Source: Myxococcaceae bacterium
GTDB taxonomy: Bacteria; Myxococcota; Myxococcia; Myxococcales; Myxococcaceae
DNA length: 64,000 bases
Reading direction: 5' to 3'
Assembly: GCA_016793095.1 (NCBI GenBank)
Contig: JAEUJQ010000027.1
Location: 1 to 64,000, forward strand
Position 1 is the stretch's first letter. Each line of letters begins with the position of its first letter. Shown piece by piece: positions 1 through 64,000 of the stretch. Under the pieces are notes generated by a model. The model did not search any database, was not told the DNA's origin, and saw only the letters and a list, made by a program, of their open reading frames with translations. The translations under genes and the position numbers were made by a program.

Positions 1-1380
1 AAGCTCGAGGGCGCGTCGCTCGTGAAGCCGTCGTGGCGCTCGCTGATGATCAGCTCGAAGGGCCGCGAGGGCCTGCTGGGCAGCATCCAGAAGAAGAAGA
101 AGTTCTCGTTCATCGGCGGCGGCGTCGCGGCGGTGCTGTCGGTGCCCCTGATGATCTTCGGCCCCTCGGTCGAGTCGTCGGGCCCGTCGGACCCGAACCA
201 CTCGTTCGGCGGCTTCTGCAACTCGTCGCTCACCGGCGCGGTCGCGAAGTGCTCGGCGAACGTCTCCACCGCCGAGGGCGAGACCTTCACCTGGACCGTC
301 ACCCGCAAGGACACCTGGGACCTCACGGCCTCGCCCGCGGTCGGCAAGAAGATCCAGCTCGACCCGAACCTCGTCATCGAGAACGCGGCGGGTGAGGTCC
401 TGCTCGACGAGGCGTCCGAGATCGGCAAGGCCGTGAAGGCCAGCCTCGAGCTCGAGCCCGGCACGTACACGGTACGGGTCAAGGACGTGGGCGGCTACAC
501 GGTGAAGGGCGGCCTGTCGTTCGACCTCGAGATCGCCGAGCAGCACCCCGAGCCGAAGGTCGAGGCCGTCGCCGCGAAGGACGAACCTGCCGCCGAGCCC
601 GCCGTGAAGCCGTCGAAGAAGGACGCGCTCAAGGCGAAGCTCGCCGCGCTCAAGGCGAAGAAGGCCGCGAAGGAGCCCGTCGAGGTCGCTGAGCCGGCCC
701 AGCCCGTCGTCCCCGCCGCGCTCGAGCCCATCGCCGCCCCTGTCATCGACCCGGTCGCCGAGATCGACCTCACGAAGGTTGCCGTGGCCGAGCCCGTGAA
801 GGCCGAGCCCGTCGAGCCCGTGAAGCCCGAGCCCGCACAGGAGCGCGCCGAGGCCGAGCTCGAGATCACCGCGAAGAACCTGTCGGCCCTGGCGGTCGAG
901 ATGAACGAGACCTGCGCGAAGGATCACTGCAAGGGCGGCTTCTCGTACATCTTCACCAACCTCTCCTGCGACAAGACGGCGCGCTGGTGCCAGCTCGACC
1001 TCACCGCGATGGAGCGCGCCTCTCACCAGGCCTTCGTCGCCACCCTGCCCTTCACGCCCGCCGCGAAGACCCGCTCGGCCTTCGACGAGGCGACCGCCCA
1101 GGCCCTCGAGGCGTTCGAGGCCGAGCCGAAGTCGGGGCGGCTGACTCCGGTCGTGGTGCAGGCGAAGAAGGCCCCGAAGCAGGTCGTCGCGAAGAAGGCC
1201 GTCCTCGTCGAGCCGCTCGCGTCGAAGAAGGCCGAGAAGGTGTCGACCCGCGCCGTCGCCGCCGCGCCGAAGGCCCAGCCGGTCGTCGCCGAGCCCGCGC
1301 CCGTGAAGGCCGCGCCCGTGAGGGCGGCCGCGCCGTCGCCTGCCGCTCCGATGCGCGCGAACAAGAACATGGCCGACTGA
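1..1380 (+). CDS. Partial gene: single-TM protein with PPC-like domain and Lys/Ala/Pro-rich linkers
   Basis: The frame is open to the left edge, so the gene probably starts upstream; a GTG at 22 is possible but not convincing. Near the visible N-terminus a basic stretch (QKKKK) is followed by one hydrophobic helix (FSFIGGGVAAVLSVPLMIF), suggesting a cytoplasmic part before position 1 and an exported C-terminal part. After the helix comes a beta-rich segment (visible residues about 65-175) whose ending, with LEPGTYTVRV, resembles bacterial pre-peptidase C-terminal (PPC) domains. Then follow two Lys/Ala/Pro/Glu-rich linkers around a small Cys-containing segment (CAKDHCKGG, about residues 300-325). 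The function is unknown. A strong hairpin follows the stop codon. The N-terminal half is outside the window, so a kinase or protease fused upstream cannot be excluded. Confidence 0.7.
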   Translation, partial: KLEGASLVKPSWRSLMISSKGREGLLGSIQKKKKFSFIGGGVAAVLSVPLMIFGPSVESSGPSDPNHSFGGFCNSSLTGAVAKCSANVSTAEGETFTWTVTRKDTWDLTASPAVGKKIQLDPNLVIENAAGEVLLDEASEIGKAVKASLELEPGTYTVRVKDVGGYTVKGGLSFDLEIAEQHPEPKVEAVAAKDEPAAEPAVKPSKKDALKAKLAALKAKKAAKEPVEVAEPAQPVVPAALEPIAAPVIDPVAEIDLTKVAVAEPVKAEPVEPVKPEPAQERAEAELEITAKNLSALAVEMNETCAKDHCKGGFSYIFTNLSCDKTARWCQLDLTAMERASHQAFVATLPFTPAAKTRSAFDEATAQALEAFEAEPKSGRLTPVVVQAKKAPKQVVAKKAVLVEPLASKKAEKVSTRAVAAAPKAQPVVAEPAPVKAAPVRAAAPSPAAPMRANKNMAD

Positions 1381-1444
1381 TCTCATGAGTCCCTGACCGC
1401 GCTCGCGCCGATCGAACCGGGCCGGCGATGAAGCCGCGGACGAC

Positions 1445-1480
1445 GGGCCTGACTCCCCTGGAGTCGGGCCCTTCGTGTTT
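1445..1480 (+). terminator. Rho-independent terminator after the first gene
   Basis: Twelve-base arms 1445-1456 and 1460-1471 pair with a single G-T wobble around a 3-base loop, and are followed by TTCGTGTTT. It sits 65 bases after the first stop codon and before the next gene, consistent with ending that transcript. Confidence 0.6.
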
Positions 1481-1494
1481 CCAGCACGGCCCCG

Positions 1495-1504
1495 CGTTAG
1501 CGTT
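1495..1504 (+). promoter_or_regulatory. CGTTAGCGTT element just before a hybrid kinase start
   Basis: The sequence CGTTAGCGTT lies exactly 5 bases before the ATG at 1510. The same ten bases occur at the same distance before another hybrid kinase (39190-39199, minus strand). TTAGCG could act as a -10 hexamer, which would place transcription start at the ATG. This is inferred from the match only. Confidence 0.35.
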
Positions 1505-1509
1505 CCAAC

Positions 1510-3189
1510 ATGGCGGTCGGCGTCCGATTCACGAAGCTGCTCGATCGCCTCGCGCCGGTGGCGGGCAGCAGCGACCGCGCTGAGGTGTTCCGGACCCGGT
1601 TCGTGGCTGTCGTCGGCGCCATCGCCGCTTTCACCGGGCTGTGGGTCGGCGCGCTGGTGTGGCTCACGGGCGGCAGCAAGGCGGCCGGGCTCTCGACGAT
1701 CGGCTTCGGACTGGGGGTCGCGCTGCTCCTGGCGGCCTTCAGCCGGGGGAGGATCGGCACCAGGGCGACCTTCTGGACGCTCGAGGGGCTCACCAGCCTC
1801 GTGTTCCTGAGCTCGCGAGCCTTCGAGGCCAGCCTCGACTGGCCGCTGGTCGCCTGGCTCGCGGTGCTGCCGATGCTGGCCGTGCTCTATCGCGGCCTGC
1901 GAGCGGGGCTCATCGGGCTGGGGCTCGCGGTGCTCACTGGCGCGGGGTTCGCGGCGCTGGGAACGCTCGGGCTCGCGGCCGGTCCCGCGGTCACGCCGGT
2001 CATCTCGCTCGTCCGCGCCTCCTCGCTCACGGTCGCGTTCTTCTTGATCGGGCTCGCGTTCGACGTGCTTCGGCTCGACGCCCTGAGGCAGGTCGAGGAG
2101 GCGGCCAGAGCGCGCTCCCTCTTCCTCGCCAACATGTCGCACGAGCTGCGCACCCCGATGAACGGCGTGATCGGCATCACCGACCTCCTCTACGATCGCG
2201 AAGCGACGGCGGAGGTGAAGGAGCAGCTCGGCCTGCTGAAGCGTTCAGGCGAGCAGATGATCCGGCTCATCAACGACATCCTCGACCTGACGAGGCTCGA
2301 GAGCGGGCGGCTCACGCTCGAGCGCCTGCCGCTCGACGCGCGCGCGACCGTGCGTGACGTCGTCGCGCTCGCCCTCCCGGCTGCGAGGAGCCGGGGCCTG
2401 ACCATCACCGTCGAGGACGAGGCCACCGTGCCGGCCTGGGGCCTCGGCGATCCCACGCGGCTCCGCCAGATCGTCACCAACCTGGTCGGGAACGCGCTCA
2501 AGTTCACCGAGCAGGGTGGCGTGACGGTCAGGCTCGGCGCGAGCGAGGGGCGGCTGACGATCGCCGTGACTGACACCGGCATCGGGATCGCCCCGGACGT
2601 TCAAGCGCGGCTGTTTCAACCGTTCGAGCAGGCCGACGCATCGACGACCCGGCGCTATGGCGGCAGCGGGCTGGGCCTCGTCATCGCCAGACACCTCGCG
2701 GGCGCCATGAGCGGCTCCTTGACGCTGAGCTCCGAGCCCAGCCGCGGCTCGACCTTCACCCTCGAGCTCCCCTTCCCCTCGTGTCCAGCACCGGCCCCCC
2801 TCGCGCGAGTGGACCGCCCCGTCGAGGTGAGCCGGGTGCTGGTGGTCGAAGACAACGAGATCAACCTTCGCATCACCCTGGCGATGCTCGACCGCCTCGG
2901 CTGCCAGACCGTCGCCGCCCGGGACGGAGAGCAGGCGCTCGCCGCGCTCGCGTCGCAGCCCTTCGACCTGGTGCTGATGGACTGCCACATGCCCAGAAAG
3001 GACGGGCTCACCACGACGCGTGAGCTCCGCGCGATGCCCGGCGACGTCGCGAAGACGTGGGTCGTCGCCCTCACGGCCTCGGCGCTCGTCGAGGAGGTCG
3101 AGGCCTGTCGCACGGCCGGGATGAACGACGTACTCCTGAAGCCAGTGACGCTCGAGGCCCTGCGCGCGACGCTCGCTCAGGTGCCGTGA
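1510..3189 (+). CDS. Membrane hybrid sensor histidine kinase with C-terminal receiver
   Basis: Protein of 559 residues. Residues about 30-185 hold five or six hydrophobic helices with no evident periplasmic sensor domain. A HisKA domain follows with the phospho-accepting His211 in NMSHELRTP. The HATPase domain has an N box (NLVGNALKF), a G1 box (DTGIGI) and a G2 box (GGSGLGL). The C-terminal receiver starts about residue 438 (VLVVEDNEIN) with phosphoacceptor Asp491 in LVLMDCHMP and the conserved Lys in LLKPV. There is no HPt domain, and no response regulator lies next to it, so phosphate must pass to a partner elsewhere or be used internally. The signal sensed is unknown; the membrane helices themselves may sense. 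The start at 1510 is supported by the shared upstream element. It probably has its own promoter after the terminator at 1445. Confidence 0.95.
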   Translation: MAVGVRFTKLLDRLAPVAGSSDRAEVFRTRFVAVVGAIAAFTGLWVGALVWLTGGSKAAGLSTIGFGLGVALLLAAFSRGRIGTRATFWTLEGLTSLVFLSSRAFEASLDWPLVAWLAVLPMLAVLYRGLRAGLIGLGLAVLTGAGFAALGTLGLAAGPAVTPVISLVRASSLTVAFFLIGLAFDVLRLDALRQVEEAARARSLFLANMSHELRTPMNGVIGITDLLYDREATAEVKEQLGLLKRSGEQMIRLINDILDLTRLESGRLTLERLPLDARATVRDVVALALPAARSRGLTITVEDEATVPAWGLGDPTRLRQIVTNLVGNALKFTEQGGVTVRLGASEGRLTIAVTDTGIGIAPDVQARLFQPFEQADASTTRRYGGSGLGLVIARHLAGAMSGSLTLSSEPSRGSTFTLELPFPSCPAPAPLARVDRPVEVSRVLVVEDNEINLRITLAMLDRLGCQTVAARDGEQALAALASQPFDLVLMDCHMPRKDGLTTTRELRAMPGDVAKTWVVALTASALVEEVEACRTAGMNDVLLKPVTLEALRATLAQVP

Positions 3190-3193
3190 GCGG

Positions 3194-3223
3194 TTGACGT
3201 GAGGTGACGAGTTCCCCTATCGC
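3194..3223 (+). promoter_or_regulatory. Sigma-70-like promoter for the L,D-transpeptidase lipoprotein
   Basis: A -35 hexamer TTGACG (3194-3199), an 18-base spacer and a -10 hexamer TATCGC (3218-3223). The ATG at 3231 begins 7 bases after the -10, so the transcript would be leaderless. The alternative GTG at 3204 lies inside the promoter, which favours the ATG. Confidence 0.5.
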
Positions 3224-3230
3224 GCCGCTC

Positions 3231-4910
3231 ATGTCGCGACCCCTCCTCGCCTGTTTCACCCTCTTCGCAGCGTGCGGCGCTCCGGACCTGACACCTCCCA
3301 TGGCAGGCGGAGGTGCGGCGTCAGCGGGTGGCGGCTCGACGGGAGGCGGCTCCGTTGCGGGCGGGTCCCCGGCGGGCGGCTCCGCGGCGGGCGGGTCCAC
3401 GGCGGGCGGGTCCGCGGCAGGCGGCTCCGCAGCGGGCGGGTCCACGGCGGGAGGCTCCGTCGCAGGAGGCTCCGTCGCAGGCGGCTCCGTCGCAGGCGGC
3501 TCCGTCGCAGGCGGCTCCGTCGCGGGCGGCTCCGTTGCGGGCGGCTCGGCAGCGGGCGGGTCCACGGCAGGCGGGTCCGTCGCAGGCGGGTCCGCGGCAG
3601 GCGGGTCCACGGCTGGCGGGTCGGCAGCCGGCGGCTCCGTTGCGGGCGGCTCCACCGCAGGCGGTGCCGGCGCAGGCGGGTCCGCGGGCGGTGGCGCAGC
3701 AGGCGGCGCGGTCACGGGCGTCGAGCTCAACTCGGGGTGGATCGGCGGCGCGTGCACCACGGCGGCGAGCTGCAACAACCCGGCATTCACGGCGACGGCC
3801 CGCTGCGAGACACAGGGCTTCCCGGGCGGCTTCTGCACGCAGGCCTGCACGCTCTCCGGCTCGACGTACATCTGCCCCGACGCGAGCCCGCTCGGCGGAG
3901 CAGATCGCATCACCACGACCCGCTGCATCAGCGCGAACGGCACGCCGACCTGCGCCGCCGAGTGCGACTTCGCCCTTTCTCCCACCGGGTGCCGACCCGG
4001 CTACGCCTGCGTCACCCGGCAGCGCTTCAACCAGAGCGCCCGAACCTTCAAGGTGTGTCTGCCGGAACCCGGGCAGCGGTGGCCTGGCGAGCCGGCGCCA
4101 CCGAACGACATCGGCCAGGCCTGCGCGTCCTCCTCTGCCTGCGCGCACAACGTCTGCCTCGGGACCGCGGGCGGCATGTGCTCGAAGGCGATGTGCGACT
4201 TCACCGGGTGCCCCAGCGGCTCGGCCTGTTTCGGCATCGGCAACGGCCAGACGACCTGCCTGCCGACCTGCACCGCCCCGACGCAGTGCCGGCAGAACGA
4301 GGGCTACACGTGCAACACCCAGTACGGCGCCTGCCTGCCGGGCCCCACCATGACCGGGGGCGGCTCCTGGAACCCGGCGGTCGGCGCGGGCGACTGCGTG
4401 ACGGCCTGGGGCAACGCAGGGAGCGGCCTGCACCGCTGCGACTCGGTGAAGGACGACTACGTGGTGGCCCGCAAGACCGCACGCAACGTCGCGCTCTGCC
4501 GTAACGGCACGCTCGTGCAGAACTACCGCATGGGCCTCGGCTTCGCGCCGACCGGTGACAAGCAACAGGAGGGCGATGGCAAGACGCCCGAGGGCACCTT
4601 CTTCGTCGGGCTCAAGAACCCGAACTCCAGCTATTACAAGTCGCTCCTCGTCACGTACCCCGATGAGCAGGACGCAGTGCGGGGGCTCGCAGCCGGGCTG
4701 ATCACGCAGGCGCAGAAGAACGCCATCGACGCTGCGCTCGCGGCCTGCCAGGCGCCGCCGCAGACGACGCAGCTCGGCTCGTGGATCATGATCCACGGCT
4801 CGGGCTCCAGCTCCGACTGGACGCTCGGCTGCATGGCGCTCGACAACCCCGATCTCGACGCGCTCTGGGCGGTGCTGGACGTCCGCGACACCATCATCGT
4901 CTTGCCCTGA
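3231..4910 (+). CDS. Lipoprotein with Gly-Ser repeat linker, Cys-rich region and L,D-transpeptidase domain
   Basis: Starting at ATG 3231 gives 559 residues with a signal peptide ending in LFAAC, a usable though not ideal lipobox, so the protein is probably attached to the outer membrane. A long linker of AGGS-type pentapeptides (encoded by about 3322-3714) follows, then a region with many paired cysteines. The last 150 residues are a YkuD-type L,D-transpeptidase: IMIHG with His522, then DWTLGCMAL with the catalytic Cys534. Such enzymes form meso-DAP cross-links in peptidoglycan or attach proteins to it. Placing this domain on a lipoprotein with a roughly 130-residue flexible tether is unusual and suggests it reaches the cell wall from the outer membrane, or acts on other cells. 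The ceramidase-like gene starts 8 bases downstream, so the two are probably cotranscribed. Confidence 0.85.
   Translation: MSRPLLACFTLFAACGAPDLTPPMAGGGAASAGGGSTGGGSVAGGSPAGGSAAGGSTAGGSAAGGSAAGGSTAGGSVAGGSVAGGSVAGGSVAGGSVAGGSVAGGSAAGGSTAGGSVAGGSAAGGSTAGGSAAGGSVAGGSTAGGAGAGGSAGGGAAGGAVTGVELNSGWIGGACTTAASCNNPAFTATARCETQGFPGGFCTQACTLSGSTYICPDASPLGGADRITTTRCISANGTPTCAAECDFALSPTGCRPGYACVTRQRFNQSARTFKVCLPEPGQRWPGEPAPPNDIGQACASSSACAHNVCLGTAGGMCSKAMCDFTGCPSGSACFGIGNGQTTCLPTCTAPTQCRQNEGYTCNTQYGACLPGPTMTGGGSWNPAVGAGDCVTAWGNAGSGLHRCDSVKDDYVVARKTARNVALCRNGTLVQNYRMGLGFAPTGDKQQEGDGKTPEGTFFVGLKNPNSSYYKSLLVTYPDEQDAVRGLAAGLITQAQKNAIDAALAACQAPPQTTQLGSWIMIHGSGSSSDWTLGCMALDNPDLDALWAVLDVRDTIIVLP
3322..3714 (+). 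repeat. 15-base tandem repeats encoding AGGS[TVA] units
   Basis: About 26 imperfect copies of a 15-base unit (core gcgggcggctcc) in frame within the lipoprotein gene. Copies vary mainly in the fifth codon (Thr, Val or Ala). Gain or loss of units would keep the frame and only change linker length. Confidence 0.9.
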
Positions 4911-4917
4911 GCCACCC

Positions 4918-6210
4918 GTGACGAAGCGTCGGGTCCTCGGAGTCATCGGGCTGCTGCTGATCGGCGCGTTCGCGTTCGCGTCGTCCGATCGCTGTGGCGA
5001 CTGGCCCTCCGCGCCCCCGACGCTCACGATGGTGAGCCGCGGCACCGGCGCCCTCGCGGTCGGCGCCGCGCAGGTGAGGGTGCTGTTGCCCGGCCCGGTG
5101 ACGGTCGGTGGCTACGGGCCGCTCCGTCGGAGCAGCGCGTCTGGAGACCCCGTGTTCGCGCGCGCGACCCTGCTGGAGGTCGGCGGGCAGCGCCTGGCGC
5201 TGGTGTCTCTCGATGTGTTGCTGCTCACGCGGCCGCTCGTCACTGCCATTCGAGCGGGCTCGGACTTCCCGGTGCTCGTCACCGCCACCCACACCCACTC
5301 GTCCGTCGGGCAGTACGATCGCCGCCTCGCCGCGCAGGTCGCCGCTCTGGGGACCTTCGACGAGCGCGTCGAGCAGGCACTCGTGACGGCAGCCCGCGCG
5401 GCGCTCGCCGGGGCCCAGCAGCAGGTGGTGCCGGTCTCGATGCAGGTCCGGCGCTTCGAGACCGCCGCCTTCGTCCAGGCCCGGAGCGGTGACGCCGTCG
5501 ATCCACGCGGCCTCGAGCTCGCCTTCGTGAAGCCGGACGGAGCGAGGCACGCGCGCTGGCTGCTGCTGGGGGCGCACCCCACCCTCTCGCCGCGGCGCAC
5601 AGCAGCGCTGGACACCGACTGGCCGGGTCTGGTCGCGCAGGGCGAGGGTGTCACGCTGGTGCTGCAGACCTCGGTGGGCAACGCCTCGGTGAACCGCGCG
5701 GTCGCGCCCGATGAGCAGGCCGTCGTCCAGCAGCTCGCTGCGGCGCTCGACCGTGGCGCCCGCGTCGACGGGTGCGAGGACCCGGGCCTCTCGTTCGCTT
5801 CAGCCCAGCTCGCCCTGCCTCACCCGGACGGGAGCCGGCTCGCGCCCTGGCCCTTCCGCGCCGCCGCCGAGAACGCGCTCTGCGCCGCGGAGGAGATGGA
5901 GGCCGAGGTGTCGATGCTCCGGCTCGGCTGCGTCTCGCTGCTCCTCACGCCCGTCGAGCCGACCTTCGCGGCGGCCCAACAGCTCGAGAGGCTGACCGGC
6001 GCGACCCACGTGCTGGCGCTCTCGAACGGGTACGTGGGCTATCTCGAGCCGCCTGACGTGGTTCGAGCACGGCTCGGCGAGGCGAAGCGGCAGTGGTTCG
6101 GCCCCGAGCTCTTCGAGTCGGTGTCCCCCGCCGCCCTGCTCGTCGCCATGGGCTCAGACCCTGCCCAGGGGCGCCCCGATCGACGCTCGCCCTCCGATGC
6201 CGGTGAGTGA
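4918..6210 (+). CDS. Compact neutral/alkaline ceramidase-like exported hydrolase
   Basis: Protein of 430 residues with an N-terminal hydrophobic signal segment (VLGVIGLLLIGAFAFA). It matches the catalytic domain of neutral ceramidases: THTHSS with His125/His127 (zinc), GAHPT with His220 (zinc), VGNASVN with the candidate nucleophile Ser257, TPVEPTF with Glu347, and NGYVGYL with Tyr372/Tyr375. These family enzymes hydrolyse the amide of ceramides to sphingosine and fatty acid. The usual enzymes are near 650 residues and have an extra C-terminal Ig-like domain that is absent here. Myxobacteria contain sphingolipids, so a self or a prey substrate is possible. GTG start 8 bases after the previous stop suggests one operon. 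Substrate is inferred from family only. Confidence 0.75.
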   Translation: MTKRRVLGVIGLLLIGAFAFASSDRCGDWPSAPPTLTMVSRGTGALAVGAAQVRVLLPGPVTVGGYGPLRRSSASGDPVFARATLLEVGGQRLALVSLDVLLLTRPLVTAIRAGSDFPVLVTATHTHSSVGQYDRRLAAQVAALGTFDERVEQALVTAARAALAGAQQQVVPVSMQVRRFETAAFVQARSGDAVDPRGLELAFVKPDGARHARWLLLGAHPTLSPRRTAALDTDWPGLVAQGEGVTLVLQTSVGNASVNRAVAPDEQAVVQQLAAALDRGARVDGCEDPGLSFASAQLALPHPDGSRLAPWPFRAAAENALCAAEEMEAEVSMLRLGCVSLLLTPVEPTFAAAQQLERLTGATHVLALSNGYVGYLEPPDVVRARLGEAKRQWFGPELFESVSPAALLVAMGSDPAQGRPDRRSPSDAGE

Positions 6211-6301
6211 GCAGCCGGTGGTGGTCTGGTCTCCTGGTCTCATGCAGGTCGCGGCGGCGACGCAGCTGCGAGCCCGAAGAGAGCGCTGACGTGGACCGGG
6301 G

Positions 6302-6916
6302 TCACGCTGCGCCTCCGGCACCCTGGCCTCGAGGGCTCACCGTGACGGGCCCGCGAAGAGGCGAGGGAGCATCCGCACACCGCACCTGCGCCACCCCCGG
6401 GTCCCGCCCGACGTCCCCCTGGGAGTTGGTCGCGTGGCGAGCATGACGTGCAGCCCGGCCCCAGCCGATGAGCGTGGCCAGGAGGATCGCAGGCAGCGCG
6501 ACGAGGTCGGTCGCGTCCTGCGTGAGCATCACCTTCGCTGGCGCCGGCACCGGAGCGCCCCTCACCACGGCGACGCCCGCATCGAGCGGCCAGCGCAGCG
6601 CCCCGAAGGTCGAGCGGTACACCTCACCTGCGAGCGGCGAGAGCTTGACGAGGGCGAAGCCGACGGCCGTCGTCACTGCCGCTACGACGAGCACCGTGCG
6701 CGACGGCGCCCACCGGCGTGTCCCACGAGCGGACAGCACCTCCCAGAGCGCCTGCAGCGCCAGCGGGAAGAAGAGCAGCCCGGCCACGTCTGACAGCTTG
6801 CCCGTCAGCAGGCCCGGCCACGCCGCCTTGCCCCAGTGATCGTTGAGGGCGAGCACCGCCATCGCGACGAGCGCGACGGGGTGGAGCAGGCCGGTCCCCG
6901 GCGCGTGGTCCCTCAT
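6302..6916 (-). CDS. Multi-pass membrane protein of unknown function
   Basis: Protein of 204 residues with four likely membrane helices (about 12-30, 45-65, 75-95 and 135-155). A conserved-looking motif, LNDHWGKAAWPGLLTGKLSD, lies after the first helix; similar proteins appear in other myxobacteria, but I know no function. The last 50 residues are polar and of low complexity. The start overlaps the stop of the upstream gene by 4 bases (ATGA), so the two are translationally coupled. It runs convergently to the ceramidase-like gene with a 91-base gap in which I see no clear terminator. Confidence 0.75.
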   Translation of the reverse strand: MRDHAPGTGLLHPVALVAMAVLALNDHWGKAAWPGLLTGKLSDVAGLLFFPLALQALWEVLSARGTRRWAPSRTVLVVAAVTTAVGFALVKLSPLAGEVYRSTFGALRWPLDAGVAVVRGAPVPAPAKVMLTQDATDLVALPAILLATLIGWGRAARHARHATNSQGDVGRDPGVAQVRCADAPSPLRGPVTVSPRGQGAGGAA

Positions 6917-7482
6917 GGCTCGGTGATGGTGAGGCCGTTGGGGTCGCCAGGATCGACGGTCCCGCCGCTCGCCGTCGCGCTCACCTTCAGGGTCACCACC
7001 GTCGGCCGCGTCTCGCCCCTCGCGAGCGAGACCTTCAGCGTGAAGCCGTGCGTACAGTCGCTGCCGACGACACAGCGCTCGAAGAGCTGGTCGTTGAACG
7101 CCTCTCGCGTGGTCGCGATGCCCGCCGCCTCGCCATCGCGCGTGAACACCAGCTCGAGGGTCGGCCGCGCGACGGACTCATCGATCGACACGCAGCTCCC
7201 CGCGTCGTTGAAGGAATCGACGCCGACCAGACACCCGCTCGCTTCCGCTTCGACCCAGCCCCCCAGGGCGCGGCCTCCGTCCGGCGGAGCGCCGTTGTGC
7301 GTGGCGGCGAGCCGCACCGTCGCGTGCGTTGCGAACGTCGGCGTCGTCGGGTCGAGCAGCACCTGCCTTTCCCGCGTCGCGTGCAGGTCGGGGAAGTCCC
7401 GGCGCGGAGGTGAGGTTGCGATCGTCACGACACCCGCACAGGCGAGCGCGACGGTGACGGCGACACGGCGAGAGGTGGGCAT
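6913..7482 (-). CDS. Exported protein of unknown function
   Basis: Protein of 189 residues from the ATG at 7482. The open frame extends further upstream, but this start gives a normal signal peptide (basic PTSRR, then VAVTVALACAGVVTIA). The mature part has four cysteines that could form two disulfides (GCLVG, GSCVS, ERCVVGSDC) and a beta-rich pattern. No family was recognised. It is the first gene of a two-gene unit with the membrane protein that overlaps its stop. The 148 bases upstream separate it from a divergent gene. Confidence 0.7.
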   Translation of the reverse strand: MPTSRRVAVTVALACAGVVTIATSPPRRDFPDLHATRERQVLLDPTTPTFATHATVRLAATHNGAPPDGGRALGGWVEAEASGCLVGVDSFNDAGSCVSIDESVARPTLELVFTRDGEAAGIATTREAFNDQLFERCVVGSDCTHGFTLKVSLARGETRPTVVTLKVSATASGGTVDPGDPNGLTITEP

Positions 7483-7630
7483 ACGCCCCGCTGAGCAACA
7501 GCGAGGCCAGCGCCCACGTCGCCCCAACTCCGCGAAGAGTCGTCGCGCTCGAGCGGGTGTGGCAGCCGTGTCAGGGCGTGTTGGTCGCAGGGCCGCTGAT
7601 CACTTCCCCCGGCGTCGGCAACCCAGAGAC

Positions 7631-8149
7631 ATGAACCCGAACCCGCTAACGCTCGTCGTCCCGCTCCTGCTGGCGAGCGCCACCCTGGCGGCGCCCGAGG
7701 TGAAGAAGGACGGGGGCGACGCGAAGCTCGAGCTCGAAGTCGGCGCCGGAGCCACGTCGCGCGACGCGATCTCGCCCACCGTCTCGGCGCGCGTCGGCGT
7801 CGATCTCTGGAACTGGTTCACCCCCTCGGTGCGGCTGGTCTCGGTGGCGCCCTGGGCTGGCCCCGAGTCGGCGTGGGCGATTCAGGGCGAGCTGCGGGCC
7901 CACACCCGTGGTCGAGTGCTGCAGCTCACGGGAGGCGTCGGCCTGGGACTGGCCACGGCCAACGTCGTTCGCTCGTCCTCGGGGCTCGACGCCAACCTCA
8001 CGCGCCCGGCGCTGCCGTGGCTCACGGGAGACCTCGGGCTGCGGGCGCTCCTCGGTCCCTTCTTCGTCGGCGTGGCGGTCGGCGGTGCGCCGCTTCAGCA
8101 GCAGTGGCTCGCGTCGCTCAACCTCGGCTTCGTGGCGTTCGGCGACTGA
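7631..8149 (+). CDS. Small exported beta-barrel-like protein
   Basis: Protein of 172 residues. The signal peptide (LTLVVPLLLASATLA, cleaved near AAPEV) is followed by alternating hydrophobic strands and aromatic turns up to a C-terminal FVAFGD, resembling a small outer-membrane beta-barrel. I do not recognise a family. The ATG at 7631 is chosen because upstream in-frame codons have no coding character and overlap the region upstream of the divergent gene. Its 3' end overlaps that of the convergent yhbY by 32 bases, so there is no room for a terminator between them. Confidence 0.7.
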   Translation: MNPNPLTLVVPLLLASATLAAPEVKKDGGDAKLELEVGAGATSRDAISPTVSARVGVDLWNWFTPSVRLVSVAPWAGPESAWAIQGELRAHTRGRVLQLTGGVGLGLATANVVRSSSGLDANLTRPALPWLTGDLGLRALLGPFFVGVAVGGAPLQQQWLASLNLGFVAFGD

Positions 8150-8486
8150 CGGGCTTCTTCGCCGCTCGGGGCGGCGCCTCGACGGGCAGCACCTCGCCCT
8201 CGAAGCGGATCTTCGGCTTCTTCTTGCGCCGCTTGTAGAGCAACGCCGTGCGGCCCAGCACCTGCGCGATCTCCGAGCCGGTGCCCTCGGCGAGCTGAGC
8301 GATGGCGGCCTCGCGGCCCTCGCGATCGTCGGCGATGCGCACCTTCACCAGCTCGTGCGTCTCGAGCGCCTGCGCCGTGGCGGCGATGACGCCGTCGGTG
8401 ACGCCCGCGTCGCCGACCTGCACGACCGCGTGGAGGTGATGGCCGAGGGCCCGAAGGTACCGCCGCTGTTTTCCGGTGAGCCCCAC
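8118..8486 (-). CDS. yhbY: YhbY-family (CRM domain) RNA-binding protein
   Basis: Protein of 122 residues. The first 95 match the CRS1-YhbY (CRM) domain: LTGKQRRYLRALGHHL at the start, then QVGDAGVTDGV, HELVKVRI and a late segment around IAQVLGRTALLYK. Bacterial YhbY binds pre-50S ribosomes and helps assembly. The C-terminal basic tail (RRKKKPKI and further Arg/Lys) is an extension that may add RNA contacts. GTG start 7 bases downstream of the DnaJ/TPR gene, so probably cotranscribed with it. Confidence 0.9.
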   Translation of the reverse strand: MGLTGKQRRYLRALGHHLHAVVQVGDAGVTDGVIAATAQALETHELVKVRIADDREGREAAIAQLAEGTGSEIAQVLGRTALLYKRRKKKPKIRFEGEVLPVEAPPRAAKKPVSRRTPRSRG

Positions 8487-8493
8487 GCGTCTC

Positions 8494-11058
8494 TCACTTC
8501 ATCATCCGCAGCTCGCGCTGCGCGTCGATGTGTTTGGGGTCGAGCTTCACCGTGGCGTTGAAGTGCTTCTTCGCCGCGGCCAGGTCACCGACGAGCTTGT
8601 GCATCATCCCCTGGAAGAAGTGCGCCGAGACGATGTTCTGGTTGCGCTTGAGGCAGCTCTGAAGGTCCTTCATGGCCTCGGCGAGCCCGGCCTTCTTGTC
8701 GGTGAACGTGAAGAAGCGCGCGTAGCCGCGCCACGCGTAGGCCTCGGCGTCGTCGGGCATGAGGGCGATGGAGTCGTCGAGCATCTTGACCGCTTCGGCG
8801 AACTTCCTGGCGCCGACGAGGAGCTTGCCCTTCTGGAAGAACTCCTCGGCCTGCAGCAGCTTCGACACGTCCACCTTCTCGCCCGTGCCACCGTGCTCGA
8901 GCTCCGCGAGGTACTCCTTGCGCAGGTTCTCGTCGGCGAGGGTGCGATTGGCGTCGCCGATGCGCGCGAAGATGTCAGCCTTCACCTTCGACAACGCAGC
9001 CGGGGCGCCGGGCGGAACGGTGTCGGGGTGGTAGTCCTTGGCGAGCCTGAAGTAGGCCACCTTCACCGCGTTGGCCGGGGAGTCCTTCGTGAGCGCCAGC
9101 ACCTCGAAGTGGGTCTGCGACTTCATCTTCGCCAGCACGTCCGTCAGGCGCTTCACCTCGGCGTCGTACTGCGCCGTGCTCAACGCAGGTGCAGGAGGCG
9201 CGCTGACGACCCCGGAAGGCGCGGACACGAGGGGCGGGGAGACGACGGGCGCGGAAGGGGGCCTCGCTGGAGAGACGACGGGCGCTTGCCCACCTGGGTA
9301 CGACGGGGGCTTTGCGATGACGGGGTTCCCCGGGACGCCCGGCGGCCGGGGCACGGCTGGCGCGACCGCCGCGGGAGCAACCGCGACCGGAATCGCGGCA
9401 GGCGCCGGTGCTGCAGCGACGGGAGCGGCGGCCGGCGAGCCCTGCGGGGTGATGACGGGTCGCGGAGGGACTGGCGCTGGCGCCACTCCCTGAGCCGGGG
9501 GAGGCGGGCCTGGCCTCGCCGGGACCGCCGTCTTCACGACCGTGCCCGCGAAGGAGACGAGGTCGCATGGCTCGAGCATGAAGGCGACCCGCACCGCGTG
9601 CTCGGCCTCCGGTGCACCGCTCTGCAGCAGCTGGTTGAGCGTTCGCGTGCCGTCGAAGCCGGCGTACGCGCGGGTCTCCTGCGGCGAGAGACGCAGGTCG
9701 GCGACCGGCACCGGGCCCGAGGCCTTCATCACCGGAAAGTCGAGCGCCCCGTGCAGCCGCGCCTTGAGCTCGATGGTGGGGATCTTGCGCAGTTGATCCA
9801 CGTACAGCTGCCACCGGTTGCCGGCGGGCATGGCCTTGTGCGGCGGCAGGGCGGCGGCCTGCAGCGTGAAGCTGCCATCGGTCGCGCGCAACACCTGGCC
9901 GATGAGCCCCGCGACGCGCTGGTTCAAGGCGTCGAGCGCCACGTTCGGGTTCAACAGGCCGAGCCCGAAGAGCGCTGGCAGCAGCTCGCCGCCGAAGCGG
10001 GCGCCCTCTTTCTGCGCCTGCCCGAGCTGCTCTGGCCCCACGAGCCGCTGGCGCAGGAGGAACGTGGCGAGCGCGTCTTCGGGGTGCGTCGAGTCCACGA
10101 AGTCGGGGCTGCCCTTGCGGAAGTGCATCAGGATCGCGCGGTCGGGCAACTGGAAGGTCAGCAGGCCATTCAGATCCTGGGCGGCGGCGAGGAAGTAGAG
10201 CCGGAGCGGGCTCACCTCGCGCAAGGTCCCCGAGGGCGGCACGTTCTCGAGGGCCGCGACGGCCGGCGCGCTCTGGGGAACGGGCGCCGGTGGAGGCTGC
10301 GCGTCGCCGGCGATCGTCGGCGCCACCGGGGCTCCCGACGGCGTTGACGGGACCGGCGCTGACACTGCGGGTCGGGAAGGGGATGACGTGGGCGCGTGGG
10401 GAGCGCTCCCCATCGCCGCCGAGATCGCCGAGGCCGACATCACCGACGCCTTCGGCGCCGTCGGAGGCGCCATCATCCGAACCCCGGACGGGGAGGTCGC
10501 GACCGGTTCGGCGGCGTCACCAAAGAGCGAGTCGGCGAGCGACCCGCCACCCGCCGGCGCGGGAGGATGCGTGGGCGGGTGTCCAGGCGGCCGTCGCTGC
10601 GCCGACATCTGCGCAGGGTTCATCGGGCGCGCCTGCTGTTGGGCTCGCGCCCCCGGCCCGGCCATCGGACCCGCGCGAGGCACCGGGCCGCCAGGAACAG
10701 GCCCGCCAGGAACAGGCCCGCCAGGAACGGGGCCACCGGGAACGCCGACCGGTCCCCCGGGCGCTGTCCCGGGCTTCGCGCCTGCGGTCGGAAGCGGCGG
10801 AGGCGCCACCACCTTCGACCACGCCTCGTCCAGCTCGTTCGGCGGCAACACCTGATCGCCCCACAGGGTCTTCGGGAAGACCATGCGGATGCCGGGCATC
10901 CGTCCGGGGAAGACGTAGTTCGAGCCGTCGAGCGAGACCTGCACCCGCCCTTCGATGACGCCGTTGTCGAGGAGAAGCTCGACGCTGGTGGGCGTGAGCG
11001 GGCCGAACACCTTGCCCTTCTCGGTCCTCACCCAGATCTGGACGACTTCCTCGCTCAT
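8494..11058 (-). CDS. GYF-like / DUF4388 / DnaJ / TPR multidomain protein
   Basis: Protein of 854 residues. N-terminus about 5-65 resembles GYF_2 domains (IWVRTEKGKVFGPLTPTSV). A Pro/Gly/Ala-rich linker follows with PVPGG repeats (encoded near 10680-10742). A DUF4388-like domain occupies about 270-500 (starts GTLREVSPLRLYFLAAAQ). After another Pro/Ala linker comes a J domain about 640-700 with the HPD motif in KDYHPDTVPP, then three or so TPR repeats to the end. In other myxobacterial proteins DUF4388 acts in signalling and J domains recruit Hsp70. A cytoplasmic scaffold or co-chaperone is likely; the client is unknown. A -10-like TAGGTT ends 12 bases before the ATG. Confidence 0.85.
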   Translation of the reverse strand: MSEEVVQIWVRTEKGKVFGPLTPTSVELLLDNGVIEGRVQVSLDGSNYVFPGRMPGIRMVFPKTLWGDQVLPPNELDEAWSKVVAPPPLPTAGAKPGTAPGGPVGVPGGPVPGGPVPGGPVPGGPVPRAGPMAGPGARAQQQARPMNPAQMSAQRRPPGHPPTHPPAPAGGGSLADSLFGDAAEPVATSPSGVRMMAPPTAPKASVMSASAISAAMGSAPHAPTSSPSRPAVSAPVPSTPSGAPVAPTIAGDAQPPPAPVPQSAPAVAALENVPPSGTLREVSPLRLYFLAAAQDLNGLLTFQLPDRAILMHFRKGSPDFVDSTHPEDALATFLLRQRLVGPEQLGQAQKEGARFGGELLPALFGLGLLNPNVALDALNQRVAGLIGQVLRATDGSFTLQAAALPPHKAMPAGNRWQLYVDQLRKIPTIELKARLHGALDFPVMKASGPVPVADLRLSPQETRAYAGFDGTRTLNQLLQSGAPEAEHAVRVAFMLEPCDLVSFAGTVVKTAVPARPGPPPPAQGVAPAPVPPRPVITPQGSPAAAPVAAAPAPAAIPVAVAPAAVAPAVPRPPGVPGNPVIAKPPSYPGGQAPVVSPARPPSAPVVSPPLVSAPSGVVSAPPAPALSTAQYDAEVKRLTDVLAKMKSQTHFEVLALTKDSPANAVKVAYFRLAKDYHPDTVPPGAPAALSKVKADIFARIGDANRTLADENLRKEYLAELEHGGTGEKVDVSKLLQAEEFFQKGKLLVGARKFAEAVKMLDDSIALMPDDAEAYAWRGYARFFTFTDKKAGLAEAMKDLQSCLKRNQNIVSAHFFQGMMHKLVGDLAAAKKHFNATVKLDPKHIDAQRELRMMK
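10680..10742 (-). repeat. 15-base tandem repeats encoding PVPGG units
   Basis: Four copies of a 15-base unit (core ccaggaacaggcccg on the plus strand) in frame in the linker of the DnaJ/TPR gene, encoding Pro-Val-Pro-Gly-Gly repeats, an elastin-like flexible spacer. Confidence 0.85.
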
Positions 11059-11144
11059 CGGCTGGGACAGAACCTACCCCTAAAGGCCGACCCCGTGGCG
11101 CTCGAATCGGAACGACGCCCCTGAAACTCGGGCACAATCGCGGC

Positions 11145-11825
11145 GTGATCTGTCGGGCGTCAGCCGGGTTCGTCTTCATGCTGTCGGGCTGCGTCGCGTT
11201 GTCGAGCGTGCAGCCGGCTGACACCCTGGGGCGCGGGCGGCTGCAGGTGGGGATCGAGCCGGGCCTCTCGGCCGCCGTGACTCCACGCGCGCCGCTGTTG
11301 CCCCAGCCCGTCATGGACGTCTCGCTCCGCTTCGGCGCCCTGGAGCGGCTCGATCTCGGCGCGCGCCTCGGCCAGTCGGGGCTCGAAGTGTCGACGAAGG
11401 TGATGCTGACGCCACGGCGCTCTCCGGTGCTGGTGTCAGTCGCGCCAGCGCTGGGCGGCACCGTGCTGCTCGCGGGAGACACGCCAGCCGTGGTTGGCCA
11501 GAGCTTCTCTGCCGCCCTGCCCCTGCTCCTCGGCCTTCGGCTCGGGCCGCACCAGCTCGTGCTGGGTCCGCGCGCCCAGCTCATGGTGGTGGTGGCCAGC
11601 GACCCGAACCAGCCTGCGCTGCGAGCGCTCCTCGTCGGCGGGAGCCTGGGGGTGGCGCTACACGTGTCGCGGGCCGTGACGGTGCTGCCCGAGCTCGCGG
11701 TGGCGCCGGTGGTGCTCAGGGACGGAGCGCTCCCGCCTGGCGTGCCCGGCGTCACCGGCGGTGAGGGCGTACCCGTTCAGCTGAGGCTCGGCGTGCTCCT
11801 GGGTGAGCCGCAGCCCGTCGAGTGA
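11145..11825 (+). CDS. Lipoprotein or outer-membrane beta-barrel-like protein
   Basis: Protein of 226 residues with a signal sequence ending MLSGCVALS, a good lipobox (LSGC). The rest alternates short hydrophobic strands and Gly-rich turns (DLGARLGQSGLEV, LLGLRLGPHQLVL) and ends in a strand (VQLRLGVLLG), like a small outer-membrane beta-barrel. No family recognised. GTG start; a weak -10-like CACAAT (11133-11138) ends 6 bases before it. It is divergent from the DnaJ/TPR gene across 86 bases. Confidence 0.7.
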   Translation: MICRASAGFVFMLSGCVALSSVQPADTLGRGRLQVGIEPGLSAAVTPRAPLLPQPVMDVSLRFGALERLDLGARLGQSGLEVSTKVMLTPRRSPVLVSVAPALGGTVLLAGDTPAVVGQSFSAALPLLLGLRLGPHQLVLGPRAQLMVVVASDPNQPALRALLVGGSLGVALHVSRAVTVLPELAVAPVVLRDGALPPGVPGVTGGEGVPVQLRLGVLLGEPQPVE

Positions 11826-11917
11826 GCTGTTCACTCGAGTGCACACGAGCTGCAGGGGCCCTTCGCCTCGCGTCGCGGGTCCGTGCTAGGGAGCGCGCGT
11901 CTCTCACCGAGGTCTCC

Positions 11918-14758
11918 ATGCTCCGAGCCGTCCTTCTGTCCGTCGCGTTCCTCGTCTTCGCCGGCTGCCCGTCGAACATGGGCCAGTGTCGAACCAGCGC
12001 GGAGTGCCCGACCGGCCAGTCGTGCGTGGCCAACAAGTGCATGGGCGGCGCGGCGGGCGGAACGGGTGGCTCGAGCGGGACCGGTGGTGGAACCGCAGGT
12101 GGCTCGGCGGCAGGCGGCTCGACGGCGGGTGGCTCGACAGCGGGCGGCTCGACGGGGGGCGGCTCGACGATGGGCGGCGGCGCGGCCACGGGCGGAGAGA
12201 GCTGCGCGATGGCCCAGGTCGTCTCGGCGACCTCCACGATGTCGGGCACCACCGTCGGCGCGTCGAACGACGTCGGCCTGTCGTGCACCGGCGTGCGGAA
12301 CCCGGGGCCTGATCGCGTCTACGCCGTCACCGTGCCGCCGATGCAGCGCCTCAGCGTCACCCTCACGCCCGAGGAGACCGATCCCTCGGACGGCGGCCTG
12401 CAATACGATCCATCCCTCTACCTGGTCGCCGGCCCCGCCGCTGCCTGTTCGCCGGCCGACGCGGGCGATCGCAGCGCCTGCCTGGACGGCTCCGACATCG
12501 ACACGCCGCCTGGCTCTCCCGAGCGGGTCGCGTACCTCAACACCACCGCCGCGCCCGTCGAGGTCTTCGTCGTCGTCGACTCGTTCTTCACGATGCCGGA
12601 CGAGATGAACGGCACCACCCACGAAGGGCGGTACGACGTGAGCTTCACCCTGGCGGCGCCGCCCATGGGCGACCGCTGTGACTCCGCGACGACGCTGACG
12701 CCGGGCACCCTCGCCGGTCAGACGTTGACGGACTTCTCGAGCGACTACGGCGTGGGCATGGGCTGCCGCCGCTCCGACGGGCCTGACCGCGCCTACGCCA
12801 TCAGCGTGCCCGCGGGCCAACGGCTCTCTGCCGTGGCGCAGCCCGACAACGACGGAGGCTTCGACATCACCGTGAACGTCATCGCCGGGCCCGCCTCGTC
12901 GTGCGAGGCCAGCCCGCTGGTGTGTCTCACCGGCGCCGACTCCGCAGGCCTGGGGGGCAGCGAGCGCGTGGACTACGTCAACCGGGGAGCCGCGCCACAG
13001 CAGGTCTTCCTCGTCGTCGGCTCGTACGATCCCACCGACACCACCACGGGCTTCTCGCTCACCACCAGCGTCGCGACGCCACCGCCTGGCGACGAGTGCT
13101 CGACGGCCGTCACGCTGACCCCGGGCACGCCGATCACCGGCCAGGACTTCATGGGCTTCGGCGGGGACTACAACGGCGGCCCGAGCTGCAGCTTCACCAC
13201 CTCGGGGCCAGACCGCGTCTACGCCCTCACCGTGCCGCCCAACAAGCAGGCCACCATCACCGCGACGCCCAGCGCCGGGCTCAACACCTCGCTCTCGCTC
13301 ATCGACGGCCTCGCGAACTGCGCGACCGGCATGCTGCGCTGCGTGGCCTCCGCGAGCGCCGGCGCGGGCCTGCCCGACGTGCTGGTGTGGACGAACCGCA
13401 CGACCGCCAACCAGAACCTGCTCGTCCTGGTGGACAGCGCGTCGCCCGGAACAGGCACGTTCGACCTCTCGGCGACGATCGCCGACCCACCGATGGGCGA
13501 CTCGTGCGCGAACGCCACCACGCTCGCCGCCGGGGCGCCGATCGCCGGCACGACCATGGGCTTCACCAACGACTACACGTCCAGCATGTCGACGACGTGC
13601 GCGAGCTTCGACACGTTCGGCAACGACCGCGCGTATGCCTTCCAGGTGCCGAACGGACAGCGCGCGAAGGTGACGGTGGCGCCGGCGATGGACGGCGGCT
13701 TCGCAGCCTCGGTCAGCCTGGTGACGGGCACCGCGGCAGCCTGCGAGGCCTCGCCCCGCGTGTGCGTCGCGGCCGCGAACTCGAGCAGCGGTCCACGCAC
13801 GGCTGCGTTCTTCAACGGCACGGGGGCCGCGGTCGGCACCTTCGCCATCGTCGATGGCATCACGGGTCCCGGCGGCGACTTCACGATCGGGCTCTCCACC
13901 GCCACCCCGCCGGCCGACGACGTCTGCACGACGGCCACCACCAGCCTCGGCACCACCCCGCTGATGAACCAGACGCTGCGGCCAGCCGGCGTCACCTTCG
14001 AGCGTGACTACACCTGCGTGAGCGCCTCTCGCGGCGTCGATCGCGTGTACGTCGCCTCGGCGCCTCCCAACCAGCGCCTGTCGGTGACCGTCACGCCGAC
14101 CCCCCAGGTGATGGACGGCGGCTTCGATCCCGTCCTCTCGCTGATCGCCGGGCCCGCGACGGCGTGCGACTCGCCAGCCCGCCGGTGCCTCGCCGGTGAA
14201 GACGTCGGGGGGCGCAACAGCCCGGAGTCCGCCAGCATCACCAACGCCACCAACGCCGCGCAGCCCGTCTTCGTCGTCGTGAGCTCGTACAACGACGCCG
14301 ACTCCGACACCGTCTTCTCGTTGTCCTCCACCACGACCACCATCGCCGCGGGCGAGGTCTGCGAGAACGCCCAGGCCATCACCTCGGGCATGCCGCTCAT
14401 GAACGAGACGGTCGCCTCGTACGCTCACGACTACGCCTTCTCGAGCCTGAGCTGCAGCCGCGTGTCGGGTGGCCCCGACCGGGTGTATTCGATTCAGGTC
14501 GGCGCCAACCAGACGCTCGCGGTGCGGGGCGTGCCCGACATGATGAGCGACATCGTGTTGAACGTCGTCGAGGGGCCAGCGGCCAACTGCAACGCCACCA
14601 GCGTCACCTGCCTGGCGTCCGCCGACCGCGGCAATGCCGGCCAGGAAGATCGCCTCACCTGGATGAACACGACGGGCGCGGCGAAGACGGTGCTGATCGT
14701 CGTGTCGAACTACCGCGCCGGCGTCATGACGTACTCGCTCGACGTGACCGTCCAGTAG
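11918..14758 (+). CDS. Large lipoprotein with Gly-Ser linker and six tandem PPC-like repeats
   Basis: Protein of 946 residues from the ATG at 11918; the longer in-frame start is rejected because this one gives a clean lipoprotein signal (LVFAGC). A short Cys segment (CRTSAECPTGQSC) and a Gly/Ser/Thr-rich linker (about residues 45-90) follow. The rest is six repeats of about 130-140 residues, each opening with a Cys motif such as CDSATTLTPG, CSTAVTLTPG or CANATTLAAG, followed by GPDR[AV]YA, Q[RK]LS and a late CLAG or CLTG cysteine pair. The pattern fits PPC-type beta-sandwich domains seen in exported bacterial proteins. Probably surface-exposed, binding or adhesive; the ligand is unknown. The stop is 6 bases from the convergent YndJ-like gene. 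Confidence 0.8.
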   Translation: MLRAVLLSVAFLVFAGCPSNMGQCRTSAECPTGQSCVANKCMGGAAGGTGGSSGTGGGTAGGSAAGGSTAGGSTAGGSTGGGSTMGGGAATGGESCAMAQVVSATSTMSGTTVGASNDVGLSCTGVRNPGPDRVYAVTVPPMQRLSVTLTPEETDPSDGGLQYDPSLYLVAGPAAACSPADAGDRSACLDGSDIDTPPGSPERVAYLNTTAAPVEVFVVVDSFFTMPDEMNGTTHEGRYDVSFTLAAPPMGDRCDSATTLTPGTLAGQTLTDFSSDYGVGMGCRRSDGPDRAYAISVPAGQRLSAVAQPDNDGGFDITVNVIAGPASSCEASPLVCLTGADSAGLGGSERVDYVNRGAAPQQVFLVVGSYDPTDTTTGFSLTTSVATPPPGDECSTAVTLTPGTPITGQDFMGFGGDYNGGPSCSFTTSGPDRVYALTVPPNKQATITATPSAGLNTSLSLIDGLANCATGMLRCVASASAGAGLPDVLVWTNRTTANQNLLVLVDSASPGTGTFDLSATIADPPMGDSCANATTLAAGAPIAGTTMGFTNDYTSSMSTTCASFDTFGNDRAYAFQVPNGQRAKVTVAPAMDGGFAASVSLVTGTAAACEASPRVCVAAANSSSGPRTAAFFNGTGAAVGTFAIVDGITGPGGDFTIGLSTATPPADDVCTTATTSLGTTPLMNQTLRPAGVTFERDYTCVSASRGVDRVYVASAPPNQRLSVTVTPTPQVMDGGFDPVLSLIAGPATACDSPARRCLAGEDVGGRNSPESASITNATNAAQPVFVVVSSYNDADSDTVFSLSSTTTTIAAGEVCENAQAITSGMPLMNETVASYAHDYAFSSLSCSRVSGGPDRVYSIQVGANQTLAVRGVPDMMSDIVLNVVEGPAANCNATSVTCLASADRGNAGQEDRLTWMNTTGAAKTVLIVVSNYRAGVMTYSLDVTVQ
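12100..12195 (+). repeat. 15-base repeats encoding AGGST-type linker
   Basis: Six or so in-frame copies of a unit with core ggcggctcgac, giving a Gly/Ser/Thr linker between the lipidated N-terminus and the repeat domains of the lipoprotein. Confidence 0.75.
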
Positions 14759-14764
14759 CGCCGC

Positions 14765-15565
14765 TCACGACGGGGTCCGGCCGGCGCTCGAGCGATCGTC
14801 GAGCCAGAAGGCCAGGTGGCCGGGCAGGATGAAGCCGAACGCGTTCAGCGCGCCGTGGGTGGGCACCATGTCCACCACGGTGAGCGCGGGAATGGCGGGC
14901 CAGTACTGGTTCGCTGCCCACGCGAGGGCGAGCGCCATGGCGACCCAGGGTGAAGCCGCCGTCAGCAGCAACAGCCGGTGGGGCCACGCAGCGCGGCGGT
15001 TCGCCTCGAGCGCCGCGAAGACGGCCACCCCGCACACCCCCACCGCCATCAGCGCTGCGCCGCCGACCTGGAACAGCGCGAGCCGCGTGATGAAGCCCAG
15101 CGCGACGATCGGCGGCGCGAGCATCAAGAGGCCGCCGACGAGCTGACGCGCACGCGTCGGTCGCTCCTGCACCAGCCGCTGCGCGAGCGAGAGCGCCCCC
15201 ACCCCCGCGTACGAGAAGTGCACCGCCGTCAGCTTCACGATCGGCTCGGGGATCTCGAAGAGCGTCACCTCGAGGCGCGAAGCCACCAGCGCGAGCGCGG
15301 CGGTCACCCCGAAGCCCGCCATCACCACGTTCGCCACGCGCTTGCGGCGAAGCGCGCCCACCACCTCGACGAGACAGAGGAAGAGCCACGGCCCCAGCAC
15401 CGCGCCGGCTGGCCAGCCGGGGGCCACCGCGAGCGAGGCGGCGACCGCGAGCGCGGCGACCTGCCACGGCGTGAAGCGCCGCTGGAACGCGAGGGGCATG
15501 ACGACGGCCACGCCCAGCACGAGCGCGACGTTCATCACCGGCACCATCGCCTCGGCGGGCGTCAC
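14765..15565 (-). CDS. YndJ-like multi-pass membrane protein
   Basis: Protein of 266 residues with eight or nine hydrophobic helices. Features resemble the YndJ family: PEPIVKLTAVHFSYAGVGAL in the middle and THGALNAFGFILPGHLAFWL near the end, with conserved His residues inside membrane segments. The family has no established biochemical role. GTG start 13 bases after the preceding small membrane-protein gene, so probably one transcript. Assignment rests on the remembered motifs only. Confidence 0.65.
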   Translation of the reverse strand: MTPAEAMVPVMNVALVLGVAVVMPLAFQRRFTPWQVAALAVAASLAVAPGWPAGAVLGPWLFLCLVEVVGALRRKRVANVVMAGFGVTAALALVASRLEVTLFEIPEPIVKLTAVHFSYAGVGALSLAQRLVQERPTRARQLVGGLLMLAPPIVALGFITRLALFQVGGAALMAVGVCGVAVFAALEANRRAAWPHRLLLLTAASPWVAMALALAWAANQYWPAIPALTVVDMVPTHGALNAFGFILPGHLAFWLDDRSSAGRTPS

Positions 15566-15578
15566 CTGGCGGACGCTC

Positions 15579-16010
15579 CTACTCGTTCGTCACGGCGAGG
15601 TTCTGCACCGTGCCCCGGCTGGGGACGTCGCACGCGTCCTGGTTCGAGAACGAGGACACCGGCATGGTCACCGTCGTCTCGTCGGCGCCCGCCGCCACCG
15701 ACCCGCACGCGTGGCCGCTCATCTTCCCGCCGTTCTGACAGGCGATCTCGAGGTCCCAGCACGCGCGGAAGGCCCCGAGCCCCTCGGTGCGCTTCACCCC
15801 GCACTCGACCCCCGCCGGCCCCGGGGTACCGCAATCGACCCGCGCGGCGCTCGAGCTCGCCGCCTCGCTCGCGACGGCGCCGCCCACCAGCAGGAGCGCG
15901 CCGAGCCCACAACACCCGATCAGCAGACACCCGCCTCCAGCGACCCACATCCAGTTGCGGGAGAACCAGCTCGTGGGAGCCTCAGGACTCTGGCCGGGTT
16001 GTGGCGTCAT
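15579..16010 (-). CDS. Small single-TM protein of unknown function
   Basis: Protein of 143 residues from the ATG at 16010. One very hydrophobic, Gly/Cys-rich helix at about 20-50 (VAGGGCLLIGCCGLGALLLV) follows a short cytoplasmic N-terminus with QPGQSPEAPTSW. The exported part has five or six cysteines (DCGTPG, ECGVK, ACWDLEIAC, HACGS, DACD), consistent with disulfides. The longer in-frame extension is rejected because it overlaps the divergent kinase gene. A -10-like TAGAAA (16018-16023, minus strand) ends 7 bases before the ATG, which fits a leaderless mRNA. Function unknown. Confidence 0.7.
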   Translation of the reverse strand: MTPQPGQSPEAPTSWFSRNWMWVAGGGCLLIGCCGLGALLLVGGAVASEAASSSAARVDCGTPGPAGVECGVKRTEGLGAFRACWDLEIACQNGGKMSGHACGSVAAGADETTVTMPVSSFSNQDACDVPSRGTVQNLAVTNE

Positions 16011-16088
16011 GACGGGCTTTCTAGATGACCCCTCCCCCCGTCGCACGGGACGACTGAAGAAACTGGTCGCGCGTGCCGATGGCTCTGC

Positions 16089-18275
16089 ATGCGCGCTGTG
16101 CTCGTCCTCGAGCGGCTCTGCCTGGCCCGGGTCCCAGAAGACCCTGACACCCAGCGCCGCGCGCGCGGGCTGCTCTTCACGTCCCTGGCCTTCGCGACGA
16201 TCCTGGTCGGCTGGCTCCCGTTCGACCTCGCCTTCACGGACGGGCGCGGAGCTCTGATCCTCATCACGGCCGCGCTGGGAATGGTCGGCGCGCTCGTGCT
16301 CTTGAGACGCACCGGCCGGGTGGACCAGAGCCTTCATGTCTTCGTCGGCTCCATCACCTTCGCGGTGATGCTCTCGGCGCATACCTACTGGGGAGGGCAC
16401 GCCCGCGAGATCCTGGTCGCGCTCCTGCTGGTGCCGAGCCTGGCGACCGCCCTGGGGGGCGTTCGCGCGGGGCTGTTCTGGCTGAGCCTGACGGTCGTGC
16501 TCATGGTCGCTCAGCATCTGCTCGACGGGCTCGGCCTCACCTCACCGCTGATGGTGAGCGCCCGGGAGGTGCAGCTCATCGGCGTGGTGACCCTGGCGCT
16601 GGTGGTGATCGCCTCGGGCACGCTCGCCGTGATCTACGAGCTGCAGCACACGCGGGCGCGCTCGGAGCTCGCCACGGCGCTGCAGCGGGCAGAGGACGCC
16701 AACCGCGCCAAGAGTGAGTTCCTGGCGAGCATGAGCCACGAGATCCGGACGCCGATGAACGGTGTCCTGGGCATGCTCGGGCTGCTGCTCGACGGCCGCC
16801 TCGGCACCGAGGAGCGGGAGTTCGCCCGCTCGGCGCATGTCTCTGCCGAGCTGTTGCTCTCACTGCTCAACGAGGTGCTCGACTTCTCGAAGCTCGAGGC
16901 GGGCAAGGTGCAGCTCGAGCCCGTGCCCACCGACCTGCTCGCGGTGACGGAAGACGTCGTCGATCTGATGCGGGCCCGCGCACACGAGAAGCGCATCGAG
17001 CTCGTCCTTCGCGTGGCCCCCGGCCTGCCTCGCTTCGTGGTGTGCGATGGCGGAAGGCTGCGGCAGGTGCTGCTCAACCTCACCTCGAACGCCATCAAGT
17101 TCACCAGCAGGGGCCACGTGCTCATCGACCTCGATGGGCACGCGCGCGGCGATCAGCTCGAGCTCGTGCTCGCCGTCGAAGACACCGGCATCGGCATTCC
17201 GAAGGATCGGATCGAGGCGGTCTTCGAGGCCTTCACGCAGGCCGACAACTCGACCACGCGTCGCTACGGCGGCACGGGCCTCGGGCTGGCGATCACGCGG
17301 CGCATCGTCGGCGCGATGGGCGGCCGTGTCCTGGTCGAGAGCCAGGTCGAGCGCGGGAGCCGGTTCACGGTGACGGTGACGGTGCCGCTCGATCTCCACG
17401 CCCCCGCTGCGCTGCCACCGGCAGAGACGCTCCAGGGCGTGCGGGTGCTGATCGTCGATGACAACGCAGTCAACCGGCGCATCGTGCACGAGCAGATCAT
17501 CAGCTGGGGCATGCGCAACGGCCGCTTCGCCTCGGGGCCCGAGGCCATCGACGCGCTGCTCGAGGCGCACGCGCAGGGCGATCCGTACCAGGTGGCGATC
17601 ATCGACTTCCAGATGCCGGAGATGAGCGGCGCCGACCTGGCACGCCGGATCCGCGCCGACGCCCGGCTCGAGAACATGGCGCTGGTGATGCTGACGAGCG
17701 TCGCGGTGCCTGGCCATGAGGCGTCGATGCACGAGCACGGCTTCGACGCCTACGTGGTGAAGCCGGCGCGCCGGTCGCGGCTGCACGACGCGGTGCTGCG
17801 AGCGCGGGTCGGCCGAGCGCGTATTCCGTCGCCGCTGCCCCAGGAGTCCCCGCTGCCACCGCCCACCCGCATGGGCCTGCGGGTGCTGCTCGCAGAGGAC
17901 GACCTCGTCTCTCAGCAGGTCGCGCGCCGGCTGCTCGAGCGTCATCACTGCCGTGTGGACGTGGTGGGGAACGGGCGCGAGGCGGTCGAGATGGCCCGGA
18001 AGTTCCCGTACGACCTCGTGCTGCTCGACTGCCACATGCCCGAGGTGGACGGCTACGAGGCCGCCAGGCACATCCGCCGGCTCGAGGGCGCCATCGCGCA
18101 CGTGCCGATCGTCGCGCTGACGGCTGACGCGCTCGTGGGCGCGAGGGAGCGCGCGCTGGCGGCAGGCATGAACGACCACGTCTCGAAGCCCGTTCGTCCA
18201 CACGCGCTGTCCACGATGCTCGAGCGGTGGGCGGCCGCGAAGGAGGCCGAGGGCGTGGCCAACGTGGCGAGCTGA
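16089..18275 (+). CDS. Membrane hybrid histidine kinase with two receiver domains
   Basis: Protein of 728 residues. Five or six helices in the first 185 residues form a membrane sensor without a large periplasmic loop. A short coiled coil ([20 protein letters not shown]) leads into HisKA with His217 in SMSHEIRTP. The ATPase domain has [16 protein letters not shown] and GGTGLGL. Two receivers follow: the first with Asp506 ([10 protein letters not shown]), the second with Asp647 ([15 protein letters not shown]) and the Lys in VSKPV. The layout resembles BarA/TorS-like phosphorelay kinases without the HPt domain, so a separate HPt protein is expected elsewhere. It stops 2 bases from the convergent mutase gene. 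It may arise from the 78-base divergent region shared with the small TM protein. Confidence 0.95.
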
Positions 18276-18277
18276 GG

Positions 18278-19942
<1,665 letters not shown>

Positions 19943-20053
19943 GGCGGGTCGAATAGCACGCGGTCGCGGCCGCACGGGAGCGCGTCGTGCGCGAATGTCC
20001 CACCAGGCGGCGCTGCCGAGTCTCTGCTCTACTCACCCTCTCTCCGGTCCTTC

Positions 20054-21112
20054 ATGCCCCCTCCCGTCTCTTCAGCCCGCGCAAAGCCGGTCGTCGCTCC
20101 GAAGGTGGCACAACCCGCCGTGGCAGGTCCGCCCGTCGCGGCCGAGGCTCCGGCGACCGGGTCCTGGCAGCCGGGCGCCGCGAAGCCGAGACCCCGGGTT
20201 CAGCAGCCCCCTGCCCGTCCGGCCATCACCGAACAGCGCGCACCAACGAGCGCGGAGATCGCCCCCGAGGTGCGCCGCGACCTCAGCAGCTTCGAGGCCC
20301 GCAAGCGGCTCGCGACCGAAGCATCCCAGGTCAACCCCATCAGCGCCGACCCGAAGCTCAACAACTTCGACCGCATCTGCGGCGGCGCGGCGGCAGTGAA
20401 CGCCCTCATCCTCAACTCCACGACGCCCGAGGCCGCGAAGCAGAACGCCGAGGCGCTCCGCTCGTCCCTGGGCGCGGCCCAGGTGAAGCTGCCGGACGCT
20501 CTCGACAAGAAGGCCCTCGAGGCCGCGATCGATCACTTCGCGGCCGGCTCGCCCAGCATGAACGACGTCTTCCTCCTCCAGCAGGCCGCCTACGCGGTGG
20601 GCCGCCGCTACGACGAGGCGAACGTCGATGAGGGCCTCAACCCGGCCCAGCTCGGCGGCCTCGTCGCGGACCTGAAGGCGCGCGGCGCGACGCTCGACCC
20701 GAACACGATCTTCTCGCAGTCGAAGGCACACTGGACCGTGACCGTCGGCGACGTCACCGCGAACTCCGATGCCAACGTGACGATCGACTCCGCGTCACGC
20801 TCGCCTGCCAACAAGGGGTGGGGTGGTGACGTGGTCATCCGCCGGGACGGCATCGTCGAAGGCCGCACGCCCACCGTGAAGGACCCCGACTCGAAGACCG
20901 ACCCGAAGGCAGACCTCACGCCCGCCGCCTACTGCAAGAAGCACGGCCTCGAGGCGCCGAAGGCCGACGGCGTTCGCCGTGGCTGGACGTTCGAACTCGC
21001 GCCAGCCAGCACCACCGGCGACCTGCTCACGAAGGGCGACCACCTGCAGCAGCTCAGGCGCGAGACGACGAAGCTGGTGAACGGACAGAAGCCACCCACG
21101 ACCCTGCGCTAA
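20054..21112 (+). CDS. Papain-like fold candidate with disordered Pro/Ala-rich N-terminus
   Basis: Protein of 352 residues from the ATG at 20054. Residues 1-70 are Pro/Ala/Arg-rich and likely disordered; there is no signal peptide. The folded part contains FDRICGGAAAVNALIL with Cys109 at the start of a helix, as in papain-like peptidases (compare C39 or transglutaminase-like CG-x-A-A-x-N), and SKAHWTVTVGDV with His226 at the start of a strand, at a plausible Cys-to-His distance. A cysteine peptidase, amidase or deamidase is therefore possible, but this is inference. The next gene, with another peptidase-like domain, begins 75 bases downstream, so the pair may work together. The longer in-frame upstream extension overlaps the mutase gene and is rejected. 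Confidence 0.7.
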   Translation: MPPPVSSARAKPVVAPKVAQPAVAGPPVAAEAPATGSWQPGAAKPRPRVQQPPARPAITEQRAPTSAEIAPEVRRDLSSFEARKRLATEASQVNPISADPKLNNFDRICGGAAAVNALILNSTTPEAAKQNAEALRSSLGAAQVKLPDALDKKALEAAIDHFAAGSPSMNDVFLLQQAAYAVGRRYDEANVDEGLNPAQLGGLVADLKARGATLDPNTIFSQSKAHWTVTVGDVTANSDANVTIDSASRSPANKGWGGDVVIRRDGIVEGRTPTVKDPDSKTDPKADLTPAAYCKKHGLEAPKADGVRRGWTFELAPASTTGDLLTKGDHLQQLRRETTKLVNGQKPPTTLR

Positions 21113-21174
21113 TCCACCGGAACAACACGCGAAAAAGTCATCTCGCGGCACGCACCTCCCGCCCCGGGATGAGC

Positions 21175-21180
21175 GATAAT
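21175..21180 (+). promoter_or_regulatory. GATAAT -10 element next to a start codon
   Basis: GATAAT matches the -10 consensus at five of six positions and ends 7 bases before the ATG at 21188, implying a leaderless transcript. No good -35 is visible. Confidence 0.35.
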
Positions 21181-21187
21181 CACCCAC

Positions 21188-22408
21188 ATGAACGTGGACG
21201 GAATCCGCCGGGCCCTCACCACCGCGGCGCGTGACGGCAAGGTCGACTCGGCGGACGTCGATCGCATCATGCTGCAGGCCCGTGACGGCGGCGGGCTGTC
21301 GGTGACCGAGCGCGCCACCCTGCTCAAGGCCGCGGACGGCTTCGACGACGCGACGAAGCAGCGCCTGCTGAGCCACCTGGCCGCGATGGGCCAGACGAAC
21401 GCGTGGGTGAACATCGAGGCGAAGGGCCAGCTCGCCAACGTCGAGGGCCGGTACGCGAACCTCACCCTCACAGTACCCGGCCTGTCCGCGCGCGTGGGCC
21501 TCTTCGACAACGCCTTCGCGCTGAAGGGCAAGGCGAAGGCCGACGGGGTGCTGCAGCTCACCATCGACGGCAAGAAGCTGTCGGTGCCCGTTCGCGCCGG
21601 TGAGAGCGCGCAGGCGATCCTCGAGCGCGCGAAGACGCAGCTGCCTGCCACGTTCGCAGGCGTGGTGCTCGGCGGCGATGTGCAGCCGTACGATCCCGCG
21701 GCCTTCTCTGGGCGCGCGGCGCGTAACGGCGAGCAGGCGGCGCACCTGATGCTCTACAAGCCCTCCGCCCTCGGGCTGCAGCCGGGCGAGAAGCCGATGC
21801 GCGTCGTCGTCACTGGCTACGGCGCCTTCATGGGCATCACCGACAACCCCTCGGCGAACATGGCGCAGAAGCTCGCGGAGCGCGGCGTGAAGGGCGCGAT
21901 CGTCGAGTACCGCCGCCTGGACGTCACCCCAGCGGCCGTCGAGCAGTTCATGGGCGAGATGCGGCGCGCGCCACCTGACGTCATCCTCTCGATGGGCGTG
22001 ACCCATGGGCAGGCGCAGGTCGAGGAGCGGCCCGAGAACCTCCTCGGCGCGGCGCCGGACGGCAACAACGTGCAGATGCAGGAGCGCAAGGTGCGGGAGG
22101 GCGGCGCGCACGAGCTGAAGACCGATCTCCCGCTCGAGACGATCGACTGGGCGCTGCAGGGCTTCGGGGCCGACCGGCAGGTCTTCACCAGCCGCTCCGA
22201 CCCGAACTACCAGCCCGATCGCAGCGCGTACCTGTGCAACTTCCTCGGGTACAACCTCGCGGCGGAGTTCGGGGCAGCGCCGAAGACGACGGCGGGCTTC
22301 ATCCACATCACCCCTGAGACGAAGGTGGAGCAGATGGCGGCGGTCCTCGATGCCATCAGCGCGAAGCAGCTCGACGCGCGGCGGACCAGCAACGGGCCGA
22401 CGAGCTGA
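21188..22408 (+). CDS. Two-domain protein with C-terminal pyroglutamyl-peptidase I-like domain
   Basis: Protein of 406 residues. The first 35 residues include an EF-hand-like loop (ARDGKVDSADVDRI), then an unrecognised domain to about residue 190. From residue 204 the protein follows the C15 (pyroglutamyl-peptidase I) fold: VVVTGYGAFMGITDNPS, ILSMGVTHGQAQVEERPE with the candidate Glu280, SAYLCNFLGYN with Cys350, and TAGFIHITPE with His373. The Glu-Cys-His set is thus retained. Family enzymes remove N-terminal pyroglutamate and are normally about 215 residues without extra domains, so the 200-residue N-terminal part is unusual and may direct secretion or bind a target. Probably functionally linked to the papain-like gene before it. 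Confidence 0.8.
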   Translation: MNVDGIRRALTTAARDGKVDSADVDRIMLQARDGGGLSVTERATLLKAADGFDDATKQRLLSHLAAMGQTNAWVNIEAKGQLANVEGRYANLTLTVPGLSARVGLFDNAFALKGKAKADGVLQLTIDGKKLSVPVRAGESAQAILERAKTQLPATFAGVVLGGDVQPYDPAAFSGRAARNGEQAAHLMLYKPSALGLQPGEKPMRVVVTGYGAFMGITDNPSANMAQKLAERGVKGAIVEYRRLDVTPAAVEQFMGEMRRAPPDVILSMGVTHGQAQVEERPENLLGAAPDGNNVQMQERKVREGGAHELKTDLPLETIDWALQGFGADRQVFTSRSDPNYQPDRSAYLCNFLGYNLAAEFGAAPKTTAGFIHITPETKVEQMAAVLDAISAKQLDARRTSNGPTS

Positions 22409-22601
22409 CCGTCGCCACCGGGGTCCCGCGCTCCTCCTGGCGCCAACCGTGCCCGGAGGCGGAAGGCGACTGAAACCTCTGGGTTCGACCTCGTCTCGGC
22501 GCCGCACTGCTCCCGAGGCTGCTCGTCGCGAAGGGCCCAGAAGCCGTCGCCCATCGACTCAACGGCGAGCCCGTTCGCCTCAGGCCCGCCGCTGGCCCAC
22601 G

Positions 22602-22793
22602 TCACTTCTCGCGCTTGAACACGAAGAGGATCACCTCTTCGTCGTGGTCGTCCTCAGGGCTCTCGTCACGGCTCATGCCGACCAGCTCCCAGCCCCTGGC
22701 GCCGAGCCCGTCCAGCTCCTTCTCGAGCTTCTTCGGCGAGTCGTCGTGCCCGAACTTCGTCACCATCGTCTTGTATTCGTACTTCTTCGCCAT
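22602..22793 (-). CDS. DUF4177-domain protein
   Basis: Protein of 63 residues. It matches DUF4177: KYEYKTMVTKFG at the start, LDGLGARGWELVGM in the middle and EEVILFVFKRE at the end. Small cytoplasmic protein of unknown role. Strong ribosome binding site GGAGGTGA 4 bases before the ATG. The 193 bases between its stop and the convergent C15-like gene show no clear hairpin or gene. Confidence 0.85.
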   Translation of the reverse strand: MAKKYEYKTMVTKFGHDDSPKKLEKELDGLGARGWELVGMSRDESPEDDHDEEVILFVFKREK

Positions 22794-22941
22794 GGCTCAC
22801 CTCCACCTGCTGGTTGAGGCGTCGGAAGGGAGCTGTGTGATTCCCCGACACAACAGGAACCTGCGACGTCGCACGCAGCTCGGCCATGGCCGCGCGCTGC
22901 TGCAAGAGGGCGCCGGCACCCTCCAGGGAACCCCCGGCTCG

Positions 22942-23877
22942 TCAGCTGGGCTGCGCCGCTCGAATCGCGAGGAGCAGCGCATCTGCTTCGGCGGGGCTCA
23001 GTTGGCCCTTCGGCTCGAGGACACCCGCCATCGCGCTGAAGACGCGCTGCGCGTTCCAGGAGCGATGGATTGACGGCATGCCCACCAGCACGATCCGCTC
23101 GCCACCGAGCACCTCGATGTCGGCAGGCACGCCCTCGTTCCAGATCCAGTGTTCAGACTCACCGACCCCACCATCCGGGCGCAGCCCTGCCCAGCACGCC
23201 AGCTGCCAGTCGCTCGACGCCATCGCGCTGCTGATCCGTCCCCCTGCTGCGGAGTCGGCGACCTCGCGGCTCGGCGGCTCACCAGCGATCCGGTCGGGCC
23301 CCGAACCCGCGAGCGCGGCGCGAATCAACGTGTGCAACTGGAAGTTGTCGGCCACGCCGCTCAGGCGAAACCGCCACGCCCGGCGGGTCGCGCCGTGGAC
23401 GACGATCAGCGGCTCGTCATCGAGGGTGAGCAACATCTTTCCCAGGAAGCCGTAGCGCTCGGAGTAGCGGGTGCATCGAGCGAGCAGCCGCTGCTTGTGG
23501 GGCAACGTTCGCCTCAGCTCGACGCTTCGCGACAGGCACGCCATCGCCGCGCGCTCGTAGAGGAAGTACGCCTCGGGCAGCTCGAAGTCCCCTTCATCGC
23601 CTCGGGGGATCTGCTCGAGGAACCCCAGCAGTCGATCGAAGACCGCCGGCGGCAACCGCATGGGCGCAGCGCCGGCCTCGATCAGCGCGCCACCCAGCAA
23701 CGCGAGCGGCCCGCCCGACTCCATCGGCAGCGACCGGATCAACCCGTCGAGCTCGTCGAGCGCGGAGTTCATCCCGTCGGGGCCACAGGCCTCGAGCACC
23801 CCCAGCGCCGCGCTCATCTCGGGACGGGGGTCGGCGCCCGACTTCAACGCCGCGATGATCTTCTCGAACGCTCTCAT
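22942..23877 (-). CDS. Conserved-looking hypothetical protein
   Basis: Protein of 311 residues with no signal peptide or membrane helix. The first half is helical and Leu-rich (ALGVLEACGPDGMNSALDEL, PPAVFDRLLGFLEQ). The second half is mixed alpha/beta with WNEGVPADIEVLGGERIVLV and a final helix (SPAEADALLLAIRAA). I do not recognise a family. A short open frame upstream overlaps its start by 4 bases (ATGA), which supports the start at 23877 if that small gene is real. Confidence 0.7.
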   Translation of the reverse strand: MRAFEKIIAALKSGADPRPEMSAALGVLEACGPDGMNSALDELDGLIRSLPMESGGPLALLGGALIEAGAAPMRLPPAVFDRLLGFLEQIPRGDEGDFELPEAYFLYERAAMACLSRSVELRRTLPHKQRLLARCTRYSERYGFLGKMLLTLDDEPLIVVHGATRRAWRFRLSGVADNFQLHTLIRAALAGSGPDRIAGEPPSREVADSAAGGRISSAMASSDWQLACWAGLRPDGGVGESEHWIWNEGVPADIEVLGGERIVLVGMPSIHRSWNAQRVFSAMAGVLEPKGQLSPAEADALLLAIRAAQPS

Positions 23878-24122
23878 GTGACCAACCCTCTCACAGCGTC
23901 CCGGCGATGCGCTGGCGCGCCCTTCGCGTCCGCCGTCACCGCCGTCAGCTGCGCACGCAGGGCGGGTTCACCAGGAAGGCTCGAATCGACGAGGGAGGTC
24001 GCGTTGTAGAAGACGAGCCATCCTTCATGCGGGCGATCACCATGCGCCGCTCCCCATCGCGGCCACCTGGGAGCTGCGTGCTGGTGCCGCGAGACCTCCC
24101 AGGCGCGCTCGGGCTTCGGCAT
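23874..24122 (-). CDS. Possible small protein coupled to the next gene
   Basis: A reading frame of 82 residues whose stop overlaps the downstream ATG by 4 bases. The second half looks coding (EGWLVFYNATSLVDSSL, then a helix-like PALRAQLTAVTADAKG). The GWLVFYN stretch is reminiscent of YrhB/Imm35-type immunity proteins, but too little matches to assign it. The first 25 residues have poor codon choice, so the true start or frame may differ. Without it the 283 bases between 23877 and 24161 hold no gene that I can see. Confidence 0.35.
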   Translation of the reverse strand: MPKPERAWEVSRHQHAAPRWPRWGAAHGDRPHEGWLVFYNATSLVDSSLPGEPALRAQLTAVTADAKGAPAHRRDAVRGLVT

Positions 24123-24160
24123 GAGCGACGATTCTCACCGAAGCCCACGGAGGGCAACGG

Positions 24161-24553
24161 TCAGCGACGCGACTTCTTCTTCTTCGGCTTCTTCGCGGCC
24201 GCCCAGACGCCGAGCGCTGCCCCCGACGGGTCCATGAAGATGCCGATCTCGCCCATCTCGCCGATCGGCTGGTACTCGAGCACGATCGTCGCGCCGAGCT
24301 TCCTGGCCCTGGCGATCGTCTTCTTCACGTCATCGACTTCGACGTAGGGCAGCCACGAGGTCGGCGCCTCGGGCATCGGCTTGGTCTGCATGCCGCCGCC
24401 GGTCGCGCCTTTGCCGGCGTCCACGCCGATGTACGTGGCCATGCCCGGCATGGGTGAGAGCTTCCATTTGAACAGCTTCCCGTAGAACTTGCGGGAGCCA
24501 GCGAGATCATCGGTGTTCAGCTCGATGTGGACGAATCCGTTCGGCATGTTCAC
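24161..24553 (-). CDS. VOC (glyoxalase-like) family protein
   Basis: Protein of 130 residues. One vicinal-oxygen-chelate unit pair: FVHIELNTDDLAGSRKFYGK at the start, TSWLPYVEVDDVKKTIARA in the middle, then IGIFMDPSGAALGVW. The fold often binds a metal and acts on small molecules or antibiotics, but the usual final Glu ligand is not evident, so activity is uncertain. A Lys/Arg-rich tail (KKPKKKKSRR) ends it. A ribosome binding site (GGAGTG) precedes the ATG. Confidence 0.85.
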   Translation of the reverse strand: MNMPNGFVHIELNTDDLAGSRKFYGKLFKWKLSPMPGMATYIGVDAGKGATGGGMQTKPMPEAPTSWLPYVEVDDVKKTIARARKLGATIVLEYQPIGEMGEIGIFMDPSGAALGVWAAAKKPKKKKSRR

Positions 24554-24714
24554 TCCGTGGGTGAGGGTTTGCGCTGAGACTGCGCGACCACCTGAAACTC
24601 ATCGGCACGACGCAACCGCTTGAAGCGGCTGGACTCTACCGGACGTCCAAACGACGCCACCACCGCGACCAGGAAGGCATGGCCTGGGTTGGGTCGCCGG
24701 GCCGCGGCAACCAG

Positions 24715-26112
24715 CTACGGCTTGCGCTCGGCGTCGGCGGCCACTCGCGCCTTCTCCCACGCGTCCTGCACGCGCCCGAGCACGTTCCGGGTTCGCGCGA
24801 AGGCTTCAGCCACGCGGGGGTCGACCGCCGCCAGGCGCTCCTGCACCTGCGCCGCGAGGGCTGGCACCGGCGGAGGCTGCACGAGGGCGTCGAGCGTGGT
24901 GAGCCCCCGGAGCGGCCGACCGCGCAGCTTCGCCAGCAGGGCGTCGACCGCGAAGCTCGGCGGCGTGGACAGCTCGACCGTCGGCGCGTCAGGTCGCCAG
25001 GCGGGTGGAAAGAGGAGCCCGAGCCGCGCGAACAGCAGCGCATCGGCGTCGCGCTCTCCTTCGGCGAACGTGAGCGGAAAGGACGCCAGCCGGCTGGTGT
25101 CGATGAGCCACTCGGCTCGGTGCACGAGCCCGTCTCGCAGCCACGCCCCGAGGTCGAACCGGGCGGGCCGTGCGGCCCCTCGAGCCGAGGTGGCGCTGCT
25201 CGTGAGCGCCCACGCGACGGTGCCGTCCTCGAGCAGCCTGACGAGCGAGGTCAGGTGCATCGGCGAGAACAGCGTGCCCTCCTCCGCGAACGCCACGTAC
25301 TGGCCCTGGGCGAGGGCGAGACCTGCGTTGGTGCGCGCGGCTGGATCGGTCGGCGCGTCAGCCTTCGTGATGACCGAGATGCCGCTGCGAACCCGGGCGC
25401 GCGACACCACCTCGTCGAGCCGTTCGGCGGGCAGCGCGGCGACCACCACCAGCTCGAGCGGGCGGCGGTGCTGGTTCGCCAACGAAGACAGCGTGCCCTC
25501 GAGCGCGGCCACGTCGGCGCCGCCCGAGACGATGACGCTGACGAGCCCCGGGCTGCGATCGGGCTTCGTCGCCTCGACACCGCGACGGGCGACCAGCAGC
25601 AGGCGGTCGATGGCCGCGTCGGGGTTGAGCTGCTCGAAGAGCTGACGGAGCGCGGCCTCGGTGTCGGCCGAGAGCCCCGTCGCCACGGGCGCGGTCACCA
25701 CCGCGTCGCGCGAGGCGACGACGAAGCCCGCCGAGGCGAGCCACCGCCGCACCTCGGGCTCGGAGAAGGCCGGCGCGGGCGGGAGGCCGAGGAGACCAGC
25801 CAGCAGCGCCGAAGCCGAGGCGGCGTTCGCGAACGAGAAGACGAGCTCCGCTTCGCCGCTGGCAGACGCGAGACGCCGAAGGGCTTCCTGCCCGTCCCGC
25901 AACACGAAGCCGTCGAAGACGACCACGACCTCGGGCCTGAAGGCGGCGACCTCGTCGAGTGACGCAGGGTCGGCCAGCACGGTGCACCCGTTGGCCTCGA
26001 TGGCGCGCACGAGCGCGAGATCGCTGGCCAGCACCACGACGCGCCGCTTCCCGCCGACCCGGCGGGTCACCACGGTGCGCAGATCCTGTGCGAGCTGGGC
26101 AGCCACGATCAC
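24715..26112 (-). CDS. Degenerate methyltransferase plus GT2-like fusion in the O-antigen operon
   Basis: Protein of 465 residues. The GTG start at 26112 overlaps the wzt stop by 4 bases. Residues about 1-170 resemble the second half of class I methyltransferases, with ELVFSFANAASASALLAGLL and a following EPEVRRWLASAGFVV, but a Gly-rich SAM motif is missing. From about residue 185 the protein resembles a family 2 glycosyltransferase (GLVSVIVSGGADVAALEGTL, ARTNAGLALAQGQYVAFAEEG). The usual metal-binding DxD is replaced by AEEG, so catalysis is doubtful. Its position suggests a role in the polysaccharide made or exported by the Wzm/Wzt system; M. xanthus has a glycosyltransferase-like gene (wbgA) after wzm-wzt. 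It may bind rather than transfer sugar. Confidence 0.7.
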   Translation of the reverse strand: MIVAAQLAQDLRTVVTRRVGGKRRVVVLASDLALVRAIEANGCTVLADPASLDEVAAFRPEVVVVFDGFVLRDGQEALRRLASASGEAELVFSFANAASASALLAGLLGLPPAPAFSEPEVRRWLASAGFVVASRDAVVTAPVATGLSADTEAALRQLFEQLNPDAAIDRLLLVARRGVEATKPDRSPGLVSVIVSGGADVAALEGTLSSLANQHRRPLELVVVAALPAERLDEVVSRARVRSGISVITKADAPTDPAARTNAGLALAQGQYVAFAEEGTLFSPMHLTSLVRLLEDGTVAWALTSSATSARGAARPARFDLGAWLRDGLVHRAEWLIDTSRLASFPLTFAEGERDADALLFARLGLLFPPAWRPDAPTVELSTPPSFAVDALLAKLRGRPLRGLTTLDALVQPPPVPALAAQVQERLAAVDPRVAEAFARTRNVLGRVQDAWEKARVAADAERKP

Positions 26113-27398
26113 GCCTTGGCGACCGGCTGCGGGGCTCCGGCGGGCGGAGCGGCCGACAACCTGGGCTCGGTGGACCACGCGTGCTCGGGGCGGACGAGCC
26201 CGACGGCCGACGGGTGCGGCGCGACCACCAGCGTCTTCGACTGGGAGTGCGGCGGCAGCTCACCGCTCCACGCGGTCGCCGTGACGACGTGCGCCCCATC
26301 GCCGAGGCCCAGCCGCGGAACCGACAAGCGCGTCGTCGTACGCCCCGCCTCGAGGCGGCCGGCGGCGTAGTGCGTCTTGAAGAGGGAGATGCCCGCGACG
26401 GTGGCGATCTCGACCGACACGTCGCAGGGCGCCGCGGTGCGCACGTCGAGCTCGACGAAGACCTCGAGCGCCCCCTCGGCCGAGAACGCTGACGGCTGCG
26501 CGCCGACGCCGTCTCGCAGCCGCACCTCGCCGACATGCACCGGCGAGGTCGGCGCTTCGTGCGGCTCGGCGACGGCGATCTGCGGCAGCTCGAGCCCGGG
26601 GGCGGACAGCGCCGAGTGACCCGTGCGCTCGCCTTCCAGCTCGGCCGCTGCGACCGCCTTCCGGTAGGCCGCCACCACCTGCCGCGGGTCACCCACCATG
26701 CGCGTCTGCCCGCCGTCGATCCACACCGCCGAATCGCACCACGTCTCGATGCGCGAGAGGTCGTGCGTCACGAAGAGGATCGTCTTCCCCGACTGGCGAA
26801 ACTCGTTCATCTTCGCCGAGGACTTCCGGCTGAAGTGCTCGTCACCCACCGAGAGGATCTCGTCGATGATGAGGATGTCGGGGTCCACGTGGGTCGCGAC
26901 CGCGAACGCGAGCCGCATGAACATGCCGCTCGAGTACGTGCGCACCGGCTCGTCGATGAAGTCGCCCAGCTCGGCGAACTCGATGATCGAGTCCACCCGC
27001 TGCTTCACCTCGTTCCGCGACATGCCGAGGATGATGCCGTTGATGAGGATGTTCTCGCGGCCCGTGAAGTCGGGGTGGAAGCCCGCGCCGAGCTCGAGCA
27101 ACGCCGAGATGCGGCCGGTCACCTGAATCGTGCCCGAGGTCGGCGTGTAGATGCCCGTCACCAGCTTGAGCAGCGTGCTCTTCCCGGAGCCGTTGCGGCC
27201 CACGATGCCCATCGTCGAGCCCCGGGGCACGGTCAACGTCACGCCCTTGAGCGCCTCGATGTGGTGCAGGGGCTCCACCACCTTGCGCTGCCCCTTCAGG
27301 ATCCGCACCAGCTCGCTCTTCAGCGTCGTGCTCTCGTTGCGGCGCGAGCGCTTCTGGAAGTGCTTGGTGACGCCGACGATGGTGATCGCGTTCGCCAT
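26109..27398 (-). CDS. wzt: O-antigen ABC transporter ATPase with C-terminal sugar-binding domain
   Basis: Protein of 429 residues from the ATG at 27398. The ATPase has Walker A GRNGSGKST (67-75), signature YSSGM (about 155-159), Walker B ILIIDE (about 175-180) and the H-loop FVTHD. The segment FHPDFTGRENI is typical of Wzt/TagH-type exporters. After about residue 270 a beta-sandwich extension resembles the Wzt C-terminal domain that recognises the end of the finished polysaccharide. It powers export of the lipid-linked chain across the inner membrane with the permease encoded 2 bases upstream. Confidence 0.92.
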   Translation of the reverse strand: MANAITIVGVTKHFQKRSRRNESTTLKSELVRILKGQRKVVEPLHHIEALKGVTLTVPRGSTMGIVGRNGSGKSTLLKLVTGIYTPTSGTIQVTGRISALLELGAGFHPDFTGRENILINGIILGMSRNEVKQRVDSIIEFAELGDFIDEPVRTYSSGMFMRLAFAVATHVDPDILIIDEILSVGDEHFSRKSSAKMNEFRQSGKTILFVTHDLSRIETWCDSAVWIDGGQTRMVGDPRQVVAAYRKAVAAAELEGERTGHSALSAPGLELPQIAVAEPHEAPTSPVHVGEVRLRDGVGAQPSAFSAEGALEVFVELDVRTAAPCDVSVEIATVAGISLFKTHYAAGRLEAGRTTTRLSVPRLGLGDGAHVVTATAWSGELPPHSQSKTLVVAPHPSAVGLVRPEHAWSTEPRLSAAPPAGAPQPVAKA

Positions 27399-27400
27399 CG

Positions 27401-28213
27401 TCACACCAGCTCCGCGAACTCTTCCCGACGCCGCTCGAAGACGGCGGCCGAGAGCCACAGCATCATCGTCGTGATGCCTGCCACGACGAGCAACGGCTCC
27501 ACCGCCGGCGCGCGGTGGTGGAAGAAGACGTCACGCCAGGCGGCCATCAAGGCGGCCAGCGGGTTGGTGAAGAGGATCACCCGCTGCAGCTCCGCCGCCG
27601 TCAGCGTCAGTCCGAGGCGATCGAACTGCTTCACGGTCTGAAGGTCCCAGAGCACAGGCGTCAGGAAGAAGGCCAGCTGCATCACGTTCGCGATGATGTG
27701 CTGGAGATCGCGAAACGCCACGTTGAGCGCCGACAGCAGGTACGTGATGGCGAGGGTGAACATCGTCTGCAGCAAGAGCAGCGGCACCACGTAGACGAGG
27801 TGCCATGAGGGGTAGTCTTCGAACACCAGCCCGAGCAGGAACAACAGGGGCAGCGAGAGCACGAAGTTGATGAGGTTCGTCAGCACGACGTAGGCGGGCA
27901 GCACCTGCGCGGGGAAGCGCACCTTGGTCAGCAGGTCCTTCCGATCGCTCACCGACGTGGTGCCGCCGAGCACCGACGACGAGAAGAAGATCCAGGGGAG
28001 CAGGCCGCAGAACAGGTAGTAGGGGAAGCGCGGCTGCCCGCTGGCCATCAACACGCCGAACACGAGCGCGTACACCGCCATGCTGAGGGTCGGGTTGAGG
28101 AACGTCCACAAGAAGCCGAGCACCGACGCGCGGTAACGGGCCCGGAGCTCCCGCATGGACAGCGCCCAGAGCAGCGCACGGTACTGGTAGAGCTCCTGAA
28201 GGTTGCGGACCAT
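27401..28213 (-). CDS. wzm: O-antigen ABC transporter permease
   Basis: Protein of 270 residues with six membrane helices and the ABC-2 pattern of Wzm/TagG proteins: MRELRARYRASVLGFLWTFL near the N-terminus, then PYYLFCGLLPWIFFSSSV and ITYLLSALNVAFRDLQHII, with TPVLWDL after it. It forms the channel for polysaccharide export with Wzt. It is encoded 35 bases after the small coiled-coil gene and 2 bases before wzt, so it is inside one operon. Confidence 0.93.
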   Translation of the reverse strand: MVRNLQELYQYRALLWALSMRELRARYRASVLGFLWTFLNPTLSMAVYALVFGVLMASGQPRFPYYLFCGLLPWIFFSSSVLGGTTSVSDRKDLLTKVRFPAQVLPAYVVLTNLINFVLSLPLLFLLGLVFEDYPSWHLVYVVPLLLLQTMFTLAITYLLSALNVAFRDLQHIIANVMQLAFFLTPVLWDLQTVKQFDRLGLTLTAAELQRVILFTNPLAALMAAWRDVFFHHRAPAVEPLLVVAGITTMMLWLSAAVFERRREEFAELV

Positions 28214-28248
28214 CTCGGGCCGCCGCGCTTACTGCATGGGCGAGCCCC

Positions 28249-28764
28249 TCACAACCGCGGCTTCCGGGGCGCCTTCGCGCGCCGCTTCGGGGGCGCCTCG
28301 GCCTCCTGGGACACCGTGAGGACGGGCTGCTTCGCGTTCACCAGCGTCGCCCGGGCGTGCTCGGCAGCCTCGAGGGCCCGCTCGAGCTCGGCGATGCGCC
28401 CGCGCAGCCTGACCACCTCGGCCGACAGCTGCGAGTAGCCGTCCAGCACGTGGCCGTTGAACACCACCTGCCGCGCCAGCGCCTCGTTGATGAAGAGCTG
28501 GCCCACCTTGCGGAAGGCCTGCTTCGCCAGCACCACCGCCTGGCCTGACAGCCCGTCGCGATGCGTCTCGATGGGCAGGCCCTTCGTCGCGTCCACGTTC
28601 TCGGCCATCGCCTCGACCGCGAAGGCGAACGCATCGACTGGCGCTTCGACCCCCGGATCGAGCCCGGCGTCCTCCGACGGCGGCAGGAGGCCACGGGACG
28701 ACAGGCGCTCCTTCACGACGTCGAGCAGCTTCTTCGCGGTCACGTCCTTGCCGAACAACCTCAT
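28249..28764 (-). CDS. Small coiled-coil protein in the O-antigen operon
   Basis: Protein of 171 residues from the ATG at 28764, which overlaps the stop of the tandem glycosyltransferase gene by 4 bases. It starts with a helix (FGKDVTAKKLLDVVKERL), has a helical middle (VVLAKQAFRKVGQLFINEAL) and a clear coiled coil at about 120-150 (EVVRLRGRIAELERALEAAE). The tail is Lys/Arg/Pro-rich. No signal peptide. I know no family; the coiled coil suggests it scaffolds glycosyltransferases or measures chain length, which is inference from context. Confidence 0.75.
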   Translation of the reverse strand: MRLFGKDVTAKKLLDVVKERLSSRGLLPPSEDAGLDPGVEAPVDAFAFAVEAMAENVDATKGLPIETHRDGLSGQAVVLAKQAFRKVGQLFINEALARQVVFNGHVLDGYSQLSAEVVRLRGRIAELERALEAAEHARATLVNAKQPVLTVSQEAEAPPKRRAKAPRKPRL

Positions 28765-31001
28765 CGCCGCACCTCCCGGCCTGCCTTCTCGATCGCGTCG
28801 AGCCACGCGTCGATGACGGACTTCCACTGGTGGCGCCCCGAGAACCGCTTCGCTCGTCTCGAGAGCTCGCCGCGCTTCTCTCCCACTTCGCGCACCGCGG
28901 CGACGAAGGAGTACTCGTCGTCGTACCCCACGCCGCCGCCGCTGCGCTCGAGCTGCCCGCGCACCACGTCACCGCGCGTGTTGCCGATGACGGGCGTGCC
29001 AGCGGCGAAGGCCTCGAGGGTGAGCAGCGACAGGCTCTCGTAGCGGCTCGGCACCACCACCGCGAGCGCGCCGACGAGCGCGTCCCACTTGAGCTGCTCG
29101 TCGATGCGCCCGAGCGCCACCACGCGATGGCCCCGGGGCTTCAGCTCGCCCGTCCCGGCGAGCACCAGCACGGGCGCGTCGTGGAAGTGCTTCACCAGCC
29201 GCTGGTGGAAGTCGAGCAGCTCGGCGACGCCCTTCCCTGCCTCGAGCCGCCCCACGTACAGCAGGTACGGGCCGGTGACGCCGGTCGTCTCGCGGAAGCG
29301 CTCCACGTCGCCCTCGAGGGGCTCCACTCCGACCCCGACGATGCGCGACGGCGCCGCGGAGGGGAACCGGGAGCGGATGAAGGACTCCTCCTCGGGGGTG
29401 TTGCAGAGCAGCGCCTGCGCCGGCGCGAAGGCATCGGCGTAGAGGTGGAAGACCATCGGTGGCTCGTCGTGGGCGGTGGGGACCACCAGCGCCCGGTCGG
29501 CCAACAACGGCACGCCGTACACCGTCGGTTGGTAGAGGGCGGTGAAGAAGGCGACGGCGTCGAAGCGCTCACGCTCGGCGACGAGCCGCTCGAGGAGCGC
29601 CGGGACGACGGGCCCCTGGTCGGCGACCCAGCGGGCCTCGCTCACGAGGTCCTGCGGACGGTGGAAGGTGGCCGACGACAGCCGGTTGAAGCCGCGGATG
29701 TTGCGGAAGCGCGTCGCCTTGAACCGGTGCACGGTGAGCGGGCCGTCGCGTGAGCTTCCGTCGGGCAGCTCGTTCTTCCACGACAGGTGATCGGTCGCGC
29801 ACGTGGTGAAGATCTCGACGTTCGCGTGCGGCGCGAGCTTGAGCGCCACCTGCCGCGCGTGCGCCTCCGCCCCACCGACGATGAAGTCCCCGAAGCGCTG
29901 CACCACGAAGGCGACGCGCGGCTTGGCGCTTCGCCGACGCGTGGGACGAGCAGGCGCCCGGGGCAGCGCGTTCTCGAGAGCTGCCGCCACCGCTGCGAGC
30001 GAGAAGTCTCCCAGCCGCTCCCGCTGCCCCTCGACGAGCCGGGCGCGCAGCCCGCCATCACTCACCACCTGTGAGGCGACCTCGGCGAGCGCCGCGAAGT
30101 GCTTCTCGTCGAACACCAGCCCCCGCCCGTCCATCGTCTCGGCTACGGCCGCGGCGCCGAACGCGAGCACAGGCAGGTCGCTGGCGAACGCCTCCAGGAG
30201 CGGCACGCCCAGCCCCTCGTGTTCGCTCATCGACACGAAGAGATCAGCCGAGCGGTAGGCGGCGACGAGCTCGCCGTGACTCACGCGCCCGAGGAAGGTG
30301 ACGCCACCCAGGTCCTTCGCGCGGCGGGCGAGCGCCTTGAACGACGCGTGGCCCGCGTCGTAGCCGCCGACGACGAGGAGCTGCGCGCGCGGGGCGAGGC
30401 GCCTCAACTCCTGATGCAACGAGAGCAGGTCCTCCACCCGCTTGTGGGGGACGACCCGGCTCACTGAGACGACCCGCGGCGCGCCGAGCTTCACGAGCCT
30501 CGCCCGCAGCACCGGATCAGCCTGACCCTCGGTGAACCGCTCCGGCTCGACGAGCAGCGGCACCACCTTCACGTCGCGGTGCCCTGCCGCCTCGAGCTCA
30601 CGGGCGTTGTAGCGCGAGACCCCGATGGCGACCTCGACCTGGCCCGCCAGCGCCTGCACCTGCGCCCGTCCCGAGCGGAGCGCACCCTCGAGCCGCGTGC
30701 CCGCGTAGAAGCGCGCCGGCGTGATGTTGTGGAAGACGAGCCCCTTGCGACACGGCAGGTGGAGCAGCTTCGCCACCAGGCTCGACGCGATGCCGTGGTG
30801 GTAGAGGACGAGATCGTCACGCTCCACCCGCAGGCGCGAGGCGGGGTGCACGAGGCTCTCGAAGCCCGCGGCGACCTCACCCGCGAACACCTCTCCCGTG
30901 ACGCCGAGGTGCCTCAGCGCCCGCTGAAAGCCGATCGCGGCCGCGCCCATGGCGTCGCCCGGTCGGAAGTTCGGCACGAGCTGGTGGACGCGCCCTGACA
31001 C
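28761..31001 (-). CDS. Two-domain family 4 glycosyltransferase (tandem fusion)
   Basis: Protein of 746 residues from the GTG at 31001; the 223-residue in-frame extension upstream overlaps a plus-strand gene and is rejected. The first GT4 unit (about 1-365) begins VHQLVPNFRPGDAMG and has the GT-B C-terminal motif SMSEHEGLGVPLLEAFA (acid E-x7-E site). The second (about 380-746) begins VAFVVQRFGDFIVGGAEAH and ends with VPSRYESLSLLTLEAFAAG. Each has its own glycan-donor site, so the protein could add two successive sugars to the O-antigen-like chain. It is the first gene of the minus-strand operon with wzm and wzt. Confidence 0.9.
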   Translation of the reverse strand: MSGRVHQLVPNFRPGDAMGAAAIGFQRALRHLGVTGEVFAGEVAAGFESLVHPASRLRVERDDLVLYHHGIASSLVAKLLHLPCRKGLVFHNITPARFYAGTRLEGALRSGRAQVQALAGQVEVAIGVSRYNARELEAAGHRDVKVVPLLVEPERFTEGQADPVLRARLVKLGAPRVVSVSRVVPHKRVEDLLSLHQELRRLAPRAQLLVVGGYDAGHASFKALARRAKDLGGVTFLGRVSHGELVAAYRSADLFVSMSEHEGLGVPLLEAFASDLPVLAFGAAAVAETMDGRGLVFDEKHFAALAEVASQVVSDGGLRARLVEGQRERLGDFSLAAVAAALENALPRAPARPTRRRSAKPRVAFVVQRFGDFIVGGAEAHARQVALKLAPHANVEIFTTCATDHLSWKNELPDGSSRDGPLTVHRFKATRFRNIRGFNRLSSATFHRPQDLVSEARWVADQGPVVPALLERLVAERERFDAVAFFTALYQPTVYGVPLLADRALVVPTAHDEPPMVFHLYADAFAPAQALLCNTPEEESFIRSRFPSAAPSRIVGVGVEPLEGDVERFRETTGVTGPYLLYVGRLEAGKGVAELLDFHQRLVKHFHDAPVLVLAGTGELKPRGHRVVALGRIDEQLKWDALVGALAVVVPSRYESLSLLTLEAFAAGTPVIGNTRGDVVRGQLERSGGGVGYDDEYSFVAAVREVGEKRGELSRRAKRFSGRHQWKSVIDAWLDAIEKAGREVRR

Positions 31002-31052
31002 GCGTCGCGGCTGTAGCCGAGCGACCTTCGGGCTGCCAGCATCGCGCGCCCC

Positions 31053-33803
31053 ATGCCCAACCTCCTGGCCATCATCAGCAAGGCGCAGTTCGAGGCGTCC
31101 CACCGAAGCGCGAAGGAGGGCGACGCGCTCGGCTTCGATCGCTACGTCAGCACCCACGCGTCGCTCACCCCGCTGAACGCTGGCGGCAGCCTGTTCCTCG
31201 TCACCGTGCGACCGCCAGACGAGCGACTGTGGCTGCTGGGCGAGCTGGTCGATCCGACGCACGACGGCAAGCAGTGGAAGAGCGCCCCCTCCTCCCTCGC
31301 CGTGCGCGACATCACCGCGCTCATCCCCTCGCTGCGCTTCGCCAACGGCAAGGGCCTGGCGCCGAAGAAGGGCGCGCTCGGCATGAGCCTGCAGACGCCC
31401 CGGCAGCTCACCGACGAAGACGCGGCGCTGCTCCGCGGCAAGGCTGGCGCGCCGAAGGCGTCGAAGCCCGTGACGACGCCGGCGACGGCGAAGGAGTCGA
31501 AGCCCGAGAAGGCGGCGAAGAAGACCGTCGAGGTGCCGCCGGTGCCCGAGGCTCCCGCGCCCGTGGTGGCCGCGGGAGATGGGCTCGCGCTGGCAGACGT
31601 GCTGGCCGAGTGGCGGCAGACGCGCGCGCCTGAGCTCGAGGCGCTCATCGAGACGTTGTCGAAGCATCACGCCCGCGCGTGGCCCGCCCTCGATCCCTCG
31701 GCCGACGACTACGACGCCCAGTGGAACGCGCGCGCGGCCGAGCTGAGCATCGAGAACCTGCCCACCCTGCTCCCCGGCCTGTGGAGCGAGCCGCTCGGCG
31801 CGATCCCCATGCGCCTTCGCACGCTGCTCGACAAGGCGCCCGACCCGCGCCTGGGCGAGGCGCTGCTCACGATGATCGACGAGCCGCCCTTCACCGCGTC
31901 GAGCAACTTCTCGGCGTGGACGCTGCTGTTCAAGGCGCTGCCCTCGATGGTGGATACCCGCGCGACGAAGCGCCTCGAGGCGCGCAAGCGGACGAAGGGC
32001 GGCGCCTCGCAGTTCTGGCCGAAGTTCGCCGGGTGGATCGAGAAGGCCCTCGACGAGCTCCCCGAGCCCGCGGCGCTCTCGAAGGAGCAGGCCGCCGGCG
32101 TGGCGAAGCGGCAGAAGCTGGCCGAGAAGCTGCTCGCCGGTCCGCCGCCCGCGAAGAGCTCAGCCGCGCCGGTGAAGACGAAGGTGCAGCCCGTCGCCGC
32201 CAGCGTGCTGGGCGCCCTCGAGCTCGCCCTGAAGTCGGCCGAAGCGAGCCGGTACTCCGACGCGCTCGAGCCGCTGCGCCAGGCGTGGGAGCTGACCCGG
32301 CAGGAGCCGTTCGCCAAGCTGCTGACGACCTTCGCGAAGGTGAGCGCGCCCAGCCTGCCGCGGTTCGACGAAGGCAAACCGGCCGAGGTGCACGCCGCGT
32401 GGATGAAGGCGGGGAAGACCTTCGACGCGAAGCTGGTGACGCCGCTCCTCACCGCGATCCTCAAAGGGCCGCTCTCGGACACCGAGGAGCGCCTGAAGGT
32501 GATGGCGTCGTGGCCCGCGGACCCGCGCGTCGCCGAGTGCGTCGTCGAGCGGCTCATCTTCGGGCGCGACCCGTACATCGGCGCGAGGCCCGTCTTGTGG
32601 AAGCACGCGTACGAGCTGCTGGCCGCCAACGCCGACCCGCGCTTCGTCGCGCGGCTGCGGAAGAACGCGGAGCGGCTGGCGAACGCAGCGGCCTTCGATC
32701 GCAACCGCGCCGAGCGCCCGCACGCCACGCGGACCATCGAGGCGTACGTCGAGCGGGCTGCGAAGGTGACGCCGCTCCAGAACGACGAGGCCCGGGTGCT
32801 CGCGGCGCTCGAGGCGGCGGCGAGCAAGGCAGTCGCGGCGAGCAAGGCGAGCCAGGCCGGCGACCGCGCGCTCGAGCTGCTCCAGGCCATCAACGCCGCG
32901 CCCGACGATCCGACGCCGCGGCTCGTGTACGCCGACTTCCTCGCCGAGCGCGGCGACCCGCGCGCCGAGTTCATCAACCTGTCGGTGCGCCTCGCGCAGG
33001 GCGAGAAGGTGAAGTCGGCCCACGAGGCCTGCGCGAAGAAGCTGGGCATTCACCCCCGCGAGTTCCCGAAGTACCACCTGGGCCTGCTGGTGAAGGCCAG
33101 CGTCGGCTTCTCGACGAGGGTGGCCGAGTCCGAGCTCGACGCCTTCGCCGAGGACCCATCGTGGGCGACGGTGCGCGACCTCTCGCTGGAACGCGCCGGC
33201 AAGGCCGACCACCCGGGCGCCGTGCGGCTGCTCGAGAAGGGGCCGCTCTACGCCGTGACCCGACTGAAGACCCCGGGCGCGCTGGTGGCGGTCGCGTCGC
33301 GGCGCGACTTCCCCTGGGCCATCGAGCACCTCGAGCTGTTCGACTACGAGCTGCCGGCGGACGTGCGGGTCGGCGCCTTCCCACGGCTGAGGTCGATGGA
33401 GCTGCCGATGTGGACACCGGCGACCGACGCCTTCTTCGCGAACCCGCTGCTCGCGCAGATCGAGCGCTTTGAGATGGGCGGCGAGAACACGTACGGGCAG
33501 GCGCCGATCGACCTGCTGATCGTGCACGGGGTGAAGCTGCCCAGGCTGGAGCACGTCGAGATCATCACCTCGGCGTTCGACTTCGACGTGCGGGTCTCGA
33601 ACGGGCAGGCCGACGTGGTGTTCTCGGTGAAGTCCCTGCCACGAGCGCGCGACGACTACTTCGCGGCCACGCTCGCCCGCCTGAAGCTGGTGCCGAGGAG
33701 CGCCGTGCGCTCGTTCGAGGTGAAGGGCGTCAAGCAGCCCATGCCGCCGCACGCCGACGCGCTCGAGGCCGCCAACGCGGCGACCGTGCACCTGCGTGGG
33801 TGA
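31053..33803 (+). CDS. TIGR02996-domain protein with Leu-rich C-terminus
   Basis: Protein of 916 residues. Residues about 1-110 resemble an N-terminal module with strand-rich LFLVTVRPPDERLWLLGEL, followed by a Lys/Ala/Pro linker (about 130-170). A long helical region follows. At about 612-650 lies the TIGR02996 motif DDPTPRLVYADFLAERGDPR followed by AEFINL, found in repeat-rich proteins of myxobacteria and planctomycetes. The C-terminal 250 residues have irregular leucine-rich repeats (IEHLELFDYELPADVRVGAF, LPRLEHVEII). No signal peptide, so cytoplasmic or exported by another route. Function unknown. It is divergent from the glycosyltransferase gene across only 51 bases. Confidence 0.85.
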   Translation: MPNLLAIISKAQFEASHRSAKEGDALGFDRYVSTHASLTPLNAGGSLFLVTVRPPDERLWLLGELVDPTHDGKQWKSAPSSLAVRDITALIPSLRFANGKGLAPKKGALGMSLQTPRQLTDEDAALLRGKAGAPKASKPVTTPATAKESKPEKAAKKTVEVPPVPEAPAPVVAAGDGLALADVLAEWRQTRAPELEALIETLSKHHARAWPALDPSADDYDAQWNARAAELSIENLPTLLPGLWSEPLGAIPMRLRTLLDKAPDPRLGEALLTMIDEPPFTASSNFSAWTLLFKALPSMVDTRATKRLEARKRTKGGASQFWPKFAGWIEKALDELPEPAALSKEQAAGVAKRQKLAEKLLAGPPPAKSSAAPVKTKVQPVAASVLGALELALKSAEASRYSDALEPLRQAWELTRQEPFAKLLTTFAKVSAPSLPRFDEGKPAEVHAAWMKAGKTFDAKLVTPLLTAILKGPLSDTEERLKVMASWPADPRVAECVVERLIFGRDPYIGARPVLWKHAYELLAANADPRFVARLRKNAERLANAAAFDRNRAERPHATRTIEAYVERAAKVTPLQNDEARVLAALEAAASKAVAASKASQAGDRALELLQAINAAPDDPTPRLVYADFLAERGDPRAEFINLSVRLAQGEKVKSAHEACAKKLGIHPREFPKYHLGLLVKASVGFSTRVAESELDAFAEDPSWATVRDLSLERAGKADHPGAVRLLEKGPLYAVTRLKTPGALVAVASRRDFPWAIEHLELFDYELPADVRVGAFPRLRSMELPMWTPATDAFFANPLLAQIERFEMGGENTYGQAPIDLLIVHGVKLPRLEHVEIITSAFDFDVRVSNGQADVVFSVKSLPRARDDYFAATLARLKLVPRSAVRSFEVKGVKQPMPPHADALEAANAATVHLRG

Positions 33804-33818
33804 AGCGGCCCTCGCGCT

Positions 33819-33857
33819 CTCCTCGCGGTGACGAGCTTCGCAGACGCGCGCGAGGAG
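33819..33857. terminator. Candidate bidirectional hairpin between convergent genes
   Basis: CTCCTCGCG (33819-33827) and CGCGAGGAG (33849-33857) pair perfectly over 9 bases around a 21-base loop in the 61-base gap between the convergent TIGR02996 and PilZ genes. No U-run on either side, so activity as an intrinsic terminator is uncertain. Confidence 0.4.
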
Positions 33858-33864
33858 CGGCGTG

Positions 33865-34164
33865 TCAGAGGGTGGCGGAGATCACCCGGGCGGCGTCCGG
33901 ATCCAGACTGACGAACTCGGCGCCGAAGCCGTTGGGCGTGACGTGCGTGACGCGGGCGAAGGTGCTCACCAGCGGCGCGTCCTTCGCCGGCGCGAACTGG
34001 ACGTGCACCGTGGCGTGCCGAGGCGGCGTCGCGCGCGAGGCGATGAACATGCCGCCCGCCGAGAGATCGCTCGCGTAGTCCACCTCGTACCCTGCCTCCG
34101 TCGAGGACTGGTGCTGCACGAGGAAACGAACGGGCTTGCGGGTCGCGGTGCGGCGCTCACTCAT
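33865..34164 (-). CDS. PilZ-domain protein
   Basis: Protein of 99 residues that is essentially one PilZ domain. It has ERRTATRKPVRF with the Arg residues of the c-di-GMP-binding RxxxR loop, and DYASDLSAGGMFI with the D-x-S-x-x-G box. It should bind cyclic di-GMP and act as an adaptor. It lies between two polysaccharide glycosyltransferase loci and is divergent from the GT4 gene by 52 bases, which may point to exopolysaccharide control, though this is only context. Confidence 0.9.
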   Translation of the reverse strand: MSERRTATRKPVRFLVQHQSSTEAGYEVDYASDLSAGGMFIASRATPPRHATVHVQFAPAKDAPLVSTFARVTHVTPNGFGAEFVSLDPDAARVISATL

Positions 34165-34216
34165 GGCGACGGACCATGCGCGATCTGCCGACGTCGGCGC
34201 AACCCGGGCGTGTGTT

Positions 34217-35332
34217 ATGCGCCCCTACACCGTGCTGCAGCCCATCGCCCTCGACGCGTCTCTCTGGGACGAGCCCATCACCGGCATCGGCTTGTACACG
34301 CGCCAGCTCTGTGGCGCGCTGACGGCGGAGGGCGCGCAGGTCGAACGCTGGGGGGCGAGCAGGTCTGGCGAGGCGCCACGGGGCAAGCGGACCCGCACGG
34401 GGTGGACGCTGGGGGCGCTCCCGACGCTGCTCGCCGAACGTCGGCCGCGGCTCTTCCACGCGCTCGCGAACTTCAACCTTCCCCTGGAGCGCGTGCCCGG
34501 CGTGCCGTTCGTGCTCACGGTGCACGACCTCGTCCCTCTGCTCTTGCCGGAGACGGTCTCGCTGGCCTTCCGGTGGCAGTTCCGGTTCTGGCTTGCGCGC
34601 GCGTGCACCGTGGCCGAGCAGATCATCTGTGTGTCGGAGGTCGCGCGGCAGAGCCTGCTCGCGCACGTCGACGTGCGGCCCGAGAAGCTCACCGTCATTC
34701 ACCACGGGCTCGATCACGTCGAGCAGGTCGCGCCGCCGGATCGCACGACGGTGAAGTGGCTCGACGCCCTCGGGCTCGCCGACCCCTTCATCCTCTACGC
34801 GGGCGCGCTCGATGCGCGAAAGAACGTCGAGCTCGTGCTGCGGGCGGTCGAGCGGCTGTTCGACGGCGGACGCAAGGCGACCCTCGTGCTGGCCGGGCAG
34901 CGGTGGTTCGGAGCGGGCTCCATCGAGAAGCAGGTGCTCGCCCTCAAGGAGCGCGGCGTTGACGTGCGGCCCCTGGGCTACCTCGACGACTCCGTCTTCT
35001 ACGCGCTGATGAGACGCGCGGGAGTCTTCGTCTTCCCGTCACGCTACGAGGGCTTCGGCTTGCCGCCGCTCGAGGCGATGCGCCTGGGCGTGCCGACCAT
35101 CGTCTCGAACGCGGGATCCCTGCCCGAGGTGTGCGGCGACGCTGCGTGGCAGGTCGGCGTCGACGACGTGGACGGACTGGCGCAGAAGCTCAGTTCGTTG
35201 CTCGACAGTCCCGCCCAACGGCAGGCGCTCGGGGCAGCAGGGCGGGCCCATGCACTGACCTTCTCGTGGGCCAGGGCCGCGAAGGCGACGCTCAGGGTGT
35301 ACGCACGCGCGACCGGCGCGCCTGGGCGGTGA
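34217..35332 (+). CDS. Family 4 glycosyltransferase
   Basis: Protein of 371 residues from the ATG at 34217. GT-B fold: an N-terminal opening with GIGLYTRQLCGAL, a catalytic-side VHDLVPLLLPE, a linker containing HHGLDHVE, and the donor-binding FVFPSRYEGFGLPPLEAM with the E-x7-E pair. The similar order in mannosyl- or rhamnosyltransferases suggests a role in a surface polysaccharide; the sugar cannot be told. It stands alone between PilZ and a lipoprotein gene. The earlier in-frame start at 34136 overlaps the PilZ gene and is rejected. Confidence 0.92.
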   Translation: MRPYTVLQPIALDASLWDEPITGIGLYTRQLCGALTAEGAQVERWGASRSGEAPRGKRTRTGWTLGALPTLLAERRPRLFHALANFNLPLERVPGVPFVLTVHDLVPLLLPETVSLAFRWQFRFWLARACTVAEQIICVSEVARQSLLAHVDVRPEKLTVIHHGLDHVEQVAPPDRTTVKWLDALGLADPFILYAGALDARKNVELVLRAVERLFDGGRKATLVLAGQRWFGAGSIEKQVLALKERGVDVRPLGYLDDSVFYALMRRAGVFVFPSRYEGFGLPPLEAMRLGVPTIVSNAGSLPEVCGDAAWQVGVDDVDGLAQKLSSLLDSPAQRQALGAAGRAHALTFSWARAAKATLRVYARATGAPGR

Positions 35333-35488
35333 CGAGCGGCATACGCTGGCCCGGGACACACCGGCCGCATTTCTCCCCGCTGCTCTCAGAATTCCGCGAG
35401 GGCGCCCCTTCGACCTGGGCCAGGCCTGCGAATCGACTGGGGTCGGGTGTGGCAGGGTGTGGCACGGTCGCTGAAGGCCCGGTCGCCC

Positions 35489-36334
35489 ATGTCGCTTCGC
35501 CCGCTCGCGCTTTGCCTGTCGCTCGTCGCGTGTGGACGCGTGGCGCTCCTCGACGACGTGGTGGATGCGGGACGGACGGGCGGCGGCTCGGCGGGCGGAA
35601 TGAGCGGCGGAATGAGCGGCGGCGGAGTGAGCGGCGGCGGAGTGAGCGGCGGCGGAGTGAGCGGCGGCGGAATGAGCGGCGGCGGAATGAGCGGCGGCGG
35701 AGTGAGCGGCGGCGGGGTGAGCGGCGGCGGAATGAGCGGCGGCGGCCTGGCGAACCCGTGCGCGGGCCTGACGGCCGGACCCTGCCGCGCGAACCCACTC
35801 TGCACTCCCGACTTCTGCTTCCAGTGTTCGTGCACGCCCGGCTTCGCGCAGTGCCGGCTCAAGACGGCGCCAACGTTCCAGTGCCCAGCCTTCGGGTGCC
35901 CGCAGCCGCAGTGCTGCAGCGACGACTCCACCTGCGGGCGCCCGCTCGTCTGCATCGCCGGCGATCGGCCGATGTGCGGCACGTGCAATACGCTTCCCTC
36001 GACCTGCACGACGGACACCGACTGCAGCTTCGCGACCACGGGTCACGTCTGCCGGCCGCGCGCCTGCGCCTGTGGGGCCCAGACCGACTGCCAGCCGGGC
36101 TGCAGCACCACCGGCTGCCGTGAGGGAGAGACGTGCGAGCTGCAGACCCAGCGCTGCGAACAGGCGAGGTGTGCCACGACGCCCTGCCCCGCCGGCTTCA
36201 ACTGCGTGCTCGGGCCGACCGGCGACGTCTGCGTTCGCCGCTCGTGCACCAGCGATCGCGACTGTGGCGATGTGTTCTGCGTGCAGGGGAGCTGCAGCAG
36301 CACGCTCGGCCGGTGCGGCCAGCACGTCCCCTGA
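35489..36334 (+). CDS. Cys-rich lipoprotein with MSGGG repeat linker
   Basis: Protein of 281 residues from the ATG at 35489. The signal peptide ends in CLSLVAC, a good lipobox. A linker of about 55 residues made of MSGGG/VSGGG units follows, then some 200 residues with about 30 cysteines in short repeated spacings (CRANPLCTPDFCFQCSC, CGACRP-like stretches), resembling small disulfide-knotted domains. Likely surface-exposed. No catalytic motif. The next gene starts 41 bases downstream. Confidence 0.8.
   Translation: MSLRPLALCLSLVACGRVALLDDVVDAGRTGGGSAGGMSGGMSGGGVSGGGVSGGGVSGGGMSGGGMSGGGVSGGGVSGGGMSGGGLANPCAGLTAGPCRANPLCTPDFCFQCSCTPGFAQCRLKTAPTFQCPAFGCPQPQCCSDDSTCGRPLVCIAGDRPMCGTCNTLPSTCTTDTDCSFATTGHVCRPRACACGAQTDCQPGCSTTGCREGETCELQTQRCEQARCATTPCPAGFNCVLGPTGDVCVRRSCTSDRDCGDVFCVQGSCSSTLGRCGQHVP
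35578..35750 (+). repeat. 15-base tandem repeats encoding MSGGG or VSGGG
   Basis: Around ten copies of agcggcggcggaatg-type units in frame in the lipoprotein linker. Changing copy number would keep the reading frame. Confidence 0.9.
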
Positions 36335-36375
36335 CCACTGAACCCTCTGCGCCGGCGCGAGCATCTCCTGCGGCG

Positions 36376-37464
36376 ATGTGGCGAACCGGCCTCGTCGTGC
36401 TGCTCTCGAGCTGCGCGGGCATGCACCGCGCGCTCGACGTGCGCGCCCTGGAGCAGACAGCACGCCTCGTGGACCAGCGAGCGCTCATTGGCGCTCGGGC
36501 ATTGCCCTTCACGACGGGCGAGGAGCTCAACCAGCACACGAGCCCGCGGGCGATCGCCGCGCCCGTCGAGCGGCTCGCCATCGGCGCGCGAACGCTCGGC
36601 CTGCCTGACATCATCGAGGAGCAGCTCGCGTTCCGGAGTCAGGTCACGCTCCGGGCGGTCGAGTCGAACCATGCACGGCTCTACGTGTACAGACAGGGCG
36701 CGCTGGGTGAGCGACCGGTGCTCCTGTGGGTGCCCGGCCTCGCCGTGTCCGACGTGGCGCTCAGCCTTCTCCGGCCGCTGCTGATCGACGCGCTCGCCGA
36801 GGGCTTCGACGTCGTCTTCTTCGTCCCGCCCTACCATCTGGAGCGCAGCCCGGCTGGCGTCGCCAGTGGTGACGCGGTCCTCGCGACGGACCTGTCGGAC
36901 CACCTCGGGGTCGTTCAACAGGGCGTCGCGGACCTGCGCGAGACGATGCACTTCCTGAGACGTTCGGACGTGAAGCAGCTGGGCGCCTTCGCCGGCTCCC
37001 TCGGCGCAAACCTCGCCCTCCACGCCGCGCAGTTCGAGGGAAACGTGGAGCAGCCGGCCTTCGACTTCCTGGTCGCGATGATCCCGCTCATCGACTGGAG
37101 CGCGCTGGTCTTCCAGCGCCCCGAGTTCGAGCAGCTGCGGACCAGGCTGGAGCAGGCGCAGCGCTCGTCATCGCTGAGGGCGGTCTATGACGCGCTCGAG
37201 CTCTCACGCGCCCGGTCACCGCTGCCCGCGGAGTCGATCTCGGTCATCGCCGCGGCCTGGGATCAGGTGACCCCGGCGGCCCCCCGCGAGCGATGGCAGC
37301 GCGCGTGGGGCCTTCATCGGGTGACAGTGCTCGACCGGGGTCACGGAACGATGCTCCTCGGCGGCGCGCTCCGAGACGAAGCAAGGCGACTGCTCCGGGA
37401 GGAGCGGTGGCGGCTCGACCATCGAGAGCAGCCGAACGAGCACCTCACGGAGAGCGGACGGTGA
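36376..37464 (+). CDS. Putative alpha/beta-hydrolase lipoprotein
   Basis: Protein of 362 residues from the ATG at 36376. The short signal peptide ends LLSSCAGM, consistent with a lipoprotein. The rest follows an alpha/beta-hydrolase: a first strand and oxyanion region at RPVLLWVPGLAVSDV, the nucleophile elbow GAFAGSLGANLAL (Ser in AGSLG), an acidic loop at AAWDQVTPA and the His in LDRGHGTML. Substrate is unknown; lipase or esterase is plausible. The longer in-frame open region upstream overlaps the lipoprotein gene and lacks coding character. Confidence 0.75.
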   Translation: MWRTGLVVLLSSCAGMHRALDVRALEQTARLVDQRALIGARALPFTTGEELNQHTSPRAIAAPVERLAIGARTLGLPDIIEEQLAFRSQVTLRAVESNHARLYVYRQGALGERPVLLWVPGLAVSDVALSLLRPLLIDALAEGFDVVFFVPPYHLERSPAGVASGDAVLATDLSDHLGVVQQGVADLRETMHFLRRSDVKQLGAFAGSLGANLALHAAQFEGNVEQPAFDFLVAMIPLIDWSALVFQRPEFEQLRTRLEQAQRSSSLRAVYDALELSRARSPLPAESISVIAAAWDQVTPAAPRERWQRAWGLHRVTVLDRGHGTMLLGGALRDEARRLLREERWRLDHREQPNEHLTESGR

Positions 37465-37513
37465 GCTGCCGGTGCATCCCTCGAGCGCGCTGCGGCTGAT
37501 CCTGCGCGCACAC

Positions 37514-39184
<1,671 letters not shown>

Positions 39185-39189
39185 GGTGA

Positions 39190-39199
39190 AACGCTAACG
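39190..39199 (-). promoter_or_regulatory. CGTTAGCGTT element before a hybrid kinase start
   Basis: On the minus strand CGTTAGCGTT ends 5 bases before the ATG at 39184, the same arrangement as at 1495-1504. Candidate -10 region or regulator site shared by two kinases. Confidence 0.35.
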
Positions 39200-39299
39200 G
39201 TCGCCGGCTGGCGTGCGGGACGTTTTCGCTGCTGGGGCTGCAGCGACCCGGTCGGCGCGCCGCGCCGCCATGAAGGGAGAATCACCACACCTCACGACC

Positions 39300-40535
39300 T
39301 CACATGGCCGGGGCCACGCTGCCATCAACAGGCACCAGACGCAGCGCGCCGCGCTCACCCGGCTCCTGGCAGTCATTCGAGAGGACGAGCCGCTCGATCC
39401 CCGGAGCGGCTCCGAAGACCGGCAGGGCGTCGAGCGGCAGCGTGCCCGTGCACTGCAGCACCTTCGTCGGCACGCGCGCCGCCGTCGCCCAGGGGTAACG
39501 GTCGCAGCCCTCCTCATCGGGCCGCTGCGGCAGACGTCTCGGCCGCCGCGCCGCGCTCGCTGGCGGCAGCGACAACACCGCCTCACGGCAGGTCGCCACC
39601 AGGCCACCGAAGGTGAGGACCAGGTCCCGGCCGCGCCGCTCGAGCTCCCCCTGAACGGTCGTCGCGTCGCTGCACGTCCACTCGCTGGCGCCCAGGCCCC
39701 GCTTCTCGACCTCGAGCACGAGCGTCGCCTTCCCTCCCTCGAGGCGCAGCGCCCAGCGCTCCTTCGATTCTGGACCCGGCATCGAGCGCTCGCCCGGTGG
39801 CCGGGCTCTGGAGGTGAAGCGCCGCGCAACCCACTGGGCATCGACGCGCTCGGCGGGACAGCCCCTGGCCGTCGGGCGGGGCGCTTCCGCGAGGGGCGGT
39901 TCGGGCGACTCGTCCTGGTCACTGGCTGCGGGCAACGGGGACGCCGGTGGCGGAACAGGGAGTGGCGGGGGTGTGGGGTAGGCGACGTTGTCGTGGCCTG
40001 GCGCGAAGCGCACCCGGTCGCCGTCGTAGAAGGCCACGCGCTGCGGCAGCCCGGTCCGCGGCGTCTCGACGAACAGCCACTCCGAAGGTCTCCCTTCAGG
40101 ACAGCCGATGACCCAGGCCTGGACGTCGTTCGAGAACGAGCTCAACGCCAGCTCCAGCCGCGCGCGCTCCGCAGGCGTGCGGGCTCCGAAGAAACCCGCG
40201 AGCGCCGGCTCGGTGCTGGAGCCGAGCGACCACCGCCGCAGGCCCAGCTGACCGATGGGGCACCCGGGCAGCTCGGGGCGCAGGCGGATCTCGGCGAGGC
40301 GCTCGGGGGGCTCGTGTCGCGGCTCCCCCTGACACACCTGCCGCGTGATGACCGACTCGATCACGACCCTCGCGCCGTCTACGCGTGCCTGAACCCGCAA
40401 CGTCGAGACGGGGTCGCAGCGCGTGTGCTGCTCGAGCTCGTGCTGGACCGGCATCGCCGCGGGCGTCACGCAGGCGCCCAGCAGCGCCACGCCAATGAGC
40501 CACATCGCCGCGTGCATCGAGCTCATCCTCTTCAC
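39300..40535 (-). CDS. Lipoprotein of unknown function
   Basis: Protein of 411 residues with a lipoprotein signal (LIGVALLGACVT; lipobox LGAC). The N-terminal domain (about 25-185) has several cysteines and strands; a Pro/Ala/Ser linker at about 190-220 (PTPPPLPVPPPASPLPA) separates it from a second beta-rich domain with ERWALRLEGGKATLVLEVEK and ELERRGRDLVLTFGG. Two or three ATGs near the start (40535, 40526, 40517) cannot be distinguished. No family recognised. The kinase gene lies 115 bases downstream. Confidence 0.75.
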   Translation of the reverse strand: MKRMSSMHAAMWLIGVALLGACVTPAAMPVQHELEQHTRCDPVSTLRVQARVDGARVVIESVITRQVCQGEPRHEPPERLAEIRLRPELPGCPIGQLGLRRWSLGSSTEPALAGFFGARTPAERARLELALSSFSNDVQAWVIGCPEGRPSEWLFVETPRTGLPQRVAFYDGDRVRFAPGHDNVAYPTPPPLPVPPPASPLPAASDQDESPEPPLAEAPRPTARGCPAERVDAQWVARRFTSRARPPGERSMPGPESKERWALRLEGGKATLVLEVEKRGLGASEWTCSDATTVQGELERRGRDLVLTFGGLVATCREAVLSLPPASAARRPRRLPQRPDEEGCDRYPWATAARVPTKVLQCTGTLPLDALPVFGAAPGIERLVLSNDCQEPGERGALRLVPVDGSVAPAM

Positions 40536-40635
40536 CTCTTCTCACTCACGGCACCGACGCGGCCACCGAACCGCAACCGGACTCGGGAGCGCCAGCATCC
40601 AGACCCGGCTGGGCGCGCACGGCGCGGCGGAGCGT

Positions 40636-41670
40636 TCAGATCTTCCGCTTCTTGTGCGTGCGCGGTCGAGCGTGATCGAGCAGCGACAGGTAGTCGATGT
40701 CCTTCGACGGCGGCGGGGGTGGTGGAGCGCCCAGCGACGCCGCGCGCTTGGTGAAGGCCGCCACGATGTCCGGCACCGGCCGCACCACCTGGAGCATCGC
40801 CTGTGGCCCCTGCAGGGCGTCCGCGAGCCCCGCCGCCACCTGCGCGATGGGCAGCCCCCGGCGCAACAGATCCTGCAGCGAGTTCGACAGGGTGAAGAGG
40901 TTGTGCCCCGCTGACTGCACGAGATCGATCATCACCTTGAGCACCTGCGGCGCCGTCAGGTGTCCGTCGGCCATCAGCACGAGCGCCGCCTGGAAGTAGT
41001 TGAAGATGGGCACCACGCGCGGGCCGTACTTCGCGAAGGCCGCCGGCGTCGTAAGCCGATCGAGGTTGATGAAGATGCGGCGCACCGGGTCCGCCTGGGG
41101 GATCGACTCCCACACCTTCATCACGCGGGTGATGTCGTCTTCGTAGACCTCGGCGGCCTGCAGCACCTGGTACACGACGGGCTCGCCCACCCGCCGGGCC
41201 ACCATGTCGGCGTAGAGCGAGTAGATGAAGGCGTCGGCCTCGGCGTCGTCACCGAAGAGCACCTCTTCGGCCTCGGCGGGGTAGTTCGCGCGGCTCCTCA
41301 GGAGCACCGGAAGCTTGTAGCCGACCTGTCCCCGCAGGGCCTTGAAGCGCCCGCGCACCAGGTTCTTGAGGTTGTCCTTCAGCACGAGCTCATCGAACTC
41401 GACGCCGTCGAGGTGCAGCTTCTCCGCGAGCACGGCTCGCATCTGCGTGGGGCTGCCCGAGACGATGCAGAGCCGCGAGTCGCCGGAGGCGCGCAGTTCG
41501 CGAATGAGGGCCGCCGCGCCCGGCACCGCCTTCTTCTCGTGCGCCTTTTGCAGGGCCGTGCGCACGAGCTGCCGGAGCGTGTCGAACTCCGTCTGCAGGT
41601 ACGTCTTGTCGAGATCCCAGCGGTATATCCGCTTCGGAGGTCTCGGGTCGATGCGATCGGTCAGGCTCAC
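40636..41670 (-). CDS. HAD-superfamily (App1/DUF2183-like) phosphatase candidate
   Basis: Protein of 344 residues from the GTG at 41670. HAD motifs: I in YRWDLDKTYL (DxDxT nucleophile), II in CIVSGSPTQM, a Lys in VGYKLPVLL and IV in VLFGDDAEADAF. The order and the WDLDKTY signature fit the DUF2183/App1 group of phosphatidate-phosphatase-like proteins. The last 150 residues are helical (RIFINLDRLTTPAAFAKY and onward) and may bind lipid or protein. No signal peptide, so cytoplasmic. The substrate is not known. The longer in-frame N-terminus is rejected because it overlaps the Cys-rich lipoprotein gene. Confidence 0.8.
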   Translation of the reverse strand: MSLTDRIDPRPPKRIYRWDLDKTYLQTEFDTLRQLVRTALQKAHEKKAVPGAAALIRELRASGDSRLCIVSGSPTQMRAVLAEKLHLDGVEFDELVLKDNLKNLVRGRFKALRGQVGYKLPVLLRSRANYPAEAEEVLFGDDAEADAFIYSLYADMVARRVGEPVVYQVLQAAEVYEDDITRVMKVWESIPQADPVRRIFINLDRLTTPAAFAKYGPRVVPIFNYFQAALVLMADGHLTAPQVLKVMIDLVQSAGHNLFTLSNSLQDLLRRGLPIAQVAAGLADALQGPQAMLQVVRPVPDIVAAFTKRAASLGAPPPPPPSKDIDYLSLLDHARPRTHKKRKI

Positions 41671-41716
41671 GGGGCCGGGGGTTTGTACGCCCGGCGTGCC
41701 CGTGGGGAAAGGGGCG

Positions 41717-42922
41717 TCAGCGCACCGTGATCGTGAAGTTCCATCTAATCGGGTCTCCGGTGTACGCCGGACCCATGAACCCGCCGCGGCGAGCACTCGC
41801 GATGAAGCTACTGCCCGTCGAGTACTGGAAGCCGCCCATGTAGTCGTGCGTCGCCGTGTCCTCATCCCAGGCTGTGAAGCTGACGCTGGTGGCTGAGTTC
41901 ACGGTGATGTTCCGGCTCCAATTCCAGTTCGCAGTGAACGTGTCCTGGACACCAGGGGGCCCGTTGCAGGCAAGTGGCGACATGTTCCCGTCGAGGTACA
42001 GGCATACGTAGGGGTCCGGAGCTCCGCCCCCGAGGTCCCAGGTACTTGCCGGGGTCGTGTTCGGGTTCATCGTCGGGAAGACGGCGCGCGCTACGGTGAC
42101 GGTGTACATGCGGCCGAAACCGGTGACGCACTGGTTGTTCATGCAGACGTCGGTGGCCGTCGTGCAGTCGGAGTGGCTCTGGCAGCCCGCGCAGGTGCCT
42201 GCACCGCAGGTGTAGTTCGTCGGGCATGTCGCGCAAGCGACGCCGCCAGCTCCGCATGCCGTCGGTGCGGTCCCAGCCTGGCAGGCGTTGTTGAAGCAGC
42301 AGCCAGCGCAGTTCGAAGGACCACAAGCCGCCGCAACGCACGAGCCGTTCGTGCACGATTGACCCGAGGGGCATGACACGCAGGCGCCTCCCCCCGTGCC
42401 ACAAGCGCTGGGGAGCCCCGCCGTCTGGCAGACGTTGTTGAGGCAGCATCCCGTGCAGGTTGATGGGCCACACGCTGGCGTGAAGCAGGCGCCGCTCGTG
42501 CACGAGTCTCCGGACGCACAGGCAACACAAGAGCTTCCCCCACGGCCACACGAAGTTGCCAGGGCTCCGGCCAGACACACGTTGTTCGAGCAGCAGCCCG
42601 CGCAATTGGATGGACCGCAGACAGTCGCCGCGCCGCCAGCCGTCCCAGCGCCTGCGCCTCCGCCTCCTGTGGCGAACCCACCTCCTGTTCCGGATCCGCC
42701 CGTCTCGCAGCGACGCGCCACAGAACACGTCTGCCCAGCTCCGCAGATGTCACACGCCAGTCCGTTCGCGCCACAAGCCGTGAGCGCAGTGCCCGCGGAG
42801 CACTGACCGTCCCGCGTACAGCAACCAGAACAGGTTGATGCAGAACACGGCGTCGCGGTGCCACAACCGAGTGAGCCCATGACTGCGACGGCGAGTACAA
42901 TGCCAACAAGACGAAGCGCCAT
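41717..42922 (-). CDS. Cys-rich repeat lipoprotein with C-terminal C2-like domain
   Basis: Protein of 401 residues from the ATG at 42922, which has a good ribosome binding site (GGGGAGGAAC). The signal ends VMGSLGC (lipobox). About five repeats follow with the order C-GP-S-x-C-x-G-CC-x-NN-x-C and a later ACGxGGxxCxxC, linked once by a Gly-rich spacer. The C-terminal 130 residues (from about RMYTVTVARAVF) have GGGAPDPYVCLYLDG and AWDEDTATHDYMGG, which resemble the calcium loops of C2 domains. A secreted, calcium- or lipid-binding surface protein is likely. Its base composition looks lower in GC than its neighbours, and an XRE-type regulator is encoded divergently 90 bases away, so the pair may have been acquired together. 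Confidence 0.8.
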   Translation of the reverse strand: MALRLVGIVLAVAVMGSLGCGTATPCSASTCSGCCTRDGQCSAGTALTACGANGLACDICGAGQTCSVARRCETGGSGTGGGFATGGGGAGAGTAGGAATVCGPSNCAGCCSNNVCLAGALATSCGRGGSSCVACASGDSCTSGACFTPACGPSTCTGCCLNNVCQTAGLPSACGTGGGACVSCPSGQSCTNGSCVAAACGPSNCAGCCFNNACQAGTAPTACGAGGVACATCPTNYTCGAGTCAGCQSHSDCTTATDVCMNNQCVTGFGRMYTVTVARAVFPTMNPNTTPASTWDLGGGAPDPYVCLYLDGNMSPLACNGPPGVQDTFTANWNWSRNITVNSATSVSFTAWDEDTATHDYMGGFQYSTGSSFIASARRGGFMGPAYTGDPIRWNFTITVR

Positions 42923-42953
42923 GTCGTTCCTCCCCAGGTCGCGCCGCGACCGT

Positions 42954-43000
42954 GCTCGTTTAGTCATCAGCCTCGCTCGTTTAGTCTCTGGTCGCCAGAG
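42954..43000. promoter_or_regulatory. Candidate operator: two 12-base direct repeats and an inverted repeat
   Basis: GCTCGTTTAGTC occurs at 42954-42965 and again at 42975-42986, 21 bases apart (two helical turns). The second copy runs into a perfect inverted repeat CTCTGG-TCG-CCAGAG at 42986-43000. All lie in the 90-base gap between the divergent lipoprotein and XRE genes, as expected for an autoregulated operator. Confidence 0.5.
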
Positions 43001-43012
43001 CAATCGCTTGCG

Positions 43013-43393
43013 ATGCAGCCGCGGATGGGAGTTGGCGCAACCATTGCGGTCCGTGTTCGCGCGCAGCGCCTTGCGAAGGGCTGGTCCCTCGAGAAGCTGG
43101 CAGAGGCGGCGGGCCTGAGCCGGGATGCGGTCGTTCGGATCGAGCGGGGAGATCGCAATCCGCGGCTCGGAACCACCGAGGCACTTGCGGCCGCTCTCGA
43201 AGTGCCGCTTGTCGAGCTCATCGCGCCGAGTGAGGAGCCGGGAGGCGAGGATGCGCGCATCCTCGTCATCCGCGCTCATCTGCGAACGCTGGCTCCCGAA
43301 CTGGCTGATCGGGTCGTTCGGGCGGTCGTCGCGTTCTGCGGCGGGGCTCCCGACAACTCGCGTCGGCGACGACGCACGCGCCGAGCAACCTGA
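43013..43393 (+). CDS. XRE-family transcriptional regulator
   Basis: Protein of 126 residues. Residues about 11-65 form an XRE (Cro/CI) helix-turn-helix: VRAQRLAKGWSLEKLAEAAG, then LSRDAVVRIERGDRNPRLGT with the turn and recognition helix, and TEALAAALEVPLVELI. The C-terminal 50 residues are helical (VIRAHLRTLAPELADRVVRA) and probably dimerise; the Arg-rich end may be disordered. It most likely binds the repeats in the divergent gap and controls the lipoprotein gene and itself. An ATG four codons later (43025) is an alternative start. Confidence 0.85.
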   Translation: MQPRMGVGATIAVRVRAQRLAKGWSLEKLAEAAGLSRDAVVRIERGDRNPRLGTTEALAAALEVPLVELIAPSEEPGGEDARILVIRAHLRTLAPELADRVVRAVVAFCGGAPDNSRRRRRTRRAT

Positions 43394-43396
43394 CCG

Positions 43397-44428
43397 CTAC
43401 CCGGGCAGGCTCGTCTGGATCGCCTTCGAGAGCTCGCTCTTCACGGCCTTGGCGGCCACCTTGCCGGCGTTGGTGATGGCGCGGGCCTTCGAGCGGCCGT
43501 GCGCCTTGATGAAGAGCTTGTCGAACCCGAGGATCGGCGCGCCGCCGTACTGCTCCCAGTCGGTCACTTCCTTGATGCGCTCGATGCCGCCCGAGAGCAT
43601 CGCGAGGCCGGCACGCCAGAGCAGCTTCTCTTTGTACGCGTACCGGGCCAGCTCGACGACCGTCTCGCTGACGCCCTCGAGCATCTTGAGGCACACGTTC
43701 CCCACGAAGCCGTCGCACACCACCACGTCCGCCGTGCCCTTGGGAATGTCGACGCCCTCGACGTTGCCGATGAAGCGCAGCCCTCTCAGCGTCGCGAGCT
43801 TCTGGTTCGCCTCCACCACGCGCGCCGGGCCCTTCGTCGACTCGGTGCCGTTCGAGAGCAGCGCCACCGCCGGGTCCGGGTTCTTCGAGATGATGCGCGC
43901 GTAGGCGGCGCCCATGACGGCGAAGGCGACGAGATCGTCGGCCGACGCGTCGACGGTCGCGCCCACGTCGAGGATCAAGCTGAACGGGTCGTTCTTCTCT
44001 CCGCGGGAGACGGCGGTCGGGTACACCGTCGCCAGCGCCGCCCGCCGCACCCCGGGGATGAGCTTGAAGGTGCGCGCACAGGCCAGCACGCCCGCGCCGG
44101 TGTTGCCCGCCGACACCATGCCGTCGGCCTCGCCGTCCCGCACCAGCTCGGCGGCCACCATCACCGAGCAGCGGGGCCGCGCGTCGAGCGCCGCCGCTGG
44201 CTTCTCGTGCATCGCCACGAAGTCGGGCGCGTGGTGCACCGCCAGCCGCTCGGCCGTGTACTTCACCTGCGAGAGCGCCTCGTCGATGAGCGCGCGGTCG
44301 CCCACGAGCAGCCCGTGCACGTTGGGCGACTCGAGCGTGAGCTGCGCGGCCCCCTTCACCACCTCGACGGGGCCGTGATCGCCGCCCATGACGTCGAAGG
44401 CGATGGTGACAGGACGCGCCTCGCTCAT
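43397..44428 (-). CDS. plsX: Phosphate acyltransferase PlsX
   Basis: Protein of 343 residues, normal length for PlsX. Motifs: IAFDVMGGDHGPVEVVKGA at the N-terminus, DGMVSAGNTGAGVLA in the middle, LDVGATVDASADDLVAFAVM and DVVVCDGFVGNVCLKMLEG near the C-terminus. It makes acyl-phosphate from acyl-ACP, feeding PlsY in phospholipid synthesis. In many bacteria it neighbours rpmF and fabH, which are absent here; instead it follows gltC by 16 bases, with a good ribosome binding site. So it may be cotranscribed with gliding-motility genes or have its own promoter. Confidence 0.95.
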   Translation of the reverse strand: MSEARPVTIAFDVMGGDHGPVEVVKGAAQLTLESPNVHGLLVGDRALIDEALSQVKYTAERLAVHHAPDFVAMHEKPAAALDARPRCSVMVAAELVRDGEADGMVSAGNTGAGVLACARTFKLIPGVRRAALATVYPTAVSRGEKNDPFSLILDVGATVDASADDLVAFAVMGAAYARIISKNPDPAVALLSNGTESTKGPARVVEANQKLATLRGLRFIGNVEGVDIPKGTADVVVCDGFVGNVCLKMLEGVSETVVELARYAYKEKLLWRAGLAMLSGGIERIKEVTDWEQYGGAPILGFDKLFIKAHGRSKARAITNAGKVAAKAVKSELSKAIQTSLPG

Positions 44429-44444
44429 CTGCTGCCCTCCCCCG

Positions 44445-46331
44445 CTACTCCTTCAGCTCCGACCCCGACGTGCGCTCGATGCAGCCCTTGGTCAGCGTGT
44501 ACTGGTACGTGCCCAGCTCGTCGCGCCAGTACTCGCCCACGTACGGCCAGTAGAGCTGATCGTCCGAGACGGCCACCGTGTACCGGTAGTCCTTCACGAT
44601 CTGCTTGTTGCCACCCGCCGACAGCAGCTCCTGCAGGAACTCCTTCTCGCGGTCGGTCGTCTCGAACTTGATGCGCAGGCCGTTCGCCCGCAGCGTCTTG
44701 AGCTGCCCGTTCTCGAAGTCGAGCTTGGCCTTGGCCATGATGCCGCCCTTCTTGATGAGCTGCTCGCGCTGGGCCTTGAGCGCCTCGATGAGCGTCTTCG
44801 ACATGTTCGAGTACTTGAACGAGTCACCCTTGCCGGCGAACGAGTCGATCTCGCCCTCGAGCTCGCCGATGGCGTCCACAGTCTTCTTCAGGTCCTTGTC
44901 GGTGAGGGCCAGGTTCAAGATGCGCTCGAGGATCTCGTCCACGCTGCCCTTCTTCACGAGGCCGGCCTTGTTCTTCTTGCGCACCTCGTCGAGCACGTTG
45001 AAGTACTCGGTGGCCTCCATGTCCTTCACCACGAGCGCCTCGAGCTCTTCCTGCACCGGGCCGTAGATGTTCTCGAAGTCCTCGATGATCGACAGCGACT
45101 CGCGGTAGCGGCAGTTCTCGAAGTACACGACGGCCTTCAGGATCAGCGCCTCGGGGAAGTACTCGTCGCGGAAGAACGGGCTCGACAGGGTGATCAGGTT
45201 CCCCAGCGCCTGCTCGTACTGGCCGATGCGGTAGTTCGCCCAGCTCGCCTCGAAGAGCGACTCGAGCCACTGCGGGCCGCCGCGCTCGACCTTCTGCAGG
45301 TAGAAGATGGCGTAGCGGTTCTGCCGCGCGCCGTAGTGGGTCCGCGCGAGCTGCATGAAGGCGAGCTCACGCAGGTTCTTCAGGTTGCGCGCCTCGGCGG
45401 TCTCGCCGCGCCCCTCGTCGGAGCGGGTCGCGCGCACCACCTCCTTCATCGACTCGAGCGCCGCCTCGAGCTTGTTCTCGCGGAAATAGGAGAGGCCCTC
45501 GAGGTACTTGGCCTTCGGGTAGAAGGCGTCGCCCTTGGGGATCATGAGGCACAGGCGCTTCACCTCGTCGAAGGCCTTGTCGGCCTCTCCCTTGCGCTCG
45601 GCGTCGTCGAGCGCCTTGCCGTAGACGAAGTTGTAGCGCGCCAGCAGGTAGCGGAACTCGTTGCGGAACCGCTCGGGGAACTCGTAGTTCGCGTACTTGG
45701 CGATCTCGTCGAGCACCACGGTCTCGTTCGTCGTCTTGCGGGCGATGAAGAAGAGCCACTCGAGCGAGCTCTTGAAGAACTTGTTCTTGTCACTGCCGCG
45801 GCCGAGCACCTTCGAGAAGGTGGACAGGGCCGAGTTGTAGAGCCCCAGCTTGTAGAGCGACTTGGCGAGCCAGTACTCGGCCTCGACCTTCATGCCGGCC
45901 ATCTTCGGGTCTTCGGTCATCTCGAAGAACGACAGCGCCGCCGCCTCGAAGGCGTCGTTCTTGAACTGGGTGATCGCCGCGTCCATCTTCTGGCGGTCGC
46001 CCGTCTTGCCCGACACGTCCACCGCGTCGAAGCTCATCGTCGGCGCCACCTTCGTGTCCTCTTTCGGGGGCGGCTTCTTCTTCGTCTCGACCGGCTTCGA
46101 CAGATCCAGCCCCTCGGCGGGCAGCTCGACCTCGGGCTGCGGCGTCTCGTCGGGCTTCTTCTCGTCGCCCTTCTTCTCGGTCGGCTTCTTCGGCGGCTTC
46201 TTCGCGGGCGGCTTCTTCTTCCCGCCGCCGAGATCGAGGCCTTCGAAGTTCATCTGCGCCGACGCGGGCACCGCGAGCGTCAGCACCAGCAACAGGGACA
46301 GCCCACGGATCAGGCTCGGGAGCACGCGCAT
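44445..46331 (-). CDS. gltC: Periplasmic TPR protein, GltC-like
   Basis: Protein of 628 residues. The ATG at 46331 is preferred over the GTG at 46337 because AGGAG lies 8 bases before the ATG and only 2 before the GTG. The signal peptide ends AVPASA, then QMNFEGLDLGGGKKKP, a Lys/Pro-rich stretch, and many TPR-like helical repeats (AEYWLAKSLYKLGLYNSAL, PKAKYLEGLSYFRENKLEAA). This fits M. xanthus GltC, a periplasmic outer-membrane-associated protein of the gliding machine. It follows the two beta-barrel genes in the same operon. The family call depends on architecture and neighbours. Confidence 0.7.
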   Translation of the reverse strand: MRVLPSLIRGLSLLLVLTLAVPASAQMNFEGLDLGGGKKKPPAKKPPKKPTEKKGDEKKPDETPQPEVELPAEGLDLSKPVETKKKPPPKEDTKVAPTMSFDAVDVSGKTGDRQKMDAAITQFKNDAFEAAALSFFEMTEDPKMAGMKVEAEYWLAKSLYKLGLYNSALSTFSKVLGRGSDKNKFFKSSLEWLFFIARKTTNETVVLDEIAKYANYEFPERFRNEFRYLLARYNFVYGKALDDAERKGEADKAFDEVKRLCLMIPKGDAFYPKAKYLEGLSYFRENKLEAALESMKEVVRATRSDEGRGETAEARNLKNLRELAFMQLARTHYGARQNRYAIFYLQKVERGGPQWLESLFEASWANYRIGQYEQALGNLITLSSPFFRDEYFPEALILKAVVYFENCRYRESLSIIEDFENIYGPVQEELEALVVKDMEATEYFNVLDEVRKKNKAGLVKKGSVDEILERILNLALTDKDLKKTVDAIGELEGEIDSFAGKGDSFKYSNMSKTLIEALKAQREQLIKKGGIMAKAKLDFENGQLKTLRANGLRIKFETTDREKEFLQELLSAGGNKQIVKDYRYTVAVSDDQLYWPYVGEYWRDELGTYQYTLTKGCIERTSGSELKE

Positions 46332-46333
46332 GG

Positions 46334-47113
46334 TCACCGCTCCTGGAAGACGGTGGGGAGGAAGATCGAGAACCCGAACTCAGCCATCAGCTGGTTGCGC
46401 AACGAGCCCGAGGGGAAGCCGTTCTCGTAATAGATGGTGTCGCGCAGCTCGACGCGAAGGGTGAGGAACTTGTTGAGGAAGAACCGGAAGCCGAGGCCCA
46501 CGTTGCCGCCCGGGCCCAGCTCGTTCTTCGGGCCGTACATCATCAGGGCAGCCCCGACGAGCGCGTACATGTTGAACGAGAGCACGCGCTCGGCCGACAA
46601 CGAGAGCTTTCCGTAGATGGGCGCCCACTGCAGGTCGACGCTCGCCAGCAGCGAGTTGAGGCCGTAGGCCACGTTCTCCTGCACCCGCTGGCCGCTGGGA
46701 TCGAGCCGCGAGGTCAGCTCCTGGACGGTCGGGCTGCGGCAGCCCGCCGGGGTGTTGGTGGTCGGGTCGCCGGGCGTGCAGATCTGCGCCGCGCCGGAGA
46801 CCAGCGAGAGGTTGTAGCCGCCGCGCACGCCCACGCCGATGGACTCGGTGAAGTGGTACGTGAGGGCCGCGCCGAAGAAGACCTTGGTGAAGAAGGCGTC
46901 GCGCACCGACAGGCCGATGCCGGGCGAGATCTCGAACCGCCCGTCCATGAGGAAGAGGTGGCCCGAGACGGGCGGGATCCGGTCGCGCAGGGGACCCGAC
47001 GAGTCCTTGTCGGCTTCGGACACGTCGCCGGCCTCTTCTTCGCTCTTCTGCGCGAACGCGGAGAACGACCCCAGCAGCGACAGCGAGAGCAACCACGGAG
47101 CGAGGGCGCGCAT
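46334..47113 (-). CDS. gltB: Outer-membrane beta-barrel, GltB-like
   Basis: Protein of 259 residues. ATG at 47113 is chosen because GGAGG lies 7 bases upstream; it overlaps the preceding stop by one base (TGATG). The signal peptide ends SAFA, then a short acidic stretch. The mature part has strand pairs typical of outer-membrane barrels (RFEISPGIGLSVRDAFFTK, LGLGFRFFLNKFLTLRVEL-like) and a C-terminal segment with many aromatic residues. It lies between the other barrel and the TPR gene, as expected for GltB. Which barrel is GltA and which GltB cannot be settled here. Confidence 0.6.
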   Translation of the reverse strand: MRALAPWLLSLSLLGSFSAFAQKSEEEAGDVSEADKDSSGPLRDRIPPVSGHLFLMDGRFEISPGIGLSVRDAFFTKVFFGAALTYHFTESIGVGVRGGYNLSLVSGAAQICTPGDPTTNTPAGCRSPTVQELTSRLDPSGQRVQENVAYGLNSLLASVDLQWAPIYGKLSLSAERVLSFNMYALVGAALMMYGPKNELGPGGNVGLGFRFFLNKFLTLRVELRDTIYYENGFPSGSLRNQLMAEFGFSIFLPTVFQER

Positions 47114-47982
47114 CACTCGGCCTCCCGGTACGTCGACTTGAACGGGAAGAAGAGCGAGACGCCCACGGTCAGCATCATCAGGTTCTGGGTGACGCCCTTC
47201 GTCGTGCCGCGGGGCGTGTCCACGTAGGTGGTGTTCACCAGGCCCAGGTTCACGGCGAAGAAGTCCTTCGCGACGAAGCGCAGGCCGATGCCCAGATCGA
47301 ACGCCGGGTTGATGGGCCGCGGCTGGTCGTTGTTCGCCGGGTCAGGCGTGCCAGTGCGCTCGGTGAACACGACGCCGCCGCCGGCGAGCAGGTAGCCGTC
47401 GAGGTGGAGGATCGAGTTGAAGAACGAGACCTTGCCGTAGAGGGGGCTCCACTCGAGGTCCGCCATCGCGTTCCAGTAGGGCACCGAGAAGAAGATGCGC
47501 GACTGCAAGGTGCGGGTGGCCTGCCGCACGTCGTCCGACGGCAGGGTCTGCATGATGGCGAACCGCGCCGCGATGGCGAGCGTGTCGGCCGGGTAGAAGG
47601 CCGCGCGGATCTGCCCGCCGAGGCGCGTGTAGTAGGGATCGTTGACGTTGATGATGGCCGCCGGGGCGAGCTCGAACCGGCCGCGCTTGATGTAGAGCTT
47701 GCGCTGCACGCTCTTGACGCGATCGTCCTGCGTCACGTCGCGCTCGACGGCAGGCTGATCGGCCTTCAGCGGCTTGCGGGCCTCGTCCTTCTTCGCCGCG
47801 CTGGCCTTCGGCTTCTCCGGCGCCGTGAGGTCGAGCTCGTCCTTCGGAGGGTCCTTCTTCTTCTCATCTTTCTTCCCGTCGTCGGTGAGGTCGAGGCCCT
47901 CGAAGCCCTGGGCAAACGCCCGGCCCGAAGAGATCGACAGCAGCAGGACCGACGCCGCCGCGAGGTATCGATGAACCGCCAT
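47113..47982 (-). CDS. gltA: Outer-membrane beta-barrel, GltA-like
   Basis: Protein of 289 residues. The signal peptide ends SGRAFA; the mature start QGFEGLDLTDDGKK shares the FEGLDL motif with the TPR protein of this operon. A Lys/Asp/Pro-rich region to about residue 80 is followed by a barrel pattern with KLYIKRGRFELAPAAIINV and SPLYGKVSFFNSIL, closing at GVSLFFPFKS. Likely an outer-membrane beta-barrel of the gliding platform with the neighbouring GltB-like protein. It is the first gene after the divergent promoter region shared with cglC. Confidence 0.6.
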   Translation of the reverse strand: MAVHRYLAAASVLLLSISSGRAFAQGFEGLDLTDDGKKDEKKKDPPKDELDLTAPEKPKASAAKKDEARKPLKADQPAVERDVTQDDRVKSVQRKLYIKRGRFELAPAAIINVNDPYYTRLGGQIRAAFYPADTLAIAARFAIMQTLPSDDVRQATRTLQSRIFFSVPYWNAMADLEWSPLYGKVSFFNSILHLDGYLLAGGGVVFTERTGTPDPANNDQPRPINPAFDLGIGLRFVAKDFFAVNLGLVNTTYVDTPRGTTKGVTQNLMMLTVGVSLFFPFKSTYREAE

Positions 47983-48053
47983 GTTCGTTTGACTCTCCGC
48001 GAAATCTCCCGACGCCGATTGCGGCGGGCCCCTTGCCGAAACGAAGCGCGCGC

Positions 48054-48081
48054 ACTCTACCCCGCGTCGCGGTCCTGTGAA
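48054..48081 (-). promoter_or_regulatory. Sigma-70-like promoter for the gltABC operon
   Basis: On the minus strand: -35 TTCACA (48076-48081), 16-base spacer, -10 TAGAGT (48054-48059). Transcription would start near 48047, giving a leader of about 65 bases before the ATG at 47982. Confidence 0.4.
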
Positions 48082-48155
48082 GCCTCGTATTCGCGAAGTG
48101 GTGTGTTACGGTGCCGCGGCGTCAAAGGGCGCTGGCCGTCGGAGACGAACTCAAC

Positions 48156-48674
48156 ATGTCGAAGGCAACACCCGCAGTGATGCGCACGGGGCTCGTCCTG
48201 GGCGCGCTCGCCACCCTGGCCGTCGGTTTCAGCGCGTGCCCACCCAGCACCGATCGCGGCCGGCCCTGCCAGATGCCGCGGCGCACCGATGCCGGCACCA
48301 CCTTCCTCACCGAGAAGGAAGTCCGTGCCCGCACCGGCACCGCGTCGAACGCGACCCGTGACTTCCTCGCCTTCGGCTCCCTCGACTGCGACGACCTGCT
48401 GTGCGTACGCGACGCGACCTACGTCACCGATGCGGGCGACGACGCGGTGGCCTACGGCTATTGCTCCAACCCCTGTGACGTCGGCGCCGCCTGCCCGTCC
48501 TTCGACCCCGAGCTCGACAAGCGTGGGGACACGAAGCTGAACTGTCGCGCGCTGCTGCTCGACGAGCAGACCCTCGAGGCCATCAACCAGGACCCCGGCG
48601 CCCGCAAGATCCTCAACAACGTGAAGTCCCCGTACTTCTGCGCCCGCGGCAGCACCCCCGACGCCGGCATGTAG
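48156..48674 (+). CDS. cglC: Gliding-motility lipoprotein, CglC-like
   Basis: Protein of 172 residues from the ATG at 48156. The signal peptide (LVLGALATLAVG) ends FSACPPST, lipidated at Cys (SAC lipobox). The mature part has eight or so cysteines (RPCQM, DCDDLLC, YCSNPCDVGAACP, LNCR, YFCAR), suggesting disulfides. In M. xanthus the contact-stimulated gliding lipoprotein CglC (also called GltK) is of this size and lies next to gltABC; here it is divergent from gltA by 173 bases. Assignment rests on size, lipidation, cysteines and neighbours, not on alignment. The ribosome binding site is weak. Confidence 0.6.
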   Translation: MSKATPAVMRTGLVLGALATLAVGFSACPPSTDRGRPCQMPRRTDAGTTFLTEKEVRARTGTASNATRDFLAFGSLDCDDLLCVRDATYVTDAGDDAVAYGYCSNPCDVGAACPSFDPELDKRGDTKLNCRALLLDEQTLEAINQDPGARKILNNVKSPYFCARGSTPDAGM

Positions 48675-48737
48675 GCCGATGAAGGTGGCGGGCCTGCCAT
48701 CGGTCAACTGTCCGTCCTCTGGTCGCCCGACGACACT

Positions 48738-48751
48738 GGCGCGCGACTCGC
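48738..48751 (+). promoter_or_regulatory. Weak sigma-54-like element upstream of the VWA gene
   Basis: TGGCGC-N5-TCGCA contains the GG-N10-GC core (48738-48751) with one mismatch in each half from the consensus. It lies 86 bases before the VWA gene start. In GC-rich DNA such matches are frequent by chance. Confidence 0.2.
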
Positions 48752-48770
48752 AATAGATCGTTGTCGTCGC

Positions 48771-48785
48771 TGGTTCGTAGAACCA
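48771..48785. promoter_or_regulatory. Perfect 6-base inverted repeat upstream of the VWA gene
   Basis: TGGTTC-GTA-GAACCA lies 52 bases before the VWA start and about 20 bases after the sigma-54-like element. It could be an operator or a small hairpin. Confidence 0.3.
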
Positions 48786-48837
48786 CCTGCGGCGGTGCGG
48801 TGTCAGGCGAGAACATTCAGAATTCCGGAGGCTTCAC

Positions 48838-50274
48838 ATGAACAAGACAGGCATTTTCCTCGGAGCAGCCGGTGTCCTGGCCCTCGTCGCGCTCGTGGTC
48901 GGGCTGCCGCGCGCAGGTGCGCCCGAGCCGACGACCGTGGCTCCGCCGCCGCCGAACGTGGTGAGCCCGCCGCCTGTCTCCACGGCCTCGAACGGCAGCC
49001 TGTCGATCACCACCCGGCTCTCGCACCCCTTCGTGCTGGTGGGCAGCAATGACGTCTTCGTCACCGCTGACGTCACGGCCGTCGAGGTCAAGGGCGCGAC
49101 CCGGTCTCCGGTGAACCTGGCGCTGGTCATCGATCGCTCGGGCTCCATGAGCGGCTACAAGCTGAACCAGGCGAAGCAGGCGGCGCGGCAGCTGGTCTCG
49201 CAGCTGCGGCCGGAAGATCGGCTCACCGTCGTGCACTACGGCAGCGACGTGAAGGCGATGGAGGGCGTCTTCGCCACCCCGGAGAACCAGGACCGCCTGC
49301 TCGCGTACATCGACGGCATCTGGGACGACGGCGGCACCAACATCGGCGCGGGCCTCACCACCGGCCGCGACCTGCTGCTGCGCACGAAGCACGACTTCAA
49401 GGTGAACCGCCTCATCCTCATCAGCGACGGCCAGCCGACCGAGGGCGTCACCGATCACGCGTCGCTCACCAACATCGTCCGCGAGGTGCGCCAGGCGGGC
49501 GTGTCGGTGTCGAGCATCGGCGTCGGCGAGGACTTCAACGAGCAGCTGATGGAGTCGTTCGCCGAGGTCGGCGCCGGCGCCTACGCCTACCTGCAGGACG
49601 CCTCGCAGCTGCAGCAGATCTTCGCGAAGGACCTGAACGCCGCCTCGTCGCAGGTGGCCCGCAACGTCACCCTGACGGTGAAGGTGCCCGCCGGCGCGCG
49701 GCTGGTCCGCACGCTCGGGTACACGCCGATCGCCCGGTCGACGAGCGGCTCCGACGAGCTGGTCACCCTCGCCCTGCCAGACTTCGCCGCCGGCGCGAGC
49801 GAGCGCGTCGTGCTGCAGCTGTCGGTGGACGGCGCCAGCAACGGCCAGACGCTCGACGTCAGCCAGATGACCCTGGCCTACACTGATCTGCTCGCGAGCC
49901 AGCCGGTCACCACCAACGCCTTCGTGCGCGCCAGCGTGACGACGGACTCGACCCTCGTGCAGACGAAGCAGGACGGCGAAGCGCTCGTCTTCGCGGCGCG
50001 GGCCCAGGCCGGCGCCAACACCCAGGCCGCCGTCGATGCGCTGAAGCGGGGCGATCGCACGGGCGCGCGGCGGCTCTTCGAGGACAACAAGAAGATCATC
50101 GGGCTGTCGGGCAAGGCCGCTGGAGCGCCGTCGGTCGCGCAGGATCTTCAGGAGCAGGACAAGCTGATGCTCGACCTCGAGGCCGCGCAGGACGAGGGCT
50201 CGATCAACCAGTACTCGAAGCAGGCGCGGAAGAAGGCGCGCCTCGACTTCGGCCTCTTCGGCTCGACCTACTGA
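48838..50274 (+). CDS. Membrane-anchored VWA-domain protein
   Basis: Protein of 478 residues. An N-terminal helix (FLGAAGVLALVALVVGLP) is followed by a Pro/Thr linker, then a beta-rich region and a von Willebrand A domain at about 95-270. The full MIDAS metal site is present: DRSGSMSG (DxSxS), GGTNIGAGL (Thr) and ISDGQPT (Asp). A beta-rich part and a helical tail (about 360-478) follow. The ATG has a strong GGAGG site 6 bases upstream. It lies next to cglC and gltABC; the known VWA adhesin of gliding, CglB, works with the GltABC platform, but this protein lacks a lipobox and the Cys-rich part, so any link is a hypothesis. Confidence 0.85.
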   Translation: MNKTGIFLGAAGVLALVALVVGLPRAGAPEPTTVAPPPPNVVSPPPVSTASNGSLSITTRLSHPFVLVGSNDVFVTADVTAVEVKGATRSPVNLALVIDRSGSMSGYKLNQAKQAARQLVSQLRPEDRLTVVHYGSDVKAMEGVFATPENQDRLLAYIDGIWDDGGTNIGAGLTTGRDLLLRTKHDFKVNRLILISDGQPTEGVTDHASLTNIVREVRQAGVSVSSIGVGEDFNEQLMESFAEVGAGAYAYLQDASQLQQIFAKDLNAASSQVARNVTLTVKVPAGARLVRTLGYTPIARSTSGSDELVTLALPDFAAGASERVVLQLSVDGASNGQTLDVSQMTLAYTDLLASQPVTTNAFVRASVTTDSTLVQTKQDGEALVFAARAQAGANTQAAVDALKRGDRTGARRLFEDNKKIIGLSGKAAGAPSVAQDLQEQDKLMLDLEAAQDEGSINQYSKQARKKARLDFGLFGSTY

Positions 50275-50313
50275 ACGACTCGACGGCAGACTCTCTCTTC
50301 GGGAACCGACGCC

Positions 50314-51597
50314 ATGTCCTCCACCGCGGTGGTGCAGCTCCAGCAGCGCGACGTCTTCGAGCGCAACGTCACGCGCACCCTGCTCGCGGGCGCGGGCGCC
50401 GGGGCGGTGGCGTGGCTCACCACGAAGCTGCACGTGCCGGTGCCCCTGTCCTTCCTCGCGATCGCCGGCATGGGCCTGGCGTGTGTGCGGGGCGCGAAGC
50501 TCGAGCGGCTGGCGCTGATGGCGGCGTCGGTCATTCTCCCCGCGCTGCCGTGGCTCTTCGGCCTGACGCAGGGGTGGACGGTGGCGCTCGCGGGCGCGGT
50601 GGCCGGGGCCATCGTCGTGAAGTCGCGCATCTCGGAGTACGGCGAGGAGGGTTCGGTCGGCGCGTCGCGTCCCGGCGTGGCGCACTACGTCGCGACCGCG
50701 GGGGCCACGGCCGGGCTGTCGGTCGCAGGGCTCAAGGTGGCCGAGATCCTCTCGGCGCGCATGACCGACGCGGCGACGCCGATGCTGCTCAACGCCGCGG
50801 TGAGCGGCACCATCATCGCGCTCTTCGCCGGCCTCGGCTCGCTGGCGTCGCACATCGCCCTCAAGGCCGACCCGGTCGAGGCGCGCTGCGACGAGGTCCT
50901 GCCGCTGCTCGACGGGGAGTTCGCCGACCAGCTCAACAAGGCGGTCGGGCTCTACCGGCAGTGCGGCCGCCAGCTCGCCTCGCTGCCCCGGGAGAACGCG
51001 CGGGAGGAGCTCGCGCGCACGGTGGGCAAGCTGACGAAGGACGCGATCGAGCTCGCGGCGGAGTGGGCGGGCATCGAGTCGCAACTGCACGACGACGCCC
51101 ACCGCGACCTCGAGAAGGAGATCGCCGAGCTGACCGAGTCGGCCGCGAAGGCGCGTGACGCGGTGGCGAAGAAGCAGCTCCAGCTCGCCGCGTCGTCGTT
51201 GAAGGAAGAGCTCGAGCGCCTCGGTGAGATGCGGCTCAAGCGCGAACGCGTGCTGGCCAAGCTCAAGTCACAGGTGGCGCTGCTGGAGCGGGCCCGCGTG
51301 GCGCTCATCGGCATGCGCAGCTCCCACGCCACCGTGCGGGCGGCCGAGATGTCCGCCGTCGCCCGCAAGCTGAACGCGCTCGCGACGTCGCAGGCGGACG
51401 AGGCGAAGCTGGCGCACGCGGTGGCCACCAACGCCGAGATCGCGGCCATCGAGACCCAGAAGGCCGACGCCGCCACGCTGGCCATGGTGTCCGCCGCGAA
51501 GGAGCAGGCGACCGCCGAGCCGATGCAGGCGGTGGTGCCGGTCAGCGCCAGCGCGGCGACCGACGTGGTGCCGGTGCCCGACAAGCTGAAGTCGTGA
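50314..51597 (+). CDS. Membrane protein with long C-terminal coiled coil
   Basis: Protein of 427 residues. Four to six helices in residues 20-180 (LLAGAGAGAVAWLTTKL, LALMAASVILPALPWLFGL), then a predominantly helical cytoplasmic half with long heptad stretches (LEKEIAELTESAAKARDAVA, LKEELERLGEMRLKRERVLA) to about residue 395. No known family. It starts 39 bases after the VWA gene, so they are likely cotranscribed and may form one complex with the VWA part outside and the coiled coil inside. Confidence 0.75.
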   Translation: MSSTAVVQLQQRDVFERNVTRTLLAGAGAGAVAWLTTKLHVPVPLSFLAIAGMGLACVRGAKLERLALMAASVILPALPWLFGLTQGWTVALAGAVAGAIVVKSRISEYGEEGSVGASRPGVAHYVATAGATAGLSVAGLKVAEILSARMTDAATPMLLNAAVSGTIIALFAGLGSLASHIALKADPVEARCDEVLPLLDGEFADQLNKAVGLYRQCGRQLASLPRENAREELARTVGKLTKDAIELAAEWAGIESQLHDDAHRDLEKEIAELTESAAKARDAVAKKQLQLAASSLKEELERLGEMRLKRERVLAKLKSQVALLERARVALIGMRSSHATVRAAEMSAVARKLNALATSQADEAKLAHAVATNAEIAAIETQKADAATLAMVSAAKEQATAEPMQAVVPVSASAATDVVPVPDKLKS

Positions 51598-51625
51598 GCC
51601 GCCGCCGCGCGAGCGCGGGCAGACC

Positions 51626-52723
51626 TCACTGCGGGGTGAGGCGGAGGATCTTCCCGTCAGCCCAGCTGCTGGCCTGGGTGCCCGCCGCGAGGACCCAGGC
51701 GACGCCACCGCTCACCGCGATGCCCACCGGCCAGGCCAGCGACTCGGCCACCGGCTGCGGCGTCGTCGAGTCGTGCGCCACCCGCCGCACACGCCCGTTC
51801 GCGAGCCCCTGCGTACCCGGCTCGACCCACCACCCGAAGGTGTCGTCGAGGGCGAAGTCGGCCACGCCCTGCGCGTCGGTGCCCACCGTCTCGAGCAGCC
51901 CGTTGCTCACCGTCTGCCGCAGCACCGTCGAGGGCGCTGGGTCGCGCGCGAAGTAGAGGTACCGCGCGTCGCCCTCGTTCGTCTGGAAGCCATTGCCGAA
52001 GCGCCGCTCTTCCCGGGGGCTCATGCCGTTGGTGCGGATCGACTGCATCGCGGCCTGCAGGCCCGAGATGTCCACGCCGGTCCAGTGCACGCGGTCGCCT
52101 GCCACCGTCATCGCGAAGGGGGTCCCGTTCGAGTTGATGAGGGTCGCCGTCTGGCCGCCGAACGGCGTCTTCCGCACCGGAGCGCTCTCGGTCGTCCAGA
52201 ACGCCGCCTGCCCGTCGGTGCCGAGCGTCACGAGCTCGGCGCTCGCGGTGGCGACCGGCTCCGAGCCTCCGGCGAGCAGGTACCGACGCAGCTGGGTGAC
52301 GTCACCCACCAACACGGAGTCGGCCGTCGAGGCGAAGACGCTCGGCCGCGTGAGCGGCGCGACCTGCTCGGGGCACGGCGGCGCGCCGCAGCCCGACAGG
52401 GGCATGCGATAGAGCCCCGGCGCTGACCCGCTCTCGACCCAGTACAGGAAGGTGCCCAGCACCGCGACGCCCCCGCGCCACGGTCGGAACCCCGCGGCTG
52501 AACGAGCGCCGAGGCGGCTCCGGTTCTCGAGCATCACCTCGACCCGGACCTGCCCGCTGAAGCCGCCTCCGGCGCCGCCGCTCGCCCCGCCTCCCGTCCC
52601 ACCGCCCGCGCCGCCGGCCGCCCCGCCGTCCGCCTGGCCGCCGTCACCTGCGTCCGGCCGCAGCGGCATGAGGGGAGTGCACCCGACCAGGAAGAGACTC
52701 AGGGCGACGCTCGCCGTGCGCAT
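51626..52723 (-). CDS. Lipoprotein with beta-propeller-like repeats
   Basis: Protein of 365 residues. The ATG at 52723 is used because GGAGG lies 5 bases upstream; the earlier in-frame codon at 52747 overlaps the DUF192 gene. Signal peptide ends LFLVGCTP (lipobox). A Gly-rich linker follows (about 25-55), then repeated strands with the pattern of six- or seven-bladed propellers (LYWVESG-, YRMPLSG-, LVTLGTDGQAAFWTTES, FGWWVEPGT, GIAVSGGVAWVLAAG). Such proteins often bind ligands; the role is unknown. Last gene of a three-gene minus-strand unit. Confidence 0.75.
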   Translation of the reverse strand: MRTASVALSLFLVGCTPLMPLRPDAGDGGQADGGAAGGAGGGTGGGASGGAGGGFSGQVRVEVMLENRSRLGARSAAGFRPWRGGVAVLGTFLYWVESGSAPGLYRMPLSGCGAPPCPEQVAPLTRPSVFASTADSVLVGDVTQLRRYLLAGGSEPVATASAELVTLGTDGQAAFWTTESAPVRKTPFGGQTATLINSNGTPFAMTVAGDRVHWTGVDISGLQAAMQSIRTNGMSPREERRFGNGFQTNEGDARYLYFARDPAPSTVLRQTVSNGLLETVGTDAQGVADFALDDTFGWWVEPGTQGLANGRVRRVAHDSTTPQPVAESLAWPVGIAVSGGVAWVLAAGTQASSWADGKILRLTPQ

Positions 52724-52739
52724 GCTGCCTCCCGTCGCC

Positions 52740-53318
52740 TCAGTCATCCGCGACGATGTTCGAGATGCCCTCGAACGCCGCCGCGCCGCCGGCCTTCACG
52801 CCGTTCTTCGCCGCCCAGCCGCCGGGCACCTCCAGCACGTACGTCGCGGGCCCCGTCGATGGGCGCGACGTCAGCGTGCGCGGCTCGGCGTTCTCGATGA
52901 TGCTCACGATCTTCCCCTTGCCGTCGATGAAGAGCATGTCGAGGGGGATGAGGGTGTTGCGCATCCAGAACGAGAGCGGTTGCTCGCGCGAGAAGATGAA
53001 GAGCATCCCCGTGCCGTCGGCCAGGGCGTAGCGCCACATGAGGCCGCGGGTCCGCGCGTCGCGGGTGGCGGCCACCTCGACCTCGACGGCGAGCTTCTTC
53101 GTCCCCGCGGTGAGCGTCACCTTCGCCCGCGGCAGTCGCGGCATCGGGAAGTCTTCGGCGGTGACGTCGGTGACGACGGGCTTCGGCGGCGCGGCGGGCG
53201 GCGGAGGCGGAGCGGCGGGCGGCGGCGCAGGCTGGGGCGCTGGCGGCGGAGGCTTGCCCTCTCCCGGACAGGCGAGCAGCACCACCGCGAGGACCGGCGC
53301 CAGCCTCGACACGGTCAC
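52740..53318 (-). CDS. Lipoprotein with DUF192 domain
   Basis: Protein of 192 residues. N-terminal signal (PVLAVVLLACPG; lipobox LLAC), a Pro/Ala-rich spacer, and a DUF192 domain at about 65-190 with TRGLMWR, GMLFIFSREQPLSFWMRNTL, IPLDMLFIDGKG and VPGGWAAKNG. DUF192 proteins are small exported proteins of uncertain function. It overlaps the PilZ gene by 4 bases and precedes the propeller-like lipoprotein gene by 16 bases. Confidence 0.85.
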   Translation of the reverse strand: MTVSRLAPVLAVVLLACPGEGKPPPPAPQPAPPPAAPPPPPAAPPKPVVTDVTAEDFPMPRLPRAKVTLTAGTKKLAVEVEVAATRDARTRGLMWRYALADGTGMLFIFSREQPLSFWMRNTLIPLDMLFIDGKGKIVSIIENAEPRTLTSRPSTGPATYVLEVPGGWAAKNGVKAGGAAAFEGISNIVADD

Positions 53319-53707
53319 TTGATCGGCTTGTTGAGCAGCTTGCCCGCGAGATCGGCGCCCAGGCTCGAGGCCATGAGCTGCTCGACGACGCCCTCGAAGT
53401 CCGAGCGCTGGCTGTCCTGCGAGTACACGAACTTGATGCCCATGCCCGGCTCTTCGCCCTCGATGGTGCTCCAGACGACCTCGCCCAGCAACTCGAACGG
53501 ATCGTTTCGCTGCGGCACGGTGAGCTTGAAGAGGAACCGGGTGCCGATGGGCAGCGGCTTCTTCGTCTTGATGAAGGTGCCGCCCTTGCTGATGTTCTTC
53601 GTGTAGTCCGCGAAGAACGAGTTCAGCTTCTTGTAATCGACCTTGAGCTCGATGGGCGCCCGCGCGCTCTGCCGCCCCTCGATGCCCGCCTTCTGTTCAC
53701 CAGCCAT
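53315..53707 (-). CDS. PilZ-domain protein, TIGR02266 type
   Basis: Protein of 130 residues from the ATG at 53707. The PilZ fold shows RAPIELKVDYK with a basic start, NISKGGTFIKTKKPLPIG (N-x-S-x-x-G box) and VVWSTIEGEEPGMGIKF. It resembles the PilZ subfamily (TIGR02266) common in myxobacteria. It should bind c-di-GMP or act as an adaptor. First gene of the unit with the DUF192 protein. A TATAGT hexamer (53714-53719) lies 6 bases before the start. Confidence 0.85.
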   Translation of the reverse strand: MAGEQKAGIEGRQSARAPIELKVDYKKLNSFFADYTKNISKGGTFIKTKKPLPIGTRFLFKLTVPQRNDPFELLGEVVWSTIEGEEPGMGIKFVYSQDSQRSDFEGVVEQLMASSLGADLAGKLLNKPIK

Positions 53708-53713
53708 AGGGCG

Positions 53714-53719
53714 ACTATA
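53714..53719 (-). promoter_or_regulatory. TATAGT -10 element abutting the PilZ start
   Basis: On the minus strand TATAGT (five of six consensus positions) ends 6 bases before the ATG at 53707, implying a leaderless transcript for this PilZ gene. A weak -35 (AGGACT) lies 18 bases further upstream. Confidence 0.4.
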
Positions 53720-53840
53720 GGACCGGCTCGCGACGGAAGTCCTCTTTCGCGACGAGGGAGGCAGGTAGGGCTTGCAGTCGCGCAGGGGATTGGCCTGATC
53801 ACCGCGTGCCGCCCCCACTCCTCTGGCTCACGAGCGCGCG

Positions 53841-56099
53841 ATGAACGAGCTGGCGCTCCGGGTGCGGGCCGTGATGGCGAACCGGCTGTGGCGGGCGGCA
53901 TGGGTGGCGTACACGCTCGCTCAGCTCGGGCTGCTGGTGTTCCCGGTCTCGCGGATCCCCGGCTACGAGCTCTCGACGGGGTTGGGGCTGATCACCGCGG
54001 TCCTCGGAGGGGCGTTCGGCATCGCGTTCGGCCGGCAGGAGTCGATGCGCGCCATCAGCGCTCCGCGATCACAGGCACTGCTGGCGGTGGGCGCCGCGGC
54101 GGTGACGCTGCTCGCCCCGGCCCTCGTCACGCTGATGCTGGCCACACTGCTGACGCTCACCACCACGCCCTGCAGCCCGTTCGACGCGATGGCCTTCTTC
54201 CCTGTGGTGGTGCTGCCGAGCGTCGTCATCGTCGCGAGCTTCGGGGTGTGGATCGGCGTGGCCCTGCGACGCTGGTGGGCCTTCACCCTGGCGTGGCTCG
54301 GCGTGGTGCTCGCGAGCGCGGCGCACACCGGCTGGCCCATCGTCTTCGGGCCCCAGATCTCGGCGTGGAACCACCTGGCCGGCTTCCTCCCGGGCCCGCT
54401 CTACGACGAGGAGCTGCACCTGCCGGCGGCCCTCGTGTGGTTCAGGCTCGGCTCCCTGCTGCTGGCGGCCGTCGCGTGCCTGGGAGCGGCGCGCCGACTG
54501 GGCGATCGCACGCCCGTCACCCGCCTGGGGCTGGCGGCGAGCGCCCTGCTCTTCCTGACCCTCGACCTGCTGGGCCCGTCGCTCGGGTTCCGCATGAGTG
54601 ACGCGGCGCTGCTCGCCCGCCTCGGCGGCCGCACCGAAGGGCCGAACGTCATCCTCAATCACCCGCGGGGCCTGACGCCGAAGGAGGTCGCCCGCGCGCT
54701 CGGCGACCTCGAGTTCCGCTTCGCGCAGATCTCAGCCTTCGTGGGTGGCGCGCCGCCTGGCAAGGTGACGGTGTGGTGGTACCGCAGCGCGGAGGACAAG
54801 AAGGCGCTCGTCGGCGCGGCCAACACGCAGTTCGCGAAGCCCTGGCGCCGGGAGATTCACGTCAACGAGTCGGGCTTCCCGCACCCCGTGGTGAAGCACG
54901 AGCTCGCGCACGCGCTCCTGGCGCCCCTGGGTTCGCCGCCCTTCGGCGTCACCGCGCGTGTCTTCGGGCTCGCCCCGCACGTCGGCGTCATCGAGGGGAT
55001 GGCGGTCGCGGCGGACAACCCGGTGGACGAGCTGACGCTGCAGGACTGGGCGGCGGCGATGAAGAAGCAGGCGATGCTGCCCGACGTGCGCACGCTGCTC
55101 GCGCCGCAGGGCTTCTACTCGGCGCCGGCGTCGCGCGCGTACACCACGGCGGGCGCCTTCCTGCGCTGGCTGCAGGAGACCCGCGGCGCCCCGAAGCTGA
55201 AGGACCTGTACCGCGACGGTGACTTCGAGCGCGTCTACGGCGCGGCGCTGCCCGAGCTCGTCACCGAGTGGGAGCGCTTCCTCGACGGCGTGCCGCTCGA
55301 GCCTGCGGCGGTGAACCAGGCCTTCGCCCGCTTCCGCCGGGGTAGCCTCTTCGATCGCCCCTGCGCGCGCGAGGTCGCGAAGCTGGCGAGCGCGGCGAAC
55401 GAGCTGTGGGACGACGGCCCTCACGCGCTCGAGCTCCTCTCGCGCTGCGAGGCGCTCCAGCCCGAGGAGCCGGCCCACGTGCTGGCCCGGGTTTCGACGC
55501 TGCGCCGGCTCGGGCAGGACGACGAGGCGAAGGCCATGCTCGAGAAGCTCGCCGAGCGGGTGAAGGACTCGCCGTCTTCGTGGGCCGACGCCGCGCTCGC
55601 CCTCGCCGAGCTGGCGATCGCCCGCGGTGACGACGCGGGCGCGCGGGCCCTGCTCGAGCGCATCGTCGCGCTGCAGGTGTCTCCGTCGATGGATCGCACG
55701 GCGCGCGTGAAGCTCCACTCGCTCGACGCGACCGGCGCCGTGCGCACCGCGCTGGTCCGCTTCTTCTCTTCGGACCGGGACGCGGTGGTGGTGCACTCGC
55801 TCGACCTCGCGCGGGCCGAAGCCCCGGCAGACTCCTATGTCGCCTACCTCCTGGGACGCCGGCTGCACCAGCGCGAAGCCTTCCCCGAAGCGCTCGCGGC
55901 CCTCGAGGTGGCCCACGCCGACCCCGCCCTGCCCGAGTCGCTTCGCCGCGAGACAGTGCGGTTGATGATCGAGGCCGCCTTTGGCGCCGGTGACTGCGCA
56001 CGGGTGAAGGCGCTGGCGCTCGACGCGGCCGGCATGTCGGGGCCCTTCGGCGCGCGCGCTGCCGACTGGGTCGAGCGCTGCGCGAGGCGGTCGCCGTGA
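53841..56099 (+). CDS. Membrane protein with HExxH zinc-peptidase and TPR domains
   Basis: Protein of 752 residues. Residues 15-245 hold six or so membrane helices. A gluzincin-like peptidase follows with VVKHELAHALL (His353, Glu354, His357) and the third ligand Glu385 in VIEGMAVAAD, 28 residues after the second His. After the peptidase core, the last 250 residues are TPR-like helical repeats (NELWDDGPHALELLSRCEAL, EEPAHVLARVSTLRRLG). The active site likely lies outside or in a membrane-adjacent space. Substrate unknown. The following gene overlaps its stop by 4 bases, so they are coupled. Confidence 0.8.
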   Translation: MNELALRVRAVMANRLWRAAWVAYTLAQLGLLVFPVSRIPGYELSTGLGLITAVLGGAFGIAFGRQESMRAISAPRSQALLAVGAAAVTLLAPALVTLMLATLLTLTTTPCSPFDAMAFFPVVVLPSVVIVASFGVWIGVALRRWWAFTLAWLGVVLASAAHTGWPIVFGPQISAWNHLAGFLPGPLYDEELHLPAALVWFRLGSLLLAAVACLGAARRLGDRTPVTRLGLAASALLFLTLDLLGPSLGFRMSDAALLARLGGRTEGPNVILNHPRGLTPKEVARALGDLEFRFAQISAFVGGAPPGKVTVWWYRSAEDKKALVGAANTQFAKPWRREIHVNESGFPHPVVKHELAHALLAPLGSPPFGVTARVFGLAPHVGVIEGMAVAADNPVDELTLQDWAAAMKKQAMLPDVRTLLAPQGFYSAPASRAYTTAGAFLRWLQETRGAPKLKDLYRDGDFERVYGAALPELVTEWERFLDGVPLEPAAVNQAFARFRRGSLFDRPCAREVAKLASAANELWDDGPHALELLSRCEALQPEEPAHVLARVSTLRRLGQDDEAKAMLEKLAERVKDSPSSWADAALALAELAIARGDDAGARALLERIVALQVSPSMDRTARVKLHSLDATGAVRTALVRFFSSDRDAVVVHSLDLARAEAPADSYVAYLLGRRLHQREAFPEALAALEVAHADPALPESLRRETVRLMIEAAFGAGDCARVKALALDAAGMSGPFGARAADWVERCARRSP

Positions 56100-56821
56100 A
56101 GGTGACGCTCGAGCGCGGGGACGCGTCGCTCACGCTCCAGCGCATCGGCCGCACCATCTTCGAGCAGCAGGGCGACGGCGAGACGCAGCACGGGTACTTC
56201 GACGACGCGGCGGCCGAGGCAGCGCTGGCGGTGCTGCTCGACGCCCGCCTCGCCGAGGGCTGGACGGAGTCGGCCGAGACACGCGCGCGCCGCGAGGCCG
56301 AGGCCGCACGACGGGCGCAAGCCGAGGAGCGCCTGCGCCGTCACCGCGCGCTCTGTGAGGCCCCCGACCCGCGTGAGGCGCTCCGTGCGTTCCTGGGCGA
56401 CGCGGTGCCGGCCGGCCCTGCGCTCGACGCCCTGCTCGCCCGGGTCGCGTCGGTTCACACGCCCACCGAGGGCGGCTTCCGGGTCGCGCTGACGAGCGGT
56501 GGGGCGCTCGAGTGGGCCGCCGGCGAAGCGCCGCTCGAGGCGCTCTGGGCCTACCCCGACGCGCGCGCCGCCGACGGAAACCAGCACGCGCTCTTCTTCG
56601 GCCCCGACGCCGCTCCGCCCGAGCCTCCCGACGAGCTCGACGGCGTCGCCTGGTTCCTCGAGGAGTGGCCGAACGACCGCTTCTGGTTCACCGCGCCCGA
56701 CGCGCCCACGGAAGCGCGCTGCTACGAGCTCGACGGAGGCGTGGCCGAGCCCGAGACGCCTCCGCGCTCGCCGCGCGAGGTGCTGCTCGCCAGGTTGAAC
56801 GACGTGCTCGACGATCAGTAG
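56096..56821 (+). CDS. Hypothetical protein with possible WGR-like N-terminus
   Basis: Protein of 241 residues. GTG start overlaps the peptidase gene stop by 4 bases. The first 60 residues (TLQRIGRTIFEQQGDGETQH, then AAEAALAVLLDARLAEGW) resemble WGR domains, which bind nucleic acids or proteins, though the WGR triplet itself is not present. A charged helical stretch (ETRARREAEAARRAQAEERL) and a mixed domain follow. Function unknown. The stop overlaps the end of the convergent pilin gene by 7 bases. Confidence 0.6.
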   Translation: MKVTLERGDASLTLQRIGRTIFEQQGDGETQHGYFDDAAAEAALAVLLDARLAEGWTESAETRARREAEAARRAQAEERLRRHRALCEAPDPREALRAFLGDAVPAGPALDALLARVASVHTPTEGGFRVALTSGGALEWAAGEAPLEALWAYPDARAADGNQHALFFGPDAAPPEPPDELDGVAWFLEEWPNDRFWFTAPDAPTEARCYELDGGVAEPETPPRSPREVLLARLNDVLDDQ

Positions 56822-57084
56822 TTCGAGTTGTTCTTCTCGCCGAACGTCGACAGCGTCTTCTTCGTATCCACGCCCGCGGCCTTGAAGGTCTTGGTGGCCG
56901 GCGTCACCGACTCCTCGCCCGCGAGCCCCTCGGCGGCGGCGCCGAACAGCTTGCGAATGTTGTCGCCGAACAGGGTGATGACGCCGATGGCCGCGATCGC
57001 GATGAGCGCGACGATGATGATGTACTCGGTCATGCCCTGACCGCGGCGCTTCGAGTGCAGCTGCTTCTTCGTGGGCTTCTTCAT
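56815..57084 (-). CDS. Flp/Fap-type pilin-like protein
   Basis: Protein of 89 residues from the ATG at 57084. A basic leader (KKPTKKQLHSKRRG) is followed by QGMTEYIIIVALIAIAAIGV: cleavage after RRG would leave Glu at +5 and a hydrophobic helix, as in Flp/type IVb pilins processed by a prepilin peptidase. The tail is polar. No tad/flp assembly genes are nearby, so it is an orphan pilin or a minor pseudopilin. Good ribosome binding site AAGGAG. A stem-loop lies directly upstream. Confidence 0.85.
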   Translation of the reverse strand: MKKPTKKQLHSKRRGQGMTEYIIIVALIAIAAIGVITLFGDNIRKLFGAAAEGLAGEESVTPATKTFKAAGVDTKKTLSTFGEKNNSNY

Positions 57085-57101
57085 GGCGGGCTCCTTCAGG
57101 T

Positions 57102-57119
57102 GGCCGCGGGAGCGCGGCC
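57102..57119 (-). promoter_or_regulatory. Perfect 7-base hairpin before the pilin ribosome binding site
   Basis: GGCCGCG and CGCGGCC pair perfectly around a 4-base loop. On the mRNA the loop is CTCC, complementary to GGAG in the ribosome binding site a few bases downstream. It may control translation of the pilin or act as a terminator for the operon upstream, which stops at 57193. Confidence 0.4.
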
Positions 57120-57192
57120 GGACGAAGGAGTTATCGACCGCCACGCGCGCGCCGAACATCGGCCGGTCCACCGTCGGACAACGGGAGGTCGG

Positions 57193-57924
57193 TCAACGGG
57201 AGGATGCGCCGTCGAGCACCGCCCAGCGCATCAACGCCGCCGGCAGCGTGAACCAACCGTTCGTCGTCGGCGTCGTGACCGCGATCACCCGGCCCACGTC
57301 CGGGTCCGCCTCCAGCCACTCGCCGTCGCCCGCGTACACCATCGTGTGCACGCCGTTGGCCGTCACCATGAAGTCCCCCGGCTCGAGCGCCGACGGGGGC
57401 AGCGCGTTGAGCGACTCGACGGTCCCGAGCGGACGCGCGAGGCCGCGGTAGCCGTCCTTCAGCGCGAGCGCCGACGCGTCGAAGAACCACAGCTCGAGCA
57501 CCGCGCGCAGCAGGCCCGGGTTCGCGCCGGCGAACACCTCCTCGAGCAGCGCGTGGCGCAGGCTGTTGCGCACGAGCCCCGAGCAGTCGATGCCGAGCCC
57601 GTTCTCGCCGCCCCACACGTAGCGGGTGCCCGCGAGCCCCCGCGCCTCCTTCACGACCCCCGCCCGCACCCGCGCGACGTCGAGCGGCCGCGCTGGCGCG
57701 AACGCCACGACGCTCATGACGGCCAGCAGGACGCCCGCCAGCACGACCCGCCCCCGCGGCGGCGCCAGCAACCCCAGCGCCACCAGCGCCGCGCCCGCTC
57801 CAGTGAGCAGCCCGAGCCGGCTGAAGGTGTTGCCGACCGGCGTCACGGTCATCACGAGCCACAGCGCCAGCCCGCCCACGAAGAGCCCGACGAGGAGCAG
57901 CCGACGCTTCGACGCGCGGCTCAT
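57193..57924 (-). CDS. Membrane-anchored NlpC/P60 peptidase
   Basis: Protein of 243 residues. Three hydrophobic helices in the first 80 residues anchor it. The NlpC/P60 domain has YVWGGENGLGIDCSGLVRNS with the catalytic Cys114 and TANGVHTMVYAGDGEW with His193. Such enzymes cut between D-Glu and meso-DAP in peptidoglycan or act as related amidases. The start overlaps the stop of the jag-like gene by 4 bases, so it is the last gene of the rpmH-yidC operon, an uncommon position. Confidence 0.85.
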   Translation of the reverse strand: MSRASKRRLLLVGLFVGGLALWLVMTVTPVGNTFSRLGLLTGAGAALVALGLLAPPRGRVVLAGVLLAVMSVVAFAPARPLDVARVRAGVVKEARGLAGTRYVWGGENGLGIDCSGLVRNSLRHALLEEVFAGANPGLLRAVLELWFFDASALALKDGYRGLARPLGTVESLNALPPSALEPGDFMVTANGVHTMVYAGDGEWLEADPDVGRVIAVTTPTTNGWFTLPAALMRWAVLDGASSR

Positions 57925-58682
57925 TCCTCTTCGTCGTCGTAGTCCGGCATCACCTGCTTGCGTGACGGCATCGGCGTCACCTTGTCGGGCGTGAACGTCA
58001 CCCGCCGCCAGTGGCCTTCACCTTCGGCCTTCACGGTCAGGCCCTTCACCGCGGCGCCGGCCTTCAGCGCACGGGCGCGGTCGTCCTTCGAGAGCAGCAT
58101 CACCCCGTAGACGCGCCCCAGCTTCGCCGCCTTCTCCGCCAGGCCCGTGAACAGCTTCGTGAGCGCCGGGTCGTCCTTCACCTCGAGCGTGCGCTCGTCC
58201 GGCTCGTTCGACCTGGGCCGCTGCGAGCGCTCGGGCTGCTCCTTCTTCATCGCAGCGCCGTCGCCCCTGGACTCGGCCTTCTGCTTGCCGTTCGCGGGCG
58301 TGGGCGCGGACGCCTTCGGGGCGGGCGGCTCCTTCTTCTCGTTGCGCTCGGGCCGCGGGTCGGGGAACGCGTTGACGCCCAGCGAGACCCACCGCTTCTC
58401 GACGTTCGGCCGGTTGATGGCCTTGTTCACGAGGAACTGGATGCAGTCGACCAGCCACGAGCGCGACTTGCCCGCGGTGATGCCCGGCAGCTCACCCTCG
58501 AAGTGCAGCGCGATGCCGATGCCGCCGTCGGGCATGTCCTTCGTCTCGAGCCGCGCCGGGTACTCCATGTGCTCGAGGATGCCCTTCACCAGCGCCTCGA
58601 CCTGCGCCTTGCGCTCGGGGCTCGCCGGCGTGACGGCAGCCACCGGAGGCGTCTGCGGCATCGTGATCGCGGCTTCGCTCAT
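57921..58682 (-). CDS. Jag/KhpB-like protein with degenerate KH domain
   Basis: Protein of 253 residues from the ATG at 58682, overlapping the yidC stop by 4 bases. The segment IGIALHFEGELPGI leading to WLVDCIQFLVNKAINR corresponds to the KH domain of Jag/KhpB (compare LDALQYLVN), but the GxxG RNA-binding loop is not clear. A Lys/Pro/Glu linker (about 110-160) precedes a C-terminal domain with LFTGLAEKAAKLGRVYGVML in place of the usual R3H domain. Jag-type proteins follow yidC in many bacteria and act on cell-envelope or RNA functions. Degenerate motifs make RNA binding uncertain. Confidence 0.7.
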   Translation of the reverse strand: MSEAAITMPQTPPVAAVTPASPERKAQVEALVKGILEHMEYPARLETKDMPDGGIGIALHFEGELPGITAGKSRSWLVDCIQFLVNKAINRPNVEKRWVSLGVNAFPDPRPERNEKKEPPAPKASAPTPANGKQKAESRGDGAAMKKEQPERSQRPRSNEPDERTLEVKDDPALTKLFTGLAEKAAKLGRVYGVMLLSKDDRARALKAGAAVKGLTVKAEGEGHWRRVTFTPDKVTPMPSRKQVMPDYDDEEE

Positions 58683-60538
58683 TTCTTCACTCCCACTGGC
58701 TTCGGGGCCGCCTGGCCCGTGCGCTCGAGGTACTTGCGCAGGGCGAACTGCTGGCCAATCGACAAGAGGTTGTTGGTGAAGATGTAGAGGGCGAGACCCG
58801 CGGGGTAGTTCAACATGATGACCGTGAAGAAGATCGGCATCACCCAGGTGATGAGGAACGCCTGCCCCGGGTCGGTCATCATCTGTGGCTGCAGGCGCTG
58901 GGTGACGATCATCGTGACGCCGAGCGCAAGCGGCAGGAGGTAGGTCGGGTCCTTGTAGGTGAGGTCGCCCCACACGCCGAAGAACGCCTCGCCGTACAGC
59001 TCGTAGCTCGTGCGCAGGGTGGTGAAGAGCGCGGCCCAGATCGGCAGCTGCACCAGCAATGGCAGACAGCCCCCGAGCGGGTTCACCTTCGCCTCCTGGT
59101 ACAGGCGCATCTGCTCGAGCTGCTGCTTCTCGCGATCGTCGGGGTACTTCGCCTTGATCTTCTCCATCTCGGGCTGGAGCTTCTTCATCGACTCGGCCGA
59201 GACCATCGCGCGGTGGGTGAGCGGCAGGAGCGCGATCTTCACCATCACCGTCAGCAGGATGATGGCGATGCCCCAGTTGCCAGACAGCCCCTGGAAGAAG
59301 CGCAGGAAGAAGAGCAGCGCCTTGCAGATGACGGCCCACATGCCGAAGTCCACGGTGCCGTCGAGGCCGACCGTCGAGGCGACGGCGCCGTTCGAGCCCG
59401 GAGGGGCGCCGACAGCCTGGAGCAGCTCGAGGTCTTTGGGCCCAAGGAACGCGTCGAAGTCCTTCGTGAGGGCGCCGGCCGCGGGAACGGTGATGGGCAC
59501 GAGCAGCTCGACGCGCCGCTCCGTCAACGTGGTGTGCAGCAGACAACGGCCCTCGGTGGCGCCGCCCGTCGGCCAGATGGCGGTGAGGAAGTACTGCTGA
59601 TCGATGCCGACCCAGGCGATCTGCCCCTTCTCTTCGAAGTCGCTCTTGTCGGTGCCGCCGCAGCCGAGCACCGTGCCCTGCTTCTCACCGGGCATGTGGC
59701 GAGCGATGGAGTCGCCGGGCTTGCACAGCACCGCGGCCTGGTTGCCGATGCTGCCGAAGAGGCTCGGGGCTTCCTCGACGGTGGGATCCACCGCGCGCGC
59801 AGCCTGCACTCCCAGCTCGCCCGTCAGCGCCTGCGCGCTGGTGTTGGTGAGCACGACCGAGACGTGGACCTCGTAGCCCCTGGGATCGCGCTCGGTGCGC
59901 TTGAGGTCGGGCGCGAGGCCCTTCGCGTTGGGGTCCCACGAGAGCGTCTTGACGACCCGCCACGGGCCGTCGGTGCCGGTGAAGACGAGCTTGCCGGGGG
60001 CCTCCTCGGTGACCTCGTAGCGCAGCGTCTTCGACAGCGGCGTGGCGCCGACGACGAAGACGCCGAGCTGCGGCGCCTGGCCGGGCACGGGGTCCGCGAG
60101 ATCCATCTGCTTGCCGGGCGGGAACTGCTTGCCGATGAGGTGCTGGTAGCCCTCGCCGACCGTGAGGCGCTGCGTCTCGCGCTCGCGCTCTCCGGTGAGC
60201 ACGGCGTCGGTGAGGCCGGCGCCGAGCGAGGTGAACGTCATCTTCATCGACGGGCGGCTCGCCTCGATGGTGCGCACCGGAAGCTCGGCCAGGGCGGGCG
60301 CCGCGGCGAGGGACGGCAGCCCTCCGTCGTCGAGGGCGACCGGTGGCGGCGTTGGCGTCGCAGCCACGGCTTGCGTGTCGAGCGGCGCGCCCGCGTCCAC
60401 GAGGGCGACGCCGGCGTCGACGGCGGCGAGGCGCTCGCGCTCCTTCTCGGCCTCGGGGCCCCAGACGAAGATCTGGAACACCGTGGTGAGCCCGAGCATC
60501 AGCGCGACGGCGAGGTAGAGGCGTTTCTGCGTGTCCAT
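58679..60538 (-). CDS. yidC: Membrane protein insertase YidC
   Basis: Protein of 619 residues. The N-terminal helix (LYLAVALMLGLTTVFQIFVW) is followed by a large periplasmic domain (about 60-395), and then five helices with the conserved insertase region: MKKLQPEMEKIKAKYPDD, NPLGGCLPLLVQLPIWAALF and MPIFFTVIMLNYPAGLALYI. It inserts membrane proteins with or without SecYEG. It lies between yidD and the jag-like gene in an operon of overlapping genes. The length is typical of Gram-negative YidC. Confidence 0.97.
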   Translation of the reverse strand: MDTQKRLYLAVALMLGLTTVFQIFVWGPEAEKERERLAAVDAGVALVDAGAPLDTQAVAATPTPPPVALDDGGLPSLAAAPALAELPVRTIEASRPSMKMTFTSLGAGLTDAVLTGERERETQRLTVGEGYQHLIGKQFPPGKQMDLADPVPGQAPQLGVFVVGATPLSKTLRYEVTEEAPGKLVFTGTDGPWRVVKTLSWDPNAKGLAPDLKRTERDPRGYEVHVSVVLTNTSAQALTGELGVQAARAVDPTVEEAPSLFGSIGNQAAVLCKPGDSIARHMPGEKQGTVLGCGGTDKSDFEEKGQIAWVGIDQQYFLTAIWPTGGATEGRCLLHTTLTERRVELLVPITVPAAGALTKDFDAFLGPKDLELLQAVGAPPGSNGAVASTVGLDGTVDFGMWAVICKALLFFLRFFQGLSGNWGIAIILLTVMVKIALLPLTHRAMVSAESMKKLQPEMEKIKAKYPDDREKQQLEQMRLYQEAKVNPLGGCLPLLVQLPIWAALFTTLRTSYELYGEAFFGVWGDLTYKDPTYLLPLALGVTMIVTQRLQPQMMTDPGQAFLITWVMPIFFTVIMLNYPAGLALYIFTNNLLSIGQQFALRKYLERTGQAAPKPVGVKK

Positions 60539-60563
60539 GACGTGGGGTCGCTTCTTGTCGGCT

Positions 60564-60938
60564 TCAGTCGGCCGCCGGAGGCCGTGTCACGTGGGGCTGC
60601 GAATCAGGGAGCTCGGTGGACAGGCGCCGGCCGAGCTGGGGATCGAGGCGCGAGACCAGGGTGGCGGCGTCGACGCCATCGCGAGGGGGCACCGGGTCGA
60701 GCCCGCCTGGGTTGAACGGGTGGCAGCGGCCGATGCGCCGGACGGCGAGCCACAGGCCCTTGAAGGGGCCGTGCACCGTGATGGCGCCCATCGCGTAGAC
60801 GCTGCACGACGGGTGGAACCGGCACATCGGCGGCAACAGCGGCGACAGCACCGCCTTGTACAGGCGAATCGGCGCGAGCAGCAGGCGCGCGAGGAACCCG
60901 ACGGGCCGCCTGGGCGCTGCGGCGAGGGCGGCGCTCAC
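60564..60938 (-). CDS. yidD: Membrane protein insertion efficiency factor YidD
   Basis: Protein of 124 residues from the GTG at 60938, which overlaps the rnpA stop by 4 bases. YidD signature: [38 protein letters not shown], and [17 protein letters not shown]. The family is an amphipathic membrane-associated protein that assists YidC. The C-terminal extension beyond the core is longer than in the E. coli protein. Confidence 0.95.
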
Positions 60939-61303
60939 GCGGGGAATCTCCGCTTGAGTTCGGTGACGACGCGATCGAACGCGCGCACGAACGCTGGCCA
61001 CCCGGCCGTCGCGGCGCTGTTCCTCGCGATGAGCACCATGTCGAGTCCCTTCGGAAGCTCGTGACGCCGGGTGCGGAAGAGCTCTCGGAGCCTGCGGCGA
61101 ACGCGGTTCCGCACCACCGCGTTGCCCACCTTCGTCGAGACGGTGAACCCGACGCGCGTCGGCTCAGTCGGGCGCCCGTTCGGCTTCACGAGCGCGAGCA
61201 CACAGTCGGCGGACACCTTGAGGCCGGTGTCCTGAACGACGAGGAACTCGCGCCGGGACCTCAGGCGCAGCGACTGGGGAAACGCGTTGGGGCGACTCGC
61301 CAC
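60935..61303 (-). CDS. rnpA: Ribonuclease P protein component
   Basis: Protein of 122 residues with the RnpA fold: [20 protein letters not shown] at the start, [20 protein letters not shown] and RRRLRELFR, the conserved RNR motif, and a helical end. It binds the RNase P RNA and helps process tRNA 5' ends. GTG start 3 bases after the rpmH stop; overlaps yidD by 4 bases. Confidence 0.97.
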
Positions 61304-61306
61304 GAG

Positions 61307-61465
61307 CTACTTCTGGTACGCCTTCACCACGAGGCGCTTGCGGCCCTTCGCGCGACGGCGCTTGAGAACGGCTCGGCCGGCCTTGGTCGCGTTGCGCTTG
61401 CGGAAGCCGTGCGCGCGGTTTCGCTTCACCTTCGAGGGCTGGTACGTCGGGACTCGCTTGGCCAC
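61307..61465 (-). CDS. rpmH: 50S ribosomal protein L34
   Basis: Protein of 52 residues, first gene of the operon. It reads [20 protein letters not shown], then [19 protein letters not shown] and a KGRKRL-rich end, the invariant L34 pattern with an extra MAKRVP at the front compared with the usual MKRTYQPS. Starts with GTG; AGGAG lies 7 bases upstream. The normally adjacent dnaA gene and origin are not seen next to it. Confidence 0.98.
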
Positions 61466-61506
61466 GGGGTGGCTCCTTCTTCGCTGCGACGCGGTGGCGA
61501 GAGGGC

Positions 61507-61523
61507 CTGGAGGAGCGCTCCAG
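61507..61523 (-). promoter_or_regulatory. rpmH leader hairpin 1
   Basis: CTGGAG-GAGCG-CTCCAG forms a perfect 6-base stem within the leader of rpmH, about 40 bases before its start codon. Possible site for ribosomal-protein autoregulation. Confidence 0.35.
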
Positions 61524-61553
61524 AGCCGTCGAACCCCACGTTCTTGTTGGGAG

Positions 61554-61574
61554 ACCTCGCGGTCATCGCGAGGT
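61554..61574 (-). promoter_or_regulatory. rpmH leader hairpin 2
   Basis: ACCTCGCG-GTCAT-CGCGAGGT forms a perfect 8-base stem. It starts 8 bases after the -10 hexamer, so it would sit at the very 5' end of the rpmH transcript, where it may protect the mRNA or regulate it. Confidence 0.4.
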
Positions 61575-61582
61575 GGCGCGCC

Positions 61583-61612
61583 CTCCTAGGCAGGCCCATC
61601 GGCCCGCGTCAA
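61583..61612 (-). promoter_or_regulatory. Sigma-70-like promoter of rpmH-rnpA-yidD-yidC
   Basis: Minus strand: -35 TTGACG (61607-61612), 18-base spacer, -10 TAGGAG (61583-61588). It gives a leader of about 110 bases holding two hairpins. The 273 bases between rpmH and the next gene hold no other gene that I can see. Confidence 0.5.
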
Positions 61613-61738
61613 ACAGGAAGTGCGCGTGACTGTTCCCCGAGACGTCCCGCCAGACGGGCGGGTGAAGGGGGCGACCCGTCCCGCCAGCGACTCCGTCAGG
61701 CCCTTCCGTCTGCGGACGGGCTGCTGCGGCGCTCAGGC

Positions 61739-63046
61739 TCAGTTCACCGGGCTGAAGACGAACGGGAAGGCGACCGGAACGTCGTCTTCGGGCGTGAAGG
61801 GCAGCACCCAGTTGCGGGCGATGGAGGTGATGCAGTCGGACACGTTGCGGTTGTGCAGCGAGCCCTCGGAGAGATCGAGCTCGGAGACGCGGCCGCGCGG
61901 CGTGATGACGAACTTGACCACCAATCGACCGGACAGCGAGCGGTCGCGCTTGAGCTCCCGCTCGTAGCAGGACTGAATGGCGCTGCGGCGCTGGCGCATC
62001 CACGAGGCGAGGGCGTCGGGCGAGATGTCGGGCGTGTCGATGGAGATGGGGCCCGCCTCTTTCACCGAGCCCGTCACGGCGACGTCGCCCTTGTCGGAGA
62101 GCCGCACGTCCTTCACGCCGTTGGTGCCGATGGCGCCGACGCCGACCGTGGTGCCTTCGTCGGCGCCCTTGCGGTCGCTGGCGAGCAGATCGCCGGCCGT
62201 CGCGACGCGGACGTCCGAGGCGCCCTTCATCGCGTCCCCAACGCTGCCCACGTGGCTCGAGTCCTTGAGGAGATCGGCCGCGAGCCCGTCCTCGCCGCCG
62301 ACCGCGCCGATCACCTTCAGCATGCCCATGCGCGCGAGCTTCGACTTCATCGCGTCACCGGTGATCGCGCCCTTCGGCTTCGCGGGGGCAGCGTCGGCGA
62401 CGGCGGGCTTCGGAGGCTTCACCACCTCAGCGGGCTTCTCGGGCGCCTGGGGAACGGCCGGCTCGACGAGCTTCTTCGGCATCGGGAGCAGCACCGCCGC
62501 GTGGCGATCGAGCTGCAGCTCCTCGAGGCTGAGCTCCTGCTCGACGGGGGTCGGCTGTGCCCACACGTAGCCAGCGCCCACCAGGTGCGCCGTCAGGGAC
62601 AAGGCCATCGCCACCACGAAGGCGCGGTCGAGCTGCGCCGTGAGACCGCGGGCGCCCTTCGGCAGCTCGAGCTGCGGCGGCGGCGCGCTGGGCGTGACGA
62701 GCTGGAAGAGGACGGTCACGTCGCCCACCTTCACCCGGCCCCTCGACCCCCGTGGCAACGAGAGCTCTGACCCGGGAACGTCGGCGAGCGCCTGCTCCAC
62801 GCCTCCGAGCGACACCCGCCCCTCGGCGGCACCGCCCTTCACCAACAGCGCGGCGTCCTTCGTCACCTTGAAGAGCGTCACCGCCTTCGGCAGCTCGCCC
62901 ATCGGCACGCAGAACGTGCTCTTCGGGTCTGCGCCGACGGAGATGGTGGCCTTCTTCCCGGGCTCCAGCGTGCGATCCTCGATGATGCGTCCAGCGTGGA
63001 TGAGGGCGATGCGGAGCGCCTGGGCGGTCGAGGTCGTCGCGGTCAT
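61739..63046 (-). CDS. FHA-like, single-TM, TonB/AgmX C-terminal-domain protein
   Basis: Protein of 435 residues from the ATG at 63046, with a GGAGGAG ribosome binding site. N-terminus about 1-120 is an FHA-like domain (ATISVGADPKSTFCVP, GRVKVGDVTVLFQLV). A membrane helix (FVVAMALSLTAHLVGAGYVW) follows, then a Pro/Lys linker, a helical periplasmic part and a C-terminal TonB/AgmX-PglI domain with RQRRSAIQSCYERELKRD and LSGRLVVKFVITPRGRV. M. xanthus gliding proteins GltG and AgmX/GltJ have this kind of layout, so it may link inner and outer membranes. It could equally be a paralogue with another role, and it is not next to the glt genes here. Confidence 0.75.
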   Translation of the reverse strand: MTATTSTAQALRIALIHAGRIIEDRTLEPGKKATISVGADPKSTFCVPMGELPKAVTLFKVTKDAALLVKGGAAEGRVSLGGVEQALADVPGSELSLPRGSRGRVKVGDVTVLFQLVTPSAPPPQLELPKGARGLTAQLDRAFVVAMALSLTAHLVGAGYVWAQPTPVEQELSLEELQLDRHAAVLLPMPKKLVEPAVPQAPEKPAEVVKPPKPAVADAAPAKPKGAITGDAMKSKLARMGMLKVIGAVGGEDGLAADLLKDSSHVGSVGDAMKGASDVRVATAGDLLASDRKGADEGTTVGVGAIGTNGVKDVRLSDKGDVAVTGSVKEAGPISIDTPDISPDALASWMRQRRSAIQSCYERELKRDRSLSGRLVVKFVITPRGRVSELDLSEGSLHNRNVSDCITSIARNWVLPFTPEDDVPVAFPFVFSPVN

Positions 63047-63099
63047 GCTCCTCCCGACAGCACCTGCCTGATCAGGGTTCCCCGCGAGATAGAGCCCTA

Positions 63100-63129
63100 T
63101 TGACTCTTTCTCGCCCCGGCGCGCAGACT
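63100..63129 (+). promoter_or_regulatory. Promoter of the ADP-ribosylglycohydrolase gene, leaderless type
   Basis: TTGACT (63100-63105), an 18-base spacer and CAGACT (63124-63129), with the ATG 7 bases later at 63137. Same geometry as the promoter at 3194-3223. Confidence 0.4.
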
Positions 63130-63136
63130 GACGTCC

Positions 63137-64000
63137 ATGACACCTTCGGAGCGGCTGAGCCTCGCGTGGAGATCGCTGGACGGGCTGTCGGTGGGCGACG
63201 CGCTCGGGGAGCAGTTCTTCGGGCCTGAGCGCACCGTGCTGGATCGCATCGAGCGTCGGGAGGTGCCGGCGGGCCGATGGCCGTACACGGACGACACGGA
63301 GATGGCCCTGGGCATCGTCGAGGTGCTGGCTGAGCGGGGCGTCGTCGATCAGGAGCTGCTGGCCGACGTCTTCGCGCGCCGGTTCCGCGCCAATCGGCAC
63401 CGCGGCTACGGCGGGACGGCGCAGACGATCCTCGAGGCGATTGGCGACAAGGCGCCCTGGCAGCAGGTGAGCCGCCGGGTGTTCGGGGGCGAAGGCTCTC
63501 AGGGGAATGGCGCCGCGATGCGGGCGGCTCCCGTCGGCGCGTACTTCTTCGATGACGACGAGCAGGTGATCGTCCAGGCGCGCCGATCGGCCGAGGTCAC
63601 GCACGCGCACCCTGACGGGCAGGCTGGCGCGATCGCCGTCGCGCTGGCGGCCGCGTTCGTCACCCGCGATCCGGGGATGCGGGACGGCGATGAGCTGCTG
63701 CGGTGGGTGGCCGAACGCACGCCGCCGGGCCCGACCCGTGACGGCCTCGAGCGCGCGAGAGAGCTGCCGCTGCACGGGCCCCTCTTCCGCGCCATCGCCC
63801 TCGGCACGGGCCAGAACGTCATCTCGAGCGACACGGTGCCGTTCGCCCTCTTCTGCGCGGCGCGCTGCCTCACCGACTACGAGGCGGCGCTGTGGACGAC
63901 GGTCGCGGGGCTCGGCGATCGCGACACCACCTGCGCGATCGTCGGCAGCATCGTCGCCATGAACCGGCAGGCGACGATCCCTCGAGGGTGGCTCGAGGCG
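63137..64000 (+). CDS. Partial: ADP-ribosylglycohydrolase family protein
   Basis: The first 288 codons of a gene running off the right edge. It matches the DraG/ADP-ribosylglycohydrolase fold: GLSVGDALGEQFFG near the start, YTDDTEMALGIVEVL (metal-binding DDT), GNGAAMRAAPVGAYF, THAHPDGQAGAIAVALA, and the second metal site GLGDRDTTCAIVGSIVA. The family uses two metal ions to remove ADP-ribose from proteins or ADP-ribosyl compounds. The substrate is not predictable here. Only the last few residues seem to be missing. Confidence 0.9.
   Translation, partial: MTPSERLSLAWRSLDGLSVGDALGEQFFGPERTVLDRIERREVPAGRWPYTDDTEMALGIVEVLAERGVVDQELLADVFARRFRANRHRGYGGTAQTILEAIGDKAPWQQVSRRVFGGEGSQGNGAAMRAAPVGAYFFDDDEQVIVQARRSAEVTHAHPDGQAGAIAVALAAAFVTRDPGMRDGDELLRWVAERTPPGPTRDGLERARELPLHGPLFRAIALGTGQNVISSDTVPFALFCAARCLTDYEAALWTTVAGLGDRDTTCAIVGSIVAMNRQATIPRGWLEA

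What the first reader, a model, noticed from the sequence alone, without database searches (positions are those of the whole stretch)
20054..22408. Paired papain-like and pyroglutamyl-peptidase-like proteins with extra N-terminal parts
Two adjacent plus-strand genes encode peptidase-like folds: one with a CGGAAAVN helix and a downstream AHW strand, the other with a C15 Glu-Cys-His set plus a 200-residue N-terminal part with an EF-hand-like loop. Neither has a signal peptide. Together they could be effectors used on other cells or an intracellular peptide-processing unit.
Basis: partly seen in the sequence, partly recalled or inferred. Interest (0 to 1): 0.6.

Follow-up and report, generated by a model that had tools for sequence, protein, structure and literature searches.

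The report
Peptidase with a shared N-terminal tag
Two neighbouring genes in an uncultured myxobacterium encode a papain-like and a pyroglutamyl-peptidase-like protein; they are not a fixed pair, but the second starts with a 66-residue module that also starts at least a dozen other kinds of enzyme without signal peptides across Myxococcota, possibly a common delivery or docking tag for an undescribed set of effector-like enzymes.

Summary
The genes are real. P0001 (20054-21112, 352 aa) matches no family. Its model core (helix starting at Cys109, strand starting at His226) is weakly closest to clan CA cysteine proteases, including deubiquitinases; Cys109 and His226 are invariant in six relatives, Asn237 in five. 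P0002 (21188-22408, 406 aa) is a divergent C15 pyroglutamyl-peptidase with intact Glu279-Cys350-His373. Neither has a signal peptide.

The pairing is weak: P0002 occurs in about 20 genomes, P0001 orthologues in five, adjacent in three. Where P0001 is missing, P0002 can keep its mutase neighbour and promoter-like box. The N-termini are unrelated; the EF-hand idea fails.

The main result lies outside the interval. P0002's first 66 residues are a helical, TerB/DUF533-like module at the N-terminus of at least 13 architectures (calpains, elicitor-type transglutaminases, C15, PLD, papain-like and others). Eleven confident genes lie in this genome; 57 of 195 Myxococcota genomes have it. Leave-one-group-out E-values are 1e-10 to 1e-23. 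Module-rich genomes lack tail-sheath genes (0/21) and mostly Hcp (4/21), arguing against contractile delivery. Best reading: a modular set of effector-like enzymes with a non-Sec N-terminal tag. Export is inferred, not shown.

The parts
20054..21112 (+). gene P0001, 352 aa, papain-like (clan CA type) cysteine hydrolase, no known family
20054..20257 (+). Pro/Ala-rich N-terminal part of P0001 (residues 1-68), predicted disordered; the start MxPP(V/I/L)S is conserved in orthologues
   Evidence: pLDDT 30-45; alignment A4
20378..20380 (+). Cys109, candidate nucleophile at the start of helix 109-120
   Evidence: invariant in 6 relatives; DSSP of the model
20729..20731 (+). His226, candidate catalytic base at the start of strand 226-231
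   Evidence: invariant in 6 relatives; DSSP
20762..20764 (+). Asn237, candidate third residue
   Evidence: invariant in 5 orthologues, not in the sixth, distant relative
19995..20028 (+). conserved promoter-like element ATGTCCCACC-N15-GTCTCTGCT, 59 bases before the P0001 start
   Evidence: 19, 18 and 19 of 19 in P0001 and two orthologues; 17/19 at -64 of an unrelated module gene of the same genome (L068); highest value in 1060 shuffles 15
21188..22408 (+). gene P0002, 406 aa: N-terminal module, beta domain, C15 peptidase domain
21188..21385 (+). N-terminal helical module (residues 1-66), shared with at least 12 other architectures
21404..21670 (+). beta domain (residues 73-161), tail-sheath-like
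   Evidence: model pLDDT up to 87 here; two phage Mu tail chains Z 6.3-6.7, 22% identity over 72-78 residues; PF17481 E=0.1
21797..22324 (+). Peptidase_C15 domain (residues 204-379)
   Evidence: Pfam E=1.5e-9, 38.6 bits against cut-off 22.7; phmmer E 1e-6 to 8e-6 to four solved pyroglutamyl peptidases
22022..22024 (+). Glu279, catalytic Glu (aligned to Glu81 of the Bacillus enzyme by spacing to Asn284)
22235..22237 (+). Cys350, catalytic nucleophile
22304..22306 (+). His373, catalytic His
21175..21180 (+). GATAAT, -10-like box 7 bases before the P0002 ATG, similar at this place in same-genus orthologues; suggests an own, near-leaderless transcript
   Evidence: read from upstream alignments; inference

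Best explanation
P0002 is a three-part protein: an N-terminal four-helix module of about 66 residues (TerB/DUF533-like), a beta domain resembling the tail-sheath middle domain, and a C15 pyroglutamyl-peptidase domain with an intact Glu-Cys-His set. The module is a common N-terminal tag of a set of enzymes, at least 13 architectures across Myxococcota and at least 11 genes in this genome, without Sec signals and mostly with a Pro-rich linker between tag and enzyme. The most likely mechanism is that the tag directs these hydrolases and protein modifiers out of the cell, or to a delivery apparatus, for use on prey or neighbouring cells. P0002 would there trim N-terminal pyroglutamate. P0001 is a separate papain-like cysteine hydrolase with a disordered N-terminus, an optional neighbour that shares a promoter-like element with one module gene. 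Shown: domain anatomy, conserved catalytic residues, the shared module and its spread, absence of Sec signals. Inferred: enzyme activity, export, use on other cells, co-regulation.
For: C15 domain and triad. Module on many enzymes: 9 places in this genome with the first profile, 11 confident genes with the improved one, 53 of 147 class genomes, 57 of 195 phylum genomes. Leave-one-architecture-out E 2e-10 to 2e-23, at most 16 bits for shuffles. Partners: TGase_elicitor, calpain C2 E 1e-33 to 1e-35, PLD plus CBM20, PG_binding_1, ATLF-like metallopeptidase. Each architecture carries its own clade of module, 12 changes for 13 groups, the minimum: each fusion is old and kept. No hydrophobic N-terminus in 71 proteins. 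Pyroglutamyl-peptidase, papain-like, transglutaminase and lethal-factor-type peptidase domains were reported as toxin domains of PVC-type and polymorphic toxin systems (PMC3482391).
Against: No immunity, chaperone or secretion gene recurs beside the genes; neighbours are conserved only within an architecture. Contractile machines are excluded as the common vehicle: sheath 0/21 of module-rich genomes, Hcp 4/21, three of them weak. T3SS-type export genes occur in 20/21 but also in most module-poor genomes. Some module proteins have only low-complexity or collagen-like tails. Two genera have a C15 domain without the module. Nothing here shows export.
Confidence: 0.42

Rival explanations
1. The module is a cytoplasmic docking or oligomerisation domain (TerB/DUF533-like) and the enzymes work inside the cell in peptide turnover, stress or development. 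P0002 is then the cell's pyroglutamyl peptidase.
For: No secretion neighbours. P0002 is the only C15 in its genome, and in this class C15 is nearly always this fused form. The module resembles TerB/DUF533 segments. Genes are scattered and each architecture is vertically kept.
Against: The partner list (calpain, elicitor-type transglutaminase, PLD, lethal-factor-like peptidase, peptidoglycan-binding) reads like effectors rather than housekeeping. Pro-rich linkers and lack of any shared metabolic theme fit delivered enzymes better.
Confidence: 0.38
2. P0001 and P0002 are a functional pair (an operon-encoded processing unit or paired effectors).
For: Adjacent, same strand, about 50-80 bases apart in three genomes of the genus.
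Against: Unlinked in G003 and G010; P0001 absent from most genomes with P0002. In G002 and G004 P0002 lies next to the same mutase gene without P0001 and with a similar -10-like box.
Confidence: 0.08
3. P0002's module and beta domain make it a component or cargo of a contractile (tail-like) system.
For: The middle domain resembles the tail-sheath beta domain: Pfam E=0.1; two phage Mu tail chains Z 6.3-6.7 at 22% identity over 72-78 residues; pyroglutamyl peptidases were listed among PVC toxins.
Against: The genome and all 20 other module-rich genomes lack Phage_sheath_1C. The model is poor overall and Z under 8 may be a common arrangement.
Confidence: 0.06
4. P0001 is a deubiquitinase-like effector aimed at eukaryotes.
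For: The highest VIA rows are ZUP1, SnOTU, Josephin-type clippases, PLpro and TssM.
Against: Z is at most 4.5, Foldseek E is at least 0.5; clan CA proteases in general share this core; no sequence match.
Confidence: 0.1

Closest known systems
MEROPS C15 / Pfam PF01470 pyroglutamyl-peptidase I
   Same: Domain over residues 204-379, Glu-Cys-His set intact, score above the Pfam cut-off
   Different: About 200 extra N-terminal residues, 50.7 bits against the NCBIfam subfamily cut-off of 199, Gln71 of the Bacillus enzyme aligned to Val271 (read)
Clan CA papain-like cysteine proteases (OTU, ZUP1/C78, Josephin, PLpro, C39, C70)
   Same: Cys at the start of a helix, His at the start of a strand, Asn/Asp soon after; the highest weak structural neighbours
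   Different: No sequence match to any Pfam, NCBIfam or PDB family
TerB / DUF533 helical domains
   Same: Parts of the module match DUF533 at 7e-6 (L088) and above the cut-off in one member
   Different: P0002's own module gives no match; placed as an N-terminal tag on many enzymes
MIX / RIX / WHIX marker domains of T6SS effectors (PMC10435454, PMC12135965; found)
   Same: One N-terminal marker on many different catalytic domains, no Sec signal
   Different: Module-rich genomes mostly lack Hcp; no gene linkage to a secretion system; secretion not shown
Polymorphic and PVC-type toxin systems (PMC3482391)
   Same: Same catalytic repertoire, pyroglutamyl-peptidase included
   Different: No PVC metallopeptidase, no repeats, no immunity genes, no sheath in these genomes
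Needleless T3SS* and Kil predation machinery of Myxococcus xanthus (PMC12075869)
   Same: Predatory lineage with presumed but unidentified T3SS* effectors
   Different: Myxococcus-like genera keep export genes but hold few or no module genes

Membership tests
Peptidase family C15 (P0002) | Significant match to PF01470 | tested here: met
   38.6 bits against cut-off 22.7, E=1.5e-9
Peptidase family C15 (P0002) | Catalytic Glu, Cys, His | tested here: met
   E279, C350, H373 invariant in 16 aligned homologues and two lone domains
Peptidase family C15 (P0002) | pGlu pocket residues (Phe10, Phe13, Gln71 in the Bacillus enzyme) | tested here: inconclusive
   Y211, F214, V271 in the alignment; an archaeal enzyme also lacks Gln71 there
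Peptidase family C15 (P0002) | Pyroglutamyl-peptidase I equivalog level | tested here: not met
   50.7 bits against 199 and 40 against 201.75
Peptidase family C15 (P0002) | Hydrolysis of pGlu substrates | not testable with these tools
   needs an enzyme assay
Clan CA papain-like (P0001) | Cys at a helix start, His at a strand start, conserved | tested here: met
   C109 and H226 invariant, DSSP helix 109-120 and strand 226-231
Clan CA papain-like (P0001) | Overall papain-like fold | tested here: inconclusive
   Foldseek best E 0.55; VIA Z up to 4.5 with clan CA proteases on top
MEROPS C39 (P0001) | Sequence match to C39 models | tested here: not met
   no Pfam or NCBIfam match up to E=10; a shared fold is not excluded
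EF-hand proteins (P0002) | Canonical Ca-binding loop | tested here: not met
   no EF-hand match; loop residues not conserved
T6SS effectors | Encoded in genomes with Hcp | tested here: not met
   Hcp in 4 of 21 module-rich genomes; two weak Hcp matches exist in this genome
eCIS/PVC cargo | Genome encodes a tail sheath | tested here: not met
   0 of 21 module-rich genomes, this one included
T3SS-type substrates | Genome encodes an export apparatus (FHIPEP) | tested here: met
   20 of 21, three copies here; not specific
Polymorphic toxins | Adjacent immunity gene | tested here: inconclusive
   no recurrent small neighbour among called genes; small ORFs under 70 aa not examined
TerB/DUF533 | Pfam match of the module | tested here: inconclusive
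   above the cut-off in one member, E 7e-6 in another, none for P0002

The most novel reading that the evidence does not exclude
The module is the export signal of an undescribed, non-contractile delivery route in Myxococcota, for instance the unidentified effectors of the needleless T3SS*/Kil predation machinery or of the flagellar export gate, and P0002 is one member of a family-wide arsenal of injected proteases and protein modifiers.
Probability: 0.2. Interest if true: 0.85.

Novelty: new variant of a known kind. Interest (0 to 1): 0.55.

Why it matters
A short sequence marker that picks out dozens of effector-like enzymes in predatory or formerly predatory bacteria would give a direct handle on a question left open in the literature read here: which proteins the myxobacterial contact-killing machines deliver (PMC12075869). 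It would also add a C15 domain with a fused N-terminal tag to a peptidase family usually seen as a lone domain.

Tried and rejected
Pfam, NCBIfam, PADLOC and PDB sequence searches for P0001: nothing. EF-hand reading: rejected. A fixed pair or operon: rejected. T6SS and contractile delivery: rejected as a common vehicle. Module-rich genomes have three or more FHIPEP genes more often (16/21 against 7/126); the extra copy examined here lies in a flagellar cluster, so the association probably reflects motile lineages and is confounded by relatedness. Conserved neighbours as delivery or immunity genes: only syntenic neighbours within one architecture. AlphaFold of P0002 from three close sequences was poor (pLDDT 50), so the geometry of its triad was not tested. 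Foldseek with P0001: no significant match. First multiple alignments were wrong because minus-strand loci were not turned; redone. Paper searches for the module under DUF533/TerB gave nothing relevant.

Full report
Genes. The window lies in an 8.8 Mb draft genome (G000, contig C55); relatives with names are Myxococcaceae/Archangiaceae metagenome assemblies. P0001 is 20054-21112 and P0002 is 21188-22408, both plus strand. Orthologues start at the same ATGs. The minus-strand gene upstream (18278-19975) reads as a methylmalonyl-CoA mutase large subunit (own knowledge of the sequence, not tested).

P0002. Residues 204-379 match Peptidase_C15 (38.6 bits, cut-off 22.7) and four solved pyroglutamyl peptidases at E 1e-6 to 8e-6. 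Spacing to the conserved Asn284 puts Glu279 on the catalytic Glu; Glu279, Cys350 and His373 are invariant in all 16 aligned homologues and in two lone C15 domains. It scores far below the NCBIfam equivalog level, so it is a divergent branch. In the class, 22 of 147 genomes have any C15 and nearly all are this fused form. The model is poor (pLDDT 50), but its beta domain, the best part, finds two phage Mu tail chains (9khy, 9ki1) at Z 6.3-6.7 with 22% identity over 72-78 residues, in line with a weak Phage_sheath_domII match (E=0.1). I read those chains as the 495-residue tail sheath protein (own knowledge).

P0001. No family matches. Six relatives keep Cys109 and His226; five keep Asn237. The model (pLDDT 66, core 80-95) has a disordered first 68 residues, a helix starting at Cys109 and a strand starting at His226. 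Foldseek finds nothing (best E 0.55). The second look by VIA puts clan CA cysteine proteases on top (ZUP1, an OTU, Josephin clippases, PLpro, TssM) at Z 3-4.5. That is weak, but together with the conserved residues it makes a papain-like hydrolase likely.

Pairing. Among 99 relatives P0002 is found in about 20 genomes and P0001 in five; a sixth, distant P0001 relative came with a profile. They are adjacent in G000, G001 and G006 and lie on different contigs in G003 and G010. In G002 and G004 the sequence before P0002 is the start of the same mutase gene as in the window, without P0001, and a GATAAT-like box lies directly before the P0002 ATG in these and in the genomes with P0001. P0001 is therefore an optional insertion, and P0002 probably has its own promoter.

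The module. A search with P0002 also hit the first 48 residues of unrelated 500-residue proteins, which proved to be elicitor-type transglutaminases (PF16683, E=1e-12). A profile of the first 66 residues found 9 places in this genome and up to 10 in its congeners. The proteins, read out one by one, carry at their C-termini two types of calpain domain (E 1e-33 to 1e-35), PLD plus CBM20, a peptidoglycan-binding domain plus an unknown, a weak AvrRpt2-like papain match (E=0.17), several unknown families and a lethal-factor-type metallopeptidase (E=1e-6). When each architecture was left out of the profile in turn, its modules were still found at E 2e-10 to 2e-23 (search space 10,000), with shuffled sequences at 16 bits or less. 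With an improved profile there are 11 confident genes in this genome, 53 of 147 class genomes with at least one and 57 of 195 in the phylum, other classes included. A tree of the modules needs 12 label changes for 13 architectures, the minimum possible: every fusion is old, with no sign of recent shuffling, unlike classical polymorphic toxins. Few columns make this tree weak in detail.

Is it exported? None of 71 proteins has a hydrophobic N-terminal stretch; the module starts within a few residues of the start codon in nearly all, and many have a Pro-rich linker after it. Tail-sheath genes are absent from all 21 module-rich genomes and present in 79 of the other 126; Hcp is in 4 of 21 against 64 of 126. 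FHIPEP export genes are in 20 of 21, but are common everywhere. Module-rich genomes have a third copy more often, which in this genome lies in a flagellar cluster (read from N-terminal sequences). These counts share phylogeny and are not independent. Neighbouring genes give no clue. So contractile delivery is unlikely, and the vehicle, if any, is unknown.

Regulation. P0001 and two orthologues share ATGTCCCACC-N15-GTCTCTGCT about 60 bases before the start; a collagen-like module gene of this genome has 17 of 19 positions at the same spacing and nearly the same distance, while 1060 shuffles reach 15 at most. An 8-mer, GACAATGT, precedes both transglutaminase and calpain module genes (8 of 67 upstream regions, 0.12 expected), but orthologues are not independent, so this amounts to two families. 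Suggestive only; P0001 may belong to the same regulon.

Precedent. Zhang and colleagues (PMC3482391) listed pyroglutamyl-peptidase, papain-like, transglutaminase and lethal-factor-like domains among toxin domains of polymorphic and PVC-type systems. The effectors of the Myxococcus needleless T3SS*/Kil machinery are described only as potential or presumed (PMC12075869). The enzymes are thus of known kinds; the shared module and its spread are what I found no description of, in a limited search of open papers.

Verdict. Peptidase identities: P0002 well supported, P0001 likely. Pair: not supported. Effector use: plausible, favoured slightly over an intracellular role, unproven.

Noticed in passing
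G000:C30:123440, C6:150959, C90:328369 and 209436, C65:217331, C42:23723, C46:59250, C68:6391, C51:266445, C76:290831 (loci L065-L072, L148, L149): Ten further genes of this genome with the same N-terminal module: transglutaminase-elicitor (2), calpain (2), a 700-residue unknown with GYDGHSNW (2), collagen-like tail (2), and two unknowns.
   Followed up: yes
L072, L074, L080, L089, L090, L095, L107, L111, L164-L166, L173, L179: A conserved family of about 700 residues with GYDGHSNW and NLCVGK motifs behind the module, no Pfam or NCBIfam match; the spacing of His and Cys could fit a caspase-like peptidase.
   Followed up: partly
L150:1809-3356, L151:2869-3876: In two genomes of another genus the module (in tandem in L150) precedes a lethal-factor-type metallopeptidase domain (PF07737).
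   Followed up: partly
upstream of L071, L084, L091 (calpain) and L065, L073, L078, L085, L106 (transglutaminase): Shared 8-mer GACAATGT, within a palindrome CGACAATGTCG before the calpain genes: a possible common regulator site.
   Followed up: partly
G000:C39:2400-22300 (L146): A flagellar gene cluster (FlhA, FlhB, FliM/N, MotB-like) in this Myxococcaceae-type genome; module-rich relatives tend to have this third FHIPEP gene.
   Followed up: partly
L063 (G050:C585): The distant P0001 relative lies beside a gene with an HETGH metallopeptidase motif.
   Followed up: no
L106: A transglutaminase protein with two copies of the module in a row, separated by a Pro-rich stretch.
   Followed up: no
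L167, L168, L171, L175: Short proteins of other Myxococcota classes made of the module plus a Gly/Ser/Pro-rich tail only.
   Followed up: no
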